Shown here piece after piece: positions 1-64,000 of a stretch of DNA of 64,000 nucleotides. This DNA comes from Flavobacterium cyclinae (GTDB lineage Bacteria; Bacteroidota; Bacteroidia; Flavobacteriales; Flavobacteriaceae). The stretch lies in assembly GCF_021172145.1 (NCBI RefSeq), contig NZ_CP089095.1:744001-808000 (forward strand), read 5' to 3'. Position numbers and translations under genes: made by a program. The stretch's first letter is position 1; the number at the start of each line of letters is the position of its first letter. The notes under the pieces were generated by a model. It was given only the letters and a program-made list of their open reading frames with translations. It did no database searches and was not told the DNA's origin.

Positions 1-265
1 TGCTTCTTATACATTATCATCTAATTCTGGGTCTGCTTTACTTTCTGAGATTAGATTACATAGAAGAATTGAACTTTGGGGTGAAGGTTTTGCTTTGTAT
101 GATATGAAAAGATGGGGTGTTGATTTAGAAAGAAATTATGCAGGTTCAAATCATACTTCTTTCGGATTTTTCAACTATCCTGCTGGATCTGTTAAATTTA
201 CTTTCCAAATTCCATTAAGTGAGATTAATGCTAATCCTGCTTTAGGTAGCCAAAATCCTTTTTAA
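1..265 (+). CDS. RagB/SusD family outer-membrane lipoprotein, C-terminal fragment (5' end outside window)
   Basis: An open frame enters from the left edge and ends with TAA at 263-265, giving 87 residues with no start in the window. The segment RRIELWGEGFALYDMKRWG followed by IPLSEINANPAL and a terminal QNPF is the characteristic C-terminal signature of SusD/RagB glycan- or peptide-binding lipoproteins, which cap a SusC TonB-dependent transporter at the cell surface. The lipoprotein gene at 282 follows after only 16 bases, so the two are probably co-transcribed with an upstream susC outside the window. The family assignment is firm. The substrate cannot be told from this fragment. Confidence 0.88.
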   Translation, partial: ASYTLSSNSGSALLSEIRLHRRIELWGEGFALYDMKRWGVDLERNYAGSNHTSFGFFNYPAGSVKFTFQIPLSEINANPALGSQNPF

Positions 266-281
266 TTTTTAAATTTATATT

Positions 282-1061
282 ATGAAGAAATTTTTTAAAA
301 TTTTAGCTTTAGTAGTTGCTCCTATTTTATTAAATAGTTGTGATGAGTACGAAGCAGGAAGTGAGGTTAATTCTCCTTTATCATATGGTTTTGAAAGATC
401 TACTGTTAGTGTAGAGATTGAAGAAGTTGATCCAAATTTTGCTTTAAAAGTTTATTCTACCCAAGTAGTAAATTATGATCGTACTGTAGTGTTTGATATT
501 GATCCATCATCAACTGCTTTACCAGGTGATTATGTTCCTTTTTCATCTAATTCTATAGTTATTCCTGCAGGTTCTAATTATGGATCATTAGATATTGAGT
601 TTAATCACAATAACTTGTCTTTGTCAGACGCAAGGATGTTAAAATTTAATTTGGTTCAACCTGATGATGCCACTGCTGTAGCACTTACTACATCTTCAAT
701 GAGTGTAAGTTATAAAGCTAAATGTATTTATAATCTTGTTGAGCTTTCATTAATACTTGATAGATGGGGTTCTGAAACAACTTGGTCAATTACTAAAAAT
801 GGAGTAACAGTTGCTTCAGGTGGACCTTATACTGATGCTGGTTCAAATGCATTACAGCCTGAGAAAAAGTTTACTTTATGTTTAGATAGTGGTGATTATG
901 TATTTACTGTAAATGATTCTTATGGTGATGGTATGTACACTAGTGCGTCTGTCATTGGATCATATCAAATTAAAGCAAATGGTACTACAATAGTTCCTCG
1001 TCAAACATGGGGAGATGGTACTCGTACCCATTATACTAGAAGTGTCAATTTTACACTTTAA
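282..1061 (+). CDS. SusD-linked surface lipoprotein with a C-terminal GGPY/YGDG-type beta domain
   Basis: This is a 259-residue protein with a lipoprotein signal peptide: a basic start, a hydrophobic core and the lipobox LLNSC with Cys20 as the lipidated residue. Residues about 30-140 look like a beta-sandwich (Calx-beta-like sequence with 'ALPGDYVPF' and 'ITIPAGS'-style spacing). Residues about 150-259 contain VELSLILDRWGSETTW, GGPYTDAG and NDSYGDGM, a module I recall from T9SS-secreted Bacteroidetes proteins and metalloproteases. It sits 16 bases behind a SusD tail and before a strong terminator, so it is probably the last gene of a susCD-type operon, helping bind or process a substrate at the surface. 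The function is inferred from position only. Confidence 0.75.
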   Translation: MKKFFKILALVVAPILLNSCDEYEAGSEVNSPLSYGFERSTVSVEIEEVDPNFALKVYSTQVVNYDRTVVFDIDPSSTALPGDYVPFSSNSIVIPAGSNYGSLDIEFNHNNLSLSDARMLKFNLVQPDDATAVALTTSSMSVSYKAKCIYNLVELSLILDRWGSETTWSITKNGVTVASGGPYTDAGSNALQPEKKFTLCLDSGDYVFTVNDSYGDGMYTSASVIGSYQIKANGTTIVPRQTWGDGTRTHYTRSVNFTL

Positions 1062-1068
1062 ATTTTTT

Positions 1069-1096
1069 AACGCCTCATAATTTTATGAGGCGTTTT
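1069..1096 (+). terminator. Rho-independent terminator after the SusD/lipoprotein operon
   Basis: The inverted repeat AACGCCTCATAA (1069-1080) / TTATGAGGCGTT (1083-1094) is followed by a T run. It lies 8 bases after the lipoprotein stop codon and 20 bases before the next ATG. Confidence 0.85.
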
Positions 1097-1115
1097 TATA
1101 TACACATTTGATTTT

Positions 1116-3035
1116 ATGAAAAAAATATTATTATCATTATTGTTTTTGTTAACTTCTCAAATTTTTATCAGTCAAACTATATCTGAATCTGAAAAAATTC
1201 TTTCAAGTTATGATTTAGTTAAATTGCGAATTCTTAGAGATAAATTTTCTATCAATGATAGTTTACGTGATTTAAGGATAAGTTCTTATTTAGATGCCAA
1301 TCCTAAGACTAAATATAATTTTAAAAGTGATAAGAATGTGACTTATCAAATATATGATATATTAAATGGCAAACCCATTTATATTTCTACAGATAATTTA
1401 AATGCAGCTAGAGTTACAAAAATCAATACATTACAAACTGGTGGAAGTTTAGGTTTAAATTTAGATGGACAAAATATGATTGTTGGTGTATGGGATGGTG
1501 GTTTCGGATTGATAAATCATGTTGAATTTCTTGATGATAATTCTACCCCAAGTTCTAGAATAACGATTCCTCAGTCTTCTTTGCCAATTCCACCAAGTGA
1601 TGATCATGCTACTCATGTTTTGGGTACTATTATCGCTAAAGGTACTAATGCAAGTGCAAAAGGAATGGCTCCTCAAGCAACTGCTTATTCTTACAATTGG
1701 ACAAACGATATTACAAATGTTGCTTCCTTAATTCAAAATATAGGTTTGTTAGTTTCAAATCATTCATATGGAGTACCAGTAATTAGTGATGGTAATCCTA
1801 TTGATTCTTGGATAATGGGTTGTTATTCTACTCAAGCTCGTGATTGGGATGAGTTACATTATAATTCACCTTATTATTTGATGATTGCATCTGCTGGTAA
1901 TTCTGGTTCTGATTCATATTCTGGTGGTTTAGCTCCAGGTTATGACAAGTTAACAACTAATAAAACTGCTAAAAACAATCTTGTTGTTGCTAATGCGAAT
2001 CCAACACTTTTACCAACTGGTTTTATAACATCTCCTATAAATTCTAGTAGTAGTCAAGGGCCTACAGATGATGGTAGAATTAAGCCAGATATTGCAGGAG
2101 ATGGAACTAATTTGTTTTCTACTGTAAATACTTCAATAAATTCATATGCTACAATGTCTGGAACTTCAATGGCATCACCTAATGTTGCTGGAGGAGCACT
2201 TTTGTTGCAACAGTATTATAATCAATTAAATGGTAATTTTATGAGGTCATCTACACTTAAAGGTTTAATTACTCATACTGCAAGAGATTTTGGCTCTGTT
2301 GGTCCAGATCCTATTTTTGGTTGGGGATTACTTGATGCTAATAAAGCTGCTCAATTGATATCTAATGATTTTTCAAATACTTCTGCATTAATTAGTGAAA
2401 ATGTTATTTCAAGTTCTGAAACTTTTAGTTTTGATGTTGTAATTAATACTCCACAAAAATTAGAGGTTACAATTTGTTGGACTGATCCTGCAGGTACTTC
2501 TAGAAATGGTATATTAAATGATTCAAATCCTGTTTTAGTTAATGATTTGGATTTAAGAATAATTAAAAACCCAGATACTTTTTTTCCATGGAAACTTAGT
2601 TTAGCTGATGTTTCAGCTCCTGCAACAACTGGAGATAATATAGTTGACAATGTGGAAAAGGTTGAAATTGCCAATGCTGTTGGGACATATACAGTTCAGG
2701 TTACTCACAAAGGAATTTTAGAAAATGGTAGTCAATCCTTTAGTTTAATTGCAAGTGGTTTTGATGAATCTTTATCAGTTACTGACTATGAAAGTAATAT
2801 TGATCATATTAAAATTTATCCTAACCCAGCTAATGATAATGTATTTGTTTTGTCAAAATATTCTGAAATTAATAGTTATAATATAATTGATATTCAAGGT
2901 AGGGTTGTTTATTCTACTGATATTATTGATTCTAAGAATTTTTCTGTTGATATATCGTTTCTTAATTCTGGAGTCTATATGCTTCAATTAAATTCTAATT
3001 CAGGTATTTTTAATTATAAAATTGTAAAAAAATAA
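1116..3035 (+). CDS. S8 (subtilisin-like) serine protease with T9SS type A sorting domain
   Basis: This 639-residue secreted protease has a Sec signal peptide (residues 1-20, ending near FISQ). The catalytic triad is visible: Asp127 in VGVWDGG, His164 in DDHATHV (the second motif position is Ala instead of the usual Gly), Ser351 in GTSMASPNVAGG, and oxyanion Asn262 in ASAGNSG. A beta-rich domain (about 425-555) follows, and then a type IX sorting tail (about 560-639) with IKIYPNPANDNVF and a final KIVKK. It would be exported to the periplasm, passed through the T9SS and released or anchored at the surface. It has its own transcription unit between the terminator at 1069 and the promoter at 3072. 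Confidence 0.93.
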   Translation: MKKILLSLLFLLTSQIFISQTISESEKILSSYDLVKLRILRDKFSINDSLRDLRISSYLDANPKTKYNFKSDKNVTYQIYDILNGKPIYISTDNLNAARVTKINTLQTGGSLGLNLDGQNMIVGVWDGGFGLINHVEFLDDNSTPSSRITIPQSSLPIPPSDDHATHVLGTIIAKGTNASAKGMAPQATAYSYNWTNDITNVASLIQNIGLLVSNHSYGVPVISDGNPIDSWIMGCYSTQARDWDELHYNSPYYLMIASAGNSGSDSYSGGLAPGYDKLTTNKTAKNNLVVANANPTLLPTGFITSPINSSSSQGPTDDGRIKPDIAGDGTNLFSTVNTSINSYATMSGTSMASPNVAGGALLLQQYYNQLNGNFMRSSTLKGLITHTARDFGSVGPDPIFGWGLLDANKAAQLISNDFSNTSALISENVISSSETFSFDVVINTPQKLEVTICWTDPAGTSRNGILNDSNPVLVNDLDLRIIKNPDTFFPWKLSLADVSAPATTGDNIVDNVEKVEIANAVGTYTVQVTHKGILENGSQSFSLIASGFDESLSVTDYESNIDHIKIYPNPANDNVFVLSKYSEINSYNIIDIQGRVVYSTDIIDSKNFSVDISFLNSGVYMLQLNSNSGIFNYKIVKK

Positions 3036-3071
3036 CAATTTATTTTCACTTTTATTCTCGTAAAATCTCAT

Positions 3072-3079
3072 TACATTTG
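3072..3079 (+). promoter_or_regulatory. Bacteroidetes -7 promoter element (TACATTTG) for the porin gene
   Basis: TACATTTG matches the Bacteroidetes -7 consensus TAnnTTTG and lies 18 bases before the porin ATG. No TTG is seen at the -33 distance, so only half of the promoter is supported. Confidence 0.55.
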
Positions 3080-3097
3080 CCTTTATTATAAAATGTG

Positions 3098-5047
3098 ATG
3101 AGATTTTTTTTATTTTTCTTTTTCTTTTCAATTACTTTTATTTCTAATTCTCAAATTAGGAATGTTAATGGTGGTCTTGGAGGTTTACCTAATAGAAATT
3201 CTGATGCTAATGATACTTTAGTAAATCTTAATAAAAAAAGTAAGAGAGAATCGTTGGCCAAAGCACCTATTGATCTTTATAAAATCTACACATTACATAA
3301 AGACACTACATTTGTTGATACTTCACTAACTATTAAAAGTGAGTATAAATATAATTTGATTCGTAAAGATATCTTTGGTTTATTGCCGTTCTCAAACGAA
3401 GGTCATACTTATAATACTTTGCAATTCGGATGGTTTAAGAAAGCATCTTTTCCTAATTTCGGATTTACTGCTAAGCATTTTAATTATTTAGAAGTTGAAG
3501 ATATCAACTATTATTCTGTTCCCACACCATTAACGGATTTATATTTTAAAACGGTAATGGAACAAGGACAAACATTAGATGCTTTTTTGACAGTTAATAC
3601 TAAACCCAATTTAAATTTTTCTATTGCATACAGAGGGTTACGATCGCTTGGTAAGTATGTCAACAATTTAAGTAGTTCAGGAAATTTTCGATTTACTTCG
3701 AGTTATTTTACTGAAGATAAACGTTATGTTTTTAATGCTCATTTTACTGGCCAAGACATATCAAATCAAGAAAATGGGGGTATAGTAAATCTTGAAGAAT
3801 TTGAAACAAGTGAAGATCCTTTTAATGAAAGAGAACGAATAAAAGTATATTTCACCAATGCAACATCTTTATTAAAAGGAAATCGTTTTTTTATTGATCA
3901 TTCATTTAAATTGAATAAAGAAAATCCAAATAGTTTGGTATTTACTCATCAATTCAATCATGAATACAAGTTTTTTCAATTTACTCAACCAACCCCAAGT
4001 GACCGTTTTGGTGACCGCTTCTCAAGTTCTATCAATAATAAAACGCGTTACAATCACCTATATAACAAAGTTGGTGTGGCATACAAAACAAAAAATTATG
4101 GTGATTTAGAGTTTTTTGTAGATGATAATAAATATAATTATTATTATAATAGTCTTATTTATGATTCAAGTGGGAATATATCGGTTCCTAATGCTATTTC
4201 AGATAGAATTAATAATTTAGGTGGAAATTATTCTTATCTAATAAAAAATGTAAACGTAAGATTACACGTTTCTCAATCTATTTCTGATCAGTCTATTTCT
4301 AATATTGAAGCTAGCGGAAACTATAAATTAAATGATGATTATAAATTTGAGTTTAAATACCAAAAGCTAAATAGTTTGCCTAATTTAAATTTTAATTTGT
4401 ATCAAAGTGGTTATTTAGATTACAATTGGTTTAATAATTTTAAAAATGAAAAACTTAATCAATTTGAGTTTTCTGTATTTTCAAAATGGTTAAATATTAA
4501 TACAACATATAAAGTTTTAAATGACTATTTGTATTTTGATAATACAACCAATGATATTACAAAATTGACTGTTAAACCTATGCAGTATGACAAAACAATC
4601 AATTATTTGTCAGTAAAAGCTAGTGGAGAAATTAAATTTTGGAAATTTGCAATAGATAATACAGTTTTATATCAATCTGTTGAACAATCAAGCGACATTG
4701 TTAATGTTCCACAAATTGTTACTCGTAATACATTGTATTTTACGGGCTATGTGTTTAAAAAAGCGATGTTATTGCAAACTGGTGTTACTTTTCAATATTT
4801 TACTAAATATTATGCTAATGATTATAATCCTTTATTGGGTGAGTTTTATGTTCAAAATGAACGTAAAATTGGTGATTTTCCCATGATGGATTTCTTTATT
4901 AACGCTAGAGTAAAACAAACACGAATTTTCTTAAAAGCTGAACACTTTAATTCTGCATGGACAGGGTACGATTTTTATTCAGCTCCAAATTATCCTTATC
5001 GTGATTTTATTGTGCGTTTTGGTTTGGTTTGGAATTTCTTCCAATAA
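3098..5047 (+). CDS. Putative outer-membrane porin (Porin_10-like beta-barrel)
   Basis: This is a protein of about 649 residues with a signal peptide (a run of Phe/Leu ending ISNSQ) followed by IRNVNGGLGGLPNRN and long stretches of alternating hydrophobic/aromatic strands typical of a large beta-barrel. It ends in ...RFGLVWNFFQ. The arrangement resembles the 'putative porin' family (PF14121) of Flavobacteriia, which often lies next to the CBS/cysteine-synthase-like gene, as here. I place the start at ATG 3098; GTG at 3095 is in frame and equally readable. The likely role is a general diffusion pore in the outer membrane, but the substrate is unknown. Confidence 0.75.
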   Translation: MRFFLFFFFFSITFISNSQIRNVNGGLGGLPNRNSDANDTLVNLNKKSKRESLAKAPIDLYKIYTLHKDTTFVDTSLTIKSEYKYNLIRKDIFGLLPFSNEGHTYNTLQFGWFKKASFPNFGFTAKHFNYLEVEDINYYSVPTPLTDLYFKTVMEQGQTLDAFLTVNTKPNLNFSIAYRGLRSLGKYVNNLSSSGNFRFTSSYFTEDKRYVFNAHFTGQDISNQENGGIVNLEEFETSEDPFNERERIKVYFTNATSLLKGNRFFIDHSFKLNKENPNSLVFTHQFNHEYKFFQFTQPTPSDRFGDRFSSSINNKTRYNHLYNKVGVAYKTKNYGDLEFFVDDNKYNYYYNSLIYDSSGNISVPNAISDRINNLGGNYSYLIKNVNVRLHVSQSISDQSISNIEASGNYKLNDDYKFEFKYQKLNSLPNLNFNLYQSGYLDYNWFNNFKNEKLNQFEFSVFSKWLNINTTYKVLNDYLYFDNTTNDITKLTVKPMQYDKTINYLSVKASGEIKFWKFAIDNTVLYQSVEQSSDIVNVPQIVTRNTLYFTGYVFKKAMLLQTGVTFQYFTKYYANDYNPLLGEFYVQNERKIGDFPMMDFFINARVKQTRIFLKAEHFNSAWTGYDFYSAPNYPYRDFIVRFGLVWNFFQ

Positions 5048-5099
5048 TCGATTGATGATACGAGTCAATTTCTGATTTTATATTTCTAAAAATTCAAGC

Positions 5100-5107
5100 T
5101 ATCTTTG
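5100..5107 (+). promoter_or_regulatory. -7 promoter element (TATCTTTG) for the CBS-like gene
   Basis: This is an exact TAnnTTTG match 20 bases before the ATG at 5128. The -33 TTG is not clear. Confidence 0.6.
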
Positions 5108-5127
5108 CCAACAATTTATAATTTCAA

Positions 5128-6489
5128 ATGAAATACGCTAAAAATATATTAGAAACTATTGGAAATACTCCTTTAGTGAAATTAAACAAAGTTACTGCTG
5201 AAATAGATGCTTTAGTTTTGGCCAAAGTTGAAACTTTTAACCCAGGAAATTCTGTTAAGGATAGAATGGCACTTAAAATGATTGAAGATGCAGAAGCCGA
5301 TGGTCGTTTAAAACCAGGTGGAACAATCATTGAAGGGACTTCTGGTAATACAGGAATGGGTTTAGCTTTAGCAGCTATCGTAAAAGGATACAAATGTATT
5401 TTCGTAATTTCGGATAAACAATCAAAAGAAAAATCAGATATTCTTCGTGCTGTTGGTGCTAAGGTTATTGTTTGTCCAACAGATGTTGAACCTACAGATC
5501 CTCGTTCCTATTATTCGGTTTCTAAAAGATTAGGTGAAGAGATTCCAAATTCTTGGTATGTAAATCAATATGATAATCCAAGTAATTCCATTGCACATTA
5601 CGAACAAACAGGGCCGGAAATTTGGGAACAAACAGAAGGAAAAATTACGCACTTTGTAGTGGGTGTTGGAACAGGAGGTACGATTTCAGGAACTGCTAAA
5701 TATTTAAAAGAGAAAAATCCAAACATCAAAATTTGGGGAATTGATACGTATGGTTCGGTTTTCAAAAAATACCACGAAACCGGAATTTTTGATGAGAACG
5801 AAATCTACTCATATATTACAGAAGGAATTGGAGAAGATATTTTACCAAAGAATGTAGACTTTTCTTTAATCGATGGTTTTACAAAAGTTACCGATAAAGA
5901 TGCAGCAGTTTACACCAGAAAAATCGCTTTAGAAGAAGGAATTTTTGTTGGAAACTCTGCAGGAGCTGCTGTAAAAGGTTTGTTACAGTTGAAAGAACAT
6001 TTTGGTCCAGAAGATGTAGTAGTGGTCTTATTTCACGATTCTGGAAGCCGTTATGTTGGAAAGATGTTTAACGATGATTGGATGCGCGAAAGAGGTTTCC
6101 TTGAAGAAGAAATCACAAAAGCTGAAGATTTAATCAAAGAACACATTGAAAAACCATTAGTTATTGTTCGTACAGAAGAATTAGTTTCGCACGCTATCGA
6201 AAGAATGAGAAAATATAAAATCTCACAAATCCCGGTAGTTGATGTTAATGGATTTGTTGGATCGGTTGATGAATCGGATTTATTTCAAAGTTATATCACA
6301 GATAAAAACACAGCGGAACGACCAATTCGTGAAGTAATGGGAAAACCATTTCCAATTGTAAAATTAGGAACACCAGTAGAAGAAGTTTCTAAATTAATCA
6401 CGAAAGAAAATCAAGCAGTTTTAATTGATTTAGGAAACGGAAAACATCATATCATTACCAAACACGATATTATCAATTCGATAAAATAA
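5128..6489 (+). CDS. PLP-dependent cysteine synthase / cystathionine beta-synthase family enzyme with C-terminal CBS pair
   Basis: The 453-residue protein has a fold-type II PLP domain in residues 1-320. It carries the Schiff-base lysine Lys44 in NSVKDR, the phosphate-binding loop GTSGNTG (70-76) and the glycine loop GVGTGGTISG. Two CBS motifs (about 335-453, e.g. HAIERMRKYKISQIPVVD) follow, the layout of cystathionine beta-synthase rather than plain CysK. The expected reaction is condensation of serine or an activated serine with homocysteine or sulfide in sulfur amino-acid metabolism, with the CBS pair as a regulatory module. It is a single-gene unit with its own promoter. The exact substrate (CBS versus cysteine synthase) cannot be decided from sequence. 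Confidence 0.92.
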   Translation: MKYAKNILETIGNTPLVKLNKVTAEIDALVLAKVETFNPGNSVKDRMALKMIEDAEADGRLKPGGTIIEGTSGNTGMGLALAAIVKGYKCIFVISDKQSKEKSDILRAVGAKVIVCPTDVEPTDPRSYYSVSKRLGEEIPNSWYVNQYDNPSNSIAHYEQTGPEIWEQTEGKITHFVVGVGTGGTISGTAKYLKEKNPNIKIWGIDTYGSVFKKYHETGIFDENEIYSYITEGIGEDILPKNVDFSLIDGFTKVTDKDAAVYTRKIALEEGIFVGNSAGAAVKGLLQLKEHFGPEDVVVVLFHDSGSRYVGKMFNDDWMRERGFLEEEITKAEDLIKEHIEKPLVIVRTEELVSHAIERMRKYKISQIPVVDVNGFVGSVDESDLFQSYITDKNTAERPIREVMGKPFPIVKLGTPVEEVSKLITKENQAVLIDLGNGKHHIITKHDIINSIK

Positions 6490-6502
6490 TTTTAAATTTA
6501 TT

Positions 6503-6585
6503 TAACCGCAAAGAGTGCTAAGAAATCGCTAAGAACGCAATAAACTTTGCGAACTTTGCTTTTAACCTTGCGAACTTTGCGGTTA
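6503..6585. repeat. Intergenic inverted/direct repeat of the 'aactttgcg' phrase
   Basis: TAACCGCAAAG (6503-6513) is the exact reverse complement of CTTTGCGGTTA (6575-6585). The interior repeats CGAACTTTGC at 6550-6559 and 6571-6580 and similar phrases. It lies between two convergent genes and is followed by a T run on the plus strand, so it may double as a terminator. The same phrase reappears at 43387-43420. Confidence 0.7.
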
Positions 6586-6616
6586 TTTTTTTGAACAATT
6601 TTTACTATTCCTAAAA

Positions 6617-8305
6617 TTATTCTCCCAGTAAAACACCCGAAACATTCCAAGAACTAAAACTTCCACCTTCGTTAGGTCCTTGTGAGATTTTTACTTGTAT
6701 TGTATGTGTTCCCGCTTTCAAATCTCCTAATTCAATGTAAATCGGATTCGTTGCTGTACCTGGACACCAATTCGAGCGACTCAAATCGGAAGATGATAAT
6801 CCATCGTTAAAATTTCCTGACGCTGGATTAAATAATCGATAACCACCACAATCTTGTCGCCATGGAATAAACGAAAAGAATTCTTTTCCGTTTAAAATGA
6901 TTGTATTTTTCTTTGGAACAAATTCATCGCCATTTTCCCAACCACCATGTCCAGTCGTAATGTAGCGCAATTGAGCATTTTTGATTTCTTTGTCTAACAT
7001 GAAAGTAACTTCCAATCCTTTTTCGTGATTGAACATCGTTGCATATTCTTGTCCCGCCATTTCCATAACGTTTGTGGTATTGAATAACGGAATAGAAACA
7101 TTGGTTTTGTCCAATGAACTTTCACTCGGATTAATCGTAATATTCATTGAAATTTTGTGTCCGCCTTTATCGTAATTACCAATAAATGTTCCTACATAAA
7201 CTGATTTTCCAGAAAAATTTTGTTTTAAATCGGTAATATCCATTCGGTAAGGTACAATTTCATGCCAATTTTTGTCTTTCAATTGAATGTAGTTGTATTG
7301 TTTGATTCCGAAAGGCGTAAAAAAGCGCATCAATTCAATTATTGGAGAAAATTCTGGAGTTGCCACAATACCTTGATAATGCTTTCCATTTCCGTTTTCA
7401 TAAATAGGTAAAGTCTTAGCTCCATTTTGCAAACCATCTAAAAACGATTGCTTCTTATCTTGCGGAATCATGAAAACCGAACCTGTTCTGTCATAAGCAT
7501 CTCCATTAGATTGTTCTGCCAAATCTAAAAAGACTAAATCTCCTTTTTTTATTTCTGGAAAAGTGATTTTTTTCAAAATGATAGTTCCGTTAGCAAATCG
7601 TAAAATACTATCATTTGATTTAGATGCATCTGAAAAGTTAATAATTTCATTTTCAAATACTTTTATGGTATTAAAACGACTTTTCCAAACCAAATCTTTA
7701 TAAGTCAATCCATCTATAACTGGACTATTTGTTGTGTTTTTTTCTAATTCTAAACTCGGACTAACCGATTTCATTTTTTCGATTTTTGTGGCAGAAATCA
7801 CAAAATTTCCATTGCGAACCATTTCCAAAACCAACCCAATATTTTGGCCTAATGTAGTTGGTGCGCCTTTTACTTGTAATTCATTCGTGTACCAAAGTTC
7901 AATGGTGTTGGAATTGATTATAGTTTTTGCTTTTTGACATTTGTAACCCAAAATAGTTTTGGTATCCGATAAAAACTCAAAATTTTGTTTTGCTAAAGAA
8001 ACACTGTCAACCGTAGTAACAGATTTCGTTTTTTTGAGTTGGGTAACCTGAATAATTTTATTTTCAGAATGATGAATTAACGTTTGTTCGTATGGAAATT
8101 CCGCTTTTCCTGAACTCATTTTTTCAGTTGTGATTAAAGTTTCAGTAGAATTGGTGAATACAAAAATCGGATCTTGATTTTCGATTAGTTTTCCGTTAGA
8201 ACTTCTTGTGTAAGTAATTTTGAATCCTTTTTGTAGTTTGTTGTAGGTTTGAGATTGTACAATTGAAAAAAGACTTAATAATGTGATGGTTATAAAATTT
8301 TTCAT
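6617..8305 (-). CDS. Secreted GLPGLI-like / peptide-N-glycosidase F (PNGase F)-like protein
   Basis: I start this gene at the ATG at 8305 (562 residues) because it begins a clear signal peptide (KNFITITLLSLFSIVQSQ). The frame extends 16 codons further upstream, but those codons run into the promoter. Residues about 20-200 resemble the GLPGLI family (YKCQKAKTII, IELWYT). Residues about 230-562 carry PNGase F hallmarks: DAYDRTGSVFM, TTGHGGWENGDEF, RQDCGGYRLFNPASG and SNWCPG. PNGase F removes N-linked glycans from glycoproteins. Here it would act outside the cytoplasm. The fusion of the two modules is unusual (see findings). It has its own minus-strand promoter that overlaps the one for DUF2851. 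Confidence 0.85.
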   Translation of the reverse strand: MKNFITITLLSLFSIVQSQTYNKLQKGFKITYTRSSNGKLIENQDPIFVFTNSTETLITTEKMSSGKAEFPYEQTLIHHSENKIIQVTQLKKTKSVTTVDSVSLAKQNFEFLSDTKTILGYKCQKAKTIINSNTIELWYTNELQVKGAPTTLGQNIGLVLEMVRNGNFVISATKIEKMKSVSPSLELEKNTTNSPVIDGLTYKDLVWKSRFNTIKVFENEIINFSDASKSNDSILRFANGTIILKKITFPEIKKGDLVFLDLAEQSNGDAYDRTGSVFMIPQDKKQSFLDGLQNGAKTLPIYENGNGKHYQGIVATPEFSPIIELMRFFTPFGIKQYNYIQLKDKNWHEIVPYRMDITDLKQNFSGKSVYVGTFIGNYDKGGHKISMNITINPSESSLDKTNVSIPLFNTTNVMEMAGQEYATMFNHEKGLEVTFMLDKEIKNAQLRYITTGHGGWENGDEFVPKKNTIILNGKEFFSFIPWRQDCGGYRLFNPASGNFNDGLSSSDLSRSNWCPGTATNPIYIELGDLKAGTHTIQVKISQGPNEGGSFSSWNVSGVLLGE

Positions 8306-8315
8306 AAAAGTTGAG

Positions 8316-8345
8316 TTGTTCAGCAAATATAAATTTTTATCTTTG
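8316..8345 (+). promoter_or_regulatory. Plus-strand promoter for the DUF2851 gene
   Basis: TTG (8316-8318), 19 bases, then TATCTTTG (8338-8345) give a full -33/-7 match 26 bases before the ATG at 8372. It overlaps the divergent promoter for the PNGase F-like gene over about 20 bases. Confidence 0.75.
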
Positions 8346-8353
8346 TTTTTCAA
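8324..8353 (-). promoter_or_regulatory. Minus-strand promoter for the PNGase F-like gene
   Basis: On the minus strand TTG (plus 8351-8353), 19 bases, then TATATTTG (plus 8324-8331) fit the Bacteroidetes -33/-7 consensus. The -7 element ends 18 bases before the ATG at 8305. It overlaps the divergent plus-strand promoter. Confidence 0.75.
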
Positions 8354-8371
8354 TTATATACGCCATACAGA

Positions 8372-9640
8372 ATGAAAGAAGATTTTTTGCACCACGTGTG
8401 GCAATTCAAGAAATTTGATATTGCCAATTTGAAAACTACTAAAGGAGAATCGATTCAGATTCTCAATTCAGGTCAATATTTACAACTTGCCGGACCTGAT
8501 TTTTTTAATGCACAATTGATTATCGGAAATCAAAAATGGGCTGGAAATGTTGAAATTCATCTCAAGTCATCGGATTGGTATGTTCACAATCACGAAAAAG
8601 ATTCGAATTACGATTCCGTGATTTTACATGTGGTTTGGGAACATGATGTGCCTATTTTTAGGAAAGATAATTCCGAAATTCCAACTTTAGAGCTTAAGGA
8701 ATATGTTATGCTTTCGGATTTGCATAATTATCAATCGTTAGTAAGTCAGAAATCTTGGATTTATTGCGAAAACGAAATTCGAAATGTTGATGAATTTATT
8801 TTCAAAAATTGGCAAGAACGTTTGTATTTTGAGCGTTTAGAAAGAAAATCACAATTAATTTTCGAATTAGCTGTAGCATCCAATCAAGATTGGGAAGCGG
8901 TTTTATTTTGTCTTTTAGCTAAAAATTTCGGGTTGAATTCAAATGGTGAAATATTTTATAAAATTGCTAAATCTATTCCATTTTCAGTTGTTCGAAAAGA
9001 ATCTCATTCTTTAGAATCATTAGAATCTTTATTTTTAGGTCAAGCAAATTTACTTTCTAATGATTTTCAGGATAGTTATGCAAAAGAATTGAAATCAAAT
9101 TATTTTTATACGGTTCAAAAACATCAATTAATTGATAGAATTCCTGATACGGTAGAATTTTTCAAACATCGTCCTGATAATTTTCCAACAATTCGCTTGT
9201 CGCAATTGGCTAATTTGTATTTTCATCGAAAGAATTTATTTTCTTTGGTTATGAATTGCAGTTCAATAAATGAATTGTATCAGGTTTTTAATGTGGGTGT
9301 CAGTGAATATTGGAAAACGCATTATAATTTTGATAAAGAGAGTTCAAAAAAGATAAAAAAACTTTCCAAATCATTTATAGATTTATTGATTATAAATACA
9401 ATCATTCCGCTTCGATTTGCTTATGCCAGAAGCCAGCAAAAAGATATTACTCAAGAATTGATTGATTTAGCAACTTTAATTCCAGCCGAACAAAATGTAA
9501 TTATCGAAAAGTTTAAGATTTTTGGACTACAAGTCAATAATGTATATGAATCTCAATCTTTATTAGAGTTAAAAAAGAATTATTGTGATCATAAAAAGTG
9601 TTTGGATTGTGCAATTGGCCATTTTATTCTTAAAAATTAA
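8372..9640 (+). CDS. DUF2851 family protein
   Basis: The 422-residue cytoplasmic protein has no signal peptide or membrane segment. It begins MKEDFLHHVWQFKKFD and carries the conserved early motif QYLQLAGPDFFNAQLIIGNQ, which identifies DUF2851, a family widespread in Bacteroidetes with no assigned function as far as I know. Motifs such as GNVEIHLKSSDW and VILHVVWEHD recall nuclease-like alpha/beta folds, but I do not claim this. The C-terminus has a compact Cys/His cluster (NYCDHKKCLDCAIGH) that may bind metal. The PspC gene follows 27 bases later, probably in the same transcript. Confidence 0.85.
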   Translation: MKEDFLHHVWQFKKFDIANLKTTKGESIQILNSGQYLQLAGPDFFNAQLIIGNQKWAGNVEIHLKSSDWYVHNHEKDSNYDSVILHVVWEHDVPIFRKDNSEIPTLELKEYVMLSDLHNYQSLVSQKSWIYCENEIRNVDEFIFKNWQERLYFERLERKSQLIFELAVASNQDWEAVLFCLLAKNFGLNSNGEIFYKIAKSIPFSVVRKESHSLESLESLFLGQANLLSNDFQDSYAKELKSNYFYTVQKHQLIDRIPDTVEFFKHRPDNFPTIRLSQLANLYFHRKNLFSLVMNCSSINELYQVFNVGVSEYWKTHYNFDKESSKKIKKLSKSFIDLLIINTIIPLRFAYARSQQKDITQELIDLATLIPAEQNVIIEKFKIFGLQVNNVYESQSLLELKKNYCDHKKCLDCAIGHFILKN

Positions 9641-9667
9641 TCGTATTTTTGAAAAAAAATAATTGAA

Positions 9668-9889
9668 ATGATTCAAAACTTATTACATTTTTTTGAAAAA
9701 CACGGTTTTTTTGTTGCTTCTCGCTTAGCCGATCGATTAGGAATGAGAACATCTAATGTAAGATTGTTTTTTATCTATATATCTTTTATAACTGTAGGTT
9801 TGGGTTTTGGGTTGTATCTGACTTTAGCGTTTCTTTTAAAATTAAAAGATATGATTAAAACTAAAAGAAGTTCAGTTTTTGACTTATAA
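9668..9889 (+). CDS. Small PspC-domain membrane protein
   Basis: This 73-residue protein is a single PspC module. An amphipathic N-terminal part (HGFFVASRLADRLGMRTSNVRL) is followed by one membrane segment (about 33-55). PspC proteins sense or respond to membrane stress in the phage-shock response. In Bacteroidetes, stand-alone copies next to DUF2851 are common. There is no other psp gene here, so a stress role is inferred from the domain only. It lies downstream of DUF2851 with no promoter seen between them. Confidence 0.8.
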   Translation: MIQNLLHFFEKHGFFVASRLADRLGMRTSNVRLFFIYISFITVGLGFGLYLTLAFLLKLKDMIKTKRSSVFDL

Positions 9890-9913
9890 ATTTTCATTAA
9901 GTATAAGTTTTAT

Positions 9914-9942
9914 TTGAATTTTAGATACTTTTCTTATCTTTG
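9914..9942 (+). promoter_or_regulatory. Promoter for the NSS transporter operon
   Basis: TTG (9914-9916), 18 bases, then TATCTTTG (9935-9942) form a full Bacteroidetes promoter 25 bases before the ATG at 9968. Confidence 0.75.
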
Positions 9943-9967
9943 AGGCATTAACAACCAATAAATATAT

Positions 9968-11638
9968 ATGACAGCAAAAGTAGAATCGTGGGGTTCACGA
10001 GTTGGACTTATCTTAGCCATGGCCGGAAATGCTGTAGGATTGGGTAACTTTTTAAGATTTCCAGTTCAAGCAGTGCAAAATGGAGGAGGAGCTTTTATTA
10101 TTCCTTATTTAATTTGTTTTTTAGTAATGGGAATTCCATTATTGTTCATAGAGTGGTCTTCTGGTCGTTTTGGAGGAAAGTTTGGTAACCACAGTACACC
10201 TTACATTTTAGACTCAATGGTTAAAGGTCGCCTATTAAAATATATAGGTGTTTTTGGAATCTTTACCAATATAGCCGTTGTTGCTTATTATTGTTACATT
10301 GAATCTTGGACAATGTCGTACATGTTTCACTCAATTATTGGAACTTTTACCGATATGAGTCAAGCAGATGTTTCAGCATTTTTTACTTCTTATGTTGATA
10401 TCGGACATTCAACAACTGGAATTCCTTATGAAGCAGTTGTGTTTTATATTATATGTTTACTTATCAATACATTTATCTTATCAAAAGGATTAAGTGGTGT
10501 TGAAAAAGTTGCAAAAATTGGAATGCCTTTATTGATATTATTTGGTGTTTTATTAGCTATTAAAGGATTAACGCTTGGAACTAGTGGTGCGTCTGATCAA
10601 TTTCCTGACGCTAATGCTTGGGATGGTTTAAATTTCTTATGGACACCACAGTATGAATCTTTATGGGATTTAAAAGTTTGGATGGCAGCAGCAGGTCAAA
10701 TTTTCTTCACCTTATCAGTAGGTATGGGAACGATTCATTGTTATGCCGCTTATGTTAAACCTAAGGATGATATTGCATTAAATGCTGCTTCAGCTGGTTT
10801 TATGAATGAATTTGTTGAAGTTGTATTGGGATCATTAATTGTAATTCCAATTGCTGCAGGTTATTTAGGATTAGATTGGGTAAAAGAAAATGCAGGTTTC
10901 GGAATGGCTTTTCAAACAATGCCTTATTTATTCCAGCAGTGGGGTGATGTTTTATCAGTTGTTGCTGGTGTAATGTGGTTTGGATTGTTGTTCTTTGCAG
11001 GAATCACATCGTCATTAGCTATGGGAACTCCATGGATGGGATTCATGAGAGATGAATTTGGATGGGGTAGAAATAAAGGTGCATGGTCTTTTGGAGCTAT
11101 GGCTTTAATTTTAGGGTTGCCTACGGTTCTTTTTTATCAGCAAGGAGTTTTTGACGAATATGATTATTGGGCAGGAACCGTTAGTTTGGTTGTTTTTGCG
11201 ATGTTAGAAACAATCTTATTTTCTTGGGTTTTTGGAATGGATAAAGGATGGAAAGAAATTACAAGTGGAGCAGATATTAAAGTGCCAAGCATTTATAAAT
11301 ATATCATTAAATATGTAACTCCATTAATGTTGATCGTTATTTTCTTAGGTTCTTTGTTTAAACCATTAAATAATGACTGGTCTGGAAACGTTAGTAATTT
11401 GATGTCTGGAAATGGATGGAGTTTAGATAATGGTTCAATTATTAAAACTATTACACATGCAGGAATTCATGAGCAAATTGCAGCTTCTACAGATGCAATT
11501 CAAATTGCTGCTTTAGAAGATAAAATATTTTATATTAACATTGCAAGATTCTTACTAGTAGCATTGTTTGTGTTTATTAGTTTGTTAGTTTATATTGCAT
11601 ATAAAAAACGAGTTAAAGAAGGGAGAGCTACATTATGA
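9968..11638 (+). CDS. Neurotransmitter:sodium symporter (NSS) family transporter
   Basis: The 556-residue inner-membrane protein has about twelve hydrophobic segments. The signature GNAVGLGNFLRFP (residues 20-32) is the Na+/substrate-binding unwound helix of the NSS family, and GTIHCYAAYV and ITSSLAMGTPWMGF lie in later helices. NSS proteins import amino acids or related compounds with Na+. The start at 9968 is supported by the promoter at 9914. The stop overlaps the start of a 51-residue ORF by 4 bases (ATGA), typical of the two-subunit MetP/MetS-like systems that carry methionine and alanine. The substrate is not decided by sequence. Confidence 0.9.
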   Translation: MTAKVESWGSRVGLILAMAGNAVGLGNFLRFPVQAVQNGGGAFIIPYLICFLVMGIPLLFIEWSSGRFGGKFGNHSTPYILDSMVKGRLLKYIGVFGIFTNIAVVAYYCYIESWTMSYMFHSIIGTFTDMSQADVSAFFTSYVDIGHSTTGIPYEAVVFYIICLLINTFILSKGLSGVEKVAKIGMPLLILFGVLLAIKGLTLGTSGASDQFPDANAWDGLNFLWTPQYESLWDLKVWMAAAGQIFFTLSVGMGTIHCYAAYVKPKDDIALNAASAGFMNEFVEVVLGSLIVIPIAAGYLGLDWVKENAGFGMAFQTMPYLFQQWGDVLSVVAGVMWFGLLFFAGITSSLAMGTPWMGFMRDEFGWGRNKGAWSFGAMALILGLPTVLFYQQGVFDEYDYWAGTVSLVVFAMLETILFSWVFGMDKGWKEITSGADIKVPSIYKYIIKYVTPLMLIVIFLGSLFKPLNNDWSGNVSNLMSGNGWSLDNGSIIKTITHAGIHEQIAASTDAIQIAALEDKIFYINIARFLLVALFVFISLLVYIAYKKRVKEGRATL

Positions 11639-11790
11639 ATTCAACAGCATTAACAACCATGTTACTAACTCAAGGTATAGTAATTAGTTTTACGGCATTT
11701 TTTTTCTATAAAGTATTAACTACTCCTCCTAGACAAGAACCAGATTCTTATGAGGATAATGATGAAGAATTAATTCGTAAAGAAGAATAA
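11635..11790 (+). CDS. MetS-like NSS transporter small subunit
   Basis: This short gene codes for 51 residues and starts with ATG at 11635 inside the stop of the transporter gene (ATGA overlap). The protein has one N-terminal membrane helix (LTTMLLTQGIVISFTAFFFY) and an acidic cytoplasmic tail (DSYEDNDEELIRKEE). Size, topology and translational coupling match the small MetS subunit that some NSS transporters (MetPS of Corynebacterium) need for activity. It is below the length cut-off of many gene finders. Confidence 0.8.
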   Translation: MNSTALTTMLLTQGIVISFTAFFFYKVLTTPPRQEPDSYEDNDEELIRKEE

Positions 11791-11799
11791 ATAAATCAA

Positions 11800-12681
11800 A
11801 TGATGAAAAATTTAAAATCCTACTTCCTGTTTTCAAATGAACACAGAAGTGGGATTTTTTTGTTATTTATTATCATAATTCTAGTTCAATTAGGATATTT
11901 TTTTCTAAAAGAAATAGTGATAAATAATGACACTAATTCAAATGATAAAGCTTGGTTGTTAGTTCAAAATGAAATCGACAGCTTAAAAAATATTCAGTAT
12001 ACTAAAAAAGATATAATTTATCCTTTTAATCCAAATTATATTACGGATTATAAAGGATATAAATTAGGAATGTCAATTGAACAAATTGATAGATTGTTGG
12101 TTTATCGAAAAGCTGGAAAATTTGTAAATTCTGCTCAAGAATTTCAGCAAGTTACAAAGGTATCAGATGACCTTTTAGCAAAAATTAGTCCCTATTTTAA
12201 GTTTCCTGACTGGGTATCAAATAAAAGCAAAACTAAAGAACAAAAGTTTTATAAATATTCAGCAAATGAGAAAGAAAAAATTGTTAAAAAGGATATCAAT
12301 TCTGCCTCACGTGAAGATTTGATTGCAGTCTATGGAATAGGAGAAAAACTTGCAGATAAAATCTTGATAGAAAAAGAAAAATTTGGAGCTTTTGTTAGTA
12401 TGGACCAATTTCAGTTCATTTGGGGAATAAGTCCCGAAGCAATCGAAGATTTAAACAAACGTTTTTTTGTAAATAATTTAAGTGCTATTAATAAAATAGC
12501 TATAAATGATTTGTCTCAGAAAGAATTAGCAAAATTTCCTTATTTTAATTATTCTTTAGCAAAGGAAATTGTAGTCTATAGATCAATGAATGGCGGAATC
12601 AAAAATTTTGATGATTTAACAAAAATTAAAGGAATGCCTAACGAAAAAATAAAAATAATCGCCTTATATTTGGAATTTTAA
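11800..12681 (+). CDS. Membrane-anchored helix-hairpin-helix protein
   Basis: The 293-residue protein has a short cytoplasmic N-terminus, one membrane helix (residues about 18-36, FLLFIIIILVQLGYFF) and then repeated helix-hairpin-helix units of the ComEA type (INSASREDLIAVYGIGEKLADKIL and related copies at about 100, 170 and 260). HhH motifs bind DNA non-specifically. In Bacteroidetes this protein is usually annotated only as 'helix-hairpin-helix domain protein', and a DNA-uptake role is a guess. ATG at 11800 and 11803 are both usable. A terminator-like hairpin lies inside codons 6-20 (see the separate entry). Confidence 0.85.
   Translation: MMKNLKSYFLFSNEHRSGIFLLFIIIILVQLGYFFLKEIVINNDTNSNDKAWLLVQNEIDSLKNIQYTKKDIIYPFNPNYITDYKGYKLGMSIEQIDRLLVYRKAGKFVNSAQEFQQVTKVSDDLLAKISPYFKFPDWVSNKSKTKEQKFYKYSANEKEKIVKKDINSASREDLIAVYGIGEKLADKILIEKEKFGAFVSMDQFQFIWGISPEAIEDLNKRFFVNNLSAINKIAINDLSQKELAKFPYFNYSLAKEIVVYRSMNGGIKNFDDLTKIKGMPNEKIKIIALYLEF
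11815..11861 (+). terminator. Terminator-like hairpin inside the 5' end of the HhH gene
   Basis: AAATCCTACTTC (11815-11826) pairs with GAAGTGGGATTT (11846-11857) over 12 bp with one G-U pair, and a T run to 11861 follows. It has the form of a Rho-independent terminator but starts 15 bases inside the coding region. It could end the transporter/MetS transcript or attenuate the HhH gene. Confidence 0.55.
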
Positions 12682-12719
12682 AATTATTATCAAAAAACAA
12701 CCTACATAATTATTGATTT

Positions 12720-13889
12720 ATGAATTCAATGTATTTCACAGAAGAACACGAATTATTCCGCCAGAGTTTTAGAGATTTTTTACACAAGGAAGTTGTTCCA
12801 CATATTGAAAAATGGGAAAAAACGGGTACGATAGAACGTTTTATTTGGGAAAAATTTGGCGAAATGGGATTCTTTGGGTTAAATTATCCAGAGGCTTATG
12901 GAGGAATGAACTTGGATTTATTTTACACTGTTATTTTCTTAGAAGAACTTCAAAAAATAAAATCATCTGGTTTTGCTGCAGCTATGTGGGCTCATGCTTA
13001 TTTGGCAATGACTCATTTAAATGCTGAAGGAGATGAAAGAATAAAACAAGAATATTTAGCACCAAGTATTGCTGGAAAAAAAATTGGGGCATTGTGTATT
13101 ACTGAACCTTTTGGAGGAAGTGATGTTGCGGGAATGAGAACAACAGCGGTTCGTAAAGGAGATAAGTTTGTAATTAATGGTTCTAAAACGTTTATAACAA
13201 ATGGCGTTTATGCGGATTATTATGTTGTAGCTGCAAAAACAAATCCAGAATTAGGTAATAAAGGAATCAGTATCTTTTTAGTAGATACCAATATTCAAGG
13301 TATTTCGGCTACTAAACTAGATAAATTAGGGTGGAGAGCATCTGATACAGCAGAAATTGCTTTTGATAATGTTGAAATTCCTGTTGAAAATTTAATGGGT
13401 GAAGAAGGAAAAGGATTTCCTTATATTATGCAACATTTTGCATTGGAAAGATTAATTATGGCGATTAATGCTCACGCAAGAGCGGAATATGCTATTGATT
13501 ATACATTAGAATATATGTCACAGCGTGAGGCTTTTGGTAGTCCAATTAATAAATTTCAAGCTTTACGCCATACCATGGTAGAGCATGCAACTGAGGTTGA
13601 ACACTGTAAAATTTTCAATTATGCTGCAGTAGCTCGATTAAATAACAAAGAATACGTTGTTAAAGAAGCGACTATGGCTAAATTAAAATCAACTAAGGTT
13701 GCGGATTTGGCTATATATGATTGTTTGCAAATGTTAGGAGGTTATGGTTATATGGAAGAATATCCGTTAGCACGTTTGTTAAGAGATAGTCGTTTAGGAC
13801 CAATTGGAGGTGGAACTTCTGAAATTTTGAAAGAGATTTTATCAAAAATGATAATCGATAATCAGAATTATAAGCCTGCAGTAAAATAA
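12720..13889 (+). CDS. Acyl-CoA dehydrogenase, LCAD/isovaleryl-type active site
   Basis: This 389-residue flavoprotein of the acyl-CoA dehydrogenase family introduces the alpha-beta double bond of acyl-CoA and passes electrons to ETF. It shows the FAD-binding segment CITEPFGGSDVAG, ITNGVYADYYVV, SQREAFGSPINKFQALRH and LGGYGYMEEYP. The C-terminal motif is PIGGGTSEI, with Gly where medium-chain enzymes have the catalytic Glu. Glu243 in HFALERL occupies the alternative catalytic position used by long-chain and isovaleryl-CoA dehydrogenases. The substrate is therefore probably a branched or longer acyl-CoA. ATG at 12729 is a possible later start. It stands alone between HhH and rpsU. Confidence 0.92.
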   Translation: MNSMYFTEEHELFRQSFRDFLHKEVVPHIEKWEKTGTIERFIWEKFGEMGFFGLNYPEAYGGMNLDLFYTVIFLEELQKIKSSGFAAAMWAHAYLAMTHLNAEGDERIKQEYLAPSIAGKKIGALCITEPFGGSDVAGMRTTAVRKGDKFVINGSKTFITNGVYADYYVVAAKTNPELGNKGISIFLVDTNIQGISATKLDKLGWRASDTAEIAFDNVEIPVENLMGEEGKGFPYIMQHFALERLIMAINAHARAEYAIDYTLEYMSQREAFGSPINKFQALRHTMVEHATEVEHCKIFNYAAVARLNNKEYVVKEATMAKLKSTKVADLAIYDCLQMLGGYGYMEEYPLARLLRDSRLGPIGGGTSEILKEILSKMIIDNQNYKPAVK

Positions 13890-13923
13890 TTTATTTTTTA
13901 ATTTTTAATTCAAAATTATTTTC

Positions 13924-13931
13924 TACATTTG
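13924..13931 (+). promoter_or_regulatory. -7 promoter element (TACATTTG) for rpsU
   Basis: This is an exact TAnnTTTG match 29 bases before the rpsU ATG, which places the start of transcription just upstream of the Shine-Dalgarno sequence. No clear -33 TTG is visible. Confidence 0.65.
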
Positions 13932-13944
13932 CACCCTTAACGAG

Positions 13945-13952
13945 AGGAGGTG
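13945..13952 (+). promoter_or_regulatory. Perfect Shine-Dalgarno sequence of rpsU (AGGAGGTG)
   Basis: All eight bases are complementary to the canonical 16S rRNA 3' end, with 8 bases of spacing to ATG 13961. Other starts in this window have AT-rich leaders without an SD, as expected for Bacteroidetes. The exception at the gene for bS21, a protein of the ribosome platform near the anti-SD, points to autoregulation (see findings). Confidence 0.85.
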
Positions 13953-13960
13953 TCTATATT

Positions 13961-14155
13961 ATGTTAATTATACCAATTAAAGACGGAGAAAATATCGATA
14001 GAGCATTAAAGCGCTATAAAAGAAAATTTGATAAAACAGGAACTGTTCGTCAGTTACGTGCACGTCAAGCTTTCATTAAGCCATCTGTTTTAAACAGAGC
14101 TAAAATTCAAAAAGCAGCTTATATTCAAGGATTAAAAGATTCTTTAGAGAGTTAA
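13961..14155 (+). CDS. rpsU: 30S ribosomal protein bS21
   Basis: The 64-residue basic protein begins MLIIPIKDGENIDRALKRYK and carries RKFDKTGTVRQLRARQAF, diagnostic for bS21. It sits on the platform of the small subunit next to the 3' end of 16S rRNA. In Bacteroidetes ribosomes bS21, with bS18 and bS6, is reported to sequester the anti-Shine-Dalgarno tail. The gene has its own promoter and a terminator at 14179, so it is monocistronic. It is the only gene in the window with a full Shine-Dalgarno sequence. Confidence 0.97.
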   Translation: MLIIPIKDGENIDRALKRYKRKFDKTGTVRQLRARQAFIKPSVLNRAKIQKAAYIQGLKDSLES

Positions 14156-14178
14156 TATTTTTTTGAATAAACTATACT

Positions 14179-14224
14179 AACCGCTAATAAATAAAGTGTA
14201 ACTTTGTTTTTAGCGGTTTTTTTT
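14179..14224 (+). terminator. rpsU terminator with an xerC promoter element in its loop
   Basis: AACCGCTAA (14179-14187) pairs with TTAGCGGTT (14210-14218) and is followed by T8. The 22-base loop contains TAACTTTG (14199-14206), a TAnnTTTG -7 element. The T run touches the xerC ATG at 14225. Confidence 0.75.
14199..14206 (+). promoter_or_regulatory. Candidate -7 element of the xerC promoter inside the terminator loop
   Basis: TAACTTTG fits TAnnTTTG and would start transcription about 10-14 bases before ATG 14225. No -33 TTG at the usual distance was found. Confidence 0.45.
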
Positions 14225-15115
14225 ATGGCTACAAATTTACAAGCATATCAGAATTATTTAGTTAAAGAGAAAAATTATTCTCCTTTAACAGTTCGTGCTT
14301 ATTTAGATGATATTTTATCTTTTCAGGATTATCTAAATCAACAATCAATCACATTAGAAGAAGTTGTTTATCCAAATGTTAGAAATTGGATAGTTGTTTT
14401 AGTCGAAAACAATGTAAGTACTACTTCCGTTAATCGGAAAATTTCTGCCTTAAAATCGTTTTATAAGTTTTTACTAAAGGTAAAGCAGATAACGGTAAAT
14501 CCACTTCTGAAGCATAAATCATTAAAAACAGCTAAAAAAGTTCAAATTCCATTTTCTGAGAAAGAAATGAGAGATGTGTTTTTGGATCATGATTATGTTG
14601 ATGATTTTGAAAGTATTCGAAATAGATTTATTTTGGAGCTATTTTATACCACTGGAATTAGAAGAGCCGAATTGATTAATTTAAAGTTGAAAAGTATAAA
14701 TGAAATCCAAAAAACAATTCGAGTAATTGGAAAAAGAAACAAAGAACGAATTATTCCAGTATTAGATTGTACTTTAGATTTATTCAAGAAATATAAAGAG
14801 CAACGAGATAATTTAGAGCAAATTAAAGATATTGAGATGTTAATTTTGTCTAAAAGAGGTAATAAAGTGAGTGAATCGTTTGTATATCGATTAATAAATG
14901 ATTACTTTAGTACTGTCTCGAAAAAAGAAAAAAAGAGTCCACACGTTCTTAGGCATTCCTTTGCAACACATTTGTTGAATAATGGTGCCGATTTAAATTC
15001 CGTAAAAGAGTTATTAGGTCATGCTAGTTTGTCATCTACCCAAATATACACCCATAGTAGTTTGGCAGAATTAAAAAAAATATATCAAGAAGCGCATCCT
15101 AGAAATAAAAAATAA
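14225..15115 (+). CDS. xerC: Tyrosine recombinase XerC/XerD-type
   Basis: I place the start at ATG 14225, giving 296 residues. The frame is open 7 codons further to a TTG, but those codons lie in the rpsU terminator. The N-terminal SAM-like core-binding domain (about 5-90: [17 protein letters not shown]) precedes the catalytic domain. Active-site residues are Arg146 (TTGIRRAEL), Lys170 in the beta-hairpin, His240 and Arg243 (SPHVLRHSF), His266 (LLGHASL) and nucleophile Tyr275 (TQIYTH). It should resolve chromosome dimers at dif. The genome's XerD would be elsewhere, and C versus D is not fully separable. Being between rpsU and hpf is usual in Flavobacteriia. Confidence 0.9.
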
Positions 15116-15148
15116 CTCGATTGTATAACCTTTTAATTAACAATAATT

Positions 15149-15451
15149 ATGAAAGTTAATTTGCAAGCAGTAAATTTTAATGTAGACAGAAAATTGGTAG
15201 ATTTCATTCAAGAACGAATGGATAAATTAGAAAAGTATTATGATAAAATTGTTTCGGCTGAAGTATTTTTAAGACTCGAAAACACTAGTGATAAAGAAAA
15301 TAAGACGGTTGAAATAAAAATTATTGTTCCTGGAGATGATTTTTTAGTTAAAAAAACAGCAAAAAGTTTTGAAGAAGCGGCTGATTTATCGGTTGATTCA
15401 CTAGAGCGAGTAATTATGAAAAGGAAAGAAAAATTAAGAGCGCATTCATAA
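15149..15451 (+). CDS. hpf: Ribosome hibernation promoting factor (short HPF/RaiA family)
   Basis: The 100-residue protein begins MKVNLQAVNFNVDRKLVDFI and has the beta-alpha-beta-beta-beta-alpha pattern of the RaiA/HPF family. It ends in a basic helix (LERVIMKRKEKLRAH) and lacks the C-terminal dimerization domain of long HPF. It binds the 30S decoding region in stationary phase and prevents translation or promotes 100S dimers. It lies 33 bases behind xerC, probably co-transcribed, and before a hairpin at 15507. Its position next to rpsU and the tuf operon places it among the translation genes. Confidence 0.9.
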   Translation: MKVNLQAVNFNVDRKLVDFIQERMDKLEKYYDKIVSAEVFLRLENTSDKENKTVEIKIIVPGDDFLVKKTAKSFEEAADLSVDSLERVIMKRKEKLRAHS

Positions 15452-15476
15452 AGATAAAAAAAATATAAAAAATGTT

Positions 15477-15505
15477 TTGATTCAAAAATAAATTATATAC
15501 ATTTG
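15477..15505 (+). promoter_or_regulatory. Promoter for the tRNA-Thr/Tyr/Thr-tuf operon
   Basis: TTG (15477-15479), 18 bases, then TACATTTG (15498-15505) match the Bacteroidetes consensus. The start of transcription would fall at about 15511, inside the hairpin described next. Confidence 0.75.
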
Positions 15506-15506
15506 C

Positions 15507-15533
15507 AGTCCGTTAGAAATAGCGGACTTTTTA
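15507..15533 (+). terminator. hpf terminator overlapping the tRNA operon start site
   Basis: AGTCCGTTA (15507-15515) pairs with TAGCGGACT (15520-15528) with a GAAA tetraloop and one G-U pair, followed by a T-rich run. It can end hpf transcription. The tRNA-operon promoter lies immediately before it, so the new transcript would begin inside the left arm. Confidence 0.7.
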
Positions 15534-15543
15534 TATTTAAGTT

Positions 15544-15617
15544 GCCGGTGTAGCTCAGCTGGCTAGAGCAGCTGATTTGTAATCAGCAGGTCGTGGGTTC
15601 GAGTCCCTCCATCGGCT
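15544..15617 (+). tRNA. tRNA-Thr (anticodon TGT)
   Basis: The acceptor arms GCCGGTG and CATCGGC pair (one G-U). The anticodon stem GCTGA/TCAGC (15571-15575/15583-15587) holds loop TTTGTAA with anticodon TGT at 15578-15580, and GTTCGAGTC forms the T-loop. It is the first gene of the tRNA-tuf operon. The CCA end is not encoded. Confidence 0.95.
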
Positions 15618-15647
15618 CAAATTTTGCAACAAAAATATAAATGGTTC

Positions 15648-15729
15648 GGGGAGATACTCAAGCGGCCAACGAGGGCGGACTGTAAATCCGCTGGTTACAC
15701 CTTCGCAGGTTCGAATCCTGCTCTCCCCA
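15648..15729 (+). tRNA. tRNA-Tyr (anticodon GTA)
   Basis: This class II tRNA of 82 bases has acceptor GGGGAGA/TCTCCCC. The anticodon stem GCGGA/TCCGC with loop CTGTAAA gives anticodon GTA at 15682-15684. A long variable arm (about 15692-15705) and GGTTCGAATCC are present. The discriminator is A. Confidence 0.95.
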
Positions 15730-15730
15730 C

Positions 15731-15803
15731 AATGAAAATTAGAATTTAGAAAACGAATTTAGATATTTCTGAATTCTGAATTCTAACTTCTGAACTCACA
15801 AAA
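15731..15803 (+). repeat. tRNA spacer with a repeated 'gaattct' phrase at the expected tRNA-Gly position
   Basis: These 73 bases between tRNA-Tyr and tRNA-Thr(GGT) contain TTCTGAATTCTGAATTCTAA followed by a related phrase, and no tRNA fold that I can draw. In the well-known thrU-tyrU-glyT-thrT-tufB order a glycine tRNA lies here. Confidence 0.6.
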
Positions 15804-15875
15804 GCCGGTGTAGCTCAGGGGTAGAGTGCTTCCTTGGTAAGGAAGAGGTCACGGGTTCAATTCCCGTCATTGGCT
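15804..15875 (+). tRNA. tRNA-Thr (anticodon GGT)
   Basis: The acceptor arms GCCGGTG and CATTGGC pair with two G-U pairs. The anticodon stem CTTCC/GGAAG encloses loop TTGGTAA, giving anticodon GGT at 15836-15838. GTTCAATTC forms the T-loop. It lies 57 bases before tuf. Confidence 0.93.
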
Positions 15876-15932
15876 CTTAAGAATGTTTATTTTTTGAACA
15901 CTAATATATAACTAAGATTAAATTATTAAATC

Positions 15933-17120
15933 ATGGCAAAAGAAACCTTTGATCGTTCGAAGCCCCATTTAAATATTGGAACTATCGGACACGTTGACCA
16001 CGGTAAAACTACATTAACAGCTGCAATTACTAAAGTATTAGCTGATGCTGGTTTATCAGAAGCAAAATCATTTGATCAAATTGATAATGCTCCAGAAGAA
16101 AAAGAAAGAGGTATTACTATTAATACATCTCACGTAGAATATTCTACAGCTAACCGTCACTACGCTCACGTTGACTGTCCAGGTCACGCGGATTACGTTA
16201 AGAACATGGTTACAGGTGCTGCTCAAATGGACGGTGCTATCTTAGTAGTTGCTGCTACAGATGGTCCTATGCCACAAACAAGAGAGCACATCCTTTTAGG
16301 TCGTCAAGTAGGTGTGCCTAGAATGGTTGTATTCATGAACAAAGTGGATATGGTTGATGATGCTGAATTATTAGAATTAGTAGAAATGGAAATCAGAGAT
16401 TTATTATCTTTCTATCAATATGATGGTGATAATGGTCCTGTAATCCAAGGTTCTGCTTTAGGAGCTTTAAACGGAGAGCCAAAATGGGTTGATACAGTAT
16501 TAGCTTTAATGGAAGCTGTTGATAACTGGATTGAATTACCTGCTCGTGATGTTGATAAGCCATTCTTGATGCCAGTTGAGGACGTATTTACAATTACAGG
16601 TCGTGGAACTGTTGCTACAGGTCGTATCGAAACTGGAGTTGCTAATACAGGTGATGCTGTTGAAATCATTGGTATGGGAGCTGATAAATTAACTTCTACA
16701 ATTACAGGAGTTGAGATGTTCCGTAAAATCCTTGATAGAGGTGAAGCTGGAGATAACGTAGGTTTATTATTAAGAGGTATCGCTAAAGAAGATATTAAAA
16801 GAGGAATGGTTATTATTAAACCAGGATCTGTTAAGCCACACGCTCACTTCAAAGCTGAGGTATATATCTTGAAAAAAGAAGAAGGTGGACGTCACACTCC
16901 ATTCCACAATAACTACCGTCCACAGTTCTATGTACGTACAACTGACGTAACTGGTACTATTTCTTTACCAGCTGGTGTAGAGATGGTAATGCCAGGTGAT
17001 AACTTAACAATTGATGTTCAATTATTAAGCCCTATCGCTTTATCAGTAGGTTTACGTTTCGCTATCCGTGAGGGTGGTAGAACAGTAGGTGCTGGTCAGG
17101 TTACTGAAATTTTAGACTAA
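15933..17120 (+). CDS. tuf: Elongation factor Tu
   Basis: The 395-residue EF-Tu begins [20 protein letters not shown]. The GTPase motifs are visible: GHVDHGKT (P-loop, about 19-26), the DCPGH switch II motif, NKVD base recognition and the effector region RGITIN. Domains 2 and 3 follow ([15 protein letters not shown]; the C-terminal [10 protein letters not shown]). It delivers aminoacyl-tRNA to the ribosome. The gene is the last cistron behind three tRNAs and is closed by a strong terminator at 17141. Codon use looks optimized, with many -AA/-AC ending codons and few rare codons, as expected for a highly expressed gene. Confidence 0.98.
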
Positions 17121-17140
17121 TTATAAGTCAACAATAAATT

Positions 17141-17168
17141 AAACCAGCAGTTTAGCTGCTGGTTTTTT
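17141..17168 (+). terminator. tuf terminator
   Basis: AAACCAGCAG (17141-17150) pairs perfectly with CTGCTGGTTT (17156-17165) around a 5-base loop and is followed by a T run. It lies only 6 bases before tRNA-Trp, so the trp-secE unit needs read-through or a promoter hidden in this short space. Confidence 0.85.
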
Positions 17169-17173
17169 AACAA

Positions 17174-17245
17174 ACGGGCGTAGTACAAGGGCTAGTATAG
17201 TGGTCTCCAAAACCATTGATGGGGGTTCGAATCCCTCCGCCCGTG
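17174..17245 (+). tRNA. tRNA-Trp (anticodon CCA)
   Basis: The acceptor ACGGGCG/CGCCCGT pairs perfectly. The anticodon stem GTGGT/ACCAT with loop CTCCAAA gives CCA at 17207-17209. GGTTCGAATCC forms the T arm and the discriminator is G. It is followed 16 bases later by secE, an arrangement also seen in other bacteria. Confidence 0.95.
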
Positions 17246-17260
17246 CAAATAAAGATTAAA

Positions 17261-17455
17261 ATGACAAAAGTAGTTAATTACATATCTGAAGCTTTTCATG
17301 AATTGAAAGCAAATGTTACTTGGCCTATTTGGGCTGACGTACAACGTTTGACAATTATTGTAGCTGTATTTTCAATTGTTTTCGCTCTTTTAACTTGGGG
17401 TGTAGATGAATTATTTGTAAAAGCTCTTGAATTGTTTTTTAACATTTTAAAATAA
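17261..17455 (+). CDS. secE: Preprotein translocase subunit SecE
   Basis: Starting at ATG 17261 this gives 64 residues. The frame is open to 17216, but that part lies inside tRNA-Trp. The protein has the conserved amphipathic stretch SEAFHELKANVTWP and one C-terminal membrane helix (about 30-55), the minimal one-helix SecE. It clamps SecY in the inner-membrane translocon. It precedes nusG by 10 bases, the near-universal secE-nusG order. Confidence 0.95.
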   Translation: MTKVVNYISEAFHELKANVTWPIWADVQRLTIIVAVFSIVFALLTWGVDELFVKALELFFNILK

Positions 17456-17465
17456 TACTTACAGT

Positions 17466-18017
17466 ATGGCTGATAATAATGTTAATAAGTGGTATGTAGT
17501 AAGAGCTGTAAGTGGTCAGGAAAATAAAGTTAAAGCTTACATTGAAACAGAAGCATCTCGTTTAGGTATGGCTGATTACATTTCTCAAGTACTTGTTCCT
17601 ACTGAAAAAGTAGTACAAGTAAGAGATGGGAAAAAAATTGCAAAAGATAAAGTTTATTTCCCAGGTTATGTAATGATTGAAGCTAACTTAACAGGTGAAA
17701 TTCCACATATAATCAAGTCGATTCCTGGAGTTATTGGTTTTTTAGGTGAAACTAAAGGAGGAGATGCAGTTCCGTTAAGACAGTCTGAAGTAAATAGAAT
17801 GTTAGGTAAAGTTGATGAATTATCTGTAAAAGTTGATAATGTTGCTATTCCTTATTCTGTAGGTGAAACTGTAAAAGTTATTGACGGACCTTTCAATGGT
17901 TTTAATGGAACTATTGAAAAAGTAAATGAAGAAAAGCGTAAACTAGAAGTAATGGTGAAAATTTTTGGTAGAAAAACACCATTAGAATTAAGTTTTATGC
18001 AAGTTGAAAAAGTATAA
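17466..18017 (+). CDS. nusG: Transcription termination/antitermination factor NusG
   Basis: The 183-residue protein has an N-terminal NGN domain (KWYVVRAVSGQENKVKAYIE; VYFPGYVMIEANL; SIPGVIGFLG) and a C-terminal KOW domain (about 130-183: GETVKVIDGPFNGFNGTIE). NusG binds the RNA polymerase clamp and links it to Rho or to the ribosome. It is directly downstream of secE. The hairpin at 18038 separates it from rplK. Confidence 0.97.
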   Translation: MADNNVNKWYVVRAVSGQENKVKAYIETEASRLGMADYISQVLVPTEKVVQVRDGKKIAKDKVYFPGYVMIEANLTGEIPHIIKSIPGVIGFLGETKGGDAVPLRQSEVNRMLGKVDELSVKVDNVAIPYSVGETVKVIDGPFNGFNGTIEKVNEEKRKLEVMVKIFGRKTPLELSFMQVEKV

Positions 18018-18037
18018 TTTTCGTTACATATATAAAT

Positions 18038-18079
18038 CACATCAATCGCTTCCAATTGATAGATGTGCTAAATTTTTTT
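18038..18079 (+). promoter_or_regulatory. Hairpin in the rplK leader (terminator, attenuator or L1 target)
   Basis: CACATC (18038-18043) pairs with GATGTG (18062-18067), with an inner AAT/ATT pairing, and seven T follow at 18073-18079, just before the rplK ATG at 18084. It may stop nusG transcripts or act as the leader structure through which L1 represses the L11 operon. The sequence does not decide between these. Confidence 0.5.
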
Positions 18080-18083
18080 AAAA

Positions 18084-18521
18084 ATGGCAAAAGAAGTTAG
18101 TAAAGTAGTTAAACTACAAGTTAAGGGAGGTGCTGCGAATCCATCGCCACCGGTTGGACCTGCTTTGGGGGCTGCTGGGGTTAACATCATGGAGTTCTGT
18201 AAGCAATTTAATGCTAGAACACAAGATAAACCTGGCAAAGTATTACCAGTACAAATTACTGTGTATAAAGACAAGTCTTTTGACTTTGTTGTTAAAACGC
18301 CACCTGCTGCAATTCAGTTATTAGAAGCAGCAAAATTAAAGTCTGGTTCAGGGCAACCTAACCGTAAAAAAGTAGCTAACGTTACTTGGGATCAAATTAG
18401 AACTATTGCTGAAGACAAAATGGCAGACTTAAATGCTTTCGAAATTGAAAAAGCTATGAGTATGATTGCTGGAACAGCTAGATCTATGGGTATAACAGTA
18501 ACAGGAAATGCTCCTTTTTAA
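18084..18521 (+). CDS. rplK: 50S ribosomal protein uL11
   Basis: The 145-residue protein contains the diagnostic motifs [20 protein letters not shown] (proline-rich N-terminal domain) and [10 protein letters not shown] at the C-terminus. It forms the base of the L7/L12 stalk and the GTPase-associated centre with 23S rRNA. It leads the rplKAJL cluster, with 21 bases to rplA. The leader hairpin at 18038 may regulate it. Confidence 0.98.
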
Positions 18522-18542
18522 TCTCTAAAAAGAAATTAGACA

Positions 18543-19232
18543 ATGGCAAAATTGACAAAAAAGCAAAAAGAGGCTGCAGCAAAAATTGAGAAGAATAAAC
18601 TTTATTCTTTAAAAGATGCTTCTGCATTAATTAAAGAAGTTGCTTCTGCAAAATTTGATGAGTCTGTTGATATCGCAGTTAAGTTAGGTGTAGATCCTAG
18701 AAAAGCGAATCAAATGGTAAGAGGGGTTGTAACATTACCTCATGGAACTGGTAAAGATGTAAGAGTATTAGCATTAGTTACTCCAGATAAAGAAGCTGAA
18801 GCTAAAGCTGCTGGTGCAGACCACGTAGGTTTAGATGACTATTTACAAAAAATTAAAGATGGTTGGACAGATGTAGATGTTATCATCACTATGCCAGCTG
18901 TTATGGGTAAATTAGGTCCATTAGGACGTGTTTTAGGTCCAAGAGGTTTAATGCCAAACCCTAAAACAGGAACTGTAACTATGGACGTTGCTAAAGCGGT
19001 GCAAGAAGTGAAAGCTGGTAAAATCGACTTCAAAGTTGATAAAACTGGTATCGTTCACGCTGGAATAGGTAGAGTATCTTTTGATGCTGATAAAATCTAT
19101 GACAATGCACACGAAATCGTTCAAACATTAATCAAATTAAAACCAACTGCAGCTAAAGGTACTTATATTAAGTCTATTCATATATCAAGTACACAAAGTC
19201 CTGCTATTGCTTTAGATCCTAAAGCTGTATAA
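18543..19232 (+). CDS. rplA: 50S ribosomal protein uL1
   Basis: The 229-residue protein has the uL1 signature [20 protein letters not shown] and a Lys-rich N-terminus. It binds the L1 stalk of 23S rRNA and, in many bacteria, also represses translation of its own L11-L1 operon. It is 21 bases after rplK and 22 before rplJ, so translation is probably coupled. Confidence 0.98.
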
Positions 19233-19254
19233 TTGGTAGTTAAAAATTTTTAGT

Positions 19255-19752
19255 ATGACTAGAGAAGAAAAATCAATCGCTATTGAAGATTTAACTGCAC
19301 AGTTAGCGGATGTGAATGTTGTTTATTTAGCAGACATTTCAGGACTTGATGCAGATACTACTTCAAACTTAAGAAGAGCTTGTTTTAAAGCTGGTATTAA
19401 ATTAGAAGTTGTTAAGAACACATTGTTAGAAAAAGCAATGGAAGCTTCTGATAACGACTATGGTGATTTAGCATCAGTACTTAAAGGAAACACTTCTATG
19501 TTTATTGCTGAAACCGCTAATGGTCCAGCAAAAGTTATTAAAGAATTCCGTAAGAAAGGTGAAAAACCAATCTTCAAAGGAGCTTACATTAACCAAGAAA
19601 TTTATATTGGTGACAACTTATTAGATAGCTTAGTAGCTATTAAATCTAAAGAAGAAGTTATCGCAGAAATTATTGGATTATTACAATCTCCTGCTAAACG
19701 AGTTCTTGCAGCTCTTCAAAATCAACCTGAGAAGGAAGAAGGAGCTGAATAA
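19255..19752 (+). CDS. rplJ: 50S ribosomal protein uL10
   Basis: The 165-residue stalk protein has the N-terminal rRNA-binding domain (TREEKSIAIEDLTAQLADVN, VVKNTLLEKAM), and its C-terminal helix (EEVIAEIIGLLQSPAKRVLA) binds the L7/L12 dimers encoded next. The final EKEEGAE is acidic. The leader is only about 22 bases and contains no obvious long L10-binding fold. Confidence 0.97.
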   Translation: MTREEKSIAIEDLTAQLADVNVVYLADISGLDADTTSNLRRACFKAGIKLEVVKNTLLEKAMEASDNDYGDLASVLKGNTSMFIAETANGPAKVIKEFRKKGEKPIFKGAYINQEIYIGDNLLDSLVAIKSKEEVIAEIIGLLQSPAKRVLAALQNQPEKEEGAE

Positions 19753-19807
19753 TACGTACGCACTTAATAAATTATATTTTTACAAAACATTTTAAAAGAT
19801 AGAAAAA

Positions 19808-20182
19808 ATGGCAGATTTGAAACAATTCGCAGAACAATTAGTTAACTTAACAGTTAAAGAAGTTAACGAATTAGCAACAATATTAAAAGATGAGTATGGT
19901 ATCGAGCCTGCTGCTGCAGCTGTAGTAGTTGCTGCTGGTGGTGGAGATGCTGGTGCAGGTGCTGCTGAGCAAACTGAATTCACAGTAGTATTAAAAGATG
20001 CTGGTGCTTCTAAATTAGGAGTTGTTAAAGCGGTTAAAGAATTAACTGGTTTAGGTCTTAAAGAAGCTAAAGATTTAGTTGATGCTGCTCCAACAAACGT
20101 TAAAGAAGGAGTTTCTAAAGATGAGGCTGAAGGTCTTAAGAAAGCTTTAGAGGAAGCAGGAGCTGTAGTTGAGTTAAAATAA
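19808..20182 (+). CDS. rplL: 50S ribosomal protein bL7/bL12
   Basis: The 124-residue protein has an N-terminal dimerization helix ([20 protein letters not shown]), an Ala/Gly-rich hinge ([18 protein letters not shown]) and the C-terminal factor-binding domain ([20 protein letters not shown]). It recruits translation GTPases to the ribosome. It lies 55 bases after rplJ and is followed by a very stable hairpin before rpoB. Confidence 0.98.
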
Positions 20183-20203
20183 TTTATACTCATAAATAAG
20201 CTA

Positions 20204-20240
20204 GGTTTAGGTCTTGAGAGTGTTCTCAAAGACCTAAACC
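20204..20240 (+). promoter_or_regulatory. Very stable hairpin in the rplL-rpoB spacer (attenuator or RNase processing site)
   Basis: GGTTTAGGTCTTGAGA (20204-20219) pairs with TCTCAA-A-GACCTAAACC (20224-20240), 16 bp with one bulged A and a GTGT loop. Only four T follow at 20242-20245. E. coli has an attenuator and an RNase III site at the same place, so a partial terminator or processing hairpin is likely. Confidence 0.7.
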
Positions 20241-20429
20241 ATTTTGCGTATATTAAATATTAGTATTTCTTATACGTTTCAAAGTAGCCCATAACGAAGA
20301 AAAAAAATAAACAATCTTTCCTGGTTTATTTTTAAAGATGTATCGGTTTACTAATTAAAAAAGGAAGTATTAAAAATCAGTGTTTTTACACAAAAAATTA
20401 CTTTTTTTAAATCAAAATTTTGTCCATTG
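20241..20429 (+). promoter_or_regulatory. Long AT-rich rpoB leader with a weaker hairpin
   Basis: The rest of the 247-base rplL-rpoB gap holds no ORF or clear TAnnTTTG promoter. AAAATAAAC (20304-20312) can pair with GTTTATTTT (20324-20332), a second, weak hairpin followed by T. I see nothing else in it. Confidence 0.4.
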
Positions 20430-23400
20430 ATGATAACAAATCAGACTGAAAGATTAAATTTTGCTTCGACAAAAAACATTCCACAATATCCAGATTTTCT
20501 AGATATTCAAGTGAAATCGTTTAAAGATTTCTTCCAATTGGAAACGAAATCAGATGAAAGAGGCAACGAAGGGCTGTATAATACCTTCATGGAAAATTTT
20601 CCAATTACTGATACGAGAAACCAATTCGTATTAGAGTTTCTAGATTATTTTATTGATCCACCTAGATATACTATTGAAGAGTGTATTGATAGAGGTTTAA
20701 CATATAGTGTGCCTCTTAAAGCTAGATTAAAATTATATTGTACTGACCCTGAACACGAGGATTTTGAAACAATCGTTCAAGATGTGTATTTAGGAACAAT
20801 ACCATATATGACACCTAGCGGTACTTTCGTTATCAATGGTGCAGAGCGTGTAGTTGTATCGCAGTTACACAGATCTCCAGGTGTATTCTTTGGACAGTCT
20901 TTCCATGCAAATGGAACTAAATTATATTCTGCCAGAATTATTCCATTTAAAGGTTCTTGGATTGAATTCGCTACCGATATCAACAACGTAATGTATGCGT
21001 ATATCGATAGAAAGAAAAAATTGCCTGTAACTACTTTATTCAGAGCAATCGGATTTGAAAGAGATAAAGATATCTTAGAAATTTTCGACTTAGCTGAAGA
21101 AATTAAAGTATCTAAAACAGGAATCAAGAAATATGCGGGAAGAAGACTTGCTGCACGTGTATTAAATACATGGCATGAAGACTTCGTGGATGAGGATACT
21201 GGTGAAGTGGTTTCTATTGAGCGTAACGAAATTATCTTAGATCGTGATACAATTCTTGATAAAGATAATATCGAAGAAATAATTGAAGCAGACGTAAAAA
21301 CTATCCTTTTACATAAAGAGGACAACAATGCGGCTGATTACACAATTATCCACAATACGTTACAAAAAGACCCAACAAACTCTGAAAAAGAGGCTGTTGA
21401 GCATATTTACAGACAATTACGTAACGCGGAACCGCCTGATGAGGAAACGGCTCGTGGTATTATAGATAAATTATTCTTCTCTGACCAACGTTATAACTTA
21501 GGTGAAGTAGGTCGTTACAGAATGAACAAAAAGTTAAATCTTGATATTCCTATGGAAAAACAAGTTTTAACTAAAGAAGATATTATTACAATCGTTAAAT
21601 ATTTGATCGAATTAATCAACTCTAAAGCAGAGATTGATGATATCGACCACTTATCAAACCGTCGTGTAAGAACTGTTGGTGAGCAATTATCAGCTCAGTT
21701 CGGAGTAGGTTTAGCTCGTATGGCTAGAACTATCCGTGAAAGAATGAACGTTCGTGATAACGAGGTGTTTACACCTATCGATTTGATTAATGCTAAAACA
21801 TTATCATCGGTAATTAACTCATTCTTTGGAACAAACCAGTTATCTCAGTTCATGGACCAAACGAATCCATTAGCAGAGATTACACACAAACGTCGTTTAT
21901 CTGCCCTTGGACCTGGAGGTTTATCTAGAGAAAGAGCTGGTTTCGAGGTTCGTGACGTTCACTATACACACTACGGAAGACTTTGTCCAATTGAAACTCC
22001 AGAGGGACCAAACATTGGTTTGATTTCATCTTTAGGGGTTTATGCAAAAGTTAACGGAATGGGATTCATCGAAACTCCTTACCGTAAAGTAACTAACGGA
22101 CAAGTTGATTTAATTTCTGAACCTATCTACTTAAGCGCTGAAGAAGAAGAAGGTAAAATGATTGCGCAAGCAAACATTGAAATGGATGCTAACGGAAAAA
22201 TTACAGCTGATAAAGTTATTGCTCGTGAGGAAGGTGACTTCCCAGTAGTAGAACCTACAGTTGTTCATTATACAGACGTTGCTCCAAATCAGATTGCTTC
22301 AATTTCAGCTTCATTGATTCCTTTCTTAGAGCATGATGATGCGAACCGTGCGTTGATGGGATCTAACATGATGCGTCAGGCCGTTCCATTATTACGTCCT
22401 GAAGCTCCAATCGTTGGTACTGGTTTAGAAAGACAAGTTGCTTCTGATTCAAGAGTGTTAATCAACGCTGAAGGTAGCGGAACTGTAGAGTATGTTGATG
22501 CTAATATGATTACCATCAAATACGACAGAACTGAAGAAGAGCGTATGGTAAGCTTTGATACAGATGAGAAAACGTATCAATTAATCAAATATAGAAAAAC
22601 CAACCAAAGTACTTGTATCAACTTAAAACCAATCGTTAGAAAAGGTGACAGAGTTGTAAAAGGTCAAGTATTATGTGAAGGTTATGCTACTCAAAACGGA
22701 GAATTAGCAATCGGAAGAAACTTAAAAGTGGCGTTCATGCCATGGAAAGGATATAACTTCGAGGATGCTATCGTAATTTCTGAAAAAGTAGTACGTGATG
22801 ATATCTTTACATCATTACATATTGATGATTATACATTAGAAGTTCGTGATACTAAGTTAGGTAACGAAGAATTAACGAATGATATTCCAAACGTTTCTGA
22901 AGAAGCTACTAAAGATTTAGATGAAAACGGTATGATTAGAATTGGAGCAGAGGTAAAACCTGGCGATATTTTAATCGGAAAAATTACACCAAAAGGAGAA
23001 TCAGATCCTACTCCAGAAGAAAAACTTTTAAGAGCAATCTTTGGAGATAAAGCAGGTGATGTTAAAGATGCTTCATTAAAAGCGTCTCCATCTTTACACG
23101 GTGTAGTTTTAGATAAAAAATTATTTGCGAAAGCAGTAAAAGATAAGAGAAAACGTTCTAAAGATAAAGAAGACGTTGATAAATTAGAAACAGAATTCGA
23201 AGTTAAGTACAACGACTTGAAAGACAAATTAATTGAAAAATTATTTGTTATCATCGATGGTAAAACTTCTCAAGGTGTAATGAACGATTTAGGTGAAGAA
23301 GTATTACCAAAAGGTAAAAAATTCACTAAAAAGATGTTACAAGGAGTTGAAGATTTTGCTCACTTAACTAAAGGTCAGTGGACAACAGATGAGCATACTA

Positions 23401-24242
23401 ATGCTATGGTGAACGACTTAATTCACAATTACAAAATCAAATTAAACGATTTACAAGGTTGGTTAAGAAGAGAGAAATTCACAATTACTGTGGGAGATGA
23501 ATTACCTTCTGGAATTTTAAAACTTGCTAAAGTTTACATCGCTAAGAAACGTAAATTGAAAGTAGGGGATAAAATGGCAGGACGTCACGGTAACAAAGGT
23601 ATTGTTGCTAAAATCGTTCGTCATGAAGATATGCCATTCTTAGAAGACGGAACACCAGTAGATATCGTATTGAATCCACTTGGGGTACCATCTCGTATGA
23701 ACATCGGTCAGATTTATGAAACGGTACTTGGATGGGCTGGTCAAAAATTAGGTAAGAAGTTTGCTACTCCAATTTTTGATGGTGCTACTTTAGATCAAAT
23801 TAATGCCTTAACAGACGAAGCAGGAATTCCAAGATTCGGTCATACATATTTATATGACGGAGGAACTGGAGAGCGTTTCCACCAACCAGCAACTGTAGGA
23901 GTTATCTACATGTTGAAATTAGGTCACATGGTAGACGATAAAATGCACGCTCGTTCTATTGGTCCTTACTCTTTAATTACGCAACAACCATTAGGAGGTA
24001 AAGCTCAGTTCGGAGGTCAGCGTTTTGGAGAGATGGAGGTTTGGGCTCTTGAAGCATATGGTGCATCAAGTACGCTAAGAGAAATCTTAACTGTTAAATC
24101 GGATGACGTTATTGGTAGAGCTAAAACTTACGAAGCTATCGTTAAAGGAGAAACTATGCCAGAACCAGGATTACCTGAATCGTTCAATGTATTAATGCAT
24201 GAATTAAAAGGTCTTGGATTAGACATCAGATTAGAAGAATAA
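20430..24242 (+). CDS. rpoB: DNA-directed RNA polymerase subunit beta
   Basis: Starting at ATG 20430 (1270 residues); a TTG one codon earlier is also in frame. Recognizable segments are the fork and rifampicin region ([32 protein letters not shown]), [11 protein letters not shown], the active-site side [15 protein letters not shown] and the C-terminal anchor [19 protein letters not shown]. The rifampicin region carries the usual sensitive residues as far as I can read ([19 protein letters not shown]). Leader and spacer hairpins on both sides (20204, 24251) suggest control of the polymerase genes relative to the ribosomal ones. Confidence 0.98.
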
Positions 24243-24250
24243 ATTTATCC

Positions 24251-24272
24251 GGGAGCAGCCTTGGTTGCTCCC
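24251..24272 (+). promoter_or_regulatory. Hairpin between rpoB and rpoC
   Basis: GGGAGCA (24251-24257) pairs with TGCTCCC (24266-24272) and the pairing extends inwards (GCC/GGT). Only three T follow. A weak terminator or processing site is possible. rpoC starts 37 bases later. Confidence 0.5.
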
Positions 24273-24309
24273 TTTACAACGCTTTTCATAAATCGAAAGT
24301 ATTCATATC

Positions 24310-27300
24310 ATGACAAGATTAAAAGATAAAAATACCGTTAAAAGATTTGACAAAATCACGATAGGATTAGCTTCTCCAGAGTCTATTTTGGCAGAGTCTA
24401 GAGGTGAGGTTTTAAAACCAGAAACAATTAACTATCGTACCCACAAACCAGAAAGAGATGGTCTTTTCTGTGAGCGAATTTTCGGTCCAGTTAAAGATTA
24501 TGAGTGTGCTTGTGGTAAGTATAAAAGAATCCGCTACAAAGGAATCGTTTGTGACCGATGTGGTGTTGAAGTAACGGAGAAAAAAGTACGTAGAGACAGA
24601 GTTGGACACATCAACTTAGTTGTGCCAATCGCTCACATTTGGTATTTCCGTTCGTTACCAAACAAAATCGGATATATTTTAGGATTACCATCTAAGAAAT
24701 TAGATATGATTATTTACTACGAAAGATATGTAGTAATTCAACCAGGTATTGCTAAAAATGCTGATGGCGAATCTTTACAAAAATTAGATTTCCTTACAGA
24801 AGAAGAGTATTTAAATATTTTAGATACACTTCCAATGGAAAATCAATATTTAGATGATAATGATCCAAATAAATTCATCGCTAAAATGGGTGCTGAATGT
24901 ATTATGGATTTATTAGCTCGTACAGATTTAGATGAATTATCATATGAATTACGTCATGCAGCTAATAACGAAACATCTAAACAACGTAAGACAGAAGCCT
25001 TAAAACGTTTAAATGTTGTTGAATCATTCCGTGAGTCTAACTTAAACAGAGAAAACCGTCCTGAGTGGATGATTTTAAAAGTAATTCCAGTTATTCCACC
25101 AGAATTACGTCCGTTAGTGCCACTTGATGGAGGTCGTTTTGCTACGTCAGATTTAAATGATTTATACAGAAGAGTTATCATCCGTAACAACCGTTTAAAA
25201 AGATTAATGGAGATCAAAGCTCCAGAAGTAATTTTAAGAAACGAAAAACGTATGTTACAAGAATCTGTAGATTCATTATTTGATAACACGCGTAAAGCTT
25301 CTGCAGTTAAAACAGAATCAAATAGACCATTAAAATCATTATCAGATTCATTAAAAGGTAAACAAGGTCGTTTCCGTCAAAACTTATTAGGTAAACGTGT
25401 AGATTATTCTGCTCGTTCGGTAATTGTCGTTGGACCAGAAATGAAAATGTATGAGTGTGGTTTGCCAAAAGATATGGCGGCTGAACTTTACAAACCATTC
25501 GTTATTCGTAAGTTAATCGAAAGAGGAATTGTAAAAACAGTTAAGTCGGCTAAGAAAATTATCGACAAAAAAGAGCCTGTAGTATGGGATATCCTTGAAA
25601 ATGTAATTAAAGGTCATCCAGTATTACTTAACCGTGCTCCTACGTTACACCGTTTAGGTATTCAAGCATTCCAACCTAAATTAATTGAAGGAAAAGCAAT
25701 TCAGTTACACCCATTGACATGTACGGCGTTTAATGCCGATTTCGATGGTGACCAGATGGCGGTTCACTTACCATTAGGACCAGAAGCTATTTTAGAAGCA
25801 CAATTATTAATGTTGGCTTCTCACAATATCTTAAATCCTGCAAATGGTGCGCCTATCACGGTTCCTTCTCAGGACATGGTTCTTGGTCTTTACTATATGA
25901 CTAAAGAGCGTTTATCAACTCCTGAGCATAAAATTTTAGGTGAAGGATTAACTTTCTATTCTGCTGAAGAGGTAAATATCGCTTTAAATGAAGGAAAATT
26001 AGAGTTGAATGCTAGAGTGAAAATTAGAGCAAAAGACTTTAATGAAAACGGTGAATTAGTTTATAAAATTATTCAAACAACTGCTGGTAGAGTATTATTT
26101 AACGAAGTAGTACCTGAAGCAGCTGGATATATCAATGAGGTATTAACTAAGAAATCACTACGTGATATTATTGGTAAAATCTTAGCGGTAACTGATGTTC
26201 CTACAACTGCAGCTTTCTTGGACAACATGAAAGATATGGGGTATAAGTTCGCATTCCGTGGAGGTTTATCATTCTCATTAGGTGATATTAGAATTCCAGA
26301 ACAAAAAGAGAAATTAATCGCTGATGCTCGTGAGCAAGTAGAAGGAATTTCGATGAACTATAGCATGGGTCTTATTACGAATAACGAGCGTTATAACCAA
26401 GTTATTGATATCTGGACTTCAGCTAATGCGCAATTAACAGAGTTAGCAATGAAAAATATCCGTGAAGACCAACAAGGTTTCAACTCGGTATATATGATGC
26501 TTGATTCTGGAGCGAGGGGTTCTAAAGAGCAGATTCGTCAGTTAACTGGTATGCGTGGTTTGATGGCTAAGCCTAAAAAATCAACTGCTGGTGGTGGTGA
26601 AATTATCGAAAACCCAATTTTATCGAACTTTAAAGAAGGTCTTTCTATCCTTGAGTACTTTATTTCTACTCACGGTGCTCGTAAAGGTCTTGCGGATACC
26701 GCTCTTAAAACAGCCGATGCGGGTTATTTAACACGTCGTTTACATGACGTATCTCAAGATGTAATCGTAAACTCTGTAGATTGTGGTACATTAAGAGGTA
26801 TTGAAGTTTCTGCTTTAAAGAAAAACGAAGAAATCGTTGAAACTTTAGGAGAAAGAATTTTAGGACGTGTGGCTTTACAAAATGTAATCAACCCATTAGA
26901 TAATGAAATTTTAGTTCATGCTGGTGAGGAAATTACAGAAGCAATTGTTAAGAAGATCGAAGCTTCTCCAGTAGAGAGAGTTGATGTACGTTCGCCATTA
27001 ACATGTGAGGCAACAAAAGGAATTTGTGCTAAATGTTATGGTAGAAACTTGGCAACAGGTAAGATGACTCAAAAAGGTGAAGCAGTTGGAGTTATTGCAG
27101 CGCAATCAATTGGTGAGCCTGGTACACAGTTAACACTTCGTACGTTCCACGTTGGAGGGGTTGCTGGAGGTATCTCTGAAGAATCTAGCATTGTAACTCG
27201 TTTTGCAGGTAGATTAGAAATTGAAGATTTAAAAACGGTTAAAGGTGAAGATGCTGAAGGAAATACTGTTGATATCGTAATTTCTCGTTCTACGGAGTTG

Positions 27301-28608
27301 AAATTAGTTGAGCCAAAAACAGGTATTGTATTAAATACACATTATATTCCTTACGGATCAAGTATTTTTGTAAATGATGGTGACATTGTTGAAAAAGGTA
27401 CTACTATCTGTAAATGGGATCCATATAACGGGGTAATTATTTCTGAATTTACAGGTAAAGTAGGTTACGAAGATTTAGAACAAGGACAATCGTTCATTGT
27501 TGAAATCGACGAGCAAACTGGTTTCCAAGAGAAAGTAATTTCTGAAGGTAGAAATAAGAAATTAATCCCTACGTTACACATCTATGGTAAAGATGGCGAG
27601 TTAATTCGTTCATACAACTTACCAGTAGGAGCTCACCTTATGGTTAACGATGGAGAAAAAATTAAAGCTGGTAAGATTTTAGTTAAAATTCCTCGTCGTT
27701 CTTCTAAAGCAGGTGATATTACCGGAGGTTTACCAAGAATTACTGAGTTATTAGAAGCTCGTAATCCTTCAAACCCAGCGGTAGTTTCTGAAATTGACGG
27801 TGTTGTAACATTTGGAAAAATTAAGAGAGGTAACCGAGAAATCGCTATCGAGTCTAAATTTGGTGAAGTGAAGAAATACTTAGTAAAACTTTCAAACCAA
27901 ATTTTAGTTCAAGAGAATGACTTCGTAAAAGCGGGAACTCCACTTTCTGATGGTGCAATTACTCCAGAAGATATCCTAAGAATTCAAGGTCCATCTGCTG
28001 TTCAACAGTACTTGGTTAACGAAATTCAAGAGGTGTACCGTTTACAAGGGGTAAAAATCAACGATAAACACTTTGAGGTAGTTATCCGTCAGATGATGCG
28101 TAAAGTAAGAATCGTGGATCCAGGAGATACTTTATTCTTAGAAGATCAATTGGCTCATACAAGTGATTTCATCGTTGAAAACGATAAATTATACGGAATG
28201 AAAGTAGTGGAAGATGCAGGTGATTCTGAGAATTTAAAACCAGGTCAAATTGTTTCTCCACGCCAATTAAGAGATGAAAATTCGTTATTAAAACGTAATG
28301 ACAAGAACTTAGTTGTGGCTCGTGATGTTATTACAGCAACAGCTACTCCAGTATTACAAGGTATTACAAGAGCATCGTTACAAACGAAATCATTCATTTC
28401 TGCGGCATCGTTCCAGGAAACAACTAAAGTATTAAACGAAGCTGCAGTAGCAGGTAAAGTAGATACTTTAGAAGGATTGAAAGAAAATGTTATTGTAGGA
28501 CATAGAATTCCAGCTGGTACTGGTATGAGAGATTACGATAATATTATTGTAGGTTCTAAAGAAGAATACAATGAATTAATGGCTGCTAAAGAAGAGTTTA
28601 ACTACTAA
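24310..28608 (+). CDS. rpoC: DNA-directed RNA polymerase subunit beta'
   Basis: The 1432-residue protein has the N-terminal zinc site Cys66/Cys68/Cys81/Cys84 ([10 protein letters not shown]...CDRCG). The catalytic Mg2+ loop is [12 protein letters not shown]. The bridge-helix and trigger-loop region ([18 protein letters not shown]) and the second zinc site ([11 protein letters not shown]) are present. It forms the clamp and active centre of RNA polymerase with rpoB. It is the last gene of the cluster and is closed by the strong terminator at 28630. Confidence 0.98.
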
Positions 28609-28629
28609 TTAGCTTTATTATTCCAATAT

Positions 28630-28664
28630 AAAGCCTAACAGATTTTCTGTTAGGCTTTTTTTTT
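28630..28664 (+). terminator. Terminator of the rpoBC operon
   Basis: AAAGCCTAACAGA (28630-28642) pairs perfectly with TCTGTTAGGCTTT (28646-28658) around a 3-base loop, followed by T9. Confidence 0.92.
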
Positions 28665-28779
28665 ACCCAAATTATACTTATTCTTGTAAAAGATTTTCAA
28701 ATATTACTTAAATGAACTAATAATATAAGTCAAAAACATTTAAAAACTTCAATGACTTTTATGATTAAAAAATAAAAAA

Positions 28780-29088
28780 ATGGAAAATAATAACCAACAA
28801 GGACAAATTAACATCGAATTAGACGAGCAAACAGCTGAAGGAATTTATTCTAATTTAGCTATTATCAATCATTCTAATTCTGAGTTTGTAGTAGATTTCG
28901 TAACGATTATGCCGGGAGTGCCAAAGGCGAAAGTAAAATCAAGAATTATTTTAACGCCTCAACATGCAAAACGTTTGTTGAAAGCATTAGGAGAAAATAT
29001 TCACCGTTTTGAAAGTGCTCATGGAAAAATTGAAGAAGGAGAACAACCTCCAATTCCTTTAAATTTTGGTCCAACAGGGCAAGCATAA
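28780..29088 (+). CDS. DUF3467 family protein
   Basis: The 102-residue acidic protein has core GIYSNLAIINHSNSEFVVDF followed by PGVPKAKVKSRIILTPQHAK, a small beta-rich family (DUF3467) conserved behind rpoC in Flavobacteriia. There is no signal peptide or membrane helix. The function is unknown to me, and its place beside rpoC suggests but does not prove a link to transcription or translation. It is a monocistronic unit between the terminators at 28630 and 29094. Confidence 0.85.
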   Translation: MENNNQQGQINIELDEQTAEGIYSNLAIINHSNSEFVVDFVTIMPGVPKAKVKSRIILTPQHAKRLLKALGENIHRFESAHGKIEEGEQPPIPLNFGPTGQA

Positions 29089-29093
29089 TAACC

Positions 29094-29122
29094 AAAAGTC
29101 TCGTATATTGCGGGACTTTTTT
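29094..29122 (+). terminator. Terminator after DUF3467
   Basis: AAAAGTCTCG (29094-29103) pairs with CGGGACTTTT (29111-29120, one G-U) and T residues follow. It lies 12 bases before the GNAT gene. Confidence 0.8.
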
Positions 29123-29134
29123 AGTTGATTACCT

Positions 29135-29629
29135 ATGAATTTAATAAAAGCAAATTCTGAAGATATTCCAATTATCATCGACTTAACCAAGAAAATTTGG
29201 CCCGTTGCTTATGGAGAAATATTATCAAAAGCACAATTAGATTACATGATTGACAAGTTTTATAACGAACCTGCTTTATGCGAATTAATGCAAAAAGGAC
29301 ACATTTTTTATTTGGCACAAGATGATAAAGATAATTATGTAGGTTTTGTTTCCTATGAAATTAATAGCGAACCCAATAAAACCAAAATCCACAAAATTTA
29401 CGTGTTACCCGAAACTCAAGGAATAGGTTTAGGTAGACAATTTTTTGAATTGGTAAAAGATAAAGCCATAGAAAATAACCAAGAAGCTATTTTCTTAAAC
29501 GTAAACAAATACAACAACGCCATACATTTTTACACCAAACTAGGCTTTACAACAGTAAAAGATGAAGTAATAGATATAGGAAGTGGTTATGTGATGGATG
29601 ATTATGTGATGGAGGTAGCAATTATATAA
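29135..29629 (+). CDS. GNAT family N-acetyltransferase
   Basis: The 164-residue protein has the GNAT fold: acetyl-CoA-binding motif A is in KIYVLPETQGIGLGRQFF (about 88-105), and motif B is NVNKYNNAIHFYTKLGF. It transfers an acetyl group from acetyl-CoA to an amine. The substrate (small molecule, protein or antibiotic) cannot be told. It has no operon partner and its start follows the terminator at 29094 closely. Confidence 0.9.
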   Translation: MNLIKANSEDIPIIIDLTKKIWPVAYGEILSKAQLDYMIDKFYNEPALCELMQKGHIFYLAQDDKDNYVGFVSYEINSEPNKTKIHKIYVLPETQGIGLGRQFFELVKDKAIENNQEAIFLNVNKYNNAIHFYTKLGFTTVKDEVIDIGSGYVMDDYVMEVAII

Positions 29630-29707
29630 TAAGTCAATTATTTTAGCGTTATTCTTTTGTGTAAATAATCTTATAATTTTATCATTACCTTTAAACAATT
29701 TACTAAT

Positions 29708-31858
29708 TTGAAAAATATAGCAATTGTACTTTGCAGTTTGTTTAGTATATCATTTTCTGCTCAAGAATTCAATCCAAAAATAATAACTCTTTCACAAAAT
29801 CCCGAAATCACTGATTTTAGTTTTTTAAAAAAAGAATTAAAAGATGTTCAAGTGGTTATGCTTGGAGAAAATACGCATTTTGATGGAAATGTATTTGAAA
29901 TGAAAACCAAAATCGTTCAATATTTGCATCAAGAGATGGGGTTTAATACAATTGCATTTGAATCTGGAATTTATGATGTGTGGAACGCTCAAAAAAATAT
30001 TGAACAAGGACAAAATGTAAAGGAAGCACTATCAAATTCTTTGTTTTCTATTTGGGCAAAAAGAAACGAATTTCAAAGTTTTATCGAGTTTTATAATCAG
30101 AATAAGAAAGATTTGAAAATTTTCGGTTTTGATTATCAGATTACGGGTAATAACGGAAATGTTGATCTTGCTAAAGATATTTTTGAATATTCTAAAAGAG
30201 TCAATTATAAAATAAAATTTAAACAAGAAGATTTTGAGTTGCTTTTAGAATCGATGACTAATTCTGGAATGTTTGATGAAGAAGATATTTCTTATGAACA
30301 ATTTAAAACCGAATTAACGTTATTTAAAACTAAAATTAGCCAACAAAAAGATTCTGAGGAAAAGTTTTATTGGAATCAAATTGTAAAAAGTCTTTTAGAG
30401 TTAGGTTATGATGCTATTTCAAAAGAAGAAATTTTAAGCACTTTCAACACAACTTCATATGACAATATTCGCGACAAACAAATGGCGAACAATTTATTAG
30501 CTTATTTAAAACAAAATCCTGATGCTAAGATAATTTGTTGGGGAGCCAATGCGCATTTTGCTAATAATTTGAGTTCGATTACTGAACCTATATTAAAAGA
30601 GTTTGTACCAATGGGTTCTTACATTAAAAAAGAACTAAAAAACAAAGTGTATAGTTTGGCTGCTGTAACATCTGAAGATTCTATTTATCTTCAAAATAAA
30701 TGGAACAAAACACCAATCAAAAAGCACTCATTTGAGTATTTCTTAAAAGAGAAAAATACGTCACCACATATTTTCATTTCTTCAAATCAAATTGGAATGC
30801 AAATTTCAGCATGGAATAGACTTTTTAGCCCAATTACATTTGTGGAAAGTAAATTAAATGAATTGCATGATGGTTATCTCTATTTTAGAACCGTTGCACC
30901 TTCGACTTTAATTGATTCTGATGAAAAGAATGTTTTTTTTAAAACTAAAGAAAAACAAAAGAATAATTTTTCTGAACATAATGATGATGAACTAAAGAAA
31001 ACAGAATTAAATGAAGTTATCATTTACGGAAAAAGAACAGCTTATCAGGTAATGAAAAACGTTGTTGAGTCTTTGGAAAAAAATTATCCTGATAACGCAT
31101 TTAGTTCTTTGATGAAAACCAATATTCAAACCAAAGTTTCAAATGTTACTTATCTTGATTTTGATTTAATTGCCGAACAATATGATTTAGGATACGTCAA
31201 TCATATCAATAGAAGTACCAAAAATATAAAAGAATTAAGATGGAATAAGAAAGGAGATTTTCTATCGGAAAGTTTAAGAGAATATCATGGTTTGGTTTAT
31301 AATTGTCCAATAAAATATGCGCCTTTTTTGAAAAAAGGAAAGTTTAAAAAATTTATTTTTCAAATAGAAGAATCTAAGATGTACAATAATGAAGAAGTCT
31401 TTGTAATTAATTTTTCATCTCCAAGAAATCATTCCACTTTTACCAGACGTGTTTTTTTAAGTAACTATTCAGGATATTTGTATGTAAATAAAAAAGATTT
31501 TGCCATTGTAAAGATTTTTGAAAATTGGTCAGTAACCGAATTCCCTGAACAGTTTAGAGAGGGGTTTCATCTTAAAAATTCTTTATCAAAATACTCTTCT
31601 AAAGAATATAAAAACGAATCCATGCTTACAGAATTTACAAAAAATGGTGAGCATTATTTCATTGTACAATCTACAAGTGTTTTATCTGGGAATGTTTATA
31701 ATGATAAAACAGATAACGAAGAATTTGAAATAACAGCACATTCAAATTGGAAGGATTTTAACATTCAGAATCCTAAACTAATAAAAAATAAGGATGAAGT
31801 ACATTCATTTGAGAAAATTAATTATAACGAAGATTTTTGGAGCAACTTGAAGTTTTAA
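29708..31858 (+). CDS. Exported erythromycin-esterase-like protein with an extra C-terminal domain
   Basis: The 716-residue protein starts with TTG at 29708, the only plausible start because the signal peptide (IAIVLCSLFSISFSAQ) begins there and no ATG lies near. Residues about 20-400 resemble the erythromycin-esterase superfamily: GENTHFDGNVFEMK with Glu54, His57 and Glu64, then Glu85 in FESG, RDKQMANNLL and His283 in WGANAHFAN. The C-terminal part (about 430-716) begins with ELNEVIIYGKRTAY and resembles regions following carboxypeptidase-D-like domains in other Bacteroidetes proteins. The combination is unusual. It would act in the periplasm or outer membrane. Macrolide esterase activity is not implied. 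Confidence 0.75.
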   Translation: MKNIAIVLCSLFSISFSAQEFNPKIITLSQNPEITDFSFLKKELKDVQVVMLGENTHFDGNVFEMKTKIVQYLHQEMGFNTIAFESGIYDVWNAQKNIEQGQNVKEALSNSLFSIWAKRNEFQSFIEFYNQNKKDLKIFGFDYQITGNNGNVDLAKDIFEYSKRVNYKIKFKQEDFELLLESMTNSGMFDEEDISYEQFKTELTLFKTKISQQKDSEEKFYWNQIVKSLLELGYDAISKEEILSTFNTTSYDNIRDKQMANNLLAYLKQNPDAKIICWGANAHFANNLSSITEPILKEFVPMGSYIKKELKNKVYSLAAVTSEDSIYLQNKWNKTPIKKHSFEYFLKEKNTSPHIFISSNQIGMQISAWNRLFSPITFVESKLNELHDGYLYFRTVAPSTLIDSDEKNVFFKTKEKQKNNFSEHNDDELKKTELNEVIIYGKRTAYQVMKNVVESLEKNYPDNAFSSLMKTNIQTKVSNVTYLDFDLIAEQYDLGYVNHINRSTKNIKELRWNKKGDFLSESLREYHGLVYNCPIKYAPFLKKGKFKKFIFQIEESKMYNNEEVFVINFSSPRNHSTFTRRVFLSNYSGYLYVNKKDFAIVKIFENWSVTEFPEQFREGFHLKNSLSKYSSKEYKNESMLTEFTKNGEHYFIVQSTSVLSGNVYNDKTDNEEFEITAHSNWKDFNIQNPKLIKNKDEVHSFEKINYNEDFWSNLKF

Positions 31859-31861
31859 TTT

Positions 31862-32650
31862 TTACCTATTCCTCTCCCCATAATTCCTCTTTCCACTAAA
31901 TTTCCCTTTATTACTTGGTAAACTTGCTTCTTCGGTTTTGCTAGAAGGTGCAATTAATTGGTTTAATTCGGTAATTTCTTTATCGGTAAGATGGCGGTAT
32001 TTTCCTTCTGGTACATCTAAGGAAATATTAATAATACGCGTACGTTTTAAAGCTGTTACTTCGTAATCTAAGTATTCACACATTCTTCGTATTTGTCTAT
32101 TTAAACCTTGAGTTAAAATAATTCGGAAAACGTATTTGCTAATTTGTTCTACTTTACATTTCTTGGTAATCGTTTCCAAAATTGGAATTCCGTTTGCCAT
32201 TCGGTCAATAAATCGGTCGGTAATGGGTTTGTTTACGGTTACGATGTATTCTTTTTCGTGGTTGTTTCTTGCTCTAAGAATTTTATTTACAATATCGCCG
32301 TCACTCGTCATGAAAATCAAACCCTCACTGGCTTTATCTAATCGTCCAATAGGAAAAATACGCTCTGGATAATTGATGTAATCTACAATGTTATCCTTAA
32401 TTTTTTGGTTGGTCGTGCATTCGATTCCAGCGGGTTTGTTGAAAGCTAAATAGATGTGTTTTTGTTTTTTGTCCTCAACTAAAACTCCATTCACACGAAC
32501 TTCATCACCAGGCGCCACTTTTGTGCCCATTTCCGGAACTTTTCCGTTTATGGTTACTCTTCCTTGCTCAATCAATCGATCCGCTTCTCTACGAGAACAA
32601 AAGCCGATTTCCGATAAATATTTGTTGATGCGTACTGTGTTTTCTTCCAT
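31862..32650 (-). CDS. rluF: 23S rRNA pseudouridine synthase, RluF-like
   Basis: I start at ATG 32650 (262 residues). The frame runs 18 codons further to a TTG, but the -7 promoter element lies between. An N-terminal S4 RNA-binding domain ([20 protein letters not shown]) precedes the RsuA/RluF catalytic domain with the Asp motif [18 protein letters not shown] and [14 protein letters not shown]. RluF modifies U2604 of 23S rRNA; RluB/E homologues are alternatives. The C-terminus is a basic low-complexity tail ([16 protein letters not shown]). It ends 3 bases from the convergent esterase-like gene. Confidence 0.88.
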
Positions 32651-32654
32651 TGTG

Positions 32655-32662
32655 CAAAGATA
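32655..32662 (-). promoter_or_regulatory. -7 element (TATCTTTG) only 4 bases from the rluF ATG
   Basis: On the minus strand TATCTTTG (plus CAAAGATA) ends 4 bases before ATG 32650. Transcription would start at or next to the start codon, giving a nearly leaderless mRNA. No -33 TTG is present. Confidence 0.5.
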
Positions 32663-32703
32663 GGTTTTTTTAGTAAATAGTGAATAGTGAATGGTGATTA
32701 GCA
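32663..32703. repeat. Short tandem phrases upstream of rluF
   Basis: The plus strand reads TAGTAAATAGTGAATAGTGA followed by ATGGTGATTAG, a 'tagtgaa' unit repeated imperfectly three or four times. It resembles the phrase repeats elsewhere in the window. Confidence 0.5.
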
Positions 32704-32742
32704 AGTTTTCTACAGAAATATTCTTTGCATCTTAAAACAAAA

Positions 32743-32766
32743 AAAGCCCTTTTAAAAAAGGACTTT
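32743..32766 (-). terminator. Terminator after the coiled-coil gene (minus strand)
   Basis: AAAGCCCTTTT (32743-32753) and AAAAGGACTTT (32756-32766) pair over 11 bp with one C/A mismatch. On the minus strand a long U run follows (plus A run at 32735-32745). Confidence 0.75.
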
Positions 32767-32789
32767 CATTTATTTGGAAAAGGATTCAA

Positions 32790-33569
32790 TTAGATGCTAG
32801 CAAATAATTTCTCCATTTTTTCTCTTTCTTCGTCAGCTAAAACACCGTCTACTAAGATTCTTCCACTGTGCTCATCTGTAATGATTTTTTTACGAGCAGC
32901 AATTTCCATTTGCGTTTGAGGTGGAATGGTAAAGAATGAACCAGCAGAAGCGCCACGCTCAATAGAAACAACTGCTAAACCATTTCTAACACTGTTTCTA
33001 ATTCTGTCGTAAGCAGCTAATAAACGCTCTTCGATTTGACCTCTTAATTCTTCTGATTTACCTAATAAGAAGTTTTCTTCTTTTTCAGTTTCAGCCATAA
33101 TGTCGCTTAATTCAGCTTTCTTATGTTTTAGGTGCGTTTGTTTACCTTCTAATTTTTCTTTTGTTTGAGCTAAAACTTCTTTTTTGTGCTCAATAGAAGC
33201 TTTCATTTCTTTAATGTGTTTTTCAGCTAATTGAATTTCTAATTCCTGAAACTCCACTTCTTTAGTTAAAGAGTTGAATTCTCTATTATTACGAACATTT
33301 TTTTGTTGCTCTAAATATTTTTTAATCGCAGCTTTGTGTTCGTCAATTGCATTTTTCTTGTCTTTGATTTGCTCGTCAATTGTCTCTAAATCGCTTTTTA
33401 GTTTTTCTAAACGAGTAGAAAGTCCTGCTACTTCATCTTCTAAATCTTCTACTTCAAGAGGTAATTCTCCTCTTACATTTCTTATTTCGTCTATTTTAGA
33501 ATCAACTAGTTGTAAAGCATAAAGGGCTCTTAACTTATCTTCTACACTTAGCTCTTTGATTGTTGCCAT
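32790..33569 (-). CDS. Coiled-coil protein of the C4 zinc-ribbon family, cysteines lost
   Basis: The 259-residue protein is mostly a long antiparallel coiled coil (about 35-185, Lys/Glu-rich). The C-terminal part, GSFFTIPPQTQ...ITDEHSGRILVDG, aligns in spacing with the zinc-ribbon domain of the CT398/zf-RING_7 family (CggC...lPpq...CpnCgRiL), but all four metal Cys are absent. The protein has no Cys. It lies 2 bases behind the Nif3-like gene, the order found in many bacteria, which suggests the two work together. The role of the pair is not established. Confidence 0.85.
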   Translation of the reverse strand: MATIKELSVEDKLRALYALQLVDSKIDEIRNVRGELPLEVEDLEDEVAGLSTRLEKLKSDLETIDEQIKDKKNAIDEHKAAIKKYLEQQKNVRNNREFNSLTKEVEFQELEIQLAEKHIKEMKASIEHKKEVLAQTKEKLEGKQTHLKHKKAELSDIMAETEKEENFLLGKSEELRGQIEERLLAAYDRIRNSVRNGLAVVSIERGASAGSFFTIPPQTQMEIAARKKIITDEHSGRILVDGVLADEEREKMEKLFASI

Positions 33570-33571
33570 AT

Positions 33572-34687
33572 TTAAAAGTACTTAACTGGATTTGTATTTT
33601 CTTCTGATAAAAGAATTCCGCTTTCTAGCGAATTCGGTGCAAAATTAGTGATTTTTTCTTTAAGAAAATCAACAATATAATTTTTTGTAAATCTTTCGCT
33701 TTCAAAATGTCCAATATCAGCTAAAAGTAACTGATTTTCAGCTTCATAGAATTGATGATATTTTAAGTCGGCTGTAAGATAAGCATCTGCTCCTGAGGAA
33801 ATTGCATTTTTTATAGCAAAACTTCCGCTTCCTCCTAACACGGCTACTTTTTTTATTGGCTTTCCAGTGAAAGCGGAATGTCTGATACCATCACATTGTA
33901 ATTTCTCCTTTACCAATTGTAAAAACTCGGTCTCAGAAATCGAATTTTCTAATTCGCCAACTCGCCCCAATCCAATATTTTGATGTTTGTTTTCCAATTG
34001 ATAAATTTCGTAAGCCACTTCTTCATAAATATGATTTTTAAACAAAGCCTTCAAGATTTTACCTTGTAAATGCTTTTCAAACGTCATTTCAATTTTGATT
34101 TCTTCGTTTTCTACAAACTCAAAGCGCTCTCCAATTTCCGGATTCGAATTTTCATTGCCCATGTAGGTTCCAATTCCTTTCGAATTAAAACTGCAATCTT
34201 CATAGTTTCCAATAGTTCCAGCCCCGGCATCAAATAAAGCATTTCGCAATTTTTCAAAGTTTTCAGGAATCGTATAGGTAACTAATTTTTGAATGTAATT
34301 TTCTTTCGGAATCAACACTTTAGAATGTTTCAAACCTAAAGCATCACAGAAAATTTTATTCACGCCTTTTTGATGATTGTCTAACGCAGTATGAACGGCA
34401 TAAATCGCAATATCATTTTTAATTGCTTTTAAAATGGCGCGTTCTACATAATTTTTACCCGTAATTTTCTTAATTCCCGAAAATAAAATAGGATGGAAGC
34501 AAACCACCAAATTACATTTTTTTGAAATAGCTTCATCAATCACAGATTCCAATGCATCATGACAAACTAAAACGCCAGAAATTTCCTGATTTGGGTTACC
34601 TACTAAAAGTCCAACATTATCAAAATCTTCGGCATAACCTAGTGGTGCCATTTCTTCTAAAACAGAAAGTATATTGGAAAGTTTCAT
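33572..34687 (-). CDS. Nif3-like dinuclear metal-centre protein (YbgI/YqfO family)
   Basis: I start at ATG 34687 (371 residues), because the preceding frame runs through the -7 element at 34706. N-terminal MKLSNILSVLEEMAPLGYAE and DNVGLLVG are typical. Metal ligands are in CFHPILF, AVHTALDN and the C-terminal ADIGHFESE. The length over 350 residues indicates the form with a middle PII-like (CutA-like) insertion (about 130-230). The family is sometimes called 'GTP cyclohydrolase I type 2', a function I do not assume. It forms an operon with the coiled-coil gene. Confidence 0.9.
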   Translation of the reverse strand: MKLSNILSVLEEMAPLGYAEDFDNVGLLVGNPNQEISGVLVCHDALESVIDEAISKKCNLVVCFHPILFSGIKKITGKNYVERAILKAIKNDIAIYAVHTALDNHQKGVNKIFCDALGLKHSKVLIPKENYIQKLVTYTIPENFEKLRNALFDAGAGTIGNYEDCSFNSKGIGTYMGNENSNPEIGERFEFVENEEIKIEMTFEKHLQGKILKALFKNHIYEEVAYEIYQLENKHQNIGLGRVGELENSISETEFLQLVKEKLQCDGIRHSAFTGKPIKKVAVLGGSGSFAIKNAISSGADAYLTADLKYHQFYEAENQLLLADIGHFESERFTKNYIVDFLKEKITNFAPNSLESGILLSEENTNPVKYF

Positions 34688-34705
34688 GATGTTTTTTTTA
34701 TATAT

Positions 34706-34713
34706 CAAAGATA
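34706..34713 (-). promoter_or_regulatory. -7 promoter element (TATCTTTG) for the Nif3-like operon
   Basis: On the minus strand this exact TAnnTTTG lies 18 bases before ATG 34687. No clear -33 TTG. Confidence 0.55.
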
Positions 34714-34771
34714 AAAATTCAATTTAGTAATATTACGATTTTTGACAGAAAATATATTAGCACGATTTTTG

Positions 34772-34790
34772 TATATTTGTAAATACAAAT
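34772..34790 (+). promoter_or_regulatory. Promoter -7 element and overlapping dyad (operator) of the toxin-antitoxin genes
   Basis: TATATTTG (34772-34779) fits the -7 consensus. It overlaps the inverted repeat ATTTGTA (34775-34781) / TACAAAT (34784-34790) with a 2-base spacer, ending 9 bases before the antitoxin ATG. Such a dyad on the promoter is where an antitoxin or TA complex would bind. Confidence 0.6.
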
Positions 34791-34799
34791 TCATCTGTT

Positions 34800-35048
34800 A
34801 TGACAACAATAACCATTAAAATTAACGAGCGTTCAAAAAAAGGCAAAGCTTTCTTAGAGTTTGCTAAAACTTTTTTTGCCGAAGGTAAAGACGTTGAGAT
34901 TATTAAGTCCGATGATAAAAAACCCAAAAAAGAAAAAAGTATTTACAGTGATGCTTTTATTGCAAAAATGAAAAAAGCGGAGGAAAATATTAAAAATGGT
35001 GATGTTACAAGGTTAAATCTTGACGATATATGGGGAAGTATTTTGTAG
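34800..35048 (+). CDS. Antitoxin of a YoeB-type module (DUF2683-like)
   Basis: The 82-residue charged protein has an N-terminal beta segment MTTITIKINERSKKGKAFLE, a Lys/Asp-rich linker and a C-terminal part (SIYSDAFIAKMKKAEENIKNGD...LDDIWGSIL) of the kind that wraps around RelE/YoeB toxins. It resembles DUF2683 proteins paired with Txe/YoeB toxins in Flavobacteria rather than YefM. Its 3' end overlaps the toxin start by 19 bases. It probably represses the operon through the dyad at 34775. Confidence 0.8.
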   Translation: MTTITIKINERSKKGKAFLEFAKTFFAEGKDVEIIKSDDKKPKKEKSIYSDAFIAKMKKAEENIKNGDVTRLNLDDIWGSIL

Positions 35049-35311
35049 ATTTTGATTCAATTGCTAGAAAAGATTTACAAGCACACTACAAATCTGGCAA
35101 TAAAGCTACTATAAAGAAAATTGAAAAAATACTTTTTGAACTTTCAGAAACACCTTTTGAGGGAATTGGAAATCCAGAAGCTTTAAAATATGAATTTTCA
35201 GGTTATTGGTCCAGAAGAATTAATGCTAAAGACAGAATGATTTACAAAGTTGAAGAAAATATCGTTACAGTAACAATAGTTTCTGCAATGGGACATTATT
35301 CTGATAAATAA
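35030..35311 (+). CDS. YoeB/Txe family mRNA-interferase toxin
   Basis: The 93-residue protein of the RelE fold has the hallmark segment PFEGIGNPEALKYEFSGYWS followed by RRINAKDRMIYKV and ends SAMGHYSDK. It retains the residues expected for ribosome-dependent mRNA cleavage: Glu in PFEG, Arg in SRRIN and the terminal His-Tyr pair. It overlaps the antitoxin gene by 19 bases, so translation is coupled. lpxK follows 3 bases later, so the module sits at the head of that operon and may co-transcribe with it. Confidence 0.9.
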   Translation: MGKYFVDFDSIARKDLQAHYKSGNKATIKKIEKILFELSETPFEGIGNPEALKYEFSGYWSRRINAKDRMIYKVEENIVTVTIVSAMGHYSDK

Positions 35312-35314
35312 CCT

Positions 35315-36328
35315 ATGAATTTCCTTCGAAAAATACTTTTCCCTTTAGCCTTATTGTATTGGCTGATTACTTATATCCGAAATTGGTTGTATGATAAAGG
35401 GTTTTTTAATGCTGCTGAATTTGATTTACCGATAATTGCTGTTGGAAATCTTAGCGTTGGCGGAACTGGAAAAACACCTCAAATTGAATATTTAATCCGA
35501 TTGCTTTCTGACAAATATAAGGTGGCTGTTTTGAGTCGCGGTTATAAGCGTTCAACCGATGGTTTTATTTTAGCTGATAAAAAGGCTACGGCAAGTTCTA
35601 TTGGTGATGAACCTTTTCAGTTTTATTCTAAATTCCCAAATATTCAAGTTGCAGTTGATGCGAATAGAAAAAACGGAATTGAAAATTTATTACAACTTAA
35701 AGATAAGCCTGATGTTATTTTACTAGACGACGCTTTTCAACACAGAAAAGTAAAAGCAGGATTTTATATTTTACTTACTGCTTACGATGATTTGTTTTGT
35801 GATGACTATATTTTGCCTTTCGGGAATTTACGTGAACCTTCTTCAGGTAAAAAGCGAGCTGATATGATAATTGTCACAAAATGTCCAAAGGATTTGTCCG
35901 AAATTGCCCAACAGAAAATTAAAGAAAAACTTAAGGTCAAACAACCTGTTTTCTTCACCACAATTCAGTACGACGATTGTATTTTTGGAAATGATAGCCA
36001 ATTGTTGGTTTCAGAAATTCAATCAGAAAGCAAAGTGTTGGTAGCAGGAATTGCAAAGCCTAAATTGTTTTTCGATTTTCTAAAAAATGAAACAGATGAT
36101 ACTTTGGTTTTTCCAGATCATCATCATTTTTCAAAACAAGATTGTGAGCAAATTTTGGCAAAAGCCAATGGAAGTAAAATTATTACAACAGAAAAAGATT
36201 TTGTTCGTTTAAATGGATTATTGCCTAAAGAGCAATTGTTTTATTTACCAATAAAATCAACTTTTTTAAATACAAACATTGATAAAACGATAGAAGATTA
36301 TGTGGGACAAAGTTCAAGAAACAGTTAG
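35315..36328 (+). CDS. lpxK: Tetraacyldisaccharide 4'-kinase (lipid A)
   Basis: The 337-residue inner-membrane-associated kinase has an N-terminal hydrophobic helix (LLYWLITYIRNWLY), then the Walker A loop VGNLSVGGTGKTP (43-55) and the motif VAVLSRGYKR. DDAFQHRKV carries the catalytic/Mg2+ residues. It phosphorylates the 4' position of the lipid A precursor on the cytoplasmic face, confirming a Gram-negative envelope. It overlaps the phosphorylase gene by 29 bases and follows the toxin gene by 3 bases. Confidence 0.95.
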   Translation: MNFLRKILFPLALLYWLITYIRNWLYDKGFFNAAEFDLPIIAVGNLSVGGTGKTPQIEYLIRLLSDKYKVAVLSRGYKRSTDGFILADKKATASSIGDEPFQFYSKFPNIQVAVDANRKNGIENLLQLKDKPDVILLDDAFQHRKVKAGFYILLTAYDDLFCDDYILPFGNLREPSSGKKRADMIIVTKCPKDLSEIAQQKIKEKLKVKQPVFFTTIQYDDCIFGNDSQLLVSEIQSESKVLVAGIAKPKLFFDFLKNETDDTLVFPDHHHFSKQDCEQILAKANGSKIITTEKDFVRLNGLLPKEQLFYLPIKSTFLNTNIDKTIEDYVGQSSRNS

Positions 36329-37112
36329 TTATATTAAAGATAAAACCAATTTTACTCCAGAATATGGAGTGATTTTAGGTTCTGGATTAGGAGGATTTAC
36401 AGAAGACATTACGATAGAATATACATTGCCTTATTCCGATATTCCTAATTTTCCTATTTCAACAGTTCAAGGTCATAAAGGGGCTTTAGTGTTTGGAAAT
36501 ATTCAAGGGAAAAAAGTGGTAGCCATGCAAGGGCGTTTTCATTTTTATGAAGGGTACGATATGAAACAAGTAACGTTTCCTGTTCGTGTGATGAAATATT
36601 TAGGAGTTGAAAAATTGATAGTTTCCAATGCATCTGGAGGAGTTAATCCAGAATATGTTATAGGAGATGTTGTGGTAATTACGGATCATATTAATATGAT
36701 GCCTGAACATCCGTTAAGAGGACATAATGATGAACGCTTTGGACCTAGATTTGTTAATATGAGCGAGCCTTATTCTAAAGCAATGATTGATAAAGCATTT
36801 GAATTGGCAGAAGATTTAAATATTTATCTTAAAACAGGAATTTACTTAGGATTACAAGGTCCAACTTTTGAAACACTTGCAGAATATAAAATGGTAAAAG
36901 CCGTTGGGGCTGATTGTGTAGGGATGTCAACCGTTCCTGAAGTAATTGTAGCAAGGCATATGGATATGGAATGCTTTGGAGTATCAGTTATTACAGATAT
37001 GGGTGACGAAGATAATATTGAAGAAGTAAATCACGAAGAGGTTTTAGAAGCAGCAAAAAAAGCAGAGCCTCATGTTAGAAATTTAATTAAAAATTTAATT
37101 ATTCAGTACTAG
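36300..37112 (+). CDS. Purine nucleoside phosphorylase, trimeric (PNP I) type
   Basis: The 270-residue enzyme has phosphate-binding GVILGSGLGGFTE, the motif QGRFHFYEGYDM, SNASGGVNP and the active-site stretch LQGPTFETLAEYKMVKAVGAD with GMSTVPEV. It cleaves purine nucleosides with phosphate to base and ribose-1-phosphate (salvage). The start ATG 36300 lies inside lpxK. The 3' end overlaps the convergent hybrid kinase gene by 14 bases, so no terminator can lie between the two stops. Confidence 0.93.
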   Translation: MWDKVQETVSYIKDKTNFTPEYGVILGSGLGGFTEDITIEYTLPYSDIPNFPISTVQGHKGALVFGNIQGKKVVAMQGRFHFYEGYDMKQVTFPVRVMKYLGVEKLIVSNASGGVNPEYVIGDVVVITDHINMMPEHPLRGHNDERFGPRFVNMSEPYSKAMIDKAFELAEDLNIYLKTGIYLGLQGPTFETLAEYKMVKAVGADCVGMSTVPEVIVARHMDMECFGVSVITDMGDEDNIEEVNHEEVLEAAKKAEPHVRNLIKNLIIQY

Positions 37113-39306
37113 ATAAATATTTAGTAATTACATTATAGAAATGCTCGGGTTCAAAAGGTTTGGTGATTACTTCATTCATGCCGTAGGACAAGAGCATTTC
37201 TCTATTTTCATTTAGAGAAATTGCAGTTAATGCAATAATTGGAGTTTGAGTATTAAACTTTCTTATTTCGCTAGTAGCTTCAGTTCCGTTGATTCCTGGA
37301 AGGTGAACATCCATAAGGATTAAATCATAATTATTGTCCTTAATTTCATGAATTGCATCTTCACCATTATCAATTATTTTGCATGAAATCCCTCTTTTTT
37401 CTAACATTTTTTGGGTAATCATTTGATTGATTTTATTGTCCTCAACAAGTAGAATATTTTTTTTATTTAAAATTTCAATATTTACATTATGATCAATGGT
37501 AATGTTTTCATTAATTCCTTTTTCAAATTCTAGTTCAAAACTAAAAGTACTTCCTTTGCCGGGTTCACTTTGCAAATGAATTTGACTTCCCATTATTTCT
37601 AAAATCTTTTTCACAATAGACAATCCAAGTCCGGTTCCACCATAAGTTCTATTAATTTCTACAGAACCTTGACTGAAACTATCAAAAATAGCTTCTTGTT
37701 TGTCTTTGGCAATTCCAATTCCATTATCTTTTACTTCGAAAAATAAGTGTAAAGAGTTAGGATTTTCTGATTTTACATTTATTGTAAACCAAACATCGCC
37801 ATCTTTACTAAATTTAATGGCATTGTTTAATAGGTTAATAAAAATTTGGGATAATTTTGTAGGGTCACCTTTCAAATTATAATTTACAGATCTGTCTATA
37901 TTTAAATGAAAATTAATGTTATTTTCATTGATAAATTCTTTAAATGAAGCTGAAATATTTTCACACAATTCCAATAAATTAAAATTGATTTTTTCAATAA
38001 AAACTTTATCCGATTCAAGTCGGTTAATTTCTAAAATGTCATTAATGAAGTTCAACAAGTAATTTCCAGAAAACTCTAAGGATTTTAAATAATTGAGTTG
38101 GCTAACTTTTGGTTTTTCTTGTAACAAAAGATAGGTAATTCCATTAATTGCATTAAGAGGAGTTCTAAGTTCATGACTTACTGTAGATAAGAAATCAGCT
38201 CTAGCTTTTGATGCTCGCTCTGCTTTTTCTTTTTCAAGCGTTAATTCTTTGTTTTTATCTTTTAACAGCTTATTAGTGCTCGTTCTTATTTTATTGTTTT
38301 TGTATAAAGATAAACTCAATAAGGATAAAATAGAAATTAAAGCAATACTTAAAATACTAATTAATTTTGAAAACTGTAGTGTCTTTTGTTGGCTTTTTCT
38401 TTCTTTATCTAATTGCTCAATGGTTTTAAGCTGCTTGTCAAATTGAATTTTATCTACCGTATTTTCAGTTAAATTATTGTTGTTTAATTTACTTAAAGAA
38501 TCTGTAAGGTGAACATATCTTTTTAAATACAAATTAGAACTTAAAATATTATTATTCTTTTCATAAGAAGTACTTAATAGCTTATAAATTCGTTTGGTAA
38601 ATTTTACATCTTTATTGCCATATTTATTGTTTAATAGAGCAAGATTTAAATAATCAATAGCTTGAGGATAATTGTTTTTTATTAATTCTAGTTCGCTTAA
38701 TTGAATGTAAGCTTCTGTTTTTGTACTTATTAAGGCGCTGTCATCATTAATATTATCAATTACACTTTTTAAAATTGCACTTGCTTCATCATTATATCCT
38801 TTCTCTTTTTTAATGATAGCTTTTTGAAGATTAATAAGTTCAATAGCATCTGAAAAATTTAATTTTTCATAAACCGTTGCAGCTTTTTCAAAATAGGTTT
38901 CTGCTAAATCTATATTGTTTTTAATTAAATAGCATTTTCCTAAACCGTAATAGGCGAGAGCAATATTAGATTTTGGATTTTTCTTACTAAAAAGACTTAC
39001 AGCTCTTATGTAGTAATCAATTGCTAAGTCATTTTTCTCCAATTCAAAGAAAATGGTTGCAAGTTGTAAGTACGAATCACCAAGCTTTTCTTCTAAATTA
39101 TTTTTTTTAGCATATTCAATAGCTTTTTCGGTAAACAAAATAGCTTTAGAGTAGGATTTTTTATCCTCTTTGTTAAACAAACCTACTTCTAAATAATAAT
39201 CAGAACTATCGGTTATTTTAGCAGCTTCTTTATAAACAGCTGACTGCGAAAAACCAATATTCGTTGAAGAAATTAAAATAAATAATATGAAAAAAAGATT
39301 TTTCAA
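37099..39306 (-). CDS. TPR-containing hybrid histidine kinase
   Basis: The 735-residue protein starts with TTG at 39306; the signal peptide (FFILFILISSTNIGFSQS) begins there and no ATG is close. Domains in order: periplasmic TPR repeats (about 30-270), a membrane helix (about 313-336), a coiled linker, HisKA with His378 in STVSHELRTPLNA, HATPase (Asn495, DNGIGIA, TYGGTGLGLSIV), and a C-terminal receiver with Glu622/Asp623, phospho-acceptor Asp666 in LILMDVHLP, Thr694 and Lys716. It senses through TPRs and would relay phosphate within one chain. No partner regulator is adjacent. It is expressed alone. Confidence 0.92.
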   Translation of the reverse strand: MKNLFFILFILISSTNIGFSQSAVYKEAAKITDSSDYYLEVGLFNKEDKKSYSKAILFTEKAIEYAKKNNLEEKLGDSYLQLATIFFELEKNDLAIDYYIRAVSLFSKKNPKSNIALAYYGLGKCYLIKNNIDLAETYFEKAATVYEKLNFSDAIELINLQKAIIKKEKGYNDEASAILKSVIDNINDDSALISTKTEAYIQLSELELIKNNYPQAIDYLNLALLNNKYGNKDVKFTKRIYKLLSTSYEKNNNILSSNLYLKRYVHLTDSLSKLNNNNLTENTVDKIQFDKQLKTIEQLDKERKSQQKTLQFSKLISILSIALISILSLLSLSLYKNNKIRTSTNKLLKDKNKELTLEKEKAERASKARADFLSTVSHELRTPLNAINGITYLLLQEKPKVSQLNYLKSLEFSGNYLLNFINDILEINRLESDKVFIEKINFNLLELCENISASFKEFINENNINFHLNIDRSVNYNLKGDPTKLSQIFINLLNNAIKFSKDGDVWFTINVKSENPNSLHLFFEVKDNGIGIAKDKQEAIFDSFSQGSVEINRTYGGTGLGLSIVKKILEIMGSQIHLQSEPGKGSTFSFELEFEKGINENITIDHNVNIEILNKKNILLVEDNKINQMITQKMLEKRGISCKIIDNGEDAIHEIKDNNYDLILMDVHLPGINGTEATSEIRKFNTQTPIIALTAISLNENREMLLSYGMNEVITKPFEPEHFYNVITKYLSSTE

Positions 39307-39363
39307 GAGTTAACAATTAAATTTAACCCTGCAATTTAAGTTTTTTAGCGTTAATAAAAAACT

Positions 39364-40395
39364 TTATTTTTTAGAAACGAATGTAATTAAGTCAATTAAT
39401 CGAGAAGAATAACCAATTTCATTGTCGTACCAACCTACAATTTTAACCATTTTGTCAATAACAGAAGTTAATTGCGCATCAAACAAACAAGAATTTTGAT
39501 TTCCAATAATATCCACAGAAACAATTGGGTCTTCTGTGTAATCTAAAATTCCTTTAAAATTAGTTTCAGACGCTTTTTTAAATGCTTGATTGATTTCTTC
39601 AATTGAAACTTGACGTTTTACATTGAATGTAATATCAGTCAACGAACCATCTGGAACTGGAACACGAATACCGCAACCGCCCATTTTTCCTTCTAATTCT
39701 GGGAAAATTTTTGTCAAAGCTTTTGCTGCACCGGTTGTTGTTGGAACAATTGATTGCGCTGCGCCACGAGCTCTACGTAAATCTTTATGGGGCTGGTCGT
39801 GTAAACTTTGGTCGGTAGTGTAGGAGTGAACCGTTGTGATGTACGCTTGTTCAATTTCGCACAATTCCTGAATGATTTTAATCATCGGAGCTGCGTTATT
39901 TGTCGTACAACTTGCGTTGGAAATTATCGTTTCACTTCCATCTAAAATGTGTTCGTTTACCCCTAAAACAACGGTTTTAATTTCATCTACTTCAGATGGT
40001 GCCGAAAGAATTACTTTTTTTGCTCCAGCTAAAATATGTTGGTTTATCTCTTCAAACGTTTTGAATTTCCCTGTCGATTCAATAACAATATCAACGTTTA
40101 CCGATTTCCAATCTAAATTTATAATTTCTCTTTCGTGAAAAAATAAAAAAGATTTGTCATCGATTATAATCGAATCTTCAGAAAATGAAACATTCTGATT
40201 CAAAACACCATGAATGCTATCGTATTTTACCAAGTGCGCCATTGTTTTATTATCGGCAATGTCGTTGATGGCAACTACTTCAATAGTAGGATGATTCAAA
40301 AGCAATCGGAATAAATTACGTCCAATTCTTCCAAAACCATTAATAGCAATTTTTATTTTTGTTTCAGGTTTCAATGTTTTTGTTTCAAGTTTCAA
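39364..40395 (-). CDS. gap: Glyceraldehyde-3-phosphate dehydrogenase
   Basis: The enzyme has the Rossmann motif INGFGRIGRNLFR (19-31), Asp45 (NAD preference), the catalytic Cys163 in SNASCTTNNAAP, HSYTTDQSL and GWYDNEIGYS near the C-terminus. It oxidizes glyceraldehyde-3-phosphate in glycolysis/gluconeogenesis. No ATG is available: the frame opens with TTG at 40395 (343 residues), just after an in-frame TGA, inside a TTTCAAG-type repeat. A second TTG at 40374 (336 residues) is the other candidate, so the exact start is uncertain. It is a single-gene unit. Confidence 0.93.
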   Translation of the reverse strand: MKLETKTLKPETKIKIAINGFGRIGRNLFRLLLNHPTIEVVAINDIADNKTMAHLVKYDSIHGVLNQNVSFSEDSIIIDDKSFLFFHEREIINLDWKSVNVDIVIESTGKFKTFEEINQHILAGAKKVILSAPSEVDEIKTVVLGVNEHILDGSETIISNASCTTNNAAPMIKIIQELCEIEQAYITTVHSYTTDQSLHDQPHKDLRRARGAAQSIVPTTTGAAKALTKIFPELEGKMGGCGIRVPVPDGSLTDITFNVKRQVSIEEINQAFKKASETNFKGILDYTEDPIVSVDIIGNQNSCLFDAQLTSVIDKMVKIVGWYDNEIGYSSRLIDLITFVSKK

Positions 40396-40484
40396 GTTTC
40401 AAGTTGAAAAGTTAGTGTAACTAAGCTTAATTATTTGAATTCGGCATTTAAAAAACTTCCAGCATCCATCATCCAGCTTCCCGC
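40374..40484. repeat. Repetitive gap-lipA spacer ('tttcaag' and 'catccagc' phrases)
   Basis: TTTCAAG-type units are repeated at about 40382-40404 and overlap the gap 5' end. CCAGCATCCATCATCCAGCT occurs at 40458-40477, beside the lipA stop. These belong to the short-phrase repeats discussed in the findings. Confidence 0.6.
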
Positions 40485-41360
40485 TTAATGGATATGTTTC
40501 TCCGCATGATAAGACGAACGTACTAAAGCACCGCTTTCCACATGTCTAAAACCTAATTCTTTTCCGATTTTTTCGTATTTAGCAAATTGCTCTGGTGTAA
40601 TATATTCTTTAACAGGTAAATGCTTTTTACTTGGTTGTAAGTACTGACCTATAGTAACAATATCCACTTTTGCATCAGCTAAATCATGTAGGACCTGAAT
40701 TACTTCTTCCTCAGTTTCACCTAAACCTAACATGATACCCGATTTTGTTCTTTTGATGCCTTGCTCTTTTAAATAGCGAAGTACTTCCAAACTTTTCTCA
40801 TATTTCGCTTGAATACGAACCTCACGCGTCAAACGTTTTACGGTTTCCATGTTGTGCGAAACTACTTCTGGAGCTACTTCAATAATTCGGTCTATATTTC
40901 TTGTATTCCCCTGAAAATCTGGAATTAACGTTTCTAAAGTCGTATTTGGATTCATTCGGCGAATGGCTTTCACGGTTTCTGCCCAAATAATTGAACCCAT
41001 GTCTTTTAAATCATCACGATCCACACTCGTAATAACCGCATGTTTGATGTTCATAATTTTGATAGAACGCGCTACTTTTTCAGGTTCGTCCCAATCCACC
41101 GTTTCAGGGCGACCGGTTTTTACACCACAAAAGCCGCACGAACGCGTACAAATGTTTCCTAAAATCATGAAAGTTGCTGTTCCTTCGCCCCAACATTCGC
41201 CCATATTAGGACAACTTCCCGAAGTACAAATCGTATTCAGTTTGTATTTGTCTACTAAACCTCTAAGTTCGGTGTAGTTTTTACCGGTTGGTAATTTTAC
41301 GCGTAACCATTTTGGTTTGGGTTCTCTTGGTGGAAAAACATTGTCAATAGCCGTGTCCAT
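40485..41360 (-). CDS. lipA: Lipoyl synthase
   Basis: I start at ATG 41360 (291 residues), because the frame extends 7 codons further into the promoter -7 element. It has the auxiliary cluster Cys45/50/56 ([12 protein letters not shown]), the radical-SAM cluster Cys71/75/78 (CTRSCGFC) and the C-terminal RSSYHAEK serine motif. LipA inserts two sulfurs into octanoyl groups on lipoyl domains of 2-oxoacid dehydrogenases and the glycine-cleavage system. Confidence 0.97.
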
Positions 41361-41378
41361 AATCAAAATTTTGATAGG

Positions 41379-41386
41379 CAAAGATA
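41379..41386 (-). promoter_or_regulatory. -7 promoter element (TATCTTTG) for lipA
   Basis: The exact TAnnTTTG on the minus strand is 18 bases before ATG 41360, which supports this start. Confidence 0.6.
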
Positions 41387-41443
41387 ATTAGAAATGATGG
41401 ATTTCTATAGAAGAATGGAAAGTTTTAAGATTTGTTTAGAATT

Positions 41444-42007
41444 TTATTTTCCAGAAATAATCTCAGCCAATAATTTCTTTGCTCTAAGTAATTTAATTTT
41501 GATGTTATTAAGCGGTTCATTAATTTGTTCTGCCATTTCTTGATAGGTCATTTCTTGAAAATAACGCATTTGAATGACTTCTTGATAAGCAGGTTTTAAT
41601 TGTTTGATATATTGGAGTAATTGCGCTAAATTTTGCTCGATAATTAATTCGTCTTCCGCAGAATTGGATTCATCGGCAACACTGTAAGCTTGGTGATCTT
41701 CTTCGTCATTCATTTCAATAAATAAAGATGATTTCTTTTTGCGAAGCATGTCGATATGAACGTTTTTTGCAATCGCAATCAACCAAGTATTAAAACCGTA
41801 TTCAGGATTATAGGTTGCGATTTTATCAAATGCCTTTGCGAAAGTTTCAATTACGATGTCTTCAGTGTCGGTTTCGTTTTCGGTGCGTTTTAGCATGAAT
41901 CCGTACACTTCATTCCAGAAAAAATCCAATAGAAAGGTGAAAGCAACTTGGTCTCCCTTTTTTGCTTTTTCAATATTTTCTTGAATAATTACCGAATTTA
42001 CTTCCAA
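41444..42007 (-). CDS. RNA polymerase sigma-70 family (ECF-type) factor
   Basis: The 187-residue protein has region 2 (about 22-95: NEVYGFMLKRTENETDTEDI, YGFNTWLIAIAKN for -10 recognition) and region 4 (about 130-185: YQEVIQMRYFQEMTYQEMAE HTH). It lacks regions 1 and 3, as in ECF sigma factors. No adjacent anti-sigma gene is visible. It overlaps the upstream glycosyltransferase gene by 10 bases, so it is co-expressed with it and with the small membrane protein. The target regulon is unknown. Confidence 0.92.
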   Translation of the reverse strand: MEVNSVIIQENIEKAKKGDQVAFTFLLDFFWNEVYGFMLKRTENETDTEDIVIETFAKAFDKIATYNPEYGFNTWLIAIAKNVHIDMLRKKKSSLFIEMNDEEDHQAYSVADESNSAEDELIIEQNLAQLLQYIKQLKPAYQEVIQMRYFQEMTYQEMAEQINEPLNNIKIKLLRAKKLLAEIISGK

Positions 42008-43107
42008 TGTATTGGTTTTGAGATGAGGTTTCTAAAAAATACGCTCAGTTGGGTAAAGATAAGCACAATTTCTATAATTGGATACCAATACATCACATCT
42101 TTTTCTTTTAGTTTTCCAGCGGCATAACCTAAAGAAATCCAAGTGAATAAATATCTGAAAACAATAATTCCAGTCACAATCATCCATTGGAATTGAAAGG
42201 CTAACAAAATAATCGCTAAAGCTAAAAACCAAAACTGACTAAAGAAAAATAATCCCAACTGAAATTTATCAAATCCTTTGTAGTAATTTGCAGTCGTAGC
42301 ATGTCTTCTTTTTTGGTACATCCAAGATGAAAAAGTAGTTTTTGGTTCCGAAAAAGTGAAACTTTCTGGTGTATATAAAATTGCTGTATTCTTATTTGTT
42401 GCTGCTTGATTAATAAACAAATCATCATCCCCTGAACGAATTTTCATGTGATCCATAAAACCTCGAACGTTGAAAAATTCTTCTTTTTTGTAAGCTAAAT
42501 TACGACCAACACCCATATAAGGTTTGCCAATTTTTGCCCAAGAAAAATATTGCGTAGCGGTTAACATCGTTTCAAAACGAATGATTTTATTTAGGAAGGA
42601 ATTCTTTACTTTTTCGTAAGCGCCATAGCCTAAAACAATCGTTTTTTCTTTGGTAAATTGAGTTGAAATTTGCAACAACCAATCGTTTGAAGCTGGATAA
42701 CAATCCGCATCGGTAAATACTAAATACTCGTTTTTTGCGGCTTTGATTCCTAAGGTTAGCGCAAATTTTTTATTACCCCAAAAGGCTTCATTGTTTTGAA
42801 CTTTTACCAATTTTACATTTGGATATTGCTTTTCATACGCTTCAAAAAGTTCCAAGGTTTCATCGCTCGAAGCATCGTCAATTAAGACAATTTCGTAATC
42901 TGGATAGTTTTGGCTCACCAAAGTTTGAAAATACTTTTTGATATTTTCTTCTTCGTTTTTAGCACAGACAATAATGGAAATAGGTAAACGTTTCGGAGTT
43001 CCTTCTGGTTTTTTACCAAAAGAGAATTTTCCGAAAATAAAAAGGTAATAAATAAATTGAATAAACACGATAACCGCAAATGCGATTAAAAGTATCATTA
43101 GTATCAT
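41998..43107 (-). CDS. Family 2 glycosyltransferase, membrane-bound
   Basis: The 369-residue protein has an N-terminal membrane helix (MILMILLIAFAVIVFIQFIY), the GT-A domain ISIIVCAKNEEENI, the acceptor-side motif VLIDDASSD and the metal-binding DADC (about 125), a QxxRRH motif (YQKRRHA) and three or four C-terminal membrane helices. It would transfer a sugar from a nucleotide-sugar at the cytoplasmic side. The product is unknown. It sits in an operon between the small membrane protein and the sigma factor. Confidence 0.9.
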   Translation of the reverse strand: MILMILLIAFAVIVFIQFIYYLFIFGKFSFGKKPEGTPKRLPISIIVCAKNEEENIKKYFQTLVSQNYPDYEIVLIDDASSDETLELFEAYEKQYPNVKLVKVQNNEAFWGNKKFALTLGIKAAKNEYLVFTDADCYPASNDWLLQISTQFTKEKTIVLGYGAYEKVKNSFLNKIIRFETMLTATQYFSWAKIGKPYMGVGRNLAYKKEEFFNVRGFMDHMKIRSGDDDLFINQAATNKNTAILYTPESFTFSEPKTTFSSWMYQKRRHATTANYYKGFDKFQLGLFFFSQFWFLALAIILLAFQFQWMIVTGIIVFRYLFTWISLGYAAGKLKEKDVMYWYPIIEIVLIFTQLSVFFRNLISKPIHWK

Positions 43108-43120
43108 AAAGTTTAGAAAA

Positions 43121-43324
43121 TTAAGAATGCGAAGGTTCGCTGCAATCTTTCATTTGTTCAGGAGTTTTTCCGCAGTAGCTACAGTTTTCTCCATCTTTAT
43201 TTAAAAACGGACTTTGGCTAGCACAAGTTCCAGCAAATTTTCCGTCTTTTTTTGCCCAAATTTTTATCGCGATACCTGCAAATGCAAGTCCTAAAAGTCC
43301 AATGGTTACTAATACAAGTTTCAT
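43121..43324 (-). CDS. Small Cys-rich membrane protein, conserved in Flavobacteriia
   Basis: The 67-residue protein has one N-terminal membrane helix (VLVTIGLLGLAFAGIAIKIW) and a short tail with five or so spaced residues of note: FAGTCASQSPFLNKDGENCSYC and MKDC, i.e. four Cys. Tails of this type are common in unnamed flavobacterial 'membrane or secreted' proteins. The Cys pattern (C-x16-C-x2-C-x9-C) could bind a metal or form disulfides. It leads the operon, upstream of the glycosyltransferase. Confidence 0.75.
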   Translation of the reverse strand: MKLVLVTIGLLGLAFAGIAIKIWAKKDGKFAGTCASQSPFLNKDGENCSYCGKTPEQMKDCSEPSHS

Positions 43325-43343
43325 TTTTTTCTATTTTGAACTG

Positions 43344-43371
43344 CAAATTTACAAAAGAAAATTCAAATCAA
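43344..43371 (-). promoter_or_regulatory. Promoter for the small protein-glycosyltransferase-sigma operon
   Basis: On the minus strand TTG (plus 43369-43371), 17 bases, then TAAATTTG (plus 43344-43351) fit the consensus, ending 19 bases before ATG 43324. Confidence 0.7.
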
Positions 43372-43386
43372 GTTCAGAATTTAAAC

Positions 43387-43446
43387 GTAAAGTTCGCAAA
43401 GTTTTTTAGCAAAGCATGCAAAGATTTTAAACTCCCAACTCCCAAC
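43387..43446. repeat. Second 'aactttgcg' phrase repeat and 'actccca' tandem
   Basis: GTTCGCAAAGTTTTTTAGCA and GCAAAG phrases (43392-43420) match the repeat at 6543-6585 in reverse complement. ACTCCCA is tandemly repeated at 43431-43446, beside the end of murB. Confidence 0.65.
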
Positions 43447-44453
43447 TAAATAATATTCACTTCCGCTTCAATAGCAATTCCGAATTTTTCTAAAATCGTT
43501 TGTTGGATATTTCTCGAAAGTGCTACAATTTCGGCTCCTGTTGCTGTTCCGTAATTGACTAAAACCAAAGCTTGATTTTTATGAACTCCAGCATCGCCAA
43601 AACGTTTGTCTTTAAAACCAGCTTGTTCAATTAGCCAACCAGCCGGAACTTTTACCTCCGTTTCCGAAACTACATAATGAGGCATTTCTGGGTGAAGTGC
43701 TTTTGCTTTTTCGTAGACTTCTTTTGCAATAATCGGGTTTTTGAAGAAACTTCCACTGTTGCCTAATTCTTTTGGATCTGGTAATTTACTTCGACGAATG
43801 GCAATTACAGCATTGCTAACGTCTTTTAAGGTTGGGTTTTCTATTCCGTTTTGTTTTAATTCGGTTTCAATAGCGCCATAAGTTGTAGAAACTTTGTGGT
43901 TTTTCTTCGTTAATTTAAAACTAACCGAAGTTATGATGTATTGGTTTTTTAATTCGTTTTTGAAAACACTTTCACGGTATTCAAATTTACATTGCGCATT
44001 GGTAAACTTTTCAATTGCTAATGTTTTCAAATTCAAAGCATCGCACGAAAACATCGTGTCTTTAATTTCCACACCATAAGCTCCAATATTTTGAATAGGA
44101 GTTGTACCTACATTTCCAGGAATCAAAGATAAGTTTTCAATTCCGCCGAAATTTTGGTTGATGCACCAAAGTACAAATTCATGCCAATTTTCGCCAGCTT
44201 GCGCTTTTACGATGACAAAATCATCGTTTTCTTCAACAATTTCTCTTCCTTTTAAGTTCACATGAACGACTAATTTTTCAATGTTTTGCGTTAACAACAT
44301 ATTGCTTCCGCCACCCAAAATAAAAATATCGTTGTTTGCTCTCAACACTTCTTTTAATTCATCGATAGATGAAACAGAAACAAACTGTTTAGCTTTAGCT
44401 TCAATTCCAAAAGTGTTATAATTTTTTAAAGAGAAATTGGTTTGAATATTCAT
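43446..44453 (-). CDS. murB: UDP-N-acetylenolpyruvoylglucosamine reductase
   Basis: I start at ATG 44453 (335 residues). The frame is open 20 codons more, but a full promoter lies there. FAD-binding signatures are FILGGGSNMLL (44-54), GIENLSLIPGNVGTTPIQNI and YRESVFKNEL. NSGSFFKNP contains the proton-donor Ser. It reduces UDP-GlcNAc enolpyruvate to UDP-MurNAc with NADPH (peptidoglycan precursor). Its length and YxxR region suggest the E. coli-like type I enzyme. Confidence 0.95.
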   Translation of the reverse strand: MNIQTNFSLKNYNTFGIEAKAKQFVSVSSIDELKEVLRANNDIFILGGGSNMLLTQNIEKLVVHVNLKGREIVEENDDFVIVKAQAGENWHEFVLWCINQNFGGIENLSLIPGNVGTTPIQNIGAYGVEIKDTMFSCDALNLKTLAIEKFTNAQCKFEYRESVFKNELKNQYIITSVSFKLTKKNHKVSTTYGAIETELKQNGIENPTLKDVSNAVIAIRRSKLPDPKELGNSGSFFKNPIIAKEVYEKAKALHPEMPHYVVSETEVKVPAGWLIEQAGFKDKRFGDAGVHKNQALVLVNYGTATGAEIVALSRNIQQTILEKFGIAIEAEVNII

Positions 44454-44470
44454 GGTGGAATAATTTTTTT

Positions 44471-44500
44471 CAAATGTAATGTATATAGTAGAAATTCCAA
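44471..44500 (-). promoter_or_regulatory. Promoter for murB
   Basis: On the minus strand TTG (plus 44498-44500), 19 bases, then TACATTTG (plus 44471-44478), 17 bases before ATG 44453. Both elements match the consensus, so this is one of the clearest promoters in the window. Confidence 0.8.
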
Positions 44501-44541
44501 AAATCAAGTTCAAAACTTCTTAAATCTAAAATCCATAATCA

Positions 44542-45627
44542 TCAATCTTCAATCAAAAACATTTTATACGATTGATGCGTTTCTTTGATAATCATCTCCG
44601 TTCGTTCTGCATGCGTGTCGGAAATAAAAATTTGTCCAAAAACAGCATCATTTACCATAGTGACAATTTTTTGCACACGTGTTTCGTCTAATTTATCGAA
44701 AATATCATCAAAAAGAAGAATTGGTAATTCGCCACTTTGTTTTTTCATAAACTCGAATTGTGCCAATTTCAGAGCTATCAAAAATGATTTCTGTTGGCCT
44801 TGTGAGCCAAATTTCTTAATCGGGAAACCATCAATCTCAAAAACCAAATCATCTTTGTGAATTCCAGAACTTGTATATTGAATAATTCGGTCTTTTTGTA
44901 ACGATTCTTCTAAAAGTGATGATAAATCTTTTTCGAACAATTGACTTTCGTAACGCAAAGCAACCGATTCATTTCCTCCCGAAATATTAGTGTGATGTTT
45001 TTGGAAAATCGGGATAAAATCGTTCAAAAATTGGTTTCTTTTTTCGAAGATTAATTGTCCGGTTTCACTTAATAATTCGTTGTAAATCGATAAATTATCA
45101 GAATCAAAAGTCTGGTTTAAAGCGAAGTATTTCAATAAAGCATTGCGCTGCGCTAACGTTTTTTGATATTGAATCAGTAATTGTAAATATTGGTTATCTA
45201 ATGTTCCAATAACGCTATCAATAAATTTTCTTCTTGTTTCACTTCCTTCCACAATCAAATCAGCATCGGAAGGCGAAATGATTACCAAAGGAATTAATCC
45301 CAAATGTTCAGAAAGTTTTTCATAAACTTTTCCATTTCGCTTGATGGTCTTTTTTTGTCCTTTTTTTAAACTGCAAACTATTTTTTCCTCTTTGCCATTT
45401 TTATGAAGCAAAGCGTCAATCACGAAAAACTCTTCGCCATGTTTGATGTTTTGAATTGCTAAGGGATTGAAATAGCTTTTTCCATAAGCTAAATGGTAAA
45501 TTGCATCTAAAATATTGGTTTTTCCAACACCATTTTTTCCTACAAAACAATTAATTTTAGCATCAAAATCAAATTCGATTTGGGCTAAATTCTTATAATT
45601 AAGTAAAGATAATTGTTTTAAAAACAC
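44542..45627 (-). CDS. recF: DNA replication/repair protein RecF
   Basis: I choose GTG at 45627 (361 residues). The frame extends to a TTG at 45672, but that codon lies in the -7 element. It has the Walker A motif [13 protein letters not shown] (29-40), NYKNLAQ typical of the RecF N-terminus, the SMC-like C-terminal region with signature [14 protein letters not shown] and Walker [12 protein letters not shown]. RecF loads RecA at gaps through RecOR. The last codons fall in a repeated 'aatctt' phrase. Confidence 0.93.
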
Positions 45628-45669
45628 AATAATTAAAGGTTGTTTGATGAGTAAAAGTAAGACTTCCTG

Positions 45670-45677
45670 CAAAAGTA
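45670..45677 (-). promoter_or_regulatory. -7 promoter element (TACTTTTG) for recF
   Basis: An exact TAnnTTTG on the minus strand, 42 bases before GTG 45627, includes the first in-frame TTG and so argues for the GTG start. Confidence 0.5.
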
Positions 45678-45732
45678 AATTGAAATTCTTAAAAATATCT
45701 ACAAAAATGGTTTTAAATTTTAATAAAAATTA

Positions 45733-45740
45733 TATTTTTG
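45733..45740 (+). promoter_or_regulatory. -7 promoter element (TATTTTTG) for the TPR-ribH operon
   Basis: TATTTTTG fits TAnnTTTG and lies 22 bases before ATG 45763. -33 TTG absent. Confidence 0.5.
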
Positions 45741-45762
45741 CACCTCATTAAATTAAAAATAA

Positions 45763-46551
45763 ATGGCAACATATAACAAAAGAGGTTACAAAGCCCCAAA
45801 ACCTGAAGAAGCAAAAGTTGAAAATGAGTTTGAAGAAGTAGAAGCAATTGATGTACAAGATAGTACTACAGCTGAGGTATTCAATACTTTAGATGAAACA
45901 GCTTCTAAAACTGAGGATTGGGTAGCAAAAAATCAAAAATTACTTTTAGGTATTGTAGGTGCAATTGCGATTGGTACATTATCTTACTTGTTATACAATC
46001 GTTTTGTTGTTGAGCCTAATGAAGAAAAAGCTGCAAATGAAATTTTTCAAGCGCAACAATTTTTTCAACAAGCGGTTGATGCTTCAGAAAAGAATGATTC
46101 TTTATACAAATTAGCTCTTAATGGTGGAGAAGGTAAATTAGGTTTCTTAGCGGTAGCTGATCAATATTCAGGAACTGCAGCTGGAAATTTAGCCAACTAT
46201 CATGCTGGTATGGCTTATTTAAACTTAGGTGATTTCAAAAATGCGATTACTTATTTAGAGAAATTTAAGTCTGATGATGCTATTTTAAAACCAATTGCTT
46301 TAGGTGCTATTGGAGATGCTTTATCAGAAACAAATAAAGTTGATGAAGCTATTTCATATTACAAGCAAGCTGCAGAAGCTTCTGAAAATGAATTTACAAC
46401 TCCAAGATTTTTGTTGAAAGCTGCTCAATTAAATTTAGTGGCTGGAAAGAAAGAAGAAGCGCACAAATTATTTGTAGAGATCAAAGAAAAATATGAAACT
46501 TCTAAAGAAGGTTTAAATATTGATGCTTTTATTGCATTGACAGAAAAATAA
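45763..46551 (+). CDS. TPR-repeat membrane protein (YfgM-like)
   Basis: The 262-residue protein has an acidic N-terminus, one membrane helix at about 60-78 (LLLGIVGAIAIGTLSYLLY) and a soluble TPR domain (about 90-255: AGNLANYHAGMAYLNLGDFK; DALSETNKVDEAISYYKQA). The topology is that of E. coli YfgM, a periplasmic chaperone-like partner of the Sec translocon, but an outer-membrane lipid or assembly role is also possible. The stop overlaps ribH by one base (TAATG), so the two genes are translationally coupled. Confidence 0.85.
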   Translation: MATYNKRGYKAPKPEEAKVENEFEEVEAIDVQDSTTAEVFNTLDETASKTEDWVAKNQKLLLGIVGAIAIGTLSYLLYNRFVVEPNEEKAANEIFQAQQFFQQAVDASEKNDSLYKLALNGGEGKLGFLAVADQYSGTAAGNLANYHAGMAYLNLGDFKNAITYLEKFKSDDAILKPIALGAIGDALSETNKVDEAISYYKQAAEASENEFTTPRFLLKAAQLNLVAGKKEEAHKLFVEIKEKYETSKEGLNIDAFIALTEK

Positions 46552-47039
46552 TGGCAACAGAAAATAAAAATTTATCAAATTACGATAAAAACACAATCCC
46601 AAATGCGAAAGACTTTCGGTTTGGGATTGTTGTTTCAGAATGGAATGAACAAGTAACAGAAGGCTTGTATAATGGAGCTTTTTCCGCTTTAACCGATTGT
46701 GGAGCTTTGCAAGAAAACATTATTCGTTGGAATGTTCCTGGAAGTTTTGAATTGATTTTTGGTGCACGACAAATGCATGAAAAATTAGAGTTGGACGCAG
46801 TAATCGTTATTGGTTGTGTAATCAAAGGAGAAACGATGCATTTCGAATTTGTTTGTGAAGGGGTTACTCAAGGTATGAAAGATTTAAATCTTTTATATGA
46901 TGTGCCTACAATTTTTTGCGTGTTAACCGATAACAATATGCAACAATCGCTTGACAGAAGCGGAGGAAAGCACGGAAATAAAGGTGTAGAAGCTGCAATA
47001 GCAGCCATTAAAATGATAGATTTGAATAAAAAAGTTTAA
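46551..47039 (+). CDS. ribH: 6,7-dimethyl-8-ribityllumazine synthase
   Basis: The 162-residue enzyme has FGIVVSEWNEQVTEGLYNGA, VPGSFELIFGARQM and VIVIGCVIKGETMHFEFVC, typical of lumazine synthase, and the C-terminal DRSGGKHGNKGVEAA. It condenses the diaminouracil with dihydroxybutanone phosphate in riboflavin synthesis and assembles as pentamers or 60-mers. It is coupled to the TPR gene. A terminator and then an IS follow, while the usual small partner gene lies at 48504. Confidence 0.95.
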   Translation: MATENKNLSNYDKNTIPNAKDFRFGIVVSEWNEQVTEGLYNGAFSALTDCGALQENIIRWNVPGSFELIFGARQMHEKLELDAVIVIGCVIKGETMHFEFVCEGVTQGMKDLNLLYDVPTIFCVLTDNNMQQSLDRSGGKHGNKGVEAAIAAIKMIDLNKKV

Positions 47040-47059
47040 TTTTTACTATAGAAAATTAT

Positions 47060-47086
47060 AAATCCCGCTTTTATGGCGGGATTTTT
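47060..47086 (+). terminator. ribH terminator
   Basis: AAATCCCGC (47060-47068) pairs with GCGGGATTT (47076-47084) around a 7-base loop, followed by T residues to 47086. Confidence 0.85.
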
Positions 47087-47099
47087 GTTAACAATGTCT

Positions 47100-47119
47100 T
47101 GTCCTGAAAAAAGTTGACT
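47100..47119 (+). repeat. Left terminal inverted repeat of the IS
   Basis: This 20-bp repeat, starting TGTCCTG, is matched at 48422-48441 with two mismatches. It probably contains the transposase-binding site and an outward or inward promoter. Confidence 0.85.
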
Positions 47120-47133
47120 AAAAATCACATAAT

Positions 47134-47508
47134 ATGTCAACAAAAAAGAAAATTTCAAAAATTCCAACTGTCCCACAAATTTACAGCGAAGCATTTAAAC
47201 GTCAAGTTGTAAGTGAATTTGAGAGGGGTTTATTTACAAAAGCAGAGCTTCGAAGACGTTACAATATTTTAGGTAGTAGTTGTATACCAAGATGGTTAAA
47301 AAAATATGGTAAATTTACCTATGAAGATAAATTAACTATTGGTCGTCCTATGAAAGATCCTCAACAACAGCGTATAAAAGAGCTAGAAGCTCAATTAGCG
47401 AAAAAAGAAGAAGAATTAAAAGTATTTAAACGATTTATTGAAATAGCTGAACGTGAACTTAAAATTGATATTGTAAAAAAGTCTGGTTCCAAGCAGTCGA
47501 AGAAATAA
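47134..47508 (+). CDS. IS3-family transposase OrfA
   Basis: The 124-residue DNA-binding protein has a helix-turn-helix (about 15-60: YSEAFKRQVVSEFERGLFTK; SCIPRWLKKYG) and a coiled-coil (about 85-115: RIKELEAQLAKKEEELKVFK) for multimerization. It binds the terminal repeats. The heptamer A AAA AAG at 47475-47481 lies in the correct phase near its end, so part of the ribosomes should shift to the orfB frame and make the OrfAB transposase. Confidence 0.93.
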   Translation: MSTKKKISKIPTVPQIYSEAFKRQVVSEFERGLFTKAELRRRYNILGSSCIPRWLKKYGKFTYEDKLTIGRPMKDPQQQRIKELEAQLAKKEEELKVFKRFIEIAERELKIDIVKKSGSKQSKK

Positions 47509-47534
47509 ATATAAATAGTTCATTGACTATTTAT
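47475..47534 (+). promoter_or_regulatory. Programmed -1 frameshift site: A6G slippery heptamer and downstream hairpin
   Basis: A-AAA-AAG (47475-47481) is in the orfA frame (GTA AAA AAG). After a -1 slip the new frame is open through to orfB (VWFQAVEEINI...). A perfect 9-bp hairpin ATAAATAGT (47511-47519) / ACTATTTAT (47526-47534) lies 29 bases downstream and may stimulate slipping. Confidence 0.8.
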
Positions 47535-48401
47535 GAGTTATGCGAACTGTTTGGATACACAAAACAAGCATTTTACAAGCGAAAGTCAAAGGTAAAAACA
47601 CCTAAATACAACTCAGAATTATTACGAAGTTTGGTAGTTACTATTCGTAAGCAATTACCCCGAACAGGTGGTAAAAAACTTCATGTAATGTTACAAGATG
47701 AATTTATAAAACACCATATATCAATTGGTCGGGATAATTTTTTAGATTTTTTAAAAGCAGAATATTTACAAGTTCCTAAAGCTCGAAGATATTACAAAAC
47801 AACAAATTCAAGACATTGGATGAAACGCTATCCAAATTTAATTAGCAATTTAGTACTTAACAGACCTGAGCAGGTTTGGGTTGCTGATATAACATATTTA
47901 CGAACAAAAGAGAAAACATATTATTTGCATTTACTCACTGATGCGTGTTCCAAGAAAATTGTAGGATATCAATTGTCAGATAATTTAATGAGCTCAACTA
48001 CTGTAAAAGCTTTAGAAATGGCTTTGATTAAGAGGAAAACAAAAAATCAACTCATTCACCATTCTGATAGAGGTTTACAATACTGTAGTAAAGAGTATAC
48101 CGAATTGTTAAAGAAAAACAATATTTTAATTAGTATGACGCAAGAATACGACCCATATGAAAATGCAGTGGCAGAAAGAGTAAATGGAATTTTAAAAGAA
48201 GAATTTGGTTTACATGAAATATTTGAAAACTATCAAAATTTAAACAAACAAGTTACACAGGCCATAACTTTATACAACAATTTTAGAATACATATGTCAA
48301 TTAATATGATAACTCCAAACCAAGCACATCAACAAAAAATAATACATTTAAAACAATGGAAAAAAATAAATCGTAACAGAATTAATTCTGTTACGATTTA
48401 A
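47523..48401 (+). CDS. IS3-family transposase OrfB (DDE integrase domain)
   Basis: The 292 residues from TTG 47523 belong to a frame that is open from 47481 and is probably made mainly as the OrfAB fusion. The N-terminal HTH_21-like region (TIYELCELFGYTKQAFYKRK) is followed by the rve catalytic core. Asp122 (VWVADITYL), Asp182 (HHSDRGLQY) and Glu218 (AVAERVNGI), with exactly 35 residues between the last two, form an intact DD(35)E triad. The protein looks active. Its 3' end contains a 32-bp palindrome. Confidence 0.93.
   Translation: MTIYELCELFGYTKQAFYKRKSKVKTPKYNSELLRSLVVTIRKQLPRTGGKKLHVMLQDEFIKHHISIGRDNFLDFLKAEYLQVPKARRYYKTTNSRHWMKRYPNLISNLVLNRPEQVWVADITYLRTKEKTYYLHLLTDACSKKIVGYQLSDNLMSSTTVKALEMALIKRKTKNQLIHHSDRGLQYCSKEYTELLKKNNILISMTQEYDPYENAVAERVNGILKEEFGLHEIFENYQNLNKQVTQAITLYNNFRIHMSINMITPNQAHQQKIIHLKQWKKINRNRINSVTI
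48368..48399 (-). terminator. Perfect 32-bp palindrome at the end of orfB, acting as antisense terminator
   Basis: AAATCGTAACAGAATT (48368-48383) is the exact reverse complement of AATTCTGTTACGATTT (48384-48399). On the minus strand it is followed by a U run (plus AAAAAAATAAA at about 48360-48370), so it should stop transcripts entering the IS from the right. On the plus strand no T run follows. Confidence 0.65.
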
Positions 48402-48421
48402 CTATATTTGGATTATTAACG

Positions 48422-48441
48422 AGTCAACCTTTTTTAGGACA
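48422..48441 (-). repeat. Right terminal inverted repeat of the IS
   Basis: In reverse complement it reads TGTCCTAAAAAAGGTTGACT, two changes from the left end. Confidence 0.85.
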
Positions 48442-48503
48442 ACTCACAAATAATTAGATTTAAAAAGTAATTAATTTGTTAAATTTGAAAAAAATAATGT
48501 GTT

Positions 48504-48800
48504 ATGTTTAAGTTTGGAAGAGGTTCGTTTAAATTACCACAAAATAGAAAATTCAACTACACACCTCGACATTATAAAGGGAAAGAAGTAGAAAATCCAT
48601 TCGATTTTGACTCGGCTATTAGAAGAGATCGTGAATCTGTAAATTATAATGATTTTAGAGCGCATTGGAGTGAAGCCCGAGTAAATAGCAGACATAGAGG
48701 GAATCGTCATTTTAATATGCGTATAATGATTATTGTTTTGATTCTACTTTTTATTTTTATGTATGTAATTGATTTTGACTTTTCCATTTTTAAGAAATAA
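48504..48800 (+). CDS. Small basic membrane protein of the ribH-mutL locus
   Basis: The 98-residue protein is basic and Arg/Asn-rich (FGRGSFKLPQNRKFNY; AIRRDRESVNYNDF; RHRGNRHFNM) with one C-terminal membrane helix (IMIIVLILLFIFMYVIDF). Homologues next to ribH are often mislabelled 'riboflavin synthase subunit beta' by adjacency. I see no enzyme motif. The IS inserted between it and ribH separates it from the former partner. Its own promoter was not found. Confidence 0.75.
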   Translation: MFKFGRGSFKLPQNRKFNYTPRHYKGKEVENPFDFDSAIRRDRESVNYNDFRAHWSEARVNSRHRGNRHFNMRIMIIVLILLFIFMYVIDFDFSIFKK

Positions 48801-48808
48801 CTAAAATA

Positions 48809-49480
48809 ATGTATATGAATAACGCAATATGGTTTTTTGATAATATTGATGTTTTTCAAATTCTATGTCCTCATAAGTTCCAAGAATATAAAAAAGATCA
48901 CGCTTTTAATTATTTTAAAAAAGGGGATTATATCTATTTTGAAAACGATGTTGCAAATAAAGTTTTTTTAGTTAATTCTGGTAAAATAAAAGTAGGATAT
49001 ATAACAGATGATGGTGATGAAATAATTACAGCCATTTTAATAAAAGGACAAATTTTTGGTGAGAAAGCCATATTAGGAGAAGAAAAACGAAACGAATTTG
49101 CCCAAGCACTAGATAACGAGGTATCAACTTGTGTGGTTTCTTTAGATATGATGCATGAACTGTTGAGGCGAAATTCTGAATTCAGCATCTCCATATATAA
49201 ATTCATAGGATATCGTTTTAAAAAGTTAGAAAGAAGATTGCAGATTATGCTTTTTAAGGATGCTAAAACACGATTATTAGAATTTTTAAAAGAGTTGTCT
49301 GATGACTATGGGTTTACAAATGCAGTTACCGGTGATACTGTTATTAAACATCCATTTACTCAAAAAGAAATTGCTTCATTAATTGGTTTGTCTCGCCCAA
49401 CCCTGAATGTTCTTATTAATGAGCTTCAAAATGAAAAAGTATTGACTTTTGAACGAAAACAAATTATTCTCCATAAGTAA
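48809..49480 (+). CDS. Crp/Fnr family transcriptional regulator
   Basis: The 223-residue regulator has an N-terminal cyclic-nucleotide-like beta-roll (about 35-125: FKKGDYIYFENDVANKVFLV; GQIFGEKAILGEEK) and a dimer helix. A C-terminal Crp-type HTH (about 175-220) carries FTQKEIASLIGLSRPTLNVL. It lacks the N-terminal Cys cluster of oxygen-sensing FNR, so its effector is unknown. A perfect dyad at 49564 next to the following gene is a candidate target. ATG at 48809 or 48815 can be the start. Confidence 0.9.
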   Translation: MYMNNAIWFFDNIDVFQILCPHKFQEYKKDHAFNYFKKGDYIYFENDVANKVFLVNSGKIKVGYITDDGDEIITAILIKGQIFGEKAILGEEKRNEFAQALDNEVSTCVVSLDMMHELLRRNSEFSISIYKFIGYRFKKLERRLQIMLFKDAKTRLLEFLKELSDDYGFTNAVTGDTVIKHPFTQKEIASLIGLSRPTLNVLINELQNEKVLTFERKQIILHK

Positions 49481-49506
49481 AAAGTGTTAGCTATCTAACA
49501 CTTTTT
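49479..49506 (+). terminator. Terminator of the Crp/Fnr gene
   Basis: AAAAAGTGTTAG (49479-49490) pairs perfectly with CTAACACTTTTT (49495-49506) around CTAT. The stop codon forms part of the left arm. Confidence 0.88.
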
Positions 49507-49563
49507 TGTTTTTTTAGAATGTAATTTTGTGGTATTAGTTTTAGTTCGTTTATAATATTTTAT

Positions 49564-49582
49564 TAATTCGAATTTCGAATTA
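49564..49582 (+). promoter_or_regulatory. Perfect 19-nt dyad upstream of the outer-membrane gene (candidate operator)
   Basis: TAATTCGAA (49564-49572), a central T, TTCGAATTA (49574-49582). It lies 10 bases before ATG 49593 and 80 bases behind the Crp/Fnr stop. It is not the TTGAT-N4-ATCAA FNR box. Confidence 0.6.
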
Positions 49583-49592
49583 GATAACCAAA

Positions 49593-50480
49593 ATGGATTT
49601 GATGAAAAAAGTTGTATTTGTTTTAATTTTATGGGCTAGTAATGCTGTTTTTTCGCAAGGTTGTAGTGATGCTGGATTTTGCACTTCAGAAAACATGAAA
49701 TATGGAACAGCTGTAGATTCTATAAAACATACGTTAAAATTTGGAGTTAATCATGGTAGTGCAGATTTTGATATTTCTGTATTTGGGATGTACTTAGAGT
49801 ACCAATATAAAATTACAGAAAAATTAAATATTGGTACAAGAATAAATTACATTAATCAAACAAAAGAAACAGTTTCATCAAGTAGTTTATCTGATGGTTT
49901 TATAATAGCAGATTATATAGTTAATCCCACAGTAAGTGCAAGTGTTGGGTTGAAAATTCCTTTTACAGACGGAAATGTGAAAGAGAATGGCATGGCTTTA
50001 CCAATGGATTTACAACCTAGTTTAGGAACTTATGATTTAATTTTTGGGGTTTCAAAAAAATATAAAAATTTATTTTTTGCTTTGGGTTACCAACACCCCT
50101 TGAATAAAAACAATAATACTTTTATTAAGCCATCAAGTTCTAATGAATTTTTTACAACAAATCAATTTGAAAGAGCTCCCGATTTGTTATTCAGATTGGG
50201 ATATAATTATTCTATAAATTCTAAATGGAAACTAAGCCCAAGTTTGCTCCCAATCTACCATATTGCTAATGATACTTTTGAAGATGTTAACAATCAGGAA
50301 GTTCAGATAAGTGGATCTAAAGGTTTAACATTAAATGCTAGTTTATTGGCGGTATATTCATTAAATGACAAAAATGCGATTGAATTTAATTTAGGTACAC
50401 CATTAATAGTTAGAGATGCCAGACCTGATGGTTTGACTAGGTCAATAGTATTAAATTTAGAATATAAATTTAGATTTTAA
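49593..50480 (+). CDS. Outer-membrane beta-barrel protein
   Basis: The 295-residue protein has a signal peptide (VVFVLILWASNAVFSQ) followed by GCSDAGFCT and repeated amphipathic strands, ending in a Phe (NLEYKFRF) as in outer-membrane barrels. The N-terminal CSDAGFC motif is shared by a group of small Bacteroidetes barrels. It may transport hydrophobic compounds, but there is no direct evidence. It is the neighbour of the Crp/Fnr gene, from which it is separated by a terminator and the dyad at 49564, so it may be a target. ATG at 49602 is an alternative start. Confidence 0.7.
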   Translation: MDLMKKVVFVLILWASNAVFSQGCSDAGFCTSENMKYGTAVDSIKHTLKFGVNHGSADFDISVFGMYLEYQYKITEKLNIGTRINYINQTKETVSSSSLSDGFIIADYIVNPTVSASVGLKIPFTDGNVKENGMALPMDLQPSLGTYDLIFGVSKKYKNLFFALGYQHPLNKNNNTFIKPSSSNEFFTTNQFERAPDLLFRLGYNYSINSKWKLSPSLLPIYHIANDTFEDVNNQEVQISGSKGLTLNASLLAVYSLNDKNAIEFNLGTPLIVRDARPDGLTRSIVLNLEYKFRF

Positions 50481-50500
50481 GTTTTTAAAGTTTGTTTTAG

Positions 50501-50534
50501 TAAACCTACATTTTTATGTAGGTTTATTTTTTTT
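50501..50534 (+). terminator. Terminator after the barrel gene
   Basis: TAAACCTACA (50501-50510) pairs perfectly with TGTAGGTTTA (50517-50526) around a 6-base loop and is followed by T8. Confidence 0.88.
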
Positions 50535-50560
50535 ATAAAGAAAACACCATATAATTTCTT

Positions 50561-50568
50561 TATTTTTG
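50561..50568 (+). promoter_or_regulatory. -7 promoter element (TATTTTTG) for mutL
   Basis: TATTTTTG matches TAnnTTTG and lies 29 bases before ATG 50598. -33 element not seen. Confidence 0.5.
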
Positions 50569-50597
50569 CAAATCAAATAAATCATTTAAAATATCTA

Positions 50598-52454
50598 ATG
50601 GCTGCTAGTATAATCCAACTTTTACCTGATCATGTTGCCAATCAAATTGCTGCTGGTGAAGTAGTTCAAAGACCTGCTTCTGTTGTTAAAGAGTTGTTAG
50701 AAAATGCAGTAGATGCAAAATCAACTGATATCAAGTTAATCGTTAAAGATGCTGGAAAAACTTTGGTTCAGGTTATCGATAATGGTTTAGGTATGAATAC
50801 TACTGATGCACGCTTGTGTTTTGAGCGTCATGCAACTTCAAAAATTCGAAAAGCAGAGGATTTATTTGATTTACATACCAAAGGTTTTCGTGGAGAAGCC
50901 TTAGCTTCTATTGCTGCGATTGCACATGTGGAATTAAAAACCAAACAAGACCAAGAAGAACTAGGAACTCATATCATTATTGAGGGAAGTAAATTAGTAA
51001 CCCAAGATGTTGCAGTTTTACCTAAAGGAACTTCTTTTGCTGTTAAGAATTTGTTTTTCAATATTCCAGCCAGAAGAAATTTCTTGAAATCGGAAACGGT
51101 AGAATTTCGTCATGTAATGGATGAATTCCAACGTGTAGCGATGGCACATCCATCGATTTCGTTTACTTTGATCCATAACGGAAGTGAATTATACAATTTA
51201 CCAAGTTCGAATTACCGCCAACGTATTGTAAATATTTTTGGTGGAAAAACCAATGAAAAATTAGTGCCAGTTTCAGAAGATACGGAGTTGATTAAAATTT
51301 CAGGCTTTGTTGGAAAACCAGAATTTGCAAAAAAGAGTAGAGGAGAGCAGTTTTTCTTTGTGAACGATAGATATATCAAAAGCGCGTATTTGCATCATGC
51401 GATTATGAGCGCTTATGAAGGTCTATTAAAAGAAGGCAATCAGCCAAGTTATTTCTTGTATTTGCAAGTGCCACCACATACTATCGATATTAACATTCAT
51501 CCAACCAAAACCGAAATTAAGTTCGACGACGAACATTCGTTATATGCCATTTTACGATCGGCTGTTAAACATAGTTTAGGACAGTTTAATGTGGCACCGG
51601 TTTTAGATTTTGAGCGCGATGCTAATTTAGACACACCTTACGAATACAAAAATAGAGAAGCTGATTTTCCAACGATTCAAGTGGATTCAAATTTTAATCC
51701 GTTTGCAGCTGAAAAAACAAGTTCAAAACCATTGTCTTCTTTTGGAAGTTATAAAAGAGAAACAACGGAATCTAGCTGGGAAAGTTTGTATGTAGGGCTT
51801 AAACAAGACACGCAAGAAATTGAAACTTTTTCGTTTGAGAGTGTAGAAGTTTCTAGTAAATTGTTTGATGATGAGGTTGTTGAAACTAAAACTACTTCTA
51901 CTTATCAAATACATAAAAAATATATTGTTAGTGCTATAAAATCGGGAATGTTAGTTATTGATCAAGGAAGAGCACATCAACGTGTATTATACGAACAATT
52001 TCTAACTAATATTACAGTTCAAAAAGCTTCGAGCCAACAGTTGTTATTTCCATTGGAATTGTATTTTTCATCTGACGAAATGATTTTATTGAAAGAATTG
52101 CAATCGTCTTTAGAAAATACCGGATTTGTTTTTGATGCTTTTAATGCTGATTCTGTTCAAATTTCTGGGTTGCCAATTGGAATGGCAGAAAGTGAAGTTT
52201 CCATTGTTTTAGAAGAATTGATTGGGAATTTACAAAACGAAATTCCAGAAAGTAGTTTTTCGCAAAGTGATAGTATAGCCAAATCGATGGCAAAAAGTAT
52301 GGCAGTAAAAACCGGAACTTACTTAACGGAAAAAGAACAAGAAAATTTAGTAAATTCGTTATTTGCATGTAAAGAACCGAATGTTTCCCCTTTTCAAAAA
52401 CCAACTTTCATTACCTTAACGGTAGAAGATTTAGATAAAAAATTTGCGATATGA
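50598..52454 (+). CDS. mutL: DNA mismatch repair protein MutL
   Basis: The 618-residue protein has the N-terminal GHKL ATPase (GEVVQRPASVVKELLENAVDAK, DNGLGM, THKGFRGEALASIA), then a long linker (about 340-420) and the C-terminal dimerization domain. The C-terminal nuclease motif, normally DQHAxxERxxxxE, reads DQGRAHQRVLYE. The late ACKxAIR...CPHGRP element is absent (FACKEPNVSPFQKPTF). It is therefore probably not an endonuclease. It acts with MutS in repair. It overlaps the first rhomboid gene by 4 bases. Confidence 0.95.
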   Translation: MAASIIQLLPDHVANQIAAGEVVQRPASVVKELLENAVDAKSTDIKLIVKDAGKTLVQVIDNGLGMNTTDARLCFERHATSKIRKAEDLFDLHTKGFRGEALASIAAIAHVELKTKQDQEELGTHIIIEGSKLVTQDVAVLPKGTSFAVKNLFFNIPARRNFLKSETVEFRHVMDEFQRVAMAHPSISFTLIHNGSELYNLPSSNYRQRIVNIFGGKTNEKLVPVSEDTELIKISGFVGKPEFAKKSRGEQFFFVNDRYIKSAYLHHAIMSAYEGLLKEGNQPSYFLYLQVPPHTIDINIHPTKTEIKFDDEHSLYAILRSAVKHSLGQFNVAPVLDFERDANLDTPYEYKNREADFPTIQVDSNFNPFAAEKTSSKPLSSFGSYKRETTESSWESLYVGLKQDTQEIETFSFESVEVSSKLFDDEVVETKTTSTYQIHKKYIVSAIKSGMLVIDQGRAHQRVLYEQFLTNITVQKASSQQLLFPLELYFSSDEMILLKELQSSLENTGFVFDAFNADSVQISGLPIGMAESEVSIVLEELIGNLQNEIPESSFSQSDSIAKSMAKSMAVKTGTYLTEKEQENLVNSLFACKEPNVSPFQKPTFITLTVEDLDKKFAI

Positions 52455-53254
52455 TGAACATGACCGATACTGTAAAGCAGTTGTTGATAATCAATATTTT
52501 ATGCTATGTTGGGGCCTTTATAGTTCCTCAATCATATGATTTATTATCATTGTATTATTTTGAAAGTGATAAATTTCATTTTTGGCAACCTATTACTTAC
52601 ATGTTTATGCATTCAAAAAATAGTTTAATGCATATCTTTTTTAATATGTTTGCCTTGGTTTCTTTTGGTAGTGCATTAGAACATTTTTGGGGAGCTAAGA
52701 AATTTCTATTTTTCTATTTTTCTTGTGGGTTAGGTGCTGCGTTAATTCATTCGGGGGTTGATTATTATGAAATTCATGCGTTATTGAATCAATTGCAGAA
52801 TACAACCATTTCAACCGCAGATATTCATACAATTTTAAATACTAATTTTGATGATGGAAATCAATTTCAGGGTAAATTGTTATATGAAAATGCGCAAGTT
52901 ATTTTTGATAGGTTAAATTTATCTGCTGAAGATTTCCGTATTTTATTCGATGCAGCAATTAAAAATCAGGCTTCTGCTGTTGGAGCTTCAGGAGCAATTT
53001 ACGGATTATTAGTGGCTTTTGCTTTTATGTTTCCAAATGCCGAGTTGATGATGATGTTTATTCCGGTTCCTGTGAAAGCCAAATATTTTGTTCCTGTGAT
53101 TGTGATGTTAGATTTATTTTCAGGGGTAACCGGATTTAGTTTATTTGGAAGCAATATTGCTCATTTTGCTCATTTGGGCGGGGCATTAATTGGTTTTATC
53201 ATGATGTGGTATTGGAAGAAAAATCAGTTTAATAAAAACCGTTGGGACAGATAG
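52451..53254 (+). CDS. Rhomboid family intramembrane serine protease (first copy)
   Basis: The 267-residue protein has about six membrane helices, with catalytic Ser180 in VGASGAIYG and His241 in AHFAHLGGALIG. An insertion of about 65 soluble residues (105-172) lies between the segments before the Ser helix. This is much longer than in most rhomboids. Rhomboids cleave single-pass membrane proteins within or near the membrane. It is coupled to mutL by a 4-base overlap and is followed 35 bases later by a second rhomboid. Confidence 0.9.
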   Translation: MMNMTDTVKQLLIINILCYVGAFIVPQSYDLLSLYYFESDKFHFWQPITYMFMHSKNSLMHIFFNMFALVSFGSALEHFWGAKKFLFFYFSCGLGAALIHSGVDYYEIHALLNQLQNTTISTADIHTILNTNFDDGNQFQGKLLYENAQVIFDRLNLSAEDFRILFDAAIKNQASAVGASGAIYGLLVAFAFMFPNAELMMMFIPVPVKAKYFVPVIVMLDLFSGVTGFSLFGSNIAHFAHLGGALIGFIMMWYWKKNQFNKNRWDR

Positions 53255-53289
53255 ATTTCAGAAAATAGAAGTTAGAACAAAGAGAAAAG

Positions 53290-54144
53290 ATGAACATATT
53301 AGATGATTTAAAATTACAATACAGAACAGGAGGTATGGTACAAAAGTTAATCTTTTGGAACATAGGTTGCTTTTTGTTGTCGTTGGTCTTCTTTTATAAA
53401 TTTTCTGTTGGTAAATTTGAAATTCCGACATGGATTGCTTTATCTTCTCATTTAGAGACTTTTATCAGTTCACCTTGGACATTAATAACGTTTAATTTTT
53501 TTCATTTCGGATTTTTTCATTTGATTTTTAATTTGTTGGTGCTTCATTTTTCAGGGAGATTATTTTCGACTTATTTTACTGATAAACAATTGTTAGGTGT
53601 TTATGTTTTAGGTGGAATTTTTTCTGGAATTTCTTTTGTGCTGTCTTACATTTTTGTTGGAAAAGCAGGTTTATTGATTGGTGCTAGCGGTGCAATTATG
53701 GCAATTTTATTAAGTGCTGCCACTTATGCACCTTTTATGTTATTACGAATTCCATTGGTAGGTATTGTAAAACTTTGGCATGTTACTTTTGTAATTTTAC
53801 TGCTAGATTTGATTCAATTGCCTTTAGATAATACAGGTGGTCATATTGCTCATTTAGGTGGTGCTTTATTTGGATTTCTGTATATAAAACTTTTGAAATC
53901 GGGAATAGATTTGAGTAACGGAATTTCAAAAGTTTTAGATTTTTTTGTAAATCTTTTTAAACCTAAAACGCATACTCCATTTAAAAAAGTGCATCGAAAC
54001 ACAACAAAAAAAGGTGTAAATTCGTTTTCAGAGAAAAATGTAACTCAAAAACAGATTGATGATATATTGGATAAAATCAGTAAATCGGGTTATGATAGTT
54101 TAACAAAAGAAGAAAAGGAATTCCTATTTAAAGCAGGAAAATAA
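53290..54144 (+). CDS. Rhomboid family intramembrane serine protease (second copy)
   Basis: The 284-residue protein has six helices, with Ser133 in LIGASGAIMA and His188 in GGHIAHLGGALFGF. After the last helix comes a basic C-terminal cytoplasmic tail of about 80 residues (KPKTHTPFKKVHRNTTKKG; QIDDILDKISKSGYDSL). The tail is of the type DUF6576 found in Bacteroidetes rhomboids, as I recall. The pair at one locus may process different substrates. It is 3 bases before the next gene. Confidence 0.9.
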   Translation: MNILDDLKLQYRTGGMVQKLIFWNIGCFLLSLVFFYKFSVGKFEIPTWIALSSHLETFISSPWTLITFNFFHFGFFHLIFNLLVLHFSGRLFSTYFTDKQLLGVYVLGGIFSGISFVLSYIFVGKAGLLIGASGAIMAILLSAATYAPFMLLRIPLVGIVKLWHVTFVILLLDLIQLPLDNTGGHIAHLGGALFGFLYIKLLKSGIDLSNGISKVLDFFVNLFKPKTHTPFKKVHRNTTKKGVNSFSEKNVTQKQIDDILDKISKSGYDSLTKEEKEFLFKAGK

Positions 54145-54147
54145 TTC

Positions 54148-55179
54148 ATGCGCAAACAAACTTGGTTGAGTAAAATAATGTTTTTTTTCAATATAGTATT
54201 AACTGTATTGACTTTTCTTGCCTATTTATTGCCATTTTTAGCTCCAAAAGCCTTCCCTTTTTTAAGTGTATTGACACTTATTCTTCCTTTTTTTTTAATT
54301 TTAAATTTTTTCTTTTTTGTATATTGGTTGTTACAGTTCAAGCGTTATATGTTACTTTCTGGATTAGTTTTGTTACTAGGAATTACTTTTATTAATCGTT
54401 TTTATAAATTTTCAGAAACCAATTTGCCTAAAGAAGAAAATGACTTCACTTTGATGAGTTATAATGTTCGTCTTTTTAATTTATACGAATGGTTGCCAAA
54501 AGAGGATGTGCCAGAACAAATTTCAAAATTAATTGATGAGAAAAACCCGGATATTTTATGCTTACAAGAATATTCGCCAAATGAAAAAGTAAATACAACT
54601 AAGTTTCCATTTAGTTTTATAAAATTAGAAGGAGGGAAAAATAAATATGGACAAGCTATTTTTTCAAACTATTCTATTATTAATCAGGGCATAATTGAAT
54701 TTCCTAATTCTAATAATAATGTTATTTATGTTGATTTGTTAAAACAAAAAGACACTATTAGAATTTACAGTATTCATTTACAATCGATAAAAATTAGTAC
54801 TGATATTCATGAAAATATTGATGAAGAAAAGTCAAAATTTATTTTTAAGCGATTGAGTGAAGCTTTCACAATTCAGCAACAACAAGCAGAAATTATAAAA
54901 GCCCATTTTGAAACCTGTAAATATCCAAAAATTATTTGCGGTGATTTAAATAACAGCGCTTTTTCATATGTTTATAGAACTATTAAAGGTGATTTAAAAG
55001 ATGCATTTGAAGAGGCAGGTACAGGTTTTGGAAAATCTTATAATTTTAAGTATTATCCTGCAAGAATAGATTATGTTTTTGTGGAAAATACAATTAATGT
55101 TAAACAGTTTAAAACAATTGATACTTTTTTTCAAAGTGATCATTTTCCACAAATAGCCAGATGTTCATTTGTTAAATAA
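54148..55179 (+). CDS. Endonuclease/exonuclease/phosphatase family protein, membrane-anchored
   Basis: The 343-residue protein has three N-terminal membrane helices (about 12-85), then an EEP domain with MSYNVRLFNLYEWL, metal-binding Glu in LCLQEYSPN, His in YSIHLQSI, Asp/Asn in CGDLNNSAFS and the terminal SDHFPQ. The same fold acts on DNA, sphingomyelin or inositol phosphates, so the substrate is open. It forms an operon with the rhomboids (3-base spacing) and mutL, an order usual in Flavobacteriia. Confidence 0.9.
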   Translation: MRKQTWLSKIMFFFNIVLTVLTFLAYLLPFLAPKAFPFLSVLTLILPFFLILNFFFFVYWLLQFKRYMLLSGLVLLLGITFINRFYKFSETNLPKEENDFTLMSYNVRLFNLYEWLPKEDVPEQISKLIDEKNPDILCLQEYSPNEKVNTTKFPFSFIKLEGGKNKYGQAIFSNYSIINQGIIEFPNSNNNVIYVDLLKQKDTIRIYSIHLQSIKISTDIHENIDEEKSKFIFKRLSEAFTIQQQQAEIIKAHFETCKYPKIICGDLNNSAFSYVYRTIKGDLKDAFEEAGTGFGKSYNFKYYPARIDYVFVENTINVKQFKTIDTFFQSDHFPQIARCSFVK

Positions 55180-55379
55180 GTATATTTATTTTTTGCTTAA
55201 TGTAATTTATCGTTTTTTTTAGTTTTATATCGATTTATTTGTTGGTTTTGAATGTTTTAGCTAAATTTGTAGGCTTGTTTAACCCTAAAACCCTAAATGC
55301 TTTTTGTAGGTTCAAAACTATCTTTGATACCTAGTCTTTTTTAAATATAGTATTTGGTTTTGCAATCCCTATACGCAAA
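55180..55379 (+). promoter_or_regulatory. Leader region of the large T9SS protein, with -7 element
   Basis: The 200-base gap contains TATCTTTG (55319-55326), a -7 consensus match 53 bases before ATG 55380. Two ACCCTAAA units occur at about 55282-55297. I see no -33 TTG at the proper distance and no ORF. Confidence 0.5.
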
Positions 55380-58300
55380 ATGAAAAATTACTTTATGTTC
55401 TTGTGCCTTATTGTAGGTGCTATATATAGTTATTCACAATGTTCGTTCCCTTCTGGTGCTACTCAGAACGGCGCTACTCAATCTTTTTGTGTTAGTGCGC
55501 CACCCCAAAGTCAAAATGTTTCTAATGCTACAGGGAATAATTTTATTTTATTAAATGTTGTTCAAGGTTTTACTTATGAATTCAGTGTAGGCGATGCTTT
55601 CCCTTCAAATAGTGAAAATTTAGACATTTTTAATATGTCAAATGTAAATATTGGATTTTCATCTGGACCTAATGGAGCTACAATTACAAATTGGGTTGCA
55701 CCATATTCTGGTCAAGTGAAAATTGTATTATCTTTTGATGCTTGTGACTTTTCAAGTGTTTCAGGTAGAATAATAACATTAACATTATTAAATGTTGGAA
55801 ACACTTTAGATAACCAAAATGCAAGAGGTGTAAATACTTGGATTGGTCATGCATACGATTGGATTTATGTTCCACCATTGCCAGGAGAATCAACGTTTCC
55901 GCCAGGAGGATCAACTTCACCTATTACACCAACAGCTACATTTCCATTTAATGTTGAAAATTATTTAGGATATTATAATGTTGGTTCAGAAAGTATTGTT
56001 GAAAACTTTGGAGGTAATACCGCATGTTTTCCCTTTTTAAGTGGAGGATCTTCTTATTCTTCAGTATCCACGACTTCTTTTGCAATGCGATATAGAATGC
56101 GGTCTACAAAGCCTGCGGGTTGTTATATAGCAACTATTAGAGGAGATGAAGGTGTTAGGTTATATGTAGATAATCAGTTGGTTTTTAATGAATGGAAACA
56201 ACAATCTAGTACATATACAAATGTTTTAATCTATTTGGATGGAGATGCAGAATTGGTTTTAGATTATTATGAAAATAGTAGTCAAAATATTTTAGAATTT
56301 AGTTTAGCAAGTTTCGATAATACCACAAATGTAATTTCATTTGTTGGTGACTCACAAGTTTGTAATAATGTAGCTCCTGGTTTTTTAAATGGGTCTAGTT
56401 ATACTTATCTTGGTTCAAGAACGAATCCAACTATTTCTTTTCAATGGCAAGTTTCAAATGATAATATTACGTTTGTAGATATTCCAGGTGCAACTGCTCA
56501 AAATTATACTCCACCCGGAACTACAACGGCTGGGTTTAGATATTTTAGACGATTGGTTTCTCCTTCATCAAATATAGGTATCTGTTTTAATCCAAGTAAT
56601 GTAATTAGTCTTGAAACAATAGCAACGCCTCCTTTATCAACACCAGTAATTACCACCCCAACAAATTTACAATGTGATAGATTTGATGCTAATTGGAATC
56701 CGGTTTCTGGAGCAATTAGTTATTTATTATATGTTTCAACTACTAGTAATTTTACTACAATTTTACCAGGTTTTAATGGATTAGATGTAGGGAATGTCAC
56801 AAGTTATACTATTTCTGGATTAGATTATAGTACTTTGTATTATTATAGAATCCAAGCAGTTTCTTCTGCATGTTCGAGTAGATTTTCTTCTACAGCAAAT
56901 TTTAGTTATTTAGGTAGGCCTGCTTCACCTTCTATAAGTCCTATTTCTTGTGATTCATTCACGATTAATTGGGTTGCTCAAGTTAGAGCGGATAGTTATG
57001 AATTAGATGTTTCTACATCTAGTGGTTTTGGTACATTTCTACCCGGATATAATGGTTTAAATGTAGGAAATGTTACCTCATATTTATTGACAGGATTGCC
57101 TTTAGATACTCCAATTTATTTTAGAATTAGATCGGTTAATAATATTTGTGGTAAAAGCTTAAATTCAGGTGTTAATTCAAATACAACAGTTTGGAATGGT
57201 TCAACATGGTCTAATGGTTTACCTGATTTAACAAAGTATGTATTTATAAATGGTAATTATGATATGACTTCATTACCAAGTATAGATGCTTGTACTATAC
57301 AAGTTAATAACGGTAGAACGTTAACTGTTGTTGGTGGAAAATATGTAAATGTTCAAAATAAAGTTATTGTACAACCTTTAGGGTTATTTGAAGTATTAAA
57401 CGATGGATCCTTAATTCAAATTACGGATGGAGTTTCTAATACAGGGGATATTTATTTGGAGCGTACAACTCAAACAAGATTAAGCGACTATGTTTATTGG
57501 TCTTCACCCGTTAATAATTTTCCATTATTTGATGTTTCTCCAAATACTCCGTCTAATTCAATATACAGCTGGAGAGCTACAGCATTAAACTCTAATGGTG
57601 GTCAAGGAAATTGGCAACTTGCTAATGAGAATATGATTTTAGGTAAAGGTTATGCCATTAGGGGTCCTGTTGGATTTACTAATGGAGCTCCTCAAAACTT
57701 AACTGCAACATTTATTGGAGTCCCTAATAATGGAATTATTACTTTTCCTATTGAAAGAGGAAATAATTTAGGTGCTGGCTCTAATGGTCCTAACGGAGTT
57801 ATGCGCACTGTTTATGATGATAATTGGAATTTAATTGGAAATCCATATCCTTCTTCAATTGATGTAATGTCGTTTTTATCTAACAATCCAGATCTTGATG
57901 GAAATGTTCGTATTTGGTCCAGTACAGCTCTTCCTTCCAATTTAGTTTCAGATCCATTTTATAGTGATTATTTATACAATTATTCACCTAATGATTATAT
58001 TGTGCATAATGGAACTGCTACTACAAGTGGACCAGGAACTTTTAATGGAAATATTGCTACTGGACAAGGTTTTATGGTTATGATGAACGAAGGAGCAACT
58101 GCTGCTACAAGTAATGTTACGTTTACTAATTCAATGAGAAGTTCTAGTTATGATAATTCAGAATTTTTTAGAAATTCTCAACCAATTAGTCCTAAACATC
58201 GAATATGGTTAGATTTAATAGCTAATGTTCCAAACGGAATTGTTTCAAGAACTGTAATAGGCTATGTTGATGGTGCAACAGATGAGAAAGACAGATTATT

Positions 58301-58862
58301 TGATGCGGTAACAAGTTATAAAACAAGTCAAAATTTTTATTCTATTTTGAACAATGATATTTTATGTATTCAAGGTAAAGGTCTTCCTTTTGTAGATAAT
58401 GATGTCATTCCTTTAGGATATAAAGCAGCAAGACGAGGAAGTTATTCAGTTGCAATAGCTGCAGTGGATGGTATTTTCAATGAAAATCAAGATGTTTATT
58501 TGGAGGATTTACTAACTAATACTATTCATAATTTATCTCAATCTCCTTATACTTTTCAATCAGAAATAGGGATATTTAACAATAGATTTGTTTTACGATA
58601 TAAAGATACCGTATTGTCAAATCCAAATTTTGATATTGATTCAATATTGATTTACACAGAATCTAATCATGTAATTATTAATTCCGGAATTGAAACGATA
58701 GCATCATATGAGATTTATGACATTCTTGGAAGGGTAATAAAAAATGGTTCAGGATTATCCACTAATCAAGTTATTTCTGAATTAGAAGTTACAAATCAAC
58801 CTTTGATTGTAAAAGTTAAATTGGCAAATAATCAAATAATTTCAAAAAAGATAATCCATTAA
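55380..58862 (+). CDS. Large T9SS-secreted multi-domain surface protein (PA14-like, two Fn3-like repeats, sorting domain)
   Basis: The 1160-residue protein has a signal peptide (YFMFLCLIVGAIYSYSQ). A PA14-like module (about 190-310) contains GDEGVRLYVDNQLVFNEW. An Ig-like region (about 320-415) is followed by two fibronectin type III repeats (about 420-510 and 512-600) that share 'NGLxVGNVTSYxxxGL'. The next part (TVWNGSTWSNGLPDL; YLERTTQTRLSDYVYW; NLIGNPYPSSIDV) is common in Flavobacterium adhesins. The tail (about 1085-1160: ASYEIYDILGRVIKNG; ISKKIIH) looks like a sorting signal. It is an exported surface protein, with adhesion or glycan binding likely but not proven. Confidence 0.85.
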   Translation: MKNYFMFLCLIVGAIYSYSQCSFPSGATQNGATQSFCVSAPPQSQNVSNATGNNFILLNVVQGFTYEFSVGDAFPSNSENLDIFNMSNVNIGFSSGPNGATITNWVAPYSGQVKIVLSFDACDFSSVSGRIITLTLLNVGNTLDNQNARGVNTWIGHAYDWIYVPPLPGESTFPPGGSTSPITPTATFPFNVENYLGYYNVGSESIVENFGGNTACFPFLSGGSSYSSVSTTSFAMRYRMRSTKPAGCYIATIRGDEGVRLYVDNQLVFNEWKQQSSTYTNVLIYLDGDAELVLDYYENSSQNILEFSLASFDNTTNVISFVGDSQVCNNVAPGFLNGSSYTYLGSRTNPTISFQWQVSNDNITFVDIPGATAQNYTPPGTTTAGFRYFRRLVSPSSNIGICFNPSNVISLETIATPPLSTPVITTPTNLQCDRFDANWNPVSGAISYLLYVSTTSNFTTILPGFNGLDVGNVTSYTISGLDYSTLYYYRIQAVSSACSSRFSSTANFSYLGRPASPSISPISCDSFTINWVAQVRADSYELDVSTSSGFGTFLPGYNGLNVGNVTSYLLTGLPLDTPIYFRIRSVNNICGKSLNSGVNSNTTVWNGSTWSNGLPDLTKYVFINGNYDMTSLPSIDACTIQVNNGRTLTVVGGKYVNVQNKVIVQPLGLFEVLNDGSLIQITDGVSNTGDIYLERTTQTRLSDYVYWSSPVNNFPLFDVSPNTPSNSIYSWRATALNSNGGQGNWQLANENMILGKGYAIRGPVGFTNGAPQNLTATFIGVPNNGIITFPIERGNNLGAGSNGPNGVMRTVYDDNWNLIGNPYPSSIDVMSFLSNNPDLDGNVRIWSSTALPSNLVSDPFYSDYLYNYSPNDYIVHNGTATTSGPGTFNGNIATGQGFMVMMNEGATAATSNVTFTNSMRSSSYDNSEFFRNSQPISPKHRIWLDLIANVPNGIVSRTVIGYVDGATDEKDRLFDAVTSYKTSQNFYSILNNDILCIQGKGLPFVDNDVIPLGYKAARRGSYSVAIAAVDGIFNENQDVYLEDLLTNTIHNLSQSPYTFQSEIGIFNNRFVLRYKDTVLSNPNFDIDSILIYTESNHVIINSGIETIASYEIYDILGRVIKNGSGLSTNQVISELEVTNQPLIVKVKLANNQIISKKIIH

Positions 58863-58878
58863 CATTGCAATAAAATGA

Positions 58879-58920
58879 GATAAAAAAAGGAGTTAATATT
58901 AATTAACTCCTTTTTTTATC
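58879..58920. terminator. Bidirectional terminator, 19-bp perfect inverted repeat
   Basis: GATAAAAAAAGGAGTTAAT (58879-58897) and ATTAACTCCTTTTTTTATC (58902-58920) are exact complements around ATTA. A/T runs on both sides allow termination of both the large T9SS gene and the convergent WbqC-like gene. Confidence 0.9.
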
Positions 58921-58924
58921 TATC

Positions 58925-59539
58925 TCATAAATTGTGTCTTTTTAAATAATCAACAGCATATCTACCTTCATTAAATAGTAAGTCTAAAATACTTAAGTTA
59001 TTTATAAAACCGTGTTTATCATTAAAAACTTGTGTGTATGTTTCTAATTGAGTAGTGTCTTTTTTTCCATTAGCCAAATGTCTTAAATCTATAAAATTTG
59101 GGACATCATGAAAGAATTCAGTTGTTTTTTCAGGAATTATTTTTATGCCTAATGCACTATTTACTAATTCAAAGATTTCCAAATTCAAATCCATTAAAAA
59201 TTCATGTCTTTTTTCGAATAACGGTCGAAAATCATCTTCAAAATATTCAAAAAAAGGTGAAGTTCTGTAAGCGGCTTCTAACGATTTAAAATGATTTTTC
59301 TGCCATCCAAAATCATTCTCAATACGAACATCTTTATATTTTTGATGTTTTTCTTTTGAATGTTTGATTGGGATATTCAACATTTGAATACCATTTGGAC
59401 TATAAATGTACATCCTATTTCTATTAGTTTGTTTTTGAAAATTATCTTCCATTTCAAATGTAATCGAATCCGCCTTAAGCATTGCTACATAATGACTAAT
59501 TGAAGGAAAATAAGTAGGATGTATAAGAATATTATTCAT
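58925..59539 (-). CDS. WbqC-like family protein
   Basis: I start at ATG 59539 (204 residues) since this gives the conserved N-terminus MNNILIHPTYFPSISHY. The frame upstream runs 14 codons more through the repeat-rich spacer. The motif set (HPTYFPS; NRMYIYSPNG; LNIPIK; FGWQKNHFKSLEAAY) defines the WbqC family, found next to lepB in Flavobacteriia. The family is named after an O-antigen locus gene, but its activity is not established as far as I know. It ends at the bidirectional terminator. Confidence 0.85.
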   Translation of the reverse strand: MNNILIHPTYFPSISHYVAMLKADSITFEMEDNFQKQTNRNRMYIYSPNGIQMLNIPIKHSKEKHQKYKDVRIENDFGWQKNHFKSLEAAYRTSPFFEYFEDDFRPLFEKRHEFLMDLNLEIFELVNSALGIKIIPEKTTEFFHDVPNFIDLRHLANGKKDTTQLETYTQVFNDKHGFINNLSILDLLFNEGRYAVDYLKRHNL

Positions 59540-59560
59540 GATAAATATTGTTATTAAAGC

Positions 59561-59612
59561 ACGAATTTCACTTATTAGCACGAAATAGTTGGTGATAATT
59601 AGTGAAATTCGT
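59561..59612. repeat. Inverted repeat between WbqC and lepB
   Basis: ACGAATTTCACT (59561-59572) and AGTGAAATTCGT (59601-59612) are exact complements separated by 28 bases. It is a further short-phrase spacer repeat in this genome and could form a hairpin after lepB. Confidence 0.65.
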
Positions 59613-59623
59613 TTAAAATTATA

Positions 59624-61381
59624 TTACGCTTCTTCTTTGTTTTTCTTCTTTTTTCTGAAATAATCAAAACCAAAGTAAGCCGCTAATGCAATTAAGAAAA
59701 ATTGAAAATAGGATTTTGGTTGACCATCACCACTAACAGTAGTGAATAATCTGTCCCAACGAATACTCCAATTTTTAATTCCATCGTTAATGCCATCAAT
59801 GCTCATCCAAATGAAAATAGGTTTTCCAACGATGTGATCTGCTGGAACAAATCCCCAATAACGAGAATCTTCAGAATTATGGCGGTTGTCTCCCATCATC
59901 CAAAAATAATCTTGCTTAAAGGTGTAAGAAGTCGCAATCTGACCATTAATTCTAATTTCATTACCATTTATTTTTAAATCATTTCCTTCGTATTCTTTAA
60001 TGATTCTTTTGTAAAAAGGTAATGTTTCTTGATTTAATGCTACAGTTTTTCCAGCTGCTGGGATTTCAATAGGGCCTAGATTATCTTTAGTCCAATTTTT
60101 TTGGTTTGGACCATGAGGGAAAATCTCATATTTCTCAATAGTTTGTGTAACCGCTTTTTGAGATTTAATAAAGTTAACGATATCTGTTGGAATATAATCT
60201 ACAAATAATAAGTTGTCATCTTTTCTAATAGTTGCACTTATTTTATTTTCTTTTAATTTTTCAACAATGTTTTCAATTTCAGAAATATTTTGTTTCGGGT
60301 CTAATTTAAAAACATAAGAAAAAATAGTATTTGTAGTATCAATGTTTTTTTGAAGAAGTTTTAATCCTTCAATTTTTTTCAATTTTTCTACATTTTCACT
60401 TGTGATTGCAGGAAATACTACTTTGTTTTGATATCGTTGAAATTTATCACTTCTGTAAGTGTTTAATTCAAAAAGTTGGTTTTCATTAATTGGAGTTTTC
60501 TCATCAAATTCAGTATAATAAGAATACTGTGTTTTTGCTCTTTCAGGTAAACTTTCAATTTTACCATTGATGAATAAGTCACCATTTTTTATTTCTAGTT
60601 TGTCTCCAGGTAAACCCACACATCTTTTTACATAATTTGTTTTTTTATCTATAGGCTTCTCTGCATATCTATGTAATCCATCTCTAAACATATATACCGT
60701 ATCGGTTGGCCAATTGAATACTACAATATCATTGCGTTCGATTTTTTGTAACGCAGGAAAACGGAAATACGGTAAAGAAGGTTTTGATGAATATGATTTT
60801 GTTTTTATAAAAGGTAAGGTGTCATGAACCATTGGAGCAGCAATAGGTGTCATAGGAGTTCTTGCACCATAATGAAATTTACTAACAAATAAAAAGTCAC
60901 CTACCAATAATGATTTTTCTAACGAAGAAGTAGGAATTGTGTAGGGTTGAATAAAATAGGTGTGAACTAAAGTAGCCACCACAACAGCAAACGATAATGA
61001 ACCCAAAGTGTCCATTGTTTTGTTAGGCGCTTTTAAATCGCGATTTGCATGATAAGTCGTTTCTTGAGTATAGTTTACATAAGCAATGTAAAGGCCAAGA
61101 GTAACCACTCCTAGAACCATATCAGCAGTTGATTTTTTGCCAAAAGTCCTTAAAGTTTCAATCCAAATAATTGGAAATAAAAACAAATTAATTACGGGTA
61201 TAAAAAGCAATAAGATCCAATATTTCGGACGATTGATGATTTGCATTAATACAATTCCGTTATATACCGGAACAAATGCTTCCCAAGCTTTTCTGCCTGC
61301 TTTTACATATAATTTCCAAGTCCCAATTCCATGAATTGCTTGAACCAATAAAATAAAAATTAACCAACTTGATATTTCCAT
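59624..61381 (-). CDS. lepB: Signal peptidase I, long form with N-terminal membrane domain
   Basis: The 585-residue protein is over twice the usual size. The first ~110 residues form a membrane module (AIHGIGTWKLYVKAGRKAWE, two or three helices) of the DUF5684 kind. Residues from about 125 hold the S26 domain with a membrane helix, Ser153 in IPTSSLEKSLLVGD and Lys252 in NYVKRCVGLPGD. A long insert follows, and then MGDNRHNSEDSRYWGFVP near 510. It removes signal peptides at the inner membrane. A further C-terminal helix (about 555-575) and a basic tail are present. It is behind the four-helix cassette. Confidence 0.95.
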   Translation of the reverse strand: MEISSWLIFILLVQAIHGIGTWKLYVKAGRKAWEAFVPVYNGIVLMQIINRPKYWILLLFIPVINLFLFPIIWIETLRTFGKKSTADMVLGVVTLGLYIAYVNYTQETTYHANRDLKAPNKTMDTLGSLSFAVVVATLVHTYFIQPYTIPTSSLEKSLLVGDFLFVSKFHYGARTPMTPIAAPMVHDTLPFIKTKSYSSKPSLPYFRFPALQKIERNDIVVFNWPTDTVYMFRDGLHRYAEKPIDKKTNYVKRCVGLPGDKLEIKNGDLFINGKIESLPERAKTQYSYYTEFDEKTPINENQLFELNTYRSDKFQRYQNKVVFPAITSENVEKLKKIEGLKLLQKNIDTTNTIFSYVFKLDPKQNISEIENIVEKLKENKISATIRKDDNLLFVDYIPTDIVNFIKSQKAVTQTIEKYEIFPHGPNQKNWTKDNLGPIEIPAAGKTVALNQETLPFYKRIIKEYEGNDLKINGNEIRINGQIATSYTFKQDYFWMMGDNRHNSEDSRYWGFVPADHIVGKPIFIWMSIDGINDGIKNWSIRWDRLFTTVSGDGQPKSYFQFFLIALAAYFGFDYFRKKKKNKEEA

Positions 61382-61400
61382 AATATTATTTTTAGAAAAA

Positions 61401-61426
61401 AGAATATAGAGAATAGAATATAGACT
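61401..61426. repeat. Left imperfect inverted repeat flanking the four-helix-bundle gene
   Basis: The reverse complement of 61401-61426 matches 61806-61831 at 23 of 26 bases. It lies directly downstream of the gene's stop codon. Confidence 0.7.
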
Positions 61427-61789
61427 TTACTGAAGTCCGTTTTGAAATCCCATTGCCATTCTCTGAAATTCTTCTAGTTTATTTTCAATTGTTTGATGTG
61501 TAATGTCGTCTATGTAATTTTTGTGTCGTGCTATAATAAGTTGAGTTGCTAATTCAAAAGATGAGCCTAACGAAATATCAATAAAATGGCTAAAAGATTT
61601 ATCAGTTCGTGAAGACCCTTCAGCAATATTACTTTGAATAGAAATAGAACTTTTATTCATTTGAGAACTTAAATCGTATTGTTCATGCTTTGGAAAAAGA
61701 ACTAAAATATCTGAAATGTCTTTGGCTATTTCTATTCCTAATAACCAAATTTTCAAATTTTTATAATTATGTCTTTTTTTTCCACTCAT
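61427..61789 (-). CDS. Four-helix-bundle protein (S23/IVP-like)
   Basis: I start at ATG 61789 (120 residues). The protein resembles the 23S rRNA intervening-sequence/four-helix-bundle family (TIGR02436), with NYKNLKIWLLGIEIAKDIS, YDLSSQMNKSSISIQSNIAE and SRTDKSFSHFIDISLGSS. Related folds serve as accessory proteins of retroelements (Avd), but no reverse transcriptase is near. It interrupts the conserved dapB-lepB order and is flanked by a 26-bp imperfect inverted repeat, which suggests that it came as a cassette. The function is unknown. Confidence 0.85.
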   Translation of the reverse strand: MSGKKRHNYKNLKIWLLGIEIAKDISDILVLFPKHEQYDLSSQMNKSSISIQSNIAEGSSRTDKSFSHFIDISLGSSFELATQLIIARHKNYIDDITHQTIENKLEEFQRMAMGFQNGLQ

Positions 61790-61805
61790 TCGCTCCGTTT
61801 TATAA

Positions 61806-61831
61806 TGTCTATATTCTATTATCAATATTCT
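61806..61831. repeat. Right imperfect inverted repeat flanking the four-helix-bundle gene
   Basis: This partner of 61401-61426 (reverse complement, 23/26) ends 1 base before the dapB stop codon. Confidence 0.7.
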
Positions 61832-61832
61832 A

Positions 61833-62534
61833 TTATCTTAAACCTAATACGTCTTTCATTGTAAAGACACCTTTTTTATCTTTTAACCATTCAGCTGCAA
61901 CTACAGCTCCTAAAGCAAAACCTTCTCTGCTGTGTGCCGTATGTTTGATTTCGATTTGATCCACCTCGCTATCGTAAAAGATACTGTGTGTTCCAGGTAC
62001 GTTTTCAATACGTTTTGCTTCAATATGGATTTCGTTGCTGATTGGAGTTTCTAGTGTCCAATTGGCATAATCTGTGTGTTTGATAACTCCTTCAGCAAGT
62101 GTGATAGCGGTTCCGCTTGGTGCATCTAATTTTTGAGTGTGATGAATTTCTTCCATTGAAACTTTGTATTGTTTCAAGTTGGCCATCATTTTGGCCAAAT
62201 ATTCATTTAATTCAAAAAATACATTTACACCTAAGCTAAAATTAGAAGCATAAATAAAACTTCCGTTCTTTTCTTCACACAATTGTACCATTTTAGGGTA
62301 ATCTGCTAACCAACCTGTAGTTCCTGAAATTACTGGAATTCCGTTGTTTAAACATTCTGAAATGTTTCCTACAGCACTAGTTGGAACACTAAAATCTATG
62401 GCGACATCTGCATTTAATAATCCGTCAAATGAATTGTTTTGATCTTTTTTTAATACGATTTCATGACCTCTTTCTAAAGCTATTCTTTCAATAACTTTAC
62501 CCATTTTTCCGTATCCTAAAAGTGCAATTTTCAT
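61833..62534 (-). CDS. dapB: 4-hydroxy-tetrahydrodipicolinate reductase
   Basis: The 233-residue enzyme has NAD(P)-binding LGYGKMGKVIE (5-15), the active-site motif EEIHHTQKLDAPSGTAITLA and HTAHSREGFALGAV near the C-terminus. It reduces the cyclic intermediate of the diaminopimelate/lysine pathway. It is a short form, as in other Bacteroidetes. It follows DUF5683 by 44 bases in the minus-strand cluster parB-DUF5683-dapB. Confidence 0.95.
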   Translation of the reverse strand: MKIALLGYGKMGKVIERIALERGHEIVLKKDQNNSFDGLLNADVAIDFSVPTSAVGNISECLNNGIPVISGTTGWLADYPKMVQLCEEKNGSFIYASNFSLGVNVFFELNEYLAKMMANLKQYKVSMEEIHHTQKLDAPSGTAITLAEGVIKHTDYANWTLETPISNEIHIEAKRIENVPGTHSIFYDSEVDQIEIKHTAHSREGFALGAVVAAEWLKDKKGVFTMKDVLGLR

Positions 62535-62578
62535 AATTCTTAGTTGTTCAGTTATCCAATTTGTTAGCCAATGATATG

Positions 62579-63139
62579 TTAAAATCGAAAAGTAAGTGTC
62601 ATTCCGTAATTAAATTGATAATCAATTTGGTTTTGATTCATATCAGGTTTAATAGATAAGTTGTCATTTACATTAAATTGCATTAAATGTGCATCTATAT
62701 TAGCATCTACAATGTTTAAAATGTAAATTAATCCTGTAATTAAGGCTGATAAATCTCTGTTTTTTTGATGGAATTTTTGAGCACGTATCAAACGATCGTT
62801 ATCTAAACCACCATAAATGGGATGTTCAGGATCATAAGTACCATCTAAACGTCTTTTATATTCGTTTCTGTATTCTTGATATTTATTTTGATTCCAAGTG
62901 TAATAATAAATACCAGCTCCTAATCCAGCGTAAACTAATGGAATTTTCCAATATTTTTTGTTGTAAGCCTGACCAAGTCCCGGAACTAAAGCCGAATAAA
63001 ATGCTGCTCTAGCAGGACGATTTGGGTCAATAATAGCTTTTACAGTATCTTGCGGAAGTAAACTAATTTCTTCTTGTGCTTTCCCTTTGTAAGTAAGAAA
63101 AAGACAAGTTACTATAAATATGTAATGCAGTTTTTTCAC
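62579..63139 (-). CDS. DUF5683 domain protein, exported
   Basis: The 186-residue protein starts with GTG at 63139 and overlaps the parB stop by one base, so translation is coupled. It has a signal peptide (LHYIFIVTCLFLTYKGKAQ), then the DUF5683 core (RPARAAFYSALVPGLGQAYN; YWKIPLVYAGLGAGIYYYTW; DNDRL; NIVDANIDAHLMQFNV), which carries two hydrophobic segments. The function is unknown. It belongs to the par-dapB-lepB cluster typical of Flavobacteriia. Confidence 0.85.
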   Translation of the reverse strand: MKKLHYIFIVTCLFLTYKGKAQEEISLLPQDTVKAIIDPNRPARAAFYSALVPGLGQAYNKKYWKIPLVYAGLGAGIYYYTWNQNKYQEYRNEYKRRLDGTYDPEHPIYGGLDNDRLIRAQKFHQKNRDLSALITGLIYILNIVDANIDAHLMQFNVNDNLSIKPDMNQNQIDYQFNYGMTLTFRF

Positions 63140-64000
63140 TAAGAATTAATTAGTTTCAAGATACGATTAAAGTCTTCTTCAGAATGAAATGGGATAGTGA
63201 TTTTTCCTTTTCCATTGCCAGCTAATTTAACGTCTACTTTTGTTCCAAAGTAATTTGCAAATGCTTTTTTCTCTTCTTCTTTAATATCAAAAGAGCTTGA
63301 TTTAGGTTTTGAAGTCTTTGGTTTTAAGCTGTCTTGATAATTTTTTACTAAGGCTTCTGTTTCTCTAACCGAAAGATTTTGCGTTACCACTTTATGATAA
63401 ATATCGCTTTGTACATCTTGATTGTCAATGTTAATCAATGCTCTTCCGTGTCCCATTGAAATAAAACCATCTCGCATTCCGGTTTGAATGATTGGGTCTA
63501 ATTTTAATAAACGAAGATAATTGGTAATCGTAGAACGTTTTTTACCTACACGCTCACTCAATTCTTCTTGCGTTAAATTAATTTCTTCGATTAATCTTTG
63601 ATACGAAATCGCCACCTCAATTGGATCTAAATCATGACGTTGGATGTTTTCCACCAATGCCATAACCAATGATTCGTTATCATTAGCTAAACGAATGTAA
63701 GCCGGTATCGTTTTTAATCCGATTAATTTAGAAGCACGCAAACGACGTTCACCCGAAATCAATTGGAATTTATTAAATTCTAATTTTCTAACGGTTATAG
63801 GTTGAATTACACCAAGTTCTTTGATTGATTTGGCTAATTCTTGTAACGTTTCTTCATTGAAATTCGTTCTTGGTTGAAACGGATTAATTTCAATAGACTC
63901 TATATCTAATTCAATAATATTTCCTACAACTTTATCTGCGTTTTTGTCCTCAACTGATTTAATATCGTTTTCTGGATCTTTCAATAAAGCCGATAATCCT
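63139..64000 (-). CDS. parB: Chromosome partitioning protein ParB (5' end beyond window)
   Basis: The frame continues past the TTG at 63984 to the window edge, reading GLSALLKDPENDI, the normal ParB N-terminal segment, so the true start is outside. Conserved parts are ELDIESIEINPFQPRTNF (the CTPase/ParB box), GERRLRASKLIGL, the HTH (ELSERVGKKRSTITNYLRL) and GHGRALINI. The C-terminus carries dimerization signals (KITIPFHSEEDFNRI). ParB spreads from parS sites and works with ParA, which would lie upstream off-window. This implies the replication origin region may not be far. Confidence 0.93.
   Translation of the reverse strand, partial: GLSALLKDPENDIKSVEDKNADKVVGNIIELDIESIEINPFQPRTNFNEETLQELAKSIKELGVIQPITVRKLEFNKFQLISGERRLRASKLIGLKTIPAYIRLANDNESLVMALVENIQRHDLDPIEVAISYQRLIEEINLTQEELSERVGKKRSTITNYLRLLKLDPIIQTGMRDGFISMGHGRALINIDNQDVQSDIYHKVVTQNLSVRETEALVKNYQDSLKPKTSKPKSSSFDIKEEEKKAFANYFGTKVDVKLAGNGKGKITIPFHSEEDFNRILKLINS

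Follow-up and report, generated by a model that had tools for sequence, protein, structure and literature searches.

Does the rpsU gene of Flavobacterium cyclinae, which encodes the ribosomal protein bS21, carry a Shine-Dalgarno (SD) site through which ribosomes lacking bS21 could call for more of it? An earlier note on this DNA had proposed such autoregulation from a single octamer, and had pointed to the 16S rRNA 3' end of the genome and to the rpsU leaders of relatives as the places to look. We analysed the whole stretch of 64,000 nucleotides, hereafter the window, in which rpsU occupies positions 13961-14155 of the forward strand. The ORF starts with the ATG at 13961 and encodes 64 amino acids with a tyrosine at position 54. 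Its product matches the NCBIfam model S21p with 52.1 bits against a cut-off of 28.95, and aligns over 64 of 64 residues (115 bits, 59 of 64 identical by our count) with chain z of the structure 7jil, which we take to be the F. johnsoniae ribosome. The bS18 gene was also found in this genome.

The octamer AGGAGGTG was confirmed at 13945-13952, 8 nt upstream of the rpsU ATG, and has no further exact match on the two strands of the window, in agreement with the claim of an only perfect SD. All three 16S rRNA copies of this genome end in GGAACACCTCCTTTCT and pair with AGGAGGTG. The 8/8 match described earlier proved to be an underestimate, as the leader forms 12 contiguous pairs with its own 16S tail, one of them G-U. 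This extended SD, GAGAGGAGGTGT, covers 13942-13953 on the forward strand and reaches -21.5 kcal/mol in RNAduplex, where a perfect 14-mer gives -22.5 kcal/mol. The value lies below the published limit of < -13 kcal/mol, which was set with another program. No hairpin was predicted in the rpsU leader (folding z +0.99), and the search for known RNA families found none at the SD site and only tRNAs in the window.

To what extent could such a site arise by chance? As an 8-mer, AGGAGGTG is not rare: 0.59 copies are expected per window, at least one copy appeared in 51 of 100 shuffles, and the whole genome holds 58 copies. At SD spacing, about 0.002 copies are expected by our arithmetic, in which the shuffle result is scaled to 58 starts and 9 spacings. 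It is thus the placement in front of rpsU, and not the 8-mer itself, that is non-chance. When the 58 ORF starts of the window, which may include some non-genes, were scored against the 16S tail of the genome, rpsU was the strongest, and no other first ATG reached -13 kcal/mol; the median was -0.7 kcal/mol. The AT-rich character that the earlier note had ascribed to the leaders of neighbouring genes fits these weak scores and inspection by eye. An ATG at 53335, in frame but not the first of its ORF, reaches -13.4 kcal/mol.

The genome was further screened by a pattern search for AGGAGGTG and near variants, which for two of the patterns covered about 100 places each of 122 and 110. Among 62 distinct contexts resembling AGGAGGTG, only that of rpsU precedes an apparent true start of a gene of at least 60 codons at a usable distance. 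Three others (L097, L114 on the minus strand, and L115) lie 3-14 nt before the start of an ORF of at least 60 codons and were rejected as second strong SDs because they sit inside longer frames, with 28, 440 and 285 codons open upstream, respectively; for L097 the likely upstream start was judged by eye. The next best place by energy, at 2852660 (-20.6 kcal/mol), is intergenic, runs opposite to the neighbouring genes and precedes an ORF of 5 codons. Sites at 2576216 and 209567 lie within open frames and were likewise rejected.

Another reading would be that the rpsU SD is a strong constitutive initiation site that ensures high bS21 output with no feedback. A 12-bp SD would indeed promote initiation by every ribosome whose anti-SD is free, and feedback is not evident from sequence alone. 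However, the genome holds 122 instances of AGGAGG with an ATG 3-12 nt downstream and 141 of the reversed control, which gives no indication that SDs are used generally, and rpsU output in F. johnsoniae depends on bS21 (PMC9976891). We therefore regard a purely constitutive site as unlikely.

The segment upstream of the SD contains TACATTTG at 13924-13931 on the forward strand, 29 nt before the ATG. It matches TAnnTTTG, presumably the -7 promoter element consensus of Flavobacterium. The spacing is conserved: all 23 same-genus leaders have TAnnTTTG 27-30 nt ahead of the rpsU ATG, 19 of them at exactly 29 nt, and the motif occurs at any position in 9.3% of 120-nt stretches drawn at random from the window. 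A sigma-70 promoter scan, which targets another promoter type, does not list TACATTTG. From the position of the motif, an rpsU leader of about 25 nt is predicted. The native F. johnsoniae rpsU leader is reported to be 25 nt long (PMC9976891). Downstream of rpsU, a hairpin followed by a T run at 14179-14224 on the forward strand is a probable terminator (-19.5 kcal/mol for 14150-14224, z -4.4). A simple terminator scan that allows loops of 3-8 only lists none there, and the stem has a bulge. As the hairpin and T run end directly before the ATG of a xerC-like gene at 14225, rpsU is probably transcribed alone.

The upstream neighbour (12720-13889) is acyl-CoA dehydrogenase-like, with no model above its cut-off. 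Downstream, rpsU is followed by a XerC-like recombinase gene (14225-15115; 291.6 bits, below the cut-off of 335), a gene for the ribosome hibernation factor HPF/YfiA (15149-15451; 51.2 bits, above the cut-off of 40.9) and, beyond, tRNA genes for Thr, Tyr and Thr. HPF/YfiA is another gene near rpsU that sets ribosome state.

We then compared rpsU leaders across the order. Searching 196 genomes, bS21 was found in 193, and we picked 100 leaders for scoring at a cut of -13 kcal/mol, with 16S tails assumed where they were unread. All 23 leaders from the genus of the window retain the rpsU SD, with energies ranging from -19.0 to -22.4 kcal/mol. The cut was reached by 14 of 18 leaders from other genera of the family, the remaining four being copies of a second, divergent gene (rpsU2, see below), by 23 of 24 in family f4 and by 4 of 17 in family f6. 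None of the 18 leaders from ten further families and none of 100 mock stretches taken farther upstream did so. The rpsU SD is hence patchy across the order and not universal. By eye, a single G-U wobble is present in 19 of the 23 same-genus leaders and two in none. The idea that this number is tuned was discarded, as the energies of GAGAGG and GAAAGG are 0.1 kcal/mol apart and the leaders are related.

The near-fixed spacing of TAnnTTTG raises the alternative that the stretch is kept for transcription, as a promoter initiation region, and not for pairing with 16S rRNA. This we consider very improbable: all 14 leaders of the SD-bearing gene (rpsU1) from other genera of the family retain the SD at TAnnTTTG distances that vary between 30 and 98 nt, the SD covaries with the rRNA, and the effect in F. 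johnsoniae survives a promoter swap (PMC9976891).

For the covariation, true 16S tails were obtained in 63 of 99 genomes, and the 61 with a matching leader were tabulated. Thirty genomes combine a canonical tail with an rpsU SD, and all 30 have C1543. In f4, which we take from its anti-SD to be the Weeksellaceae-like or Chryseobacterium group, 22 of 22 genomes with a known tail have AACATCTCATTTT in 16S rRNA and ATGAGATGT in rpsU, so that 16S positions 1535, 1539 and 1543 are all altered together with their rpsU partners. Nine of the 61 genomes lack an rpsU SD; C1543 is found in none of the nine, and the anti-SD core is changed in three (G003, G011 and G063). The changed cores of these three are CAACTCC, CACCTCA and CATCTCC. 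Covariation of the anti-SD core with the SD is already published (PMC8710568, PMC9976891). The pattern at 1543 tracks lineages, may be inherited and is taken as a hint only. Position 1532 was unusable for this purpose, being A in all 63 tails, those of G034 and G188 included. Position, 12-bp length, conservation in 23 of 23 same-genus genomes and covariation together refute a chance 8-mer, to which we assign a negligible probability in spite of its expected frequency in the window.

The mechanism that these features suggest would run as follows. In ribosomes containing bS21, a pocket formed by bS21, bS18 and bS6 would retain the 16S 3' tail, which would pair poorly with SDs. Ribosomes without bS21 would have a free anti-SD and bind the 12-bp rpsU site, and bS21 would be made from rpsU until the ribosome pool is replete. 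McNutt et al. 2023 (PMC9976891), who cite Jha et al. 2021 for the autoregulation model, report for F. johnsoniae that depletion or mutation of bS21 raises expression of rpsU'-gfp 3-4 fold and that initiation on rpsU is faster with ribosomes that lack bS21 or the C-terminus of this protein. They further state that, across 200 Flavobacteriales, a genome most often has a single gene with an exceptionally strong SD, and that about 80% of Flavobacteriales satisfy the authors' rpsU criteria. Given the F. johnsoniae circuit, the alignment with 7jil chain z and Tyr54, the autoregulation proposed for this locus is, in our view, the right interpretation and an already known one. The sequence features that the autoregulation model predicts were found as far as they were examined here, and the extended rpsU SD very probably serves F. 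cyclinae as the sensor in a feedback loop at the level of translation. The circuit is not new, and the window holds an ordinary, well-kept member: one more clean instance of the rare case in which a missing ribosomal protein is sensed via the ribosome's own rRNA.

The four SD-less leaders within the family belong to a second type of bS21 gene, which occurs in many marine Flavobacteriaceae. Among 17 same-family genomes of other genera, six carry at least two bS21 genes, and three more (G034, G188 and G130) have a single gene of the divergent type. In the genus of the window, more than one bS21 gene was found in 0 of 23 genomes, the SD-bearing copy being the only one seen. A contig scan with ten divergent bS21 proteins was evaluated for the best 80 loci of more, a selection that favours likeness to the query; 79 of these are rpsU2 and one is rpsU1 (L292). 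Residue 54 is tyrosine in 80 of these 80, and no SD was found at the -13 kcal/mol cut in the 79 rpsU2 loci, the strongest reaching -7.3 kcal/mol.

We then chose 43 of the 80 source genomes and sought all bS21 copies in each. Two copies are present in 35, and in each of these the SD of rpsU1 reaches the -13 kcal/mol cut. The other eight have one copy, rpsU2; they comprise six Winogradskyella, strain ALC-1 and Aurantibacter aestuarii, and most are drafts, in which an rpsU1 may have been missed. The single-contig genome G130 likewise has rpsU2 only. In seven of the eight rpsU2-only genomes, the rpsU2 leader has a TAnnTTTG of its own at 41-43 nt; in two-copy genomes, none was found in the examined stretch of the rpsU2 leader in 29 of 35. 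G034 and G188, with the rpsU2 type only, share the 16S tail AATACCTCCTTTTTT, in which the core is kept and positions 1533 and 1543 differ. In Winogradskyella wandonensis (L323), a divergent rpsU1 with a full SD (-17.6 kcal/mol) coexists with an rpsU2 at another place in the genome, and this rpsU1 is perhaps on its way out.

In a tree of 81 bS21 sequences of our choosing, whose 64 columns are too few for many forks, 33 of 35 rpsU2 sequences fall into one supported clade (98/99). The other two, from genus g2 (G057 and G164), fall elsewhere, and the AU test does not reject a single clade for all 35 (p-AU 0.44). Matches to rpsU2 were found in 11 of 50,697 phage records, the best being 54.8% identical, and no close phage source was seen among them. 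A literature search of titles and abstract openings in open-access journal papers showed no mention of rpsU2, and the list of bacteria with extra bS21 genes in PMC9976891 names no Bacteroidota.

Many rpsU2 genes stand next to a sigma factor gene. Among the 79 rpsU2 loci of the best 80, 56 have a co-directional RpoD-like sigma gene that ends at most 400 nt upstream, with a gap of 10-46 nt in 31 of them; the other 23 loci lack such a gene, and two loci were clipped by contig ends. RpoD-like genes were counted in 27 genomes. The genome of the window has one. All 12 genomes in which rpsU2 is sigma-linked have 2-4, so the sigma partner of rpsU2 is a duplicate. Several genomes speak against a strict link: G081, G160, G105 and G076 have two RpoD-like genes and no second bS21, G034 and G188 have two with an unlinked rpsU2, and G110, G192 and G235 have one with an unlinked rpsU2. 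In one genome (G071), a third, more divergent bS21 gene (L211) lies two genes before another RpoD-like sigma gene (56% identical sigma).

As a tentative reading of these patterns, much of the marine Flavobacteriaceae may split its bS21 supply between rpsU1, with SD and feedback, and the SD-less Tyr54 gene rpsU2. Upon expression of the sigma gene, the rpsU2 product would enter ribosomes and hide the anti-SD again, itself outside anti-SD control, and rpsU1 would be silenced; a single sigma-rpsU2 transcript would change both polymerase and ribosome. Such a sigma-coupled, feedback-free bS21 is inferred. In Winogradskyella-type genomes, Aurantibacter and genus g3, where in addition the bases flanking the anti-SD core are changed, only rpsU2 was found, so that on this reading the feedback site would be gone. 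Alternatively, rpsU2 could serve dosage or be a plain replacement. As a new lead, rpsU2 of the relatives matters more than the site in the window. That relatives carry another bS21 gene lacking the site offers the feedback idea a natural test: SD-less and often sigma-linked rpsU2 genes, together with genomes without a detected rpsU1, provide matched species sets for which the published feedback model makes differing predictions.

Three published systems place these observations. With F. johnsoniae rpsU (PMC9976891), the gene in the window shares Tyr54, the extended SD and, among the sites screened, the scarcity of other strong SDs, as well as a short leader and a single-gene transcript, both predicted here; it differs in that its site comprises 12 bp with one G-U. 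The covariation reported for Chryseobacterium and its relatives (PMC8710568, PMC9976891) is the same as that in f4, with one difference: in f4 the joint change extends beyond the core, to position 1543 and its partner. The bS21 paralogues of Francisella and other bacteria (PMC9976891), with more than one bS21 per genome and a proposed role in altering ribosome behaviour, compare with rpsU2 of the relatives and not with the window; unlike those paralogues, rpsU2 has no SD and often stands behind a sigma gene.
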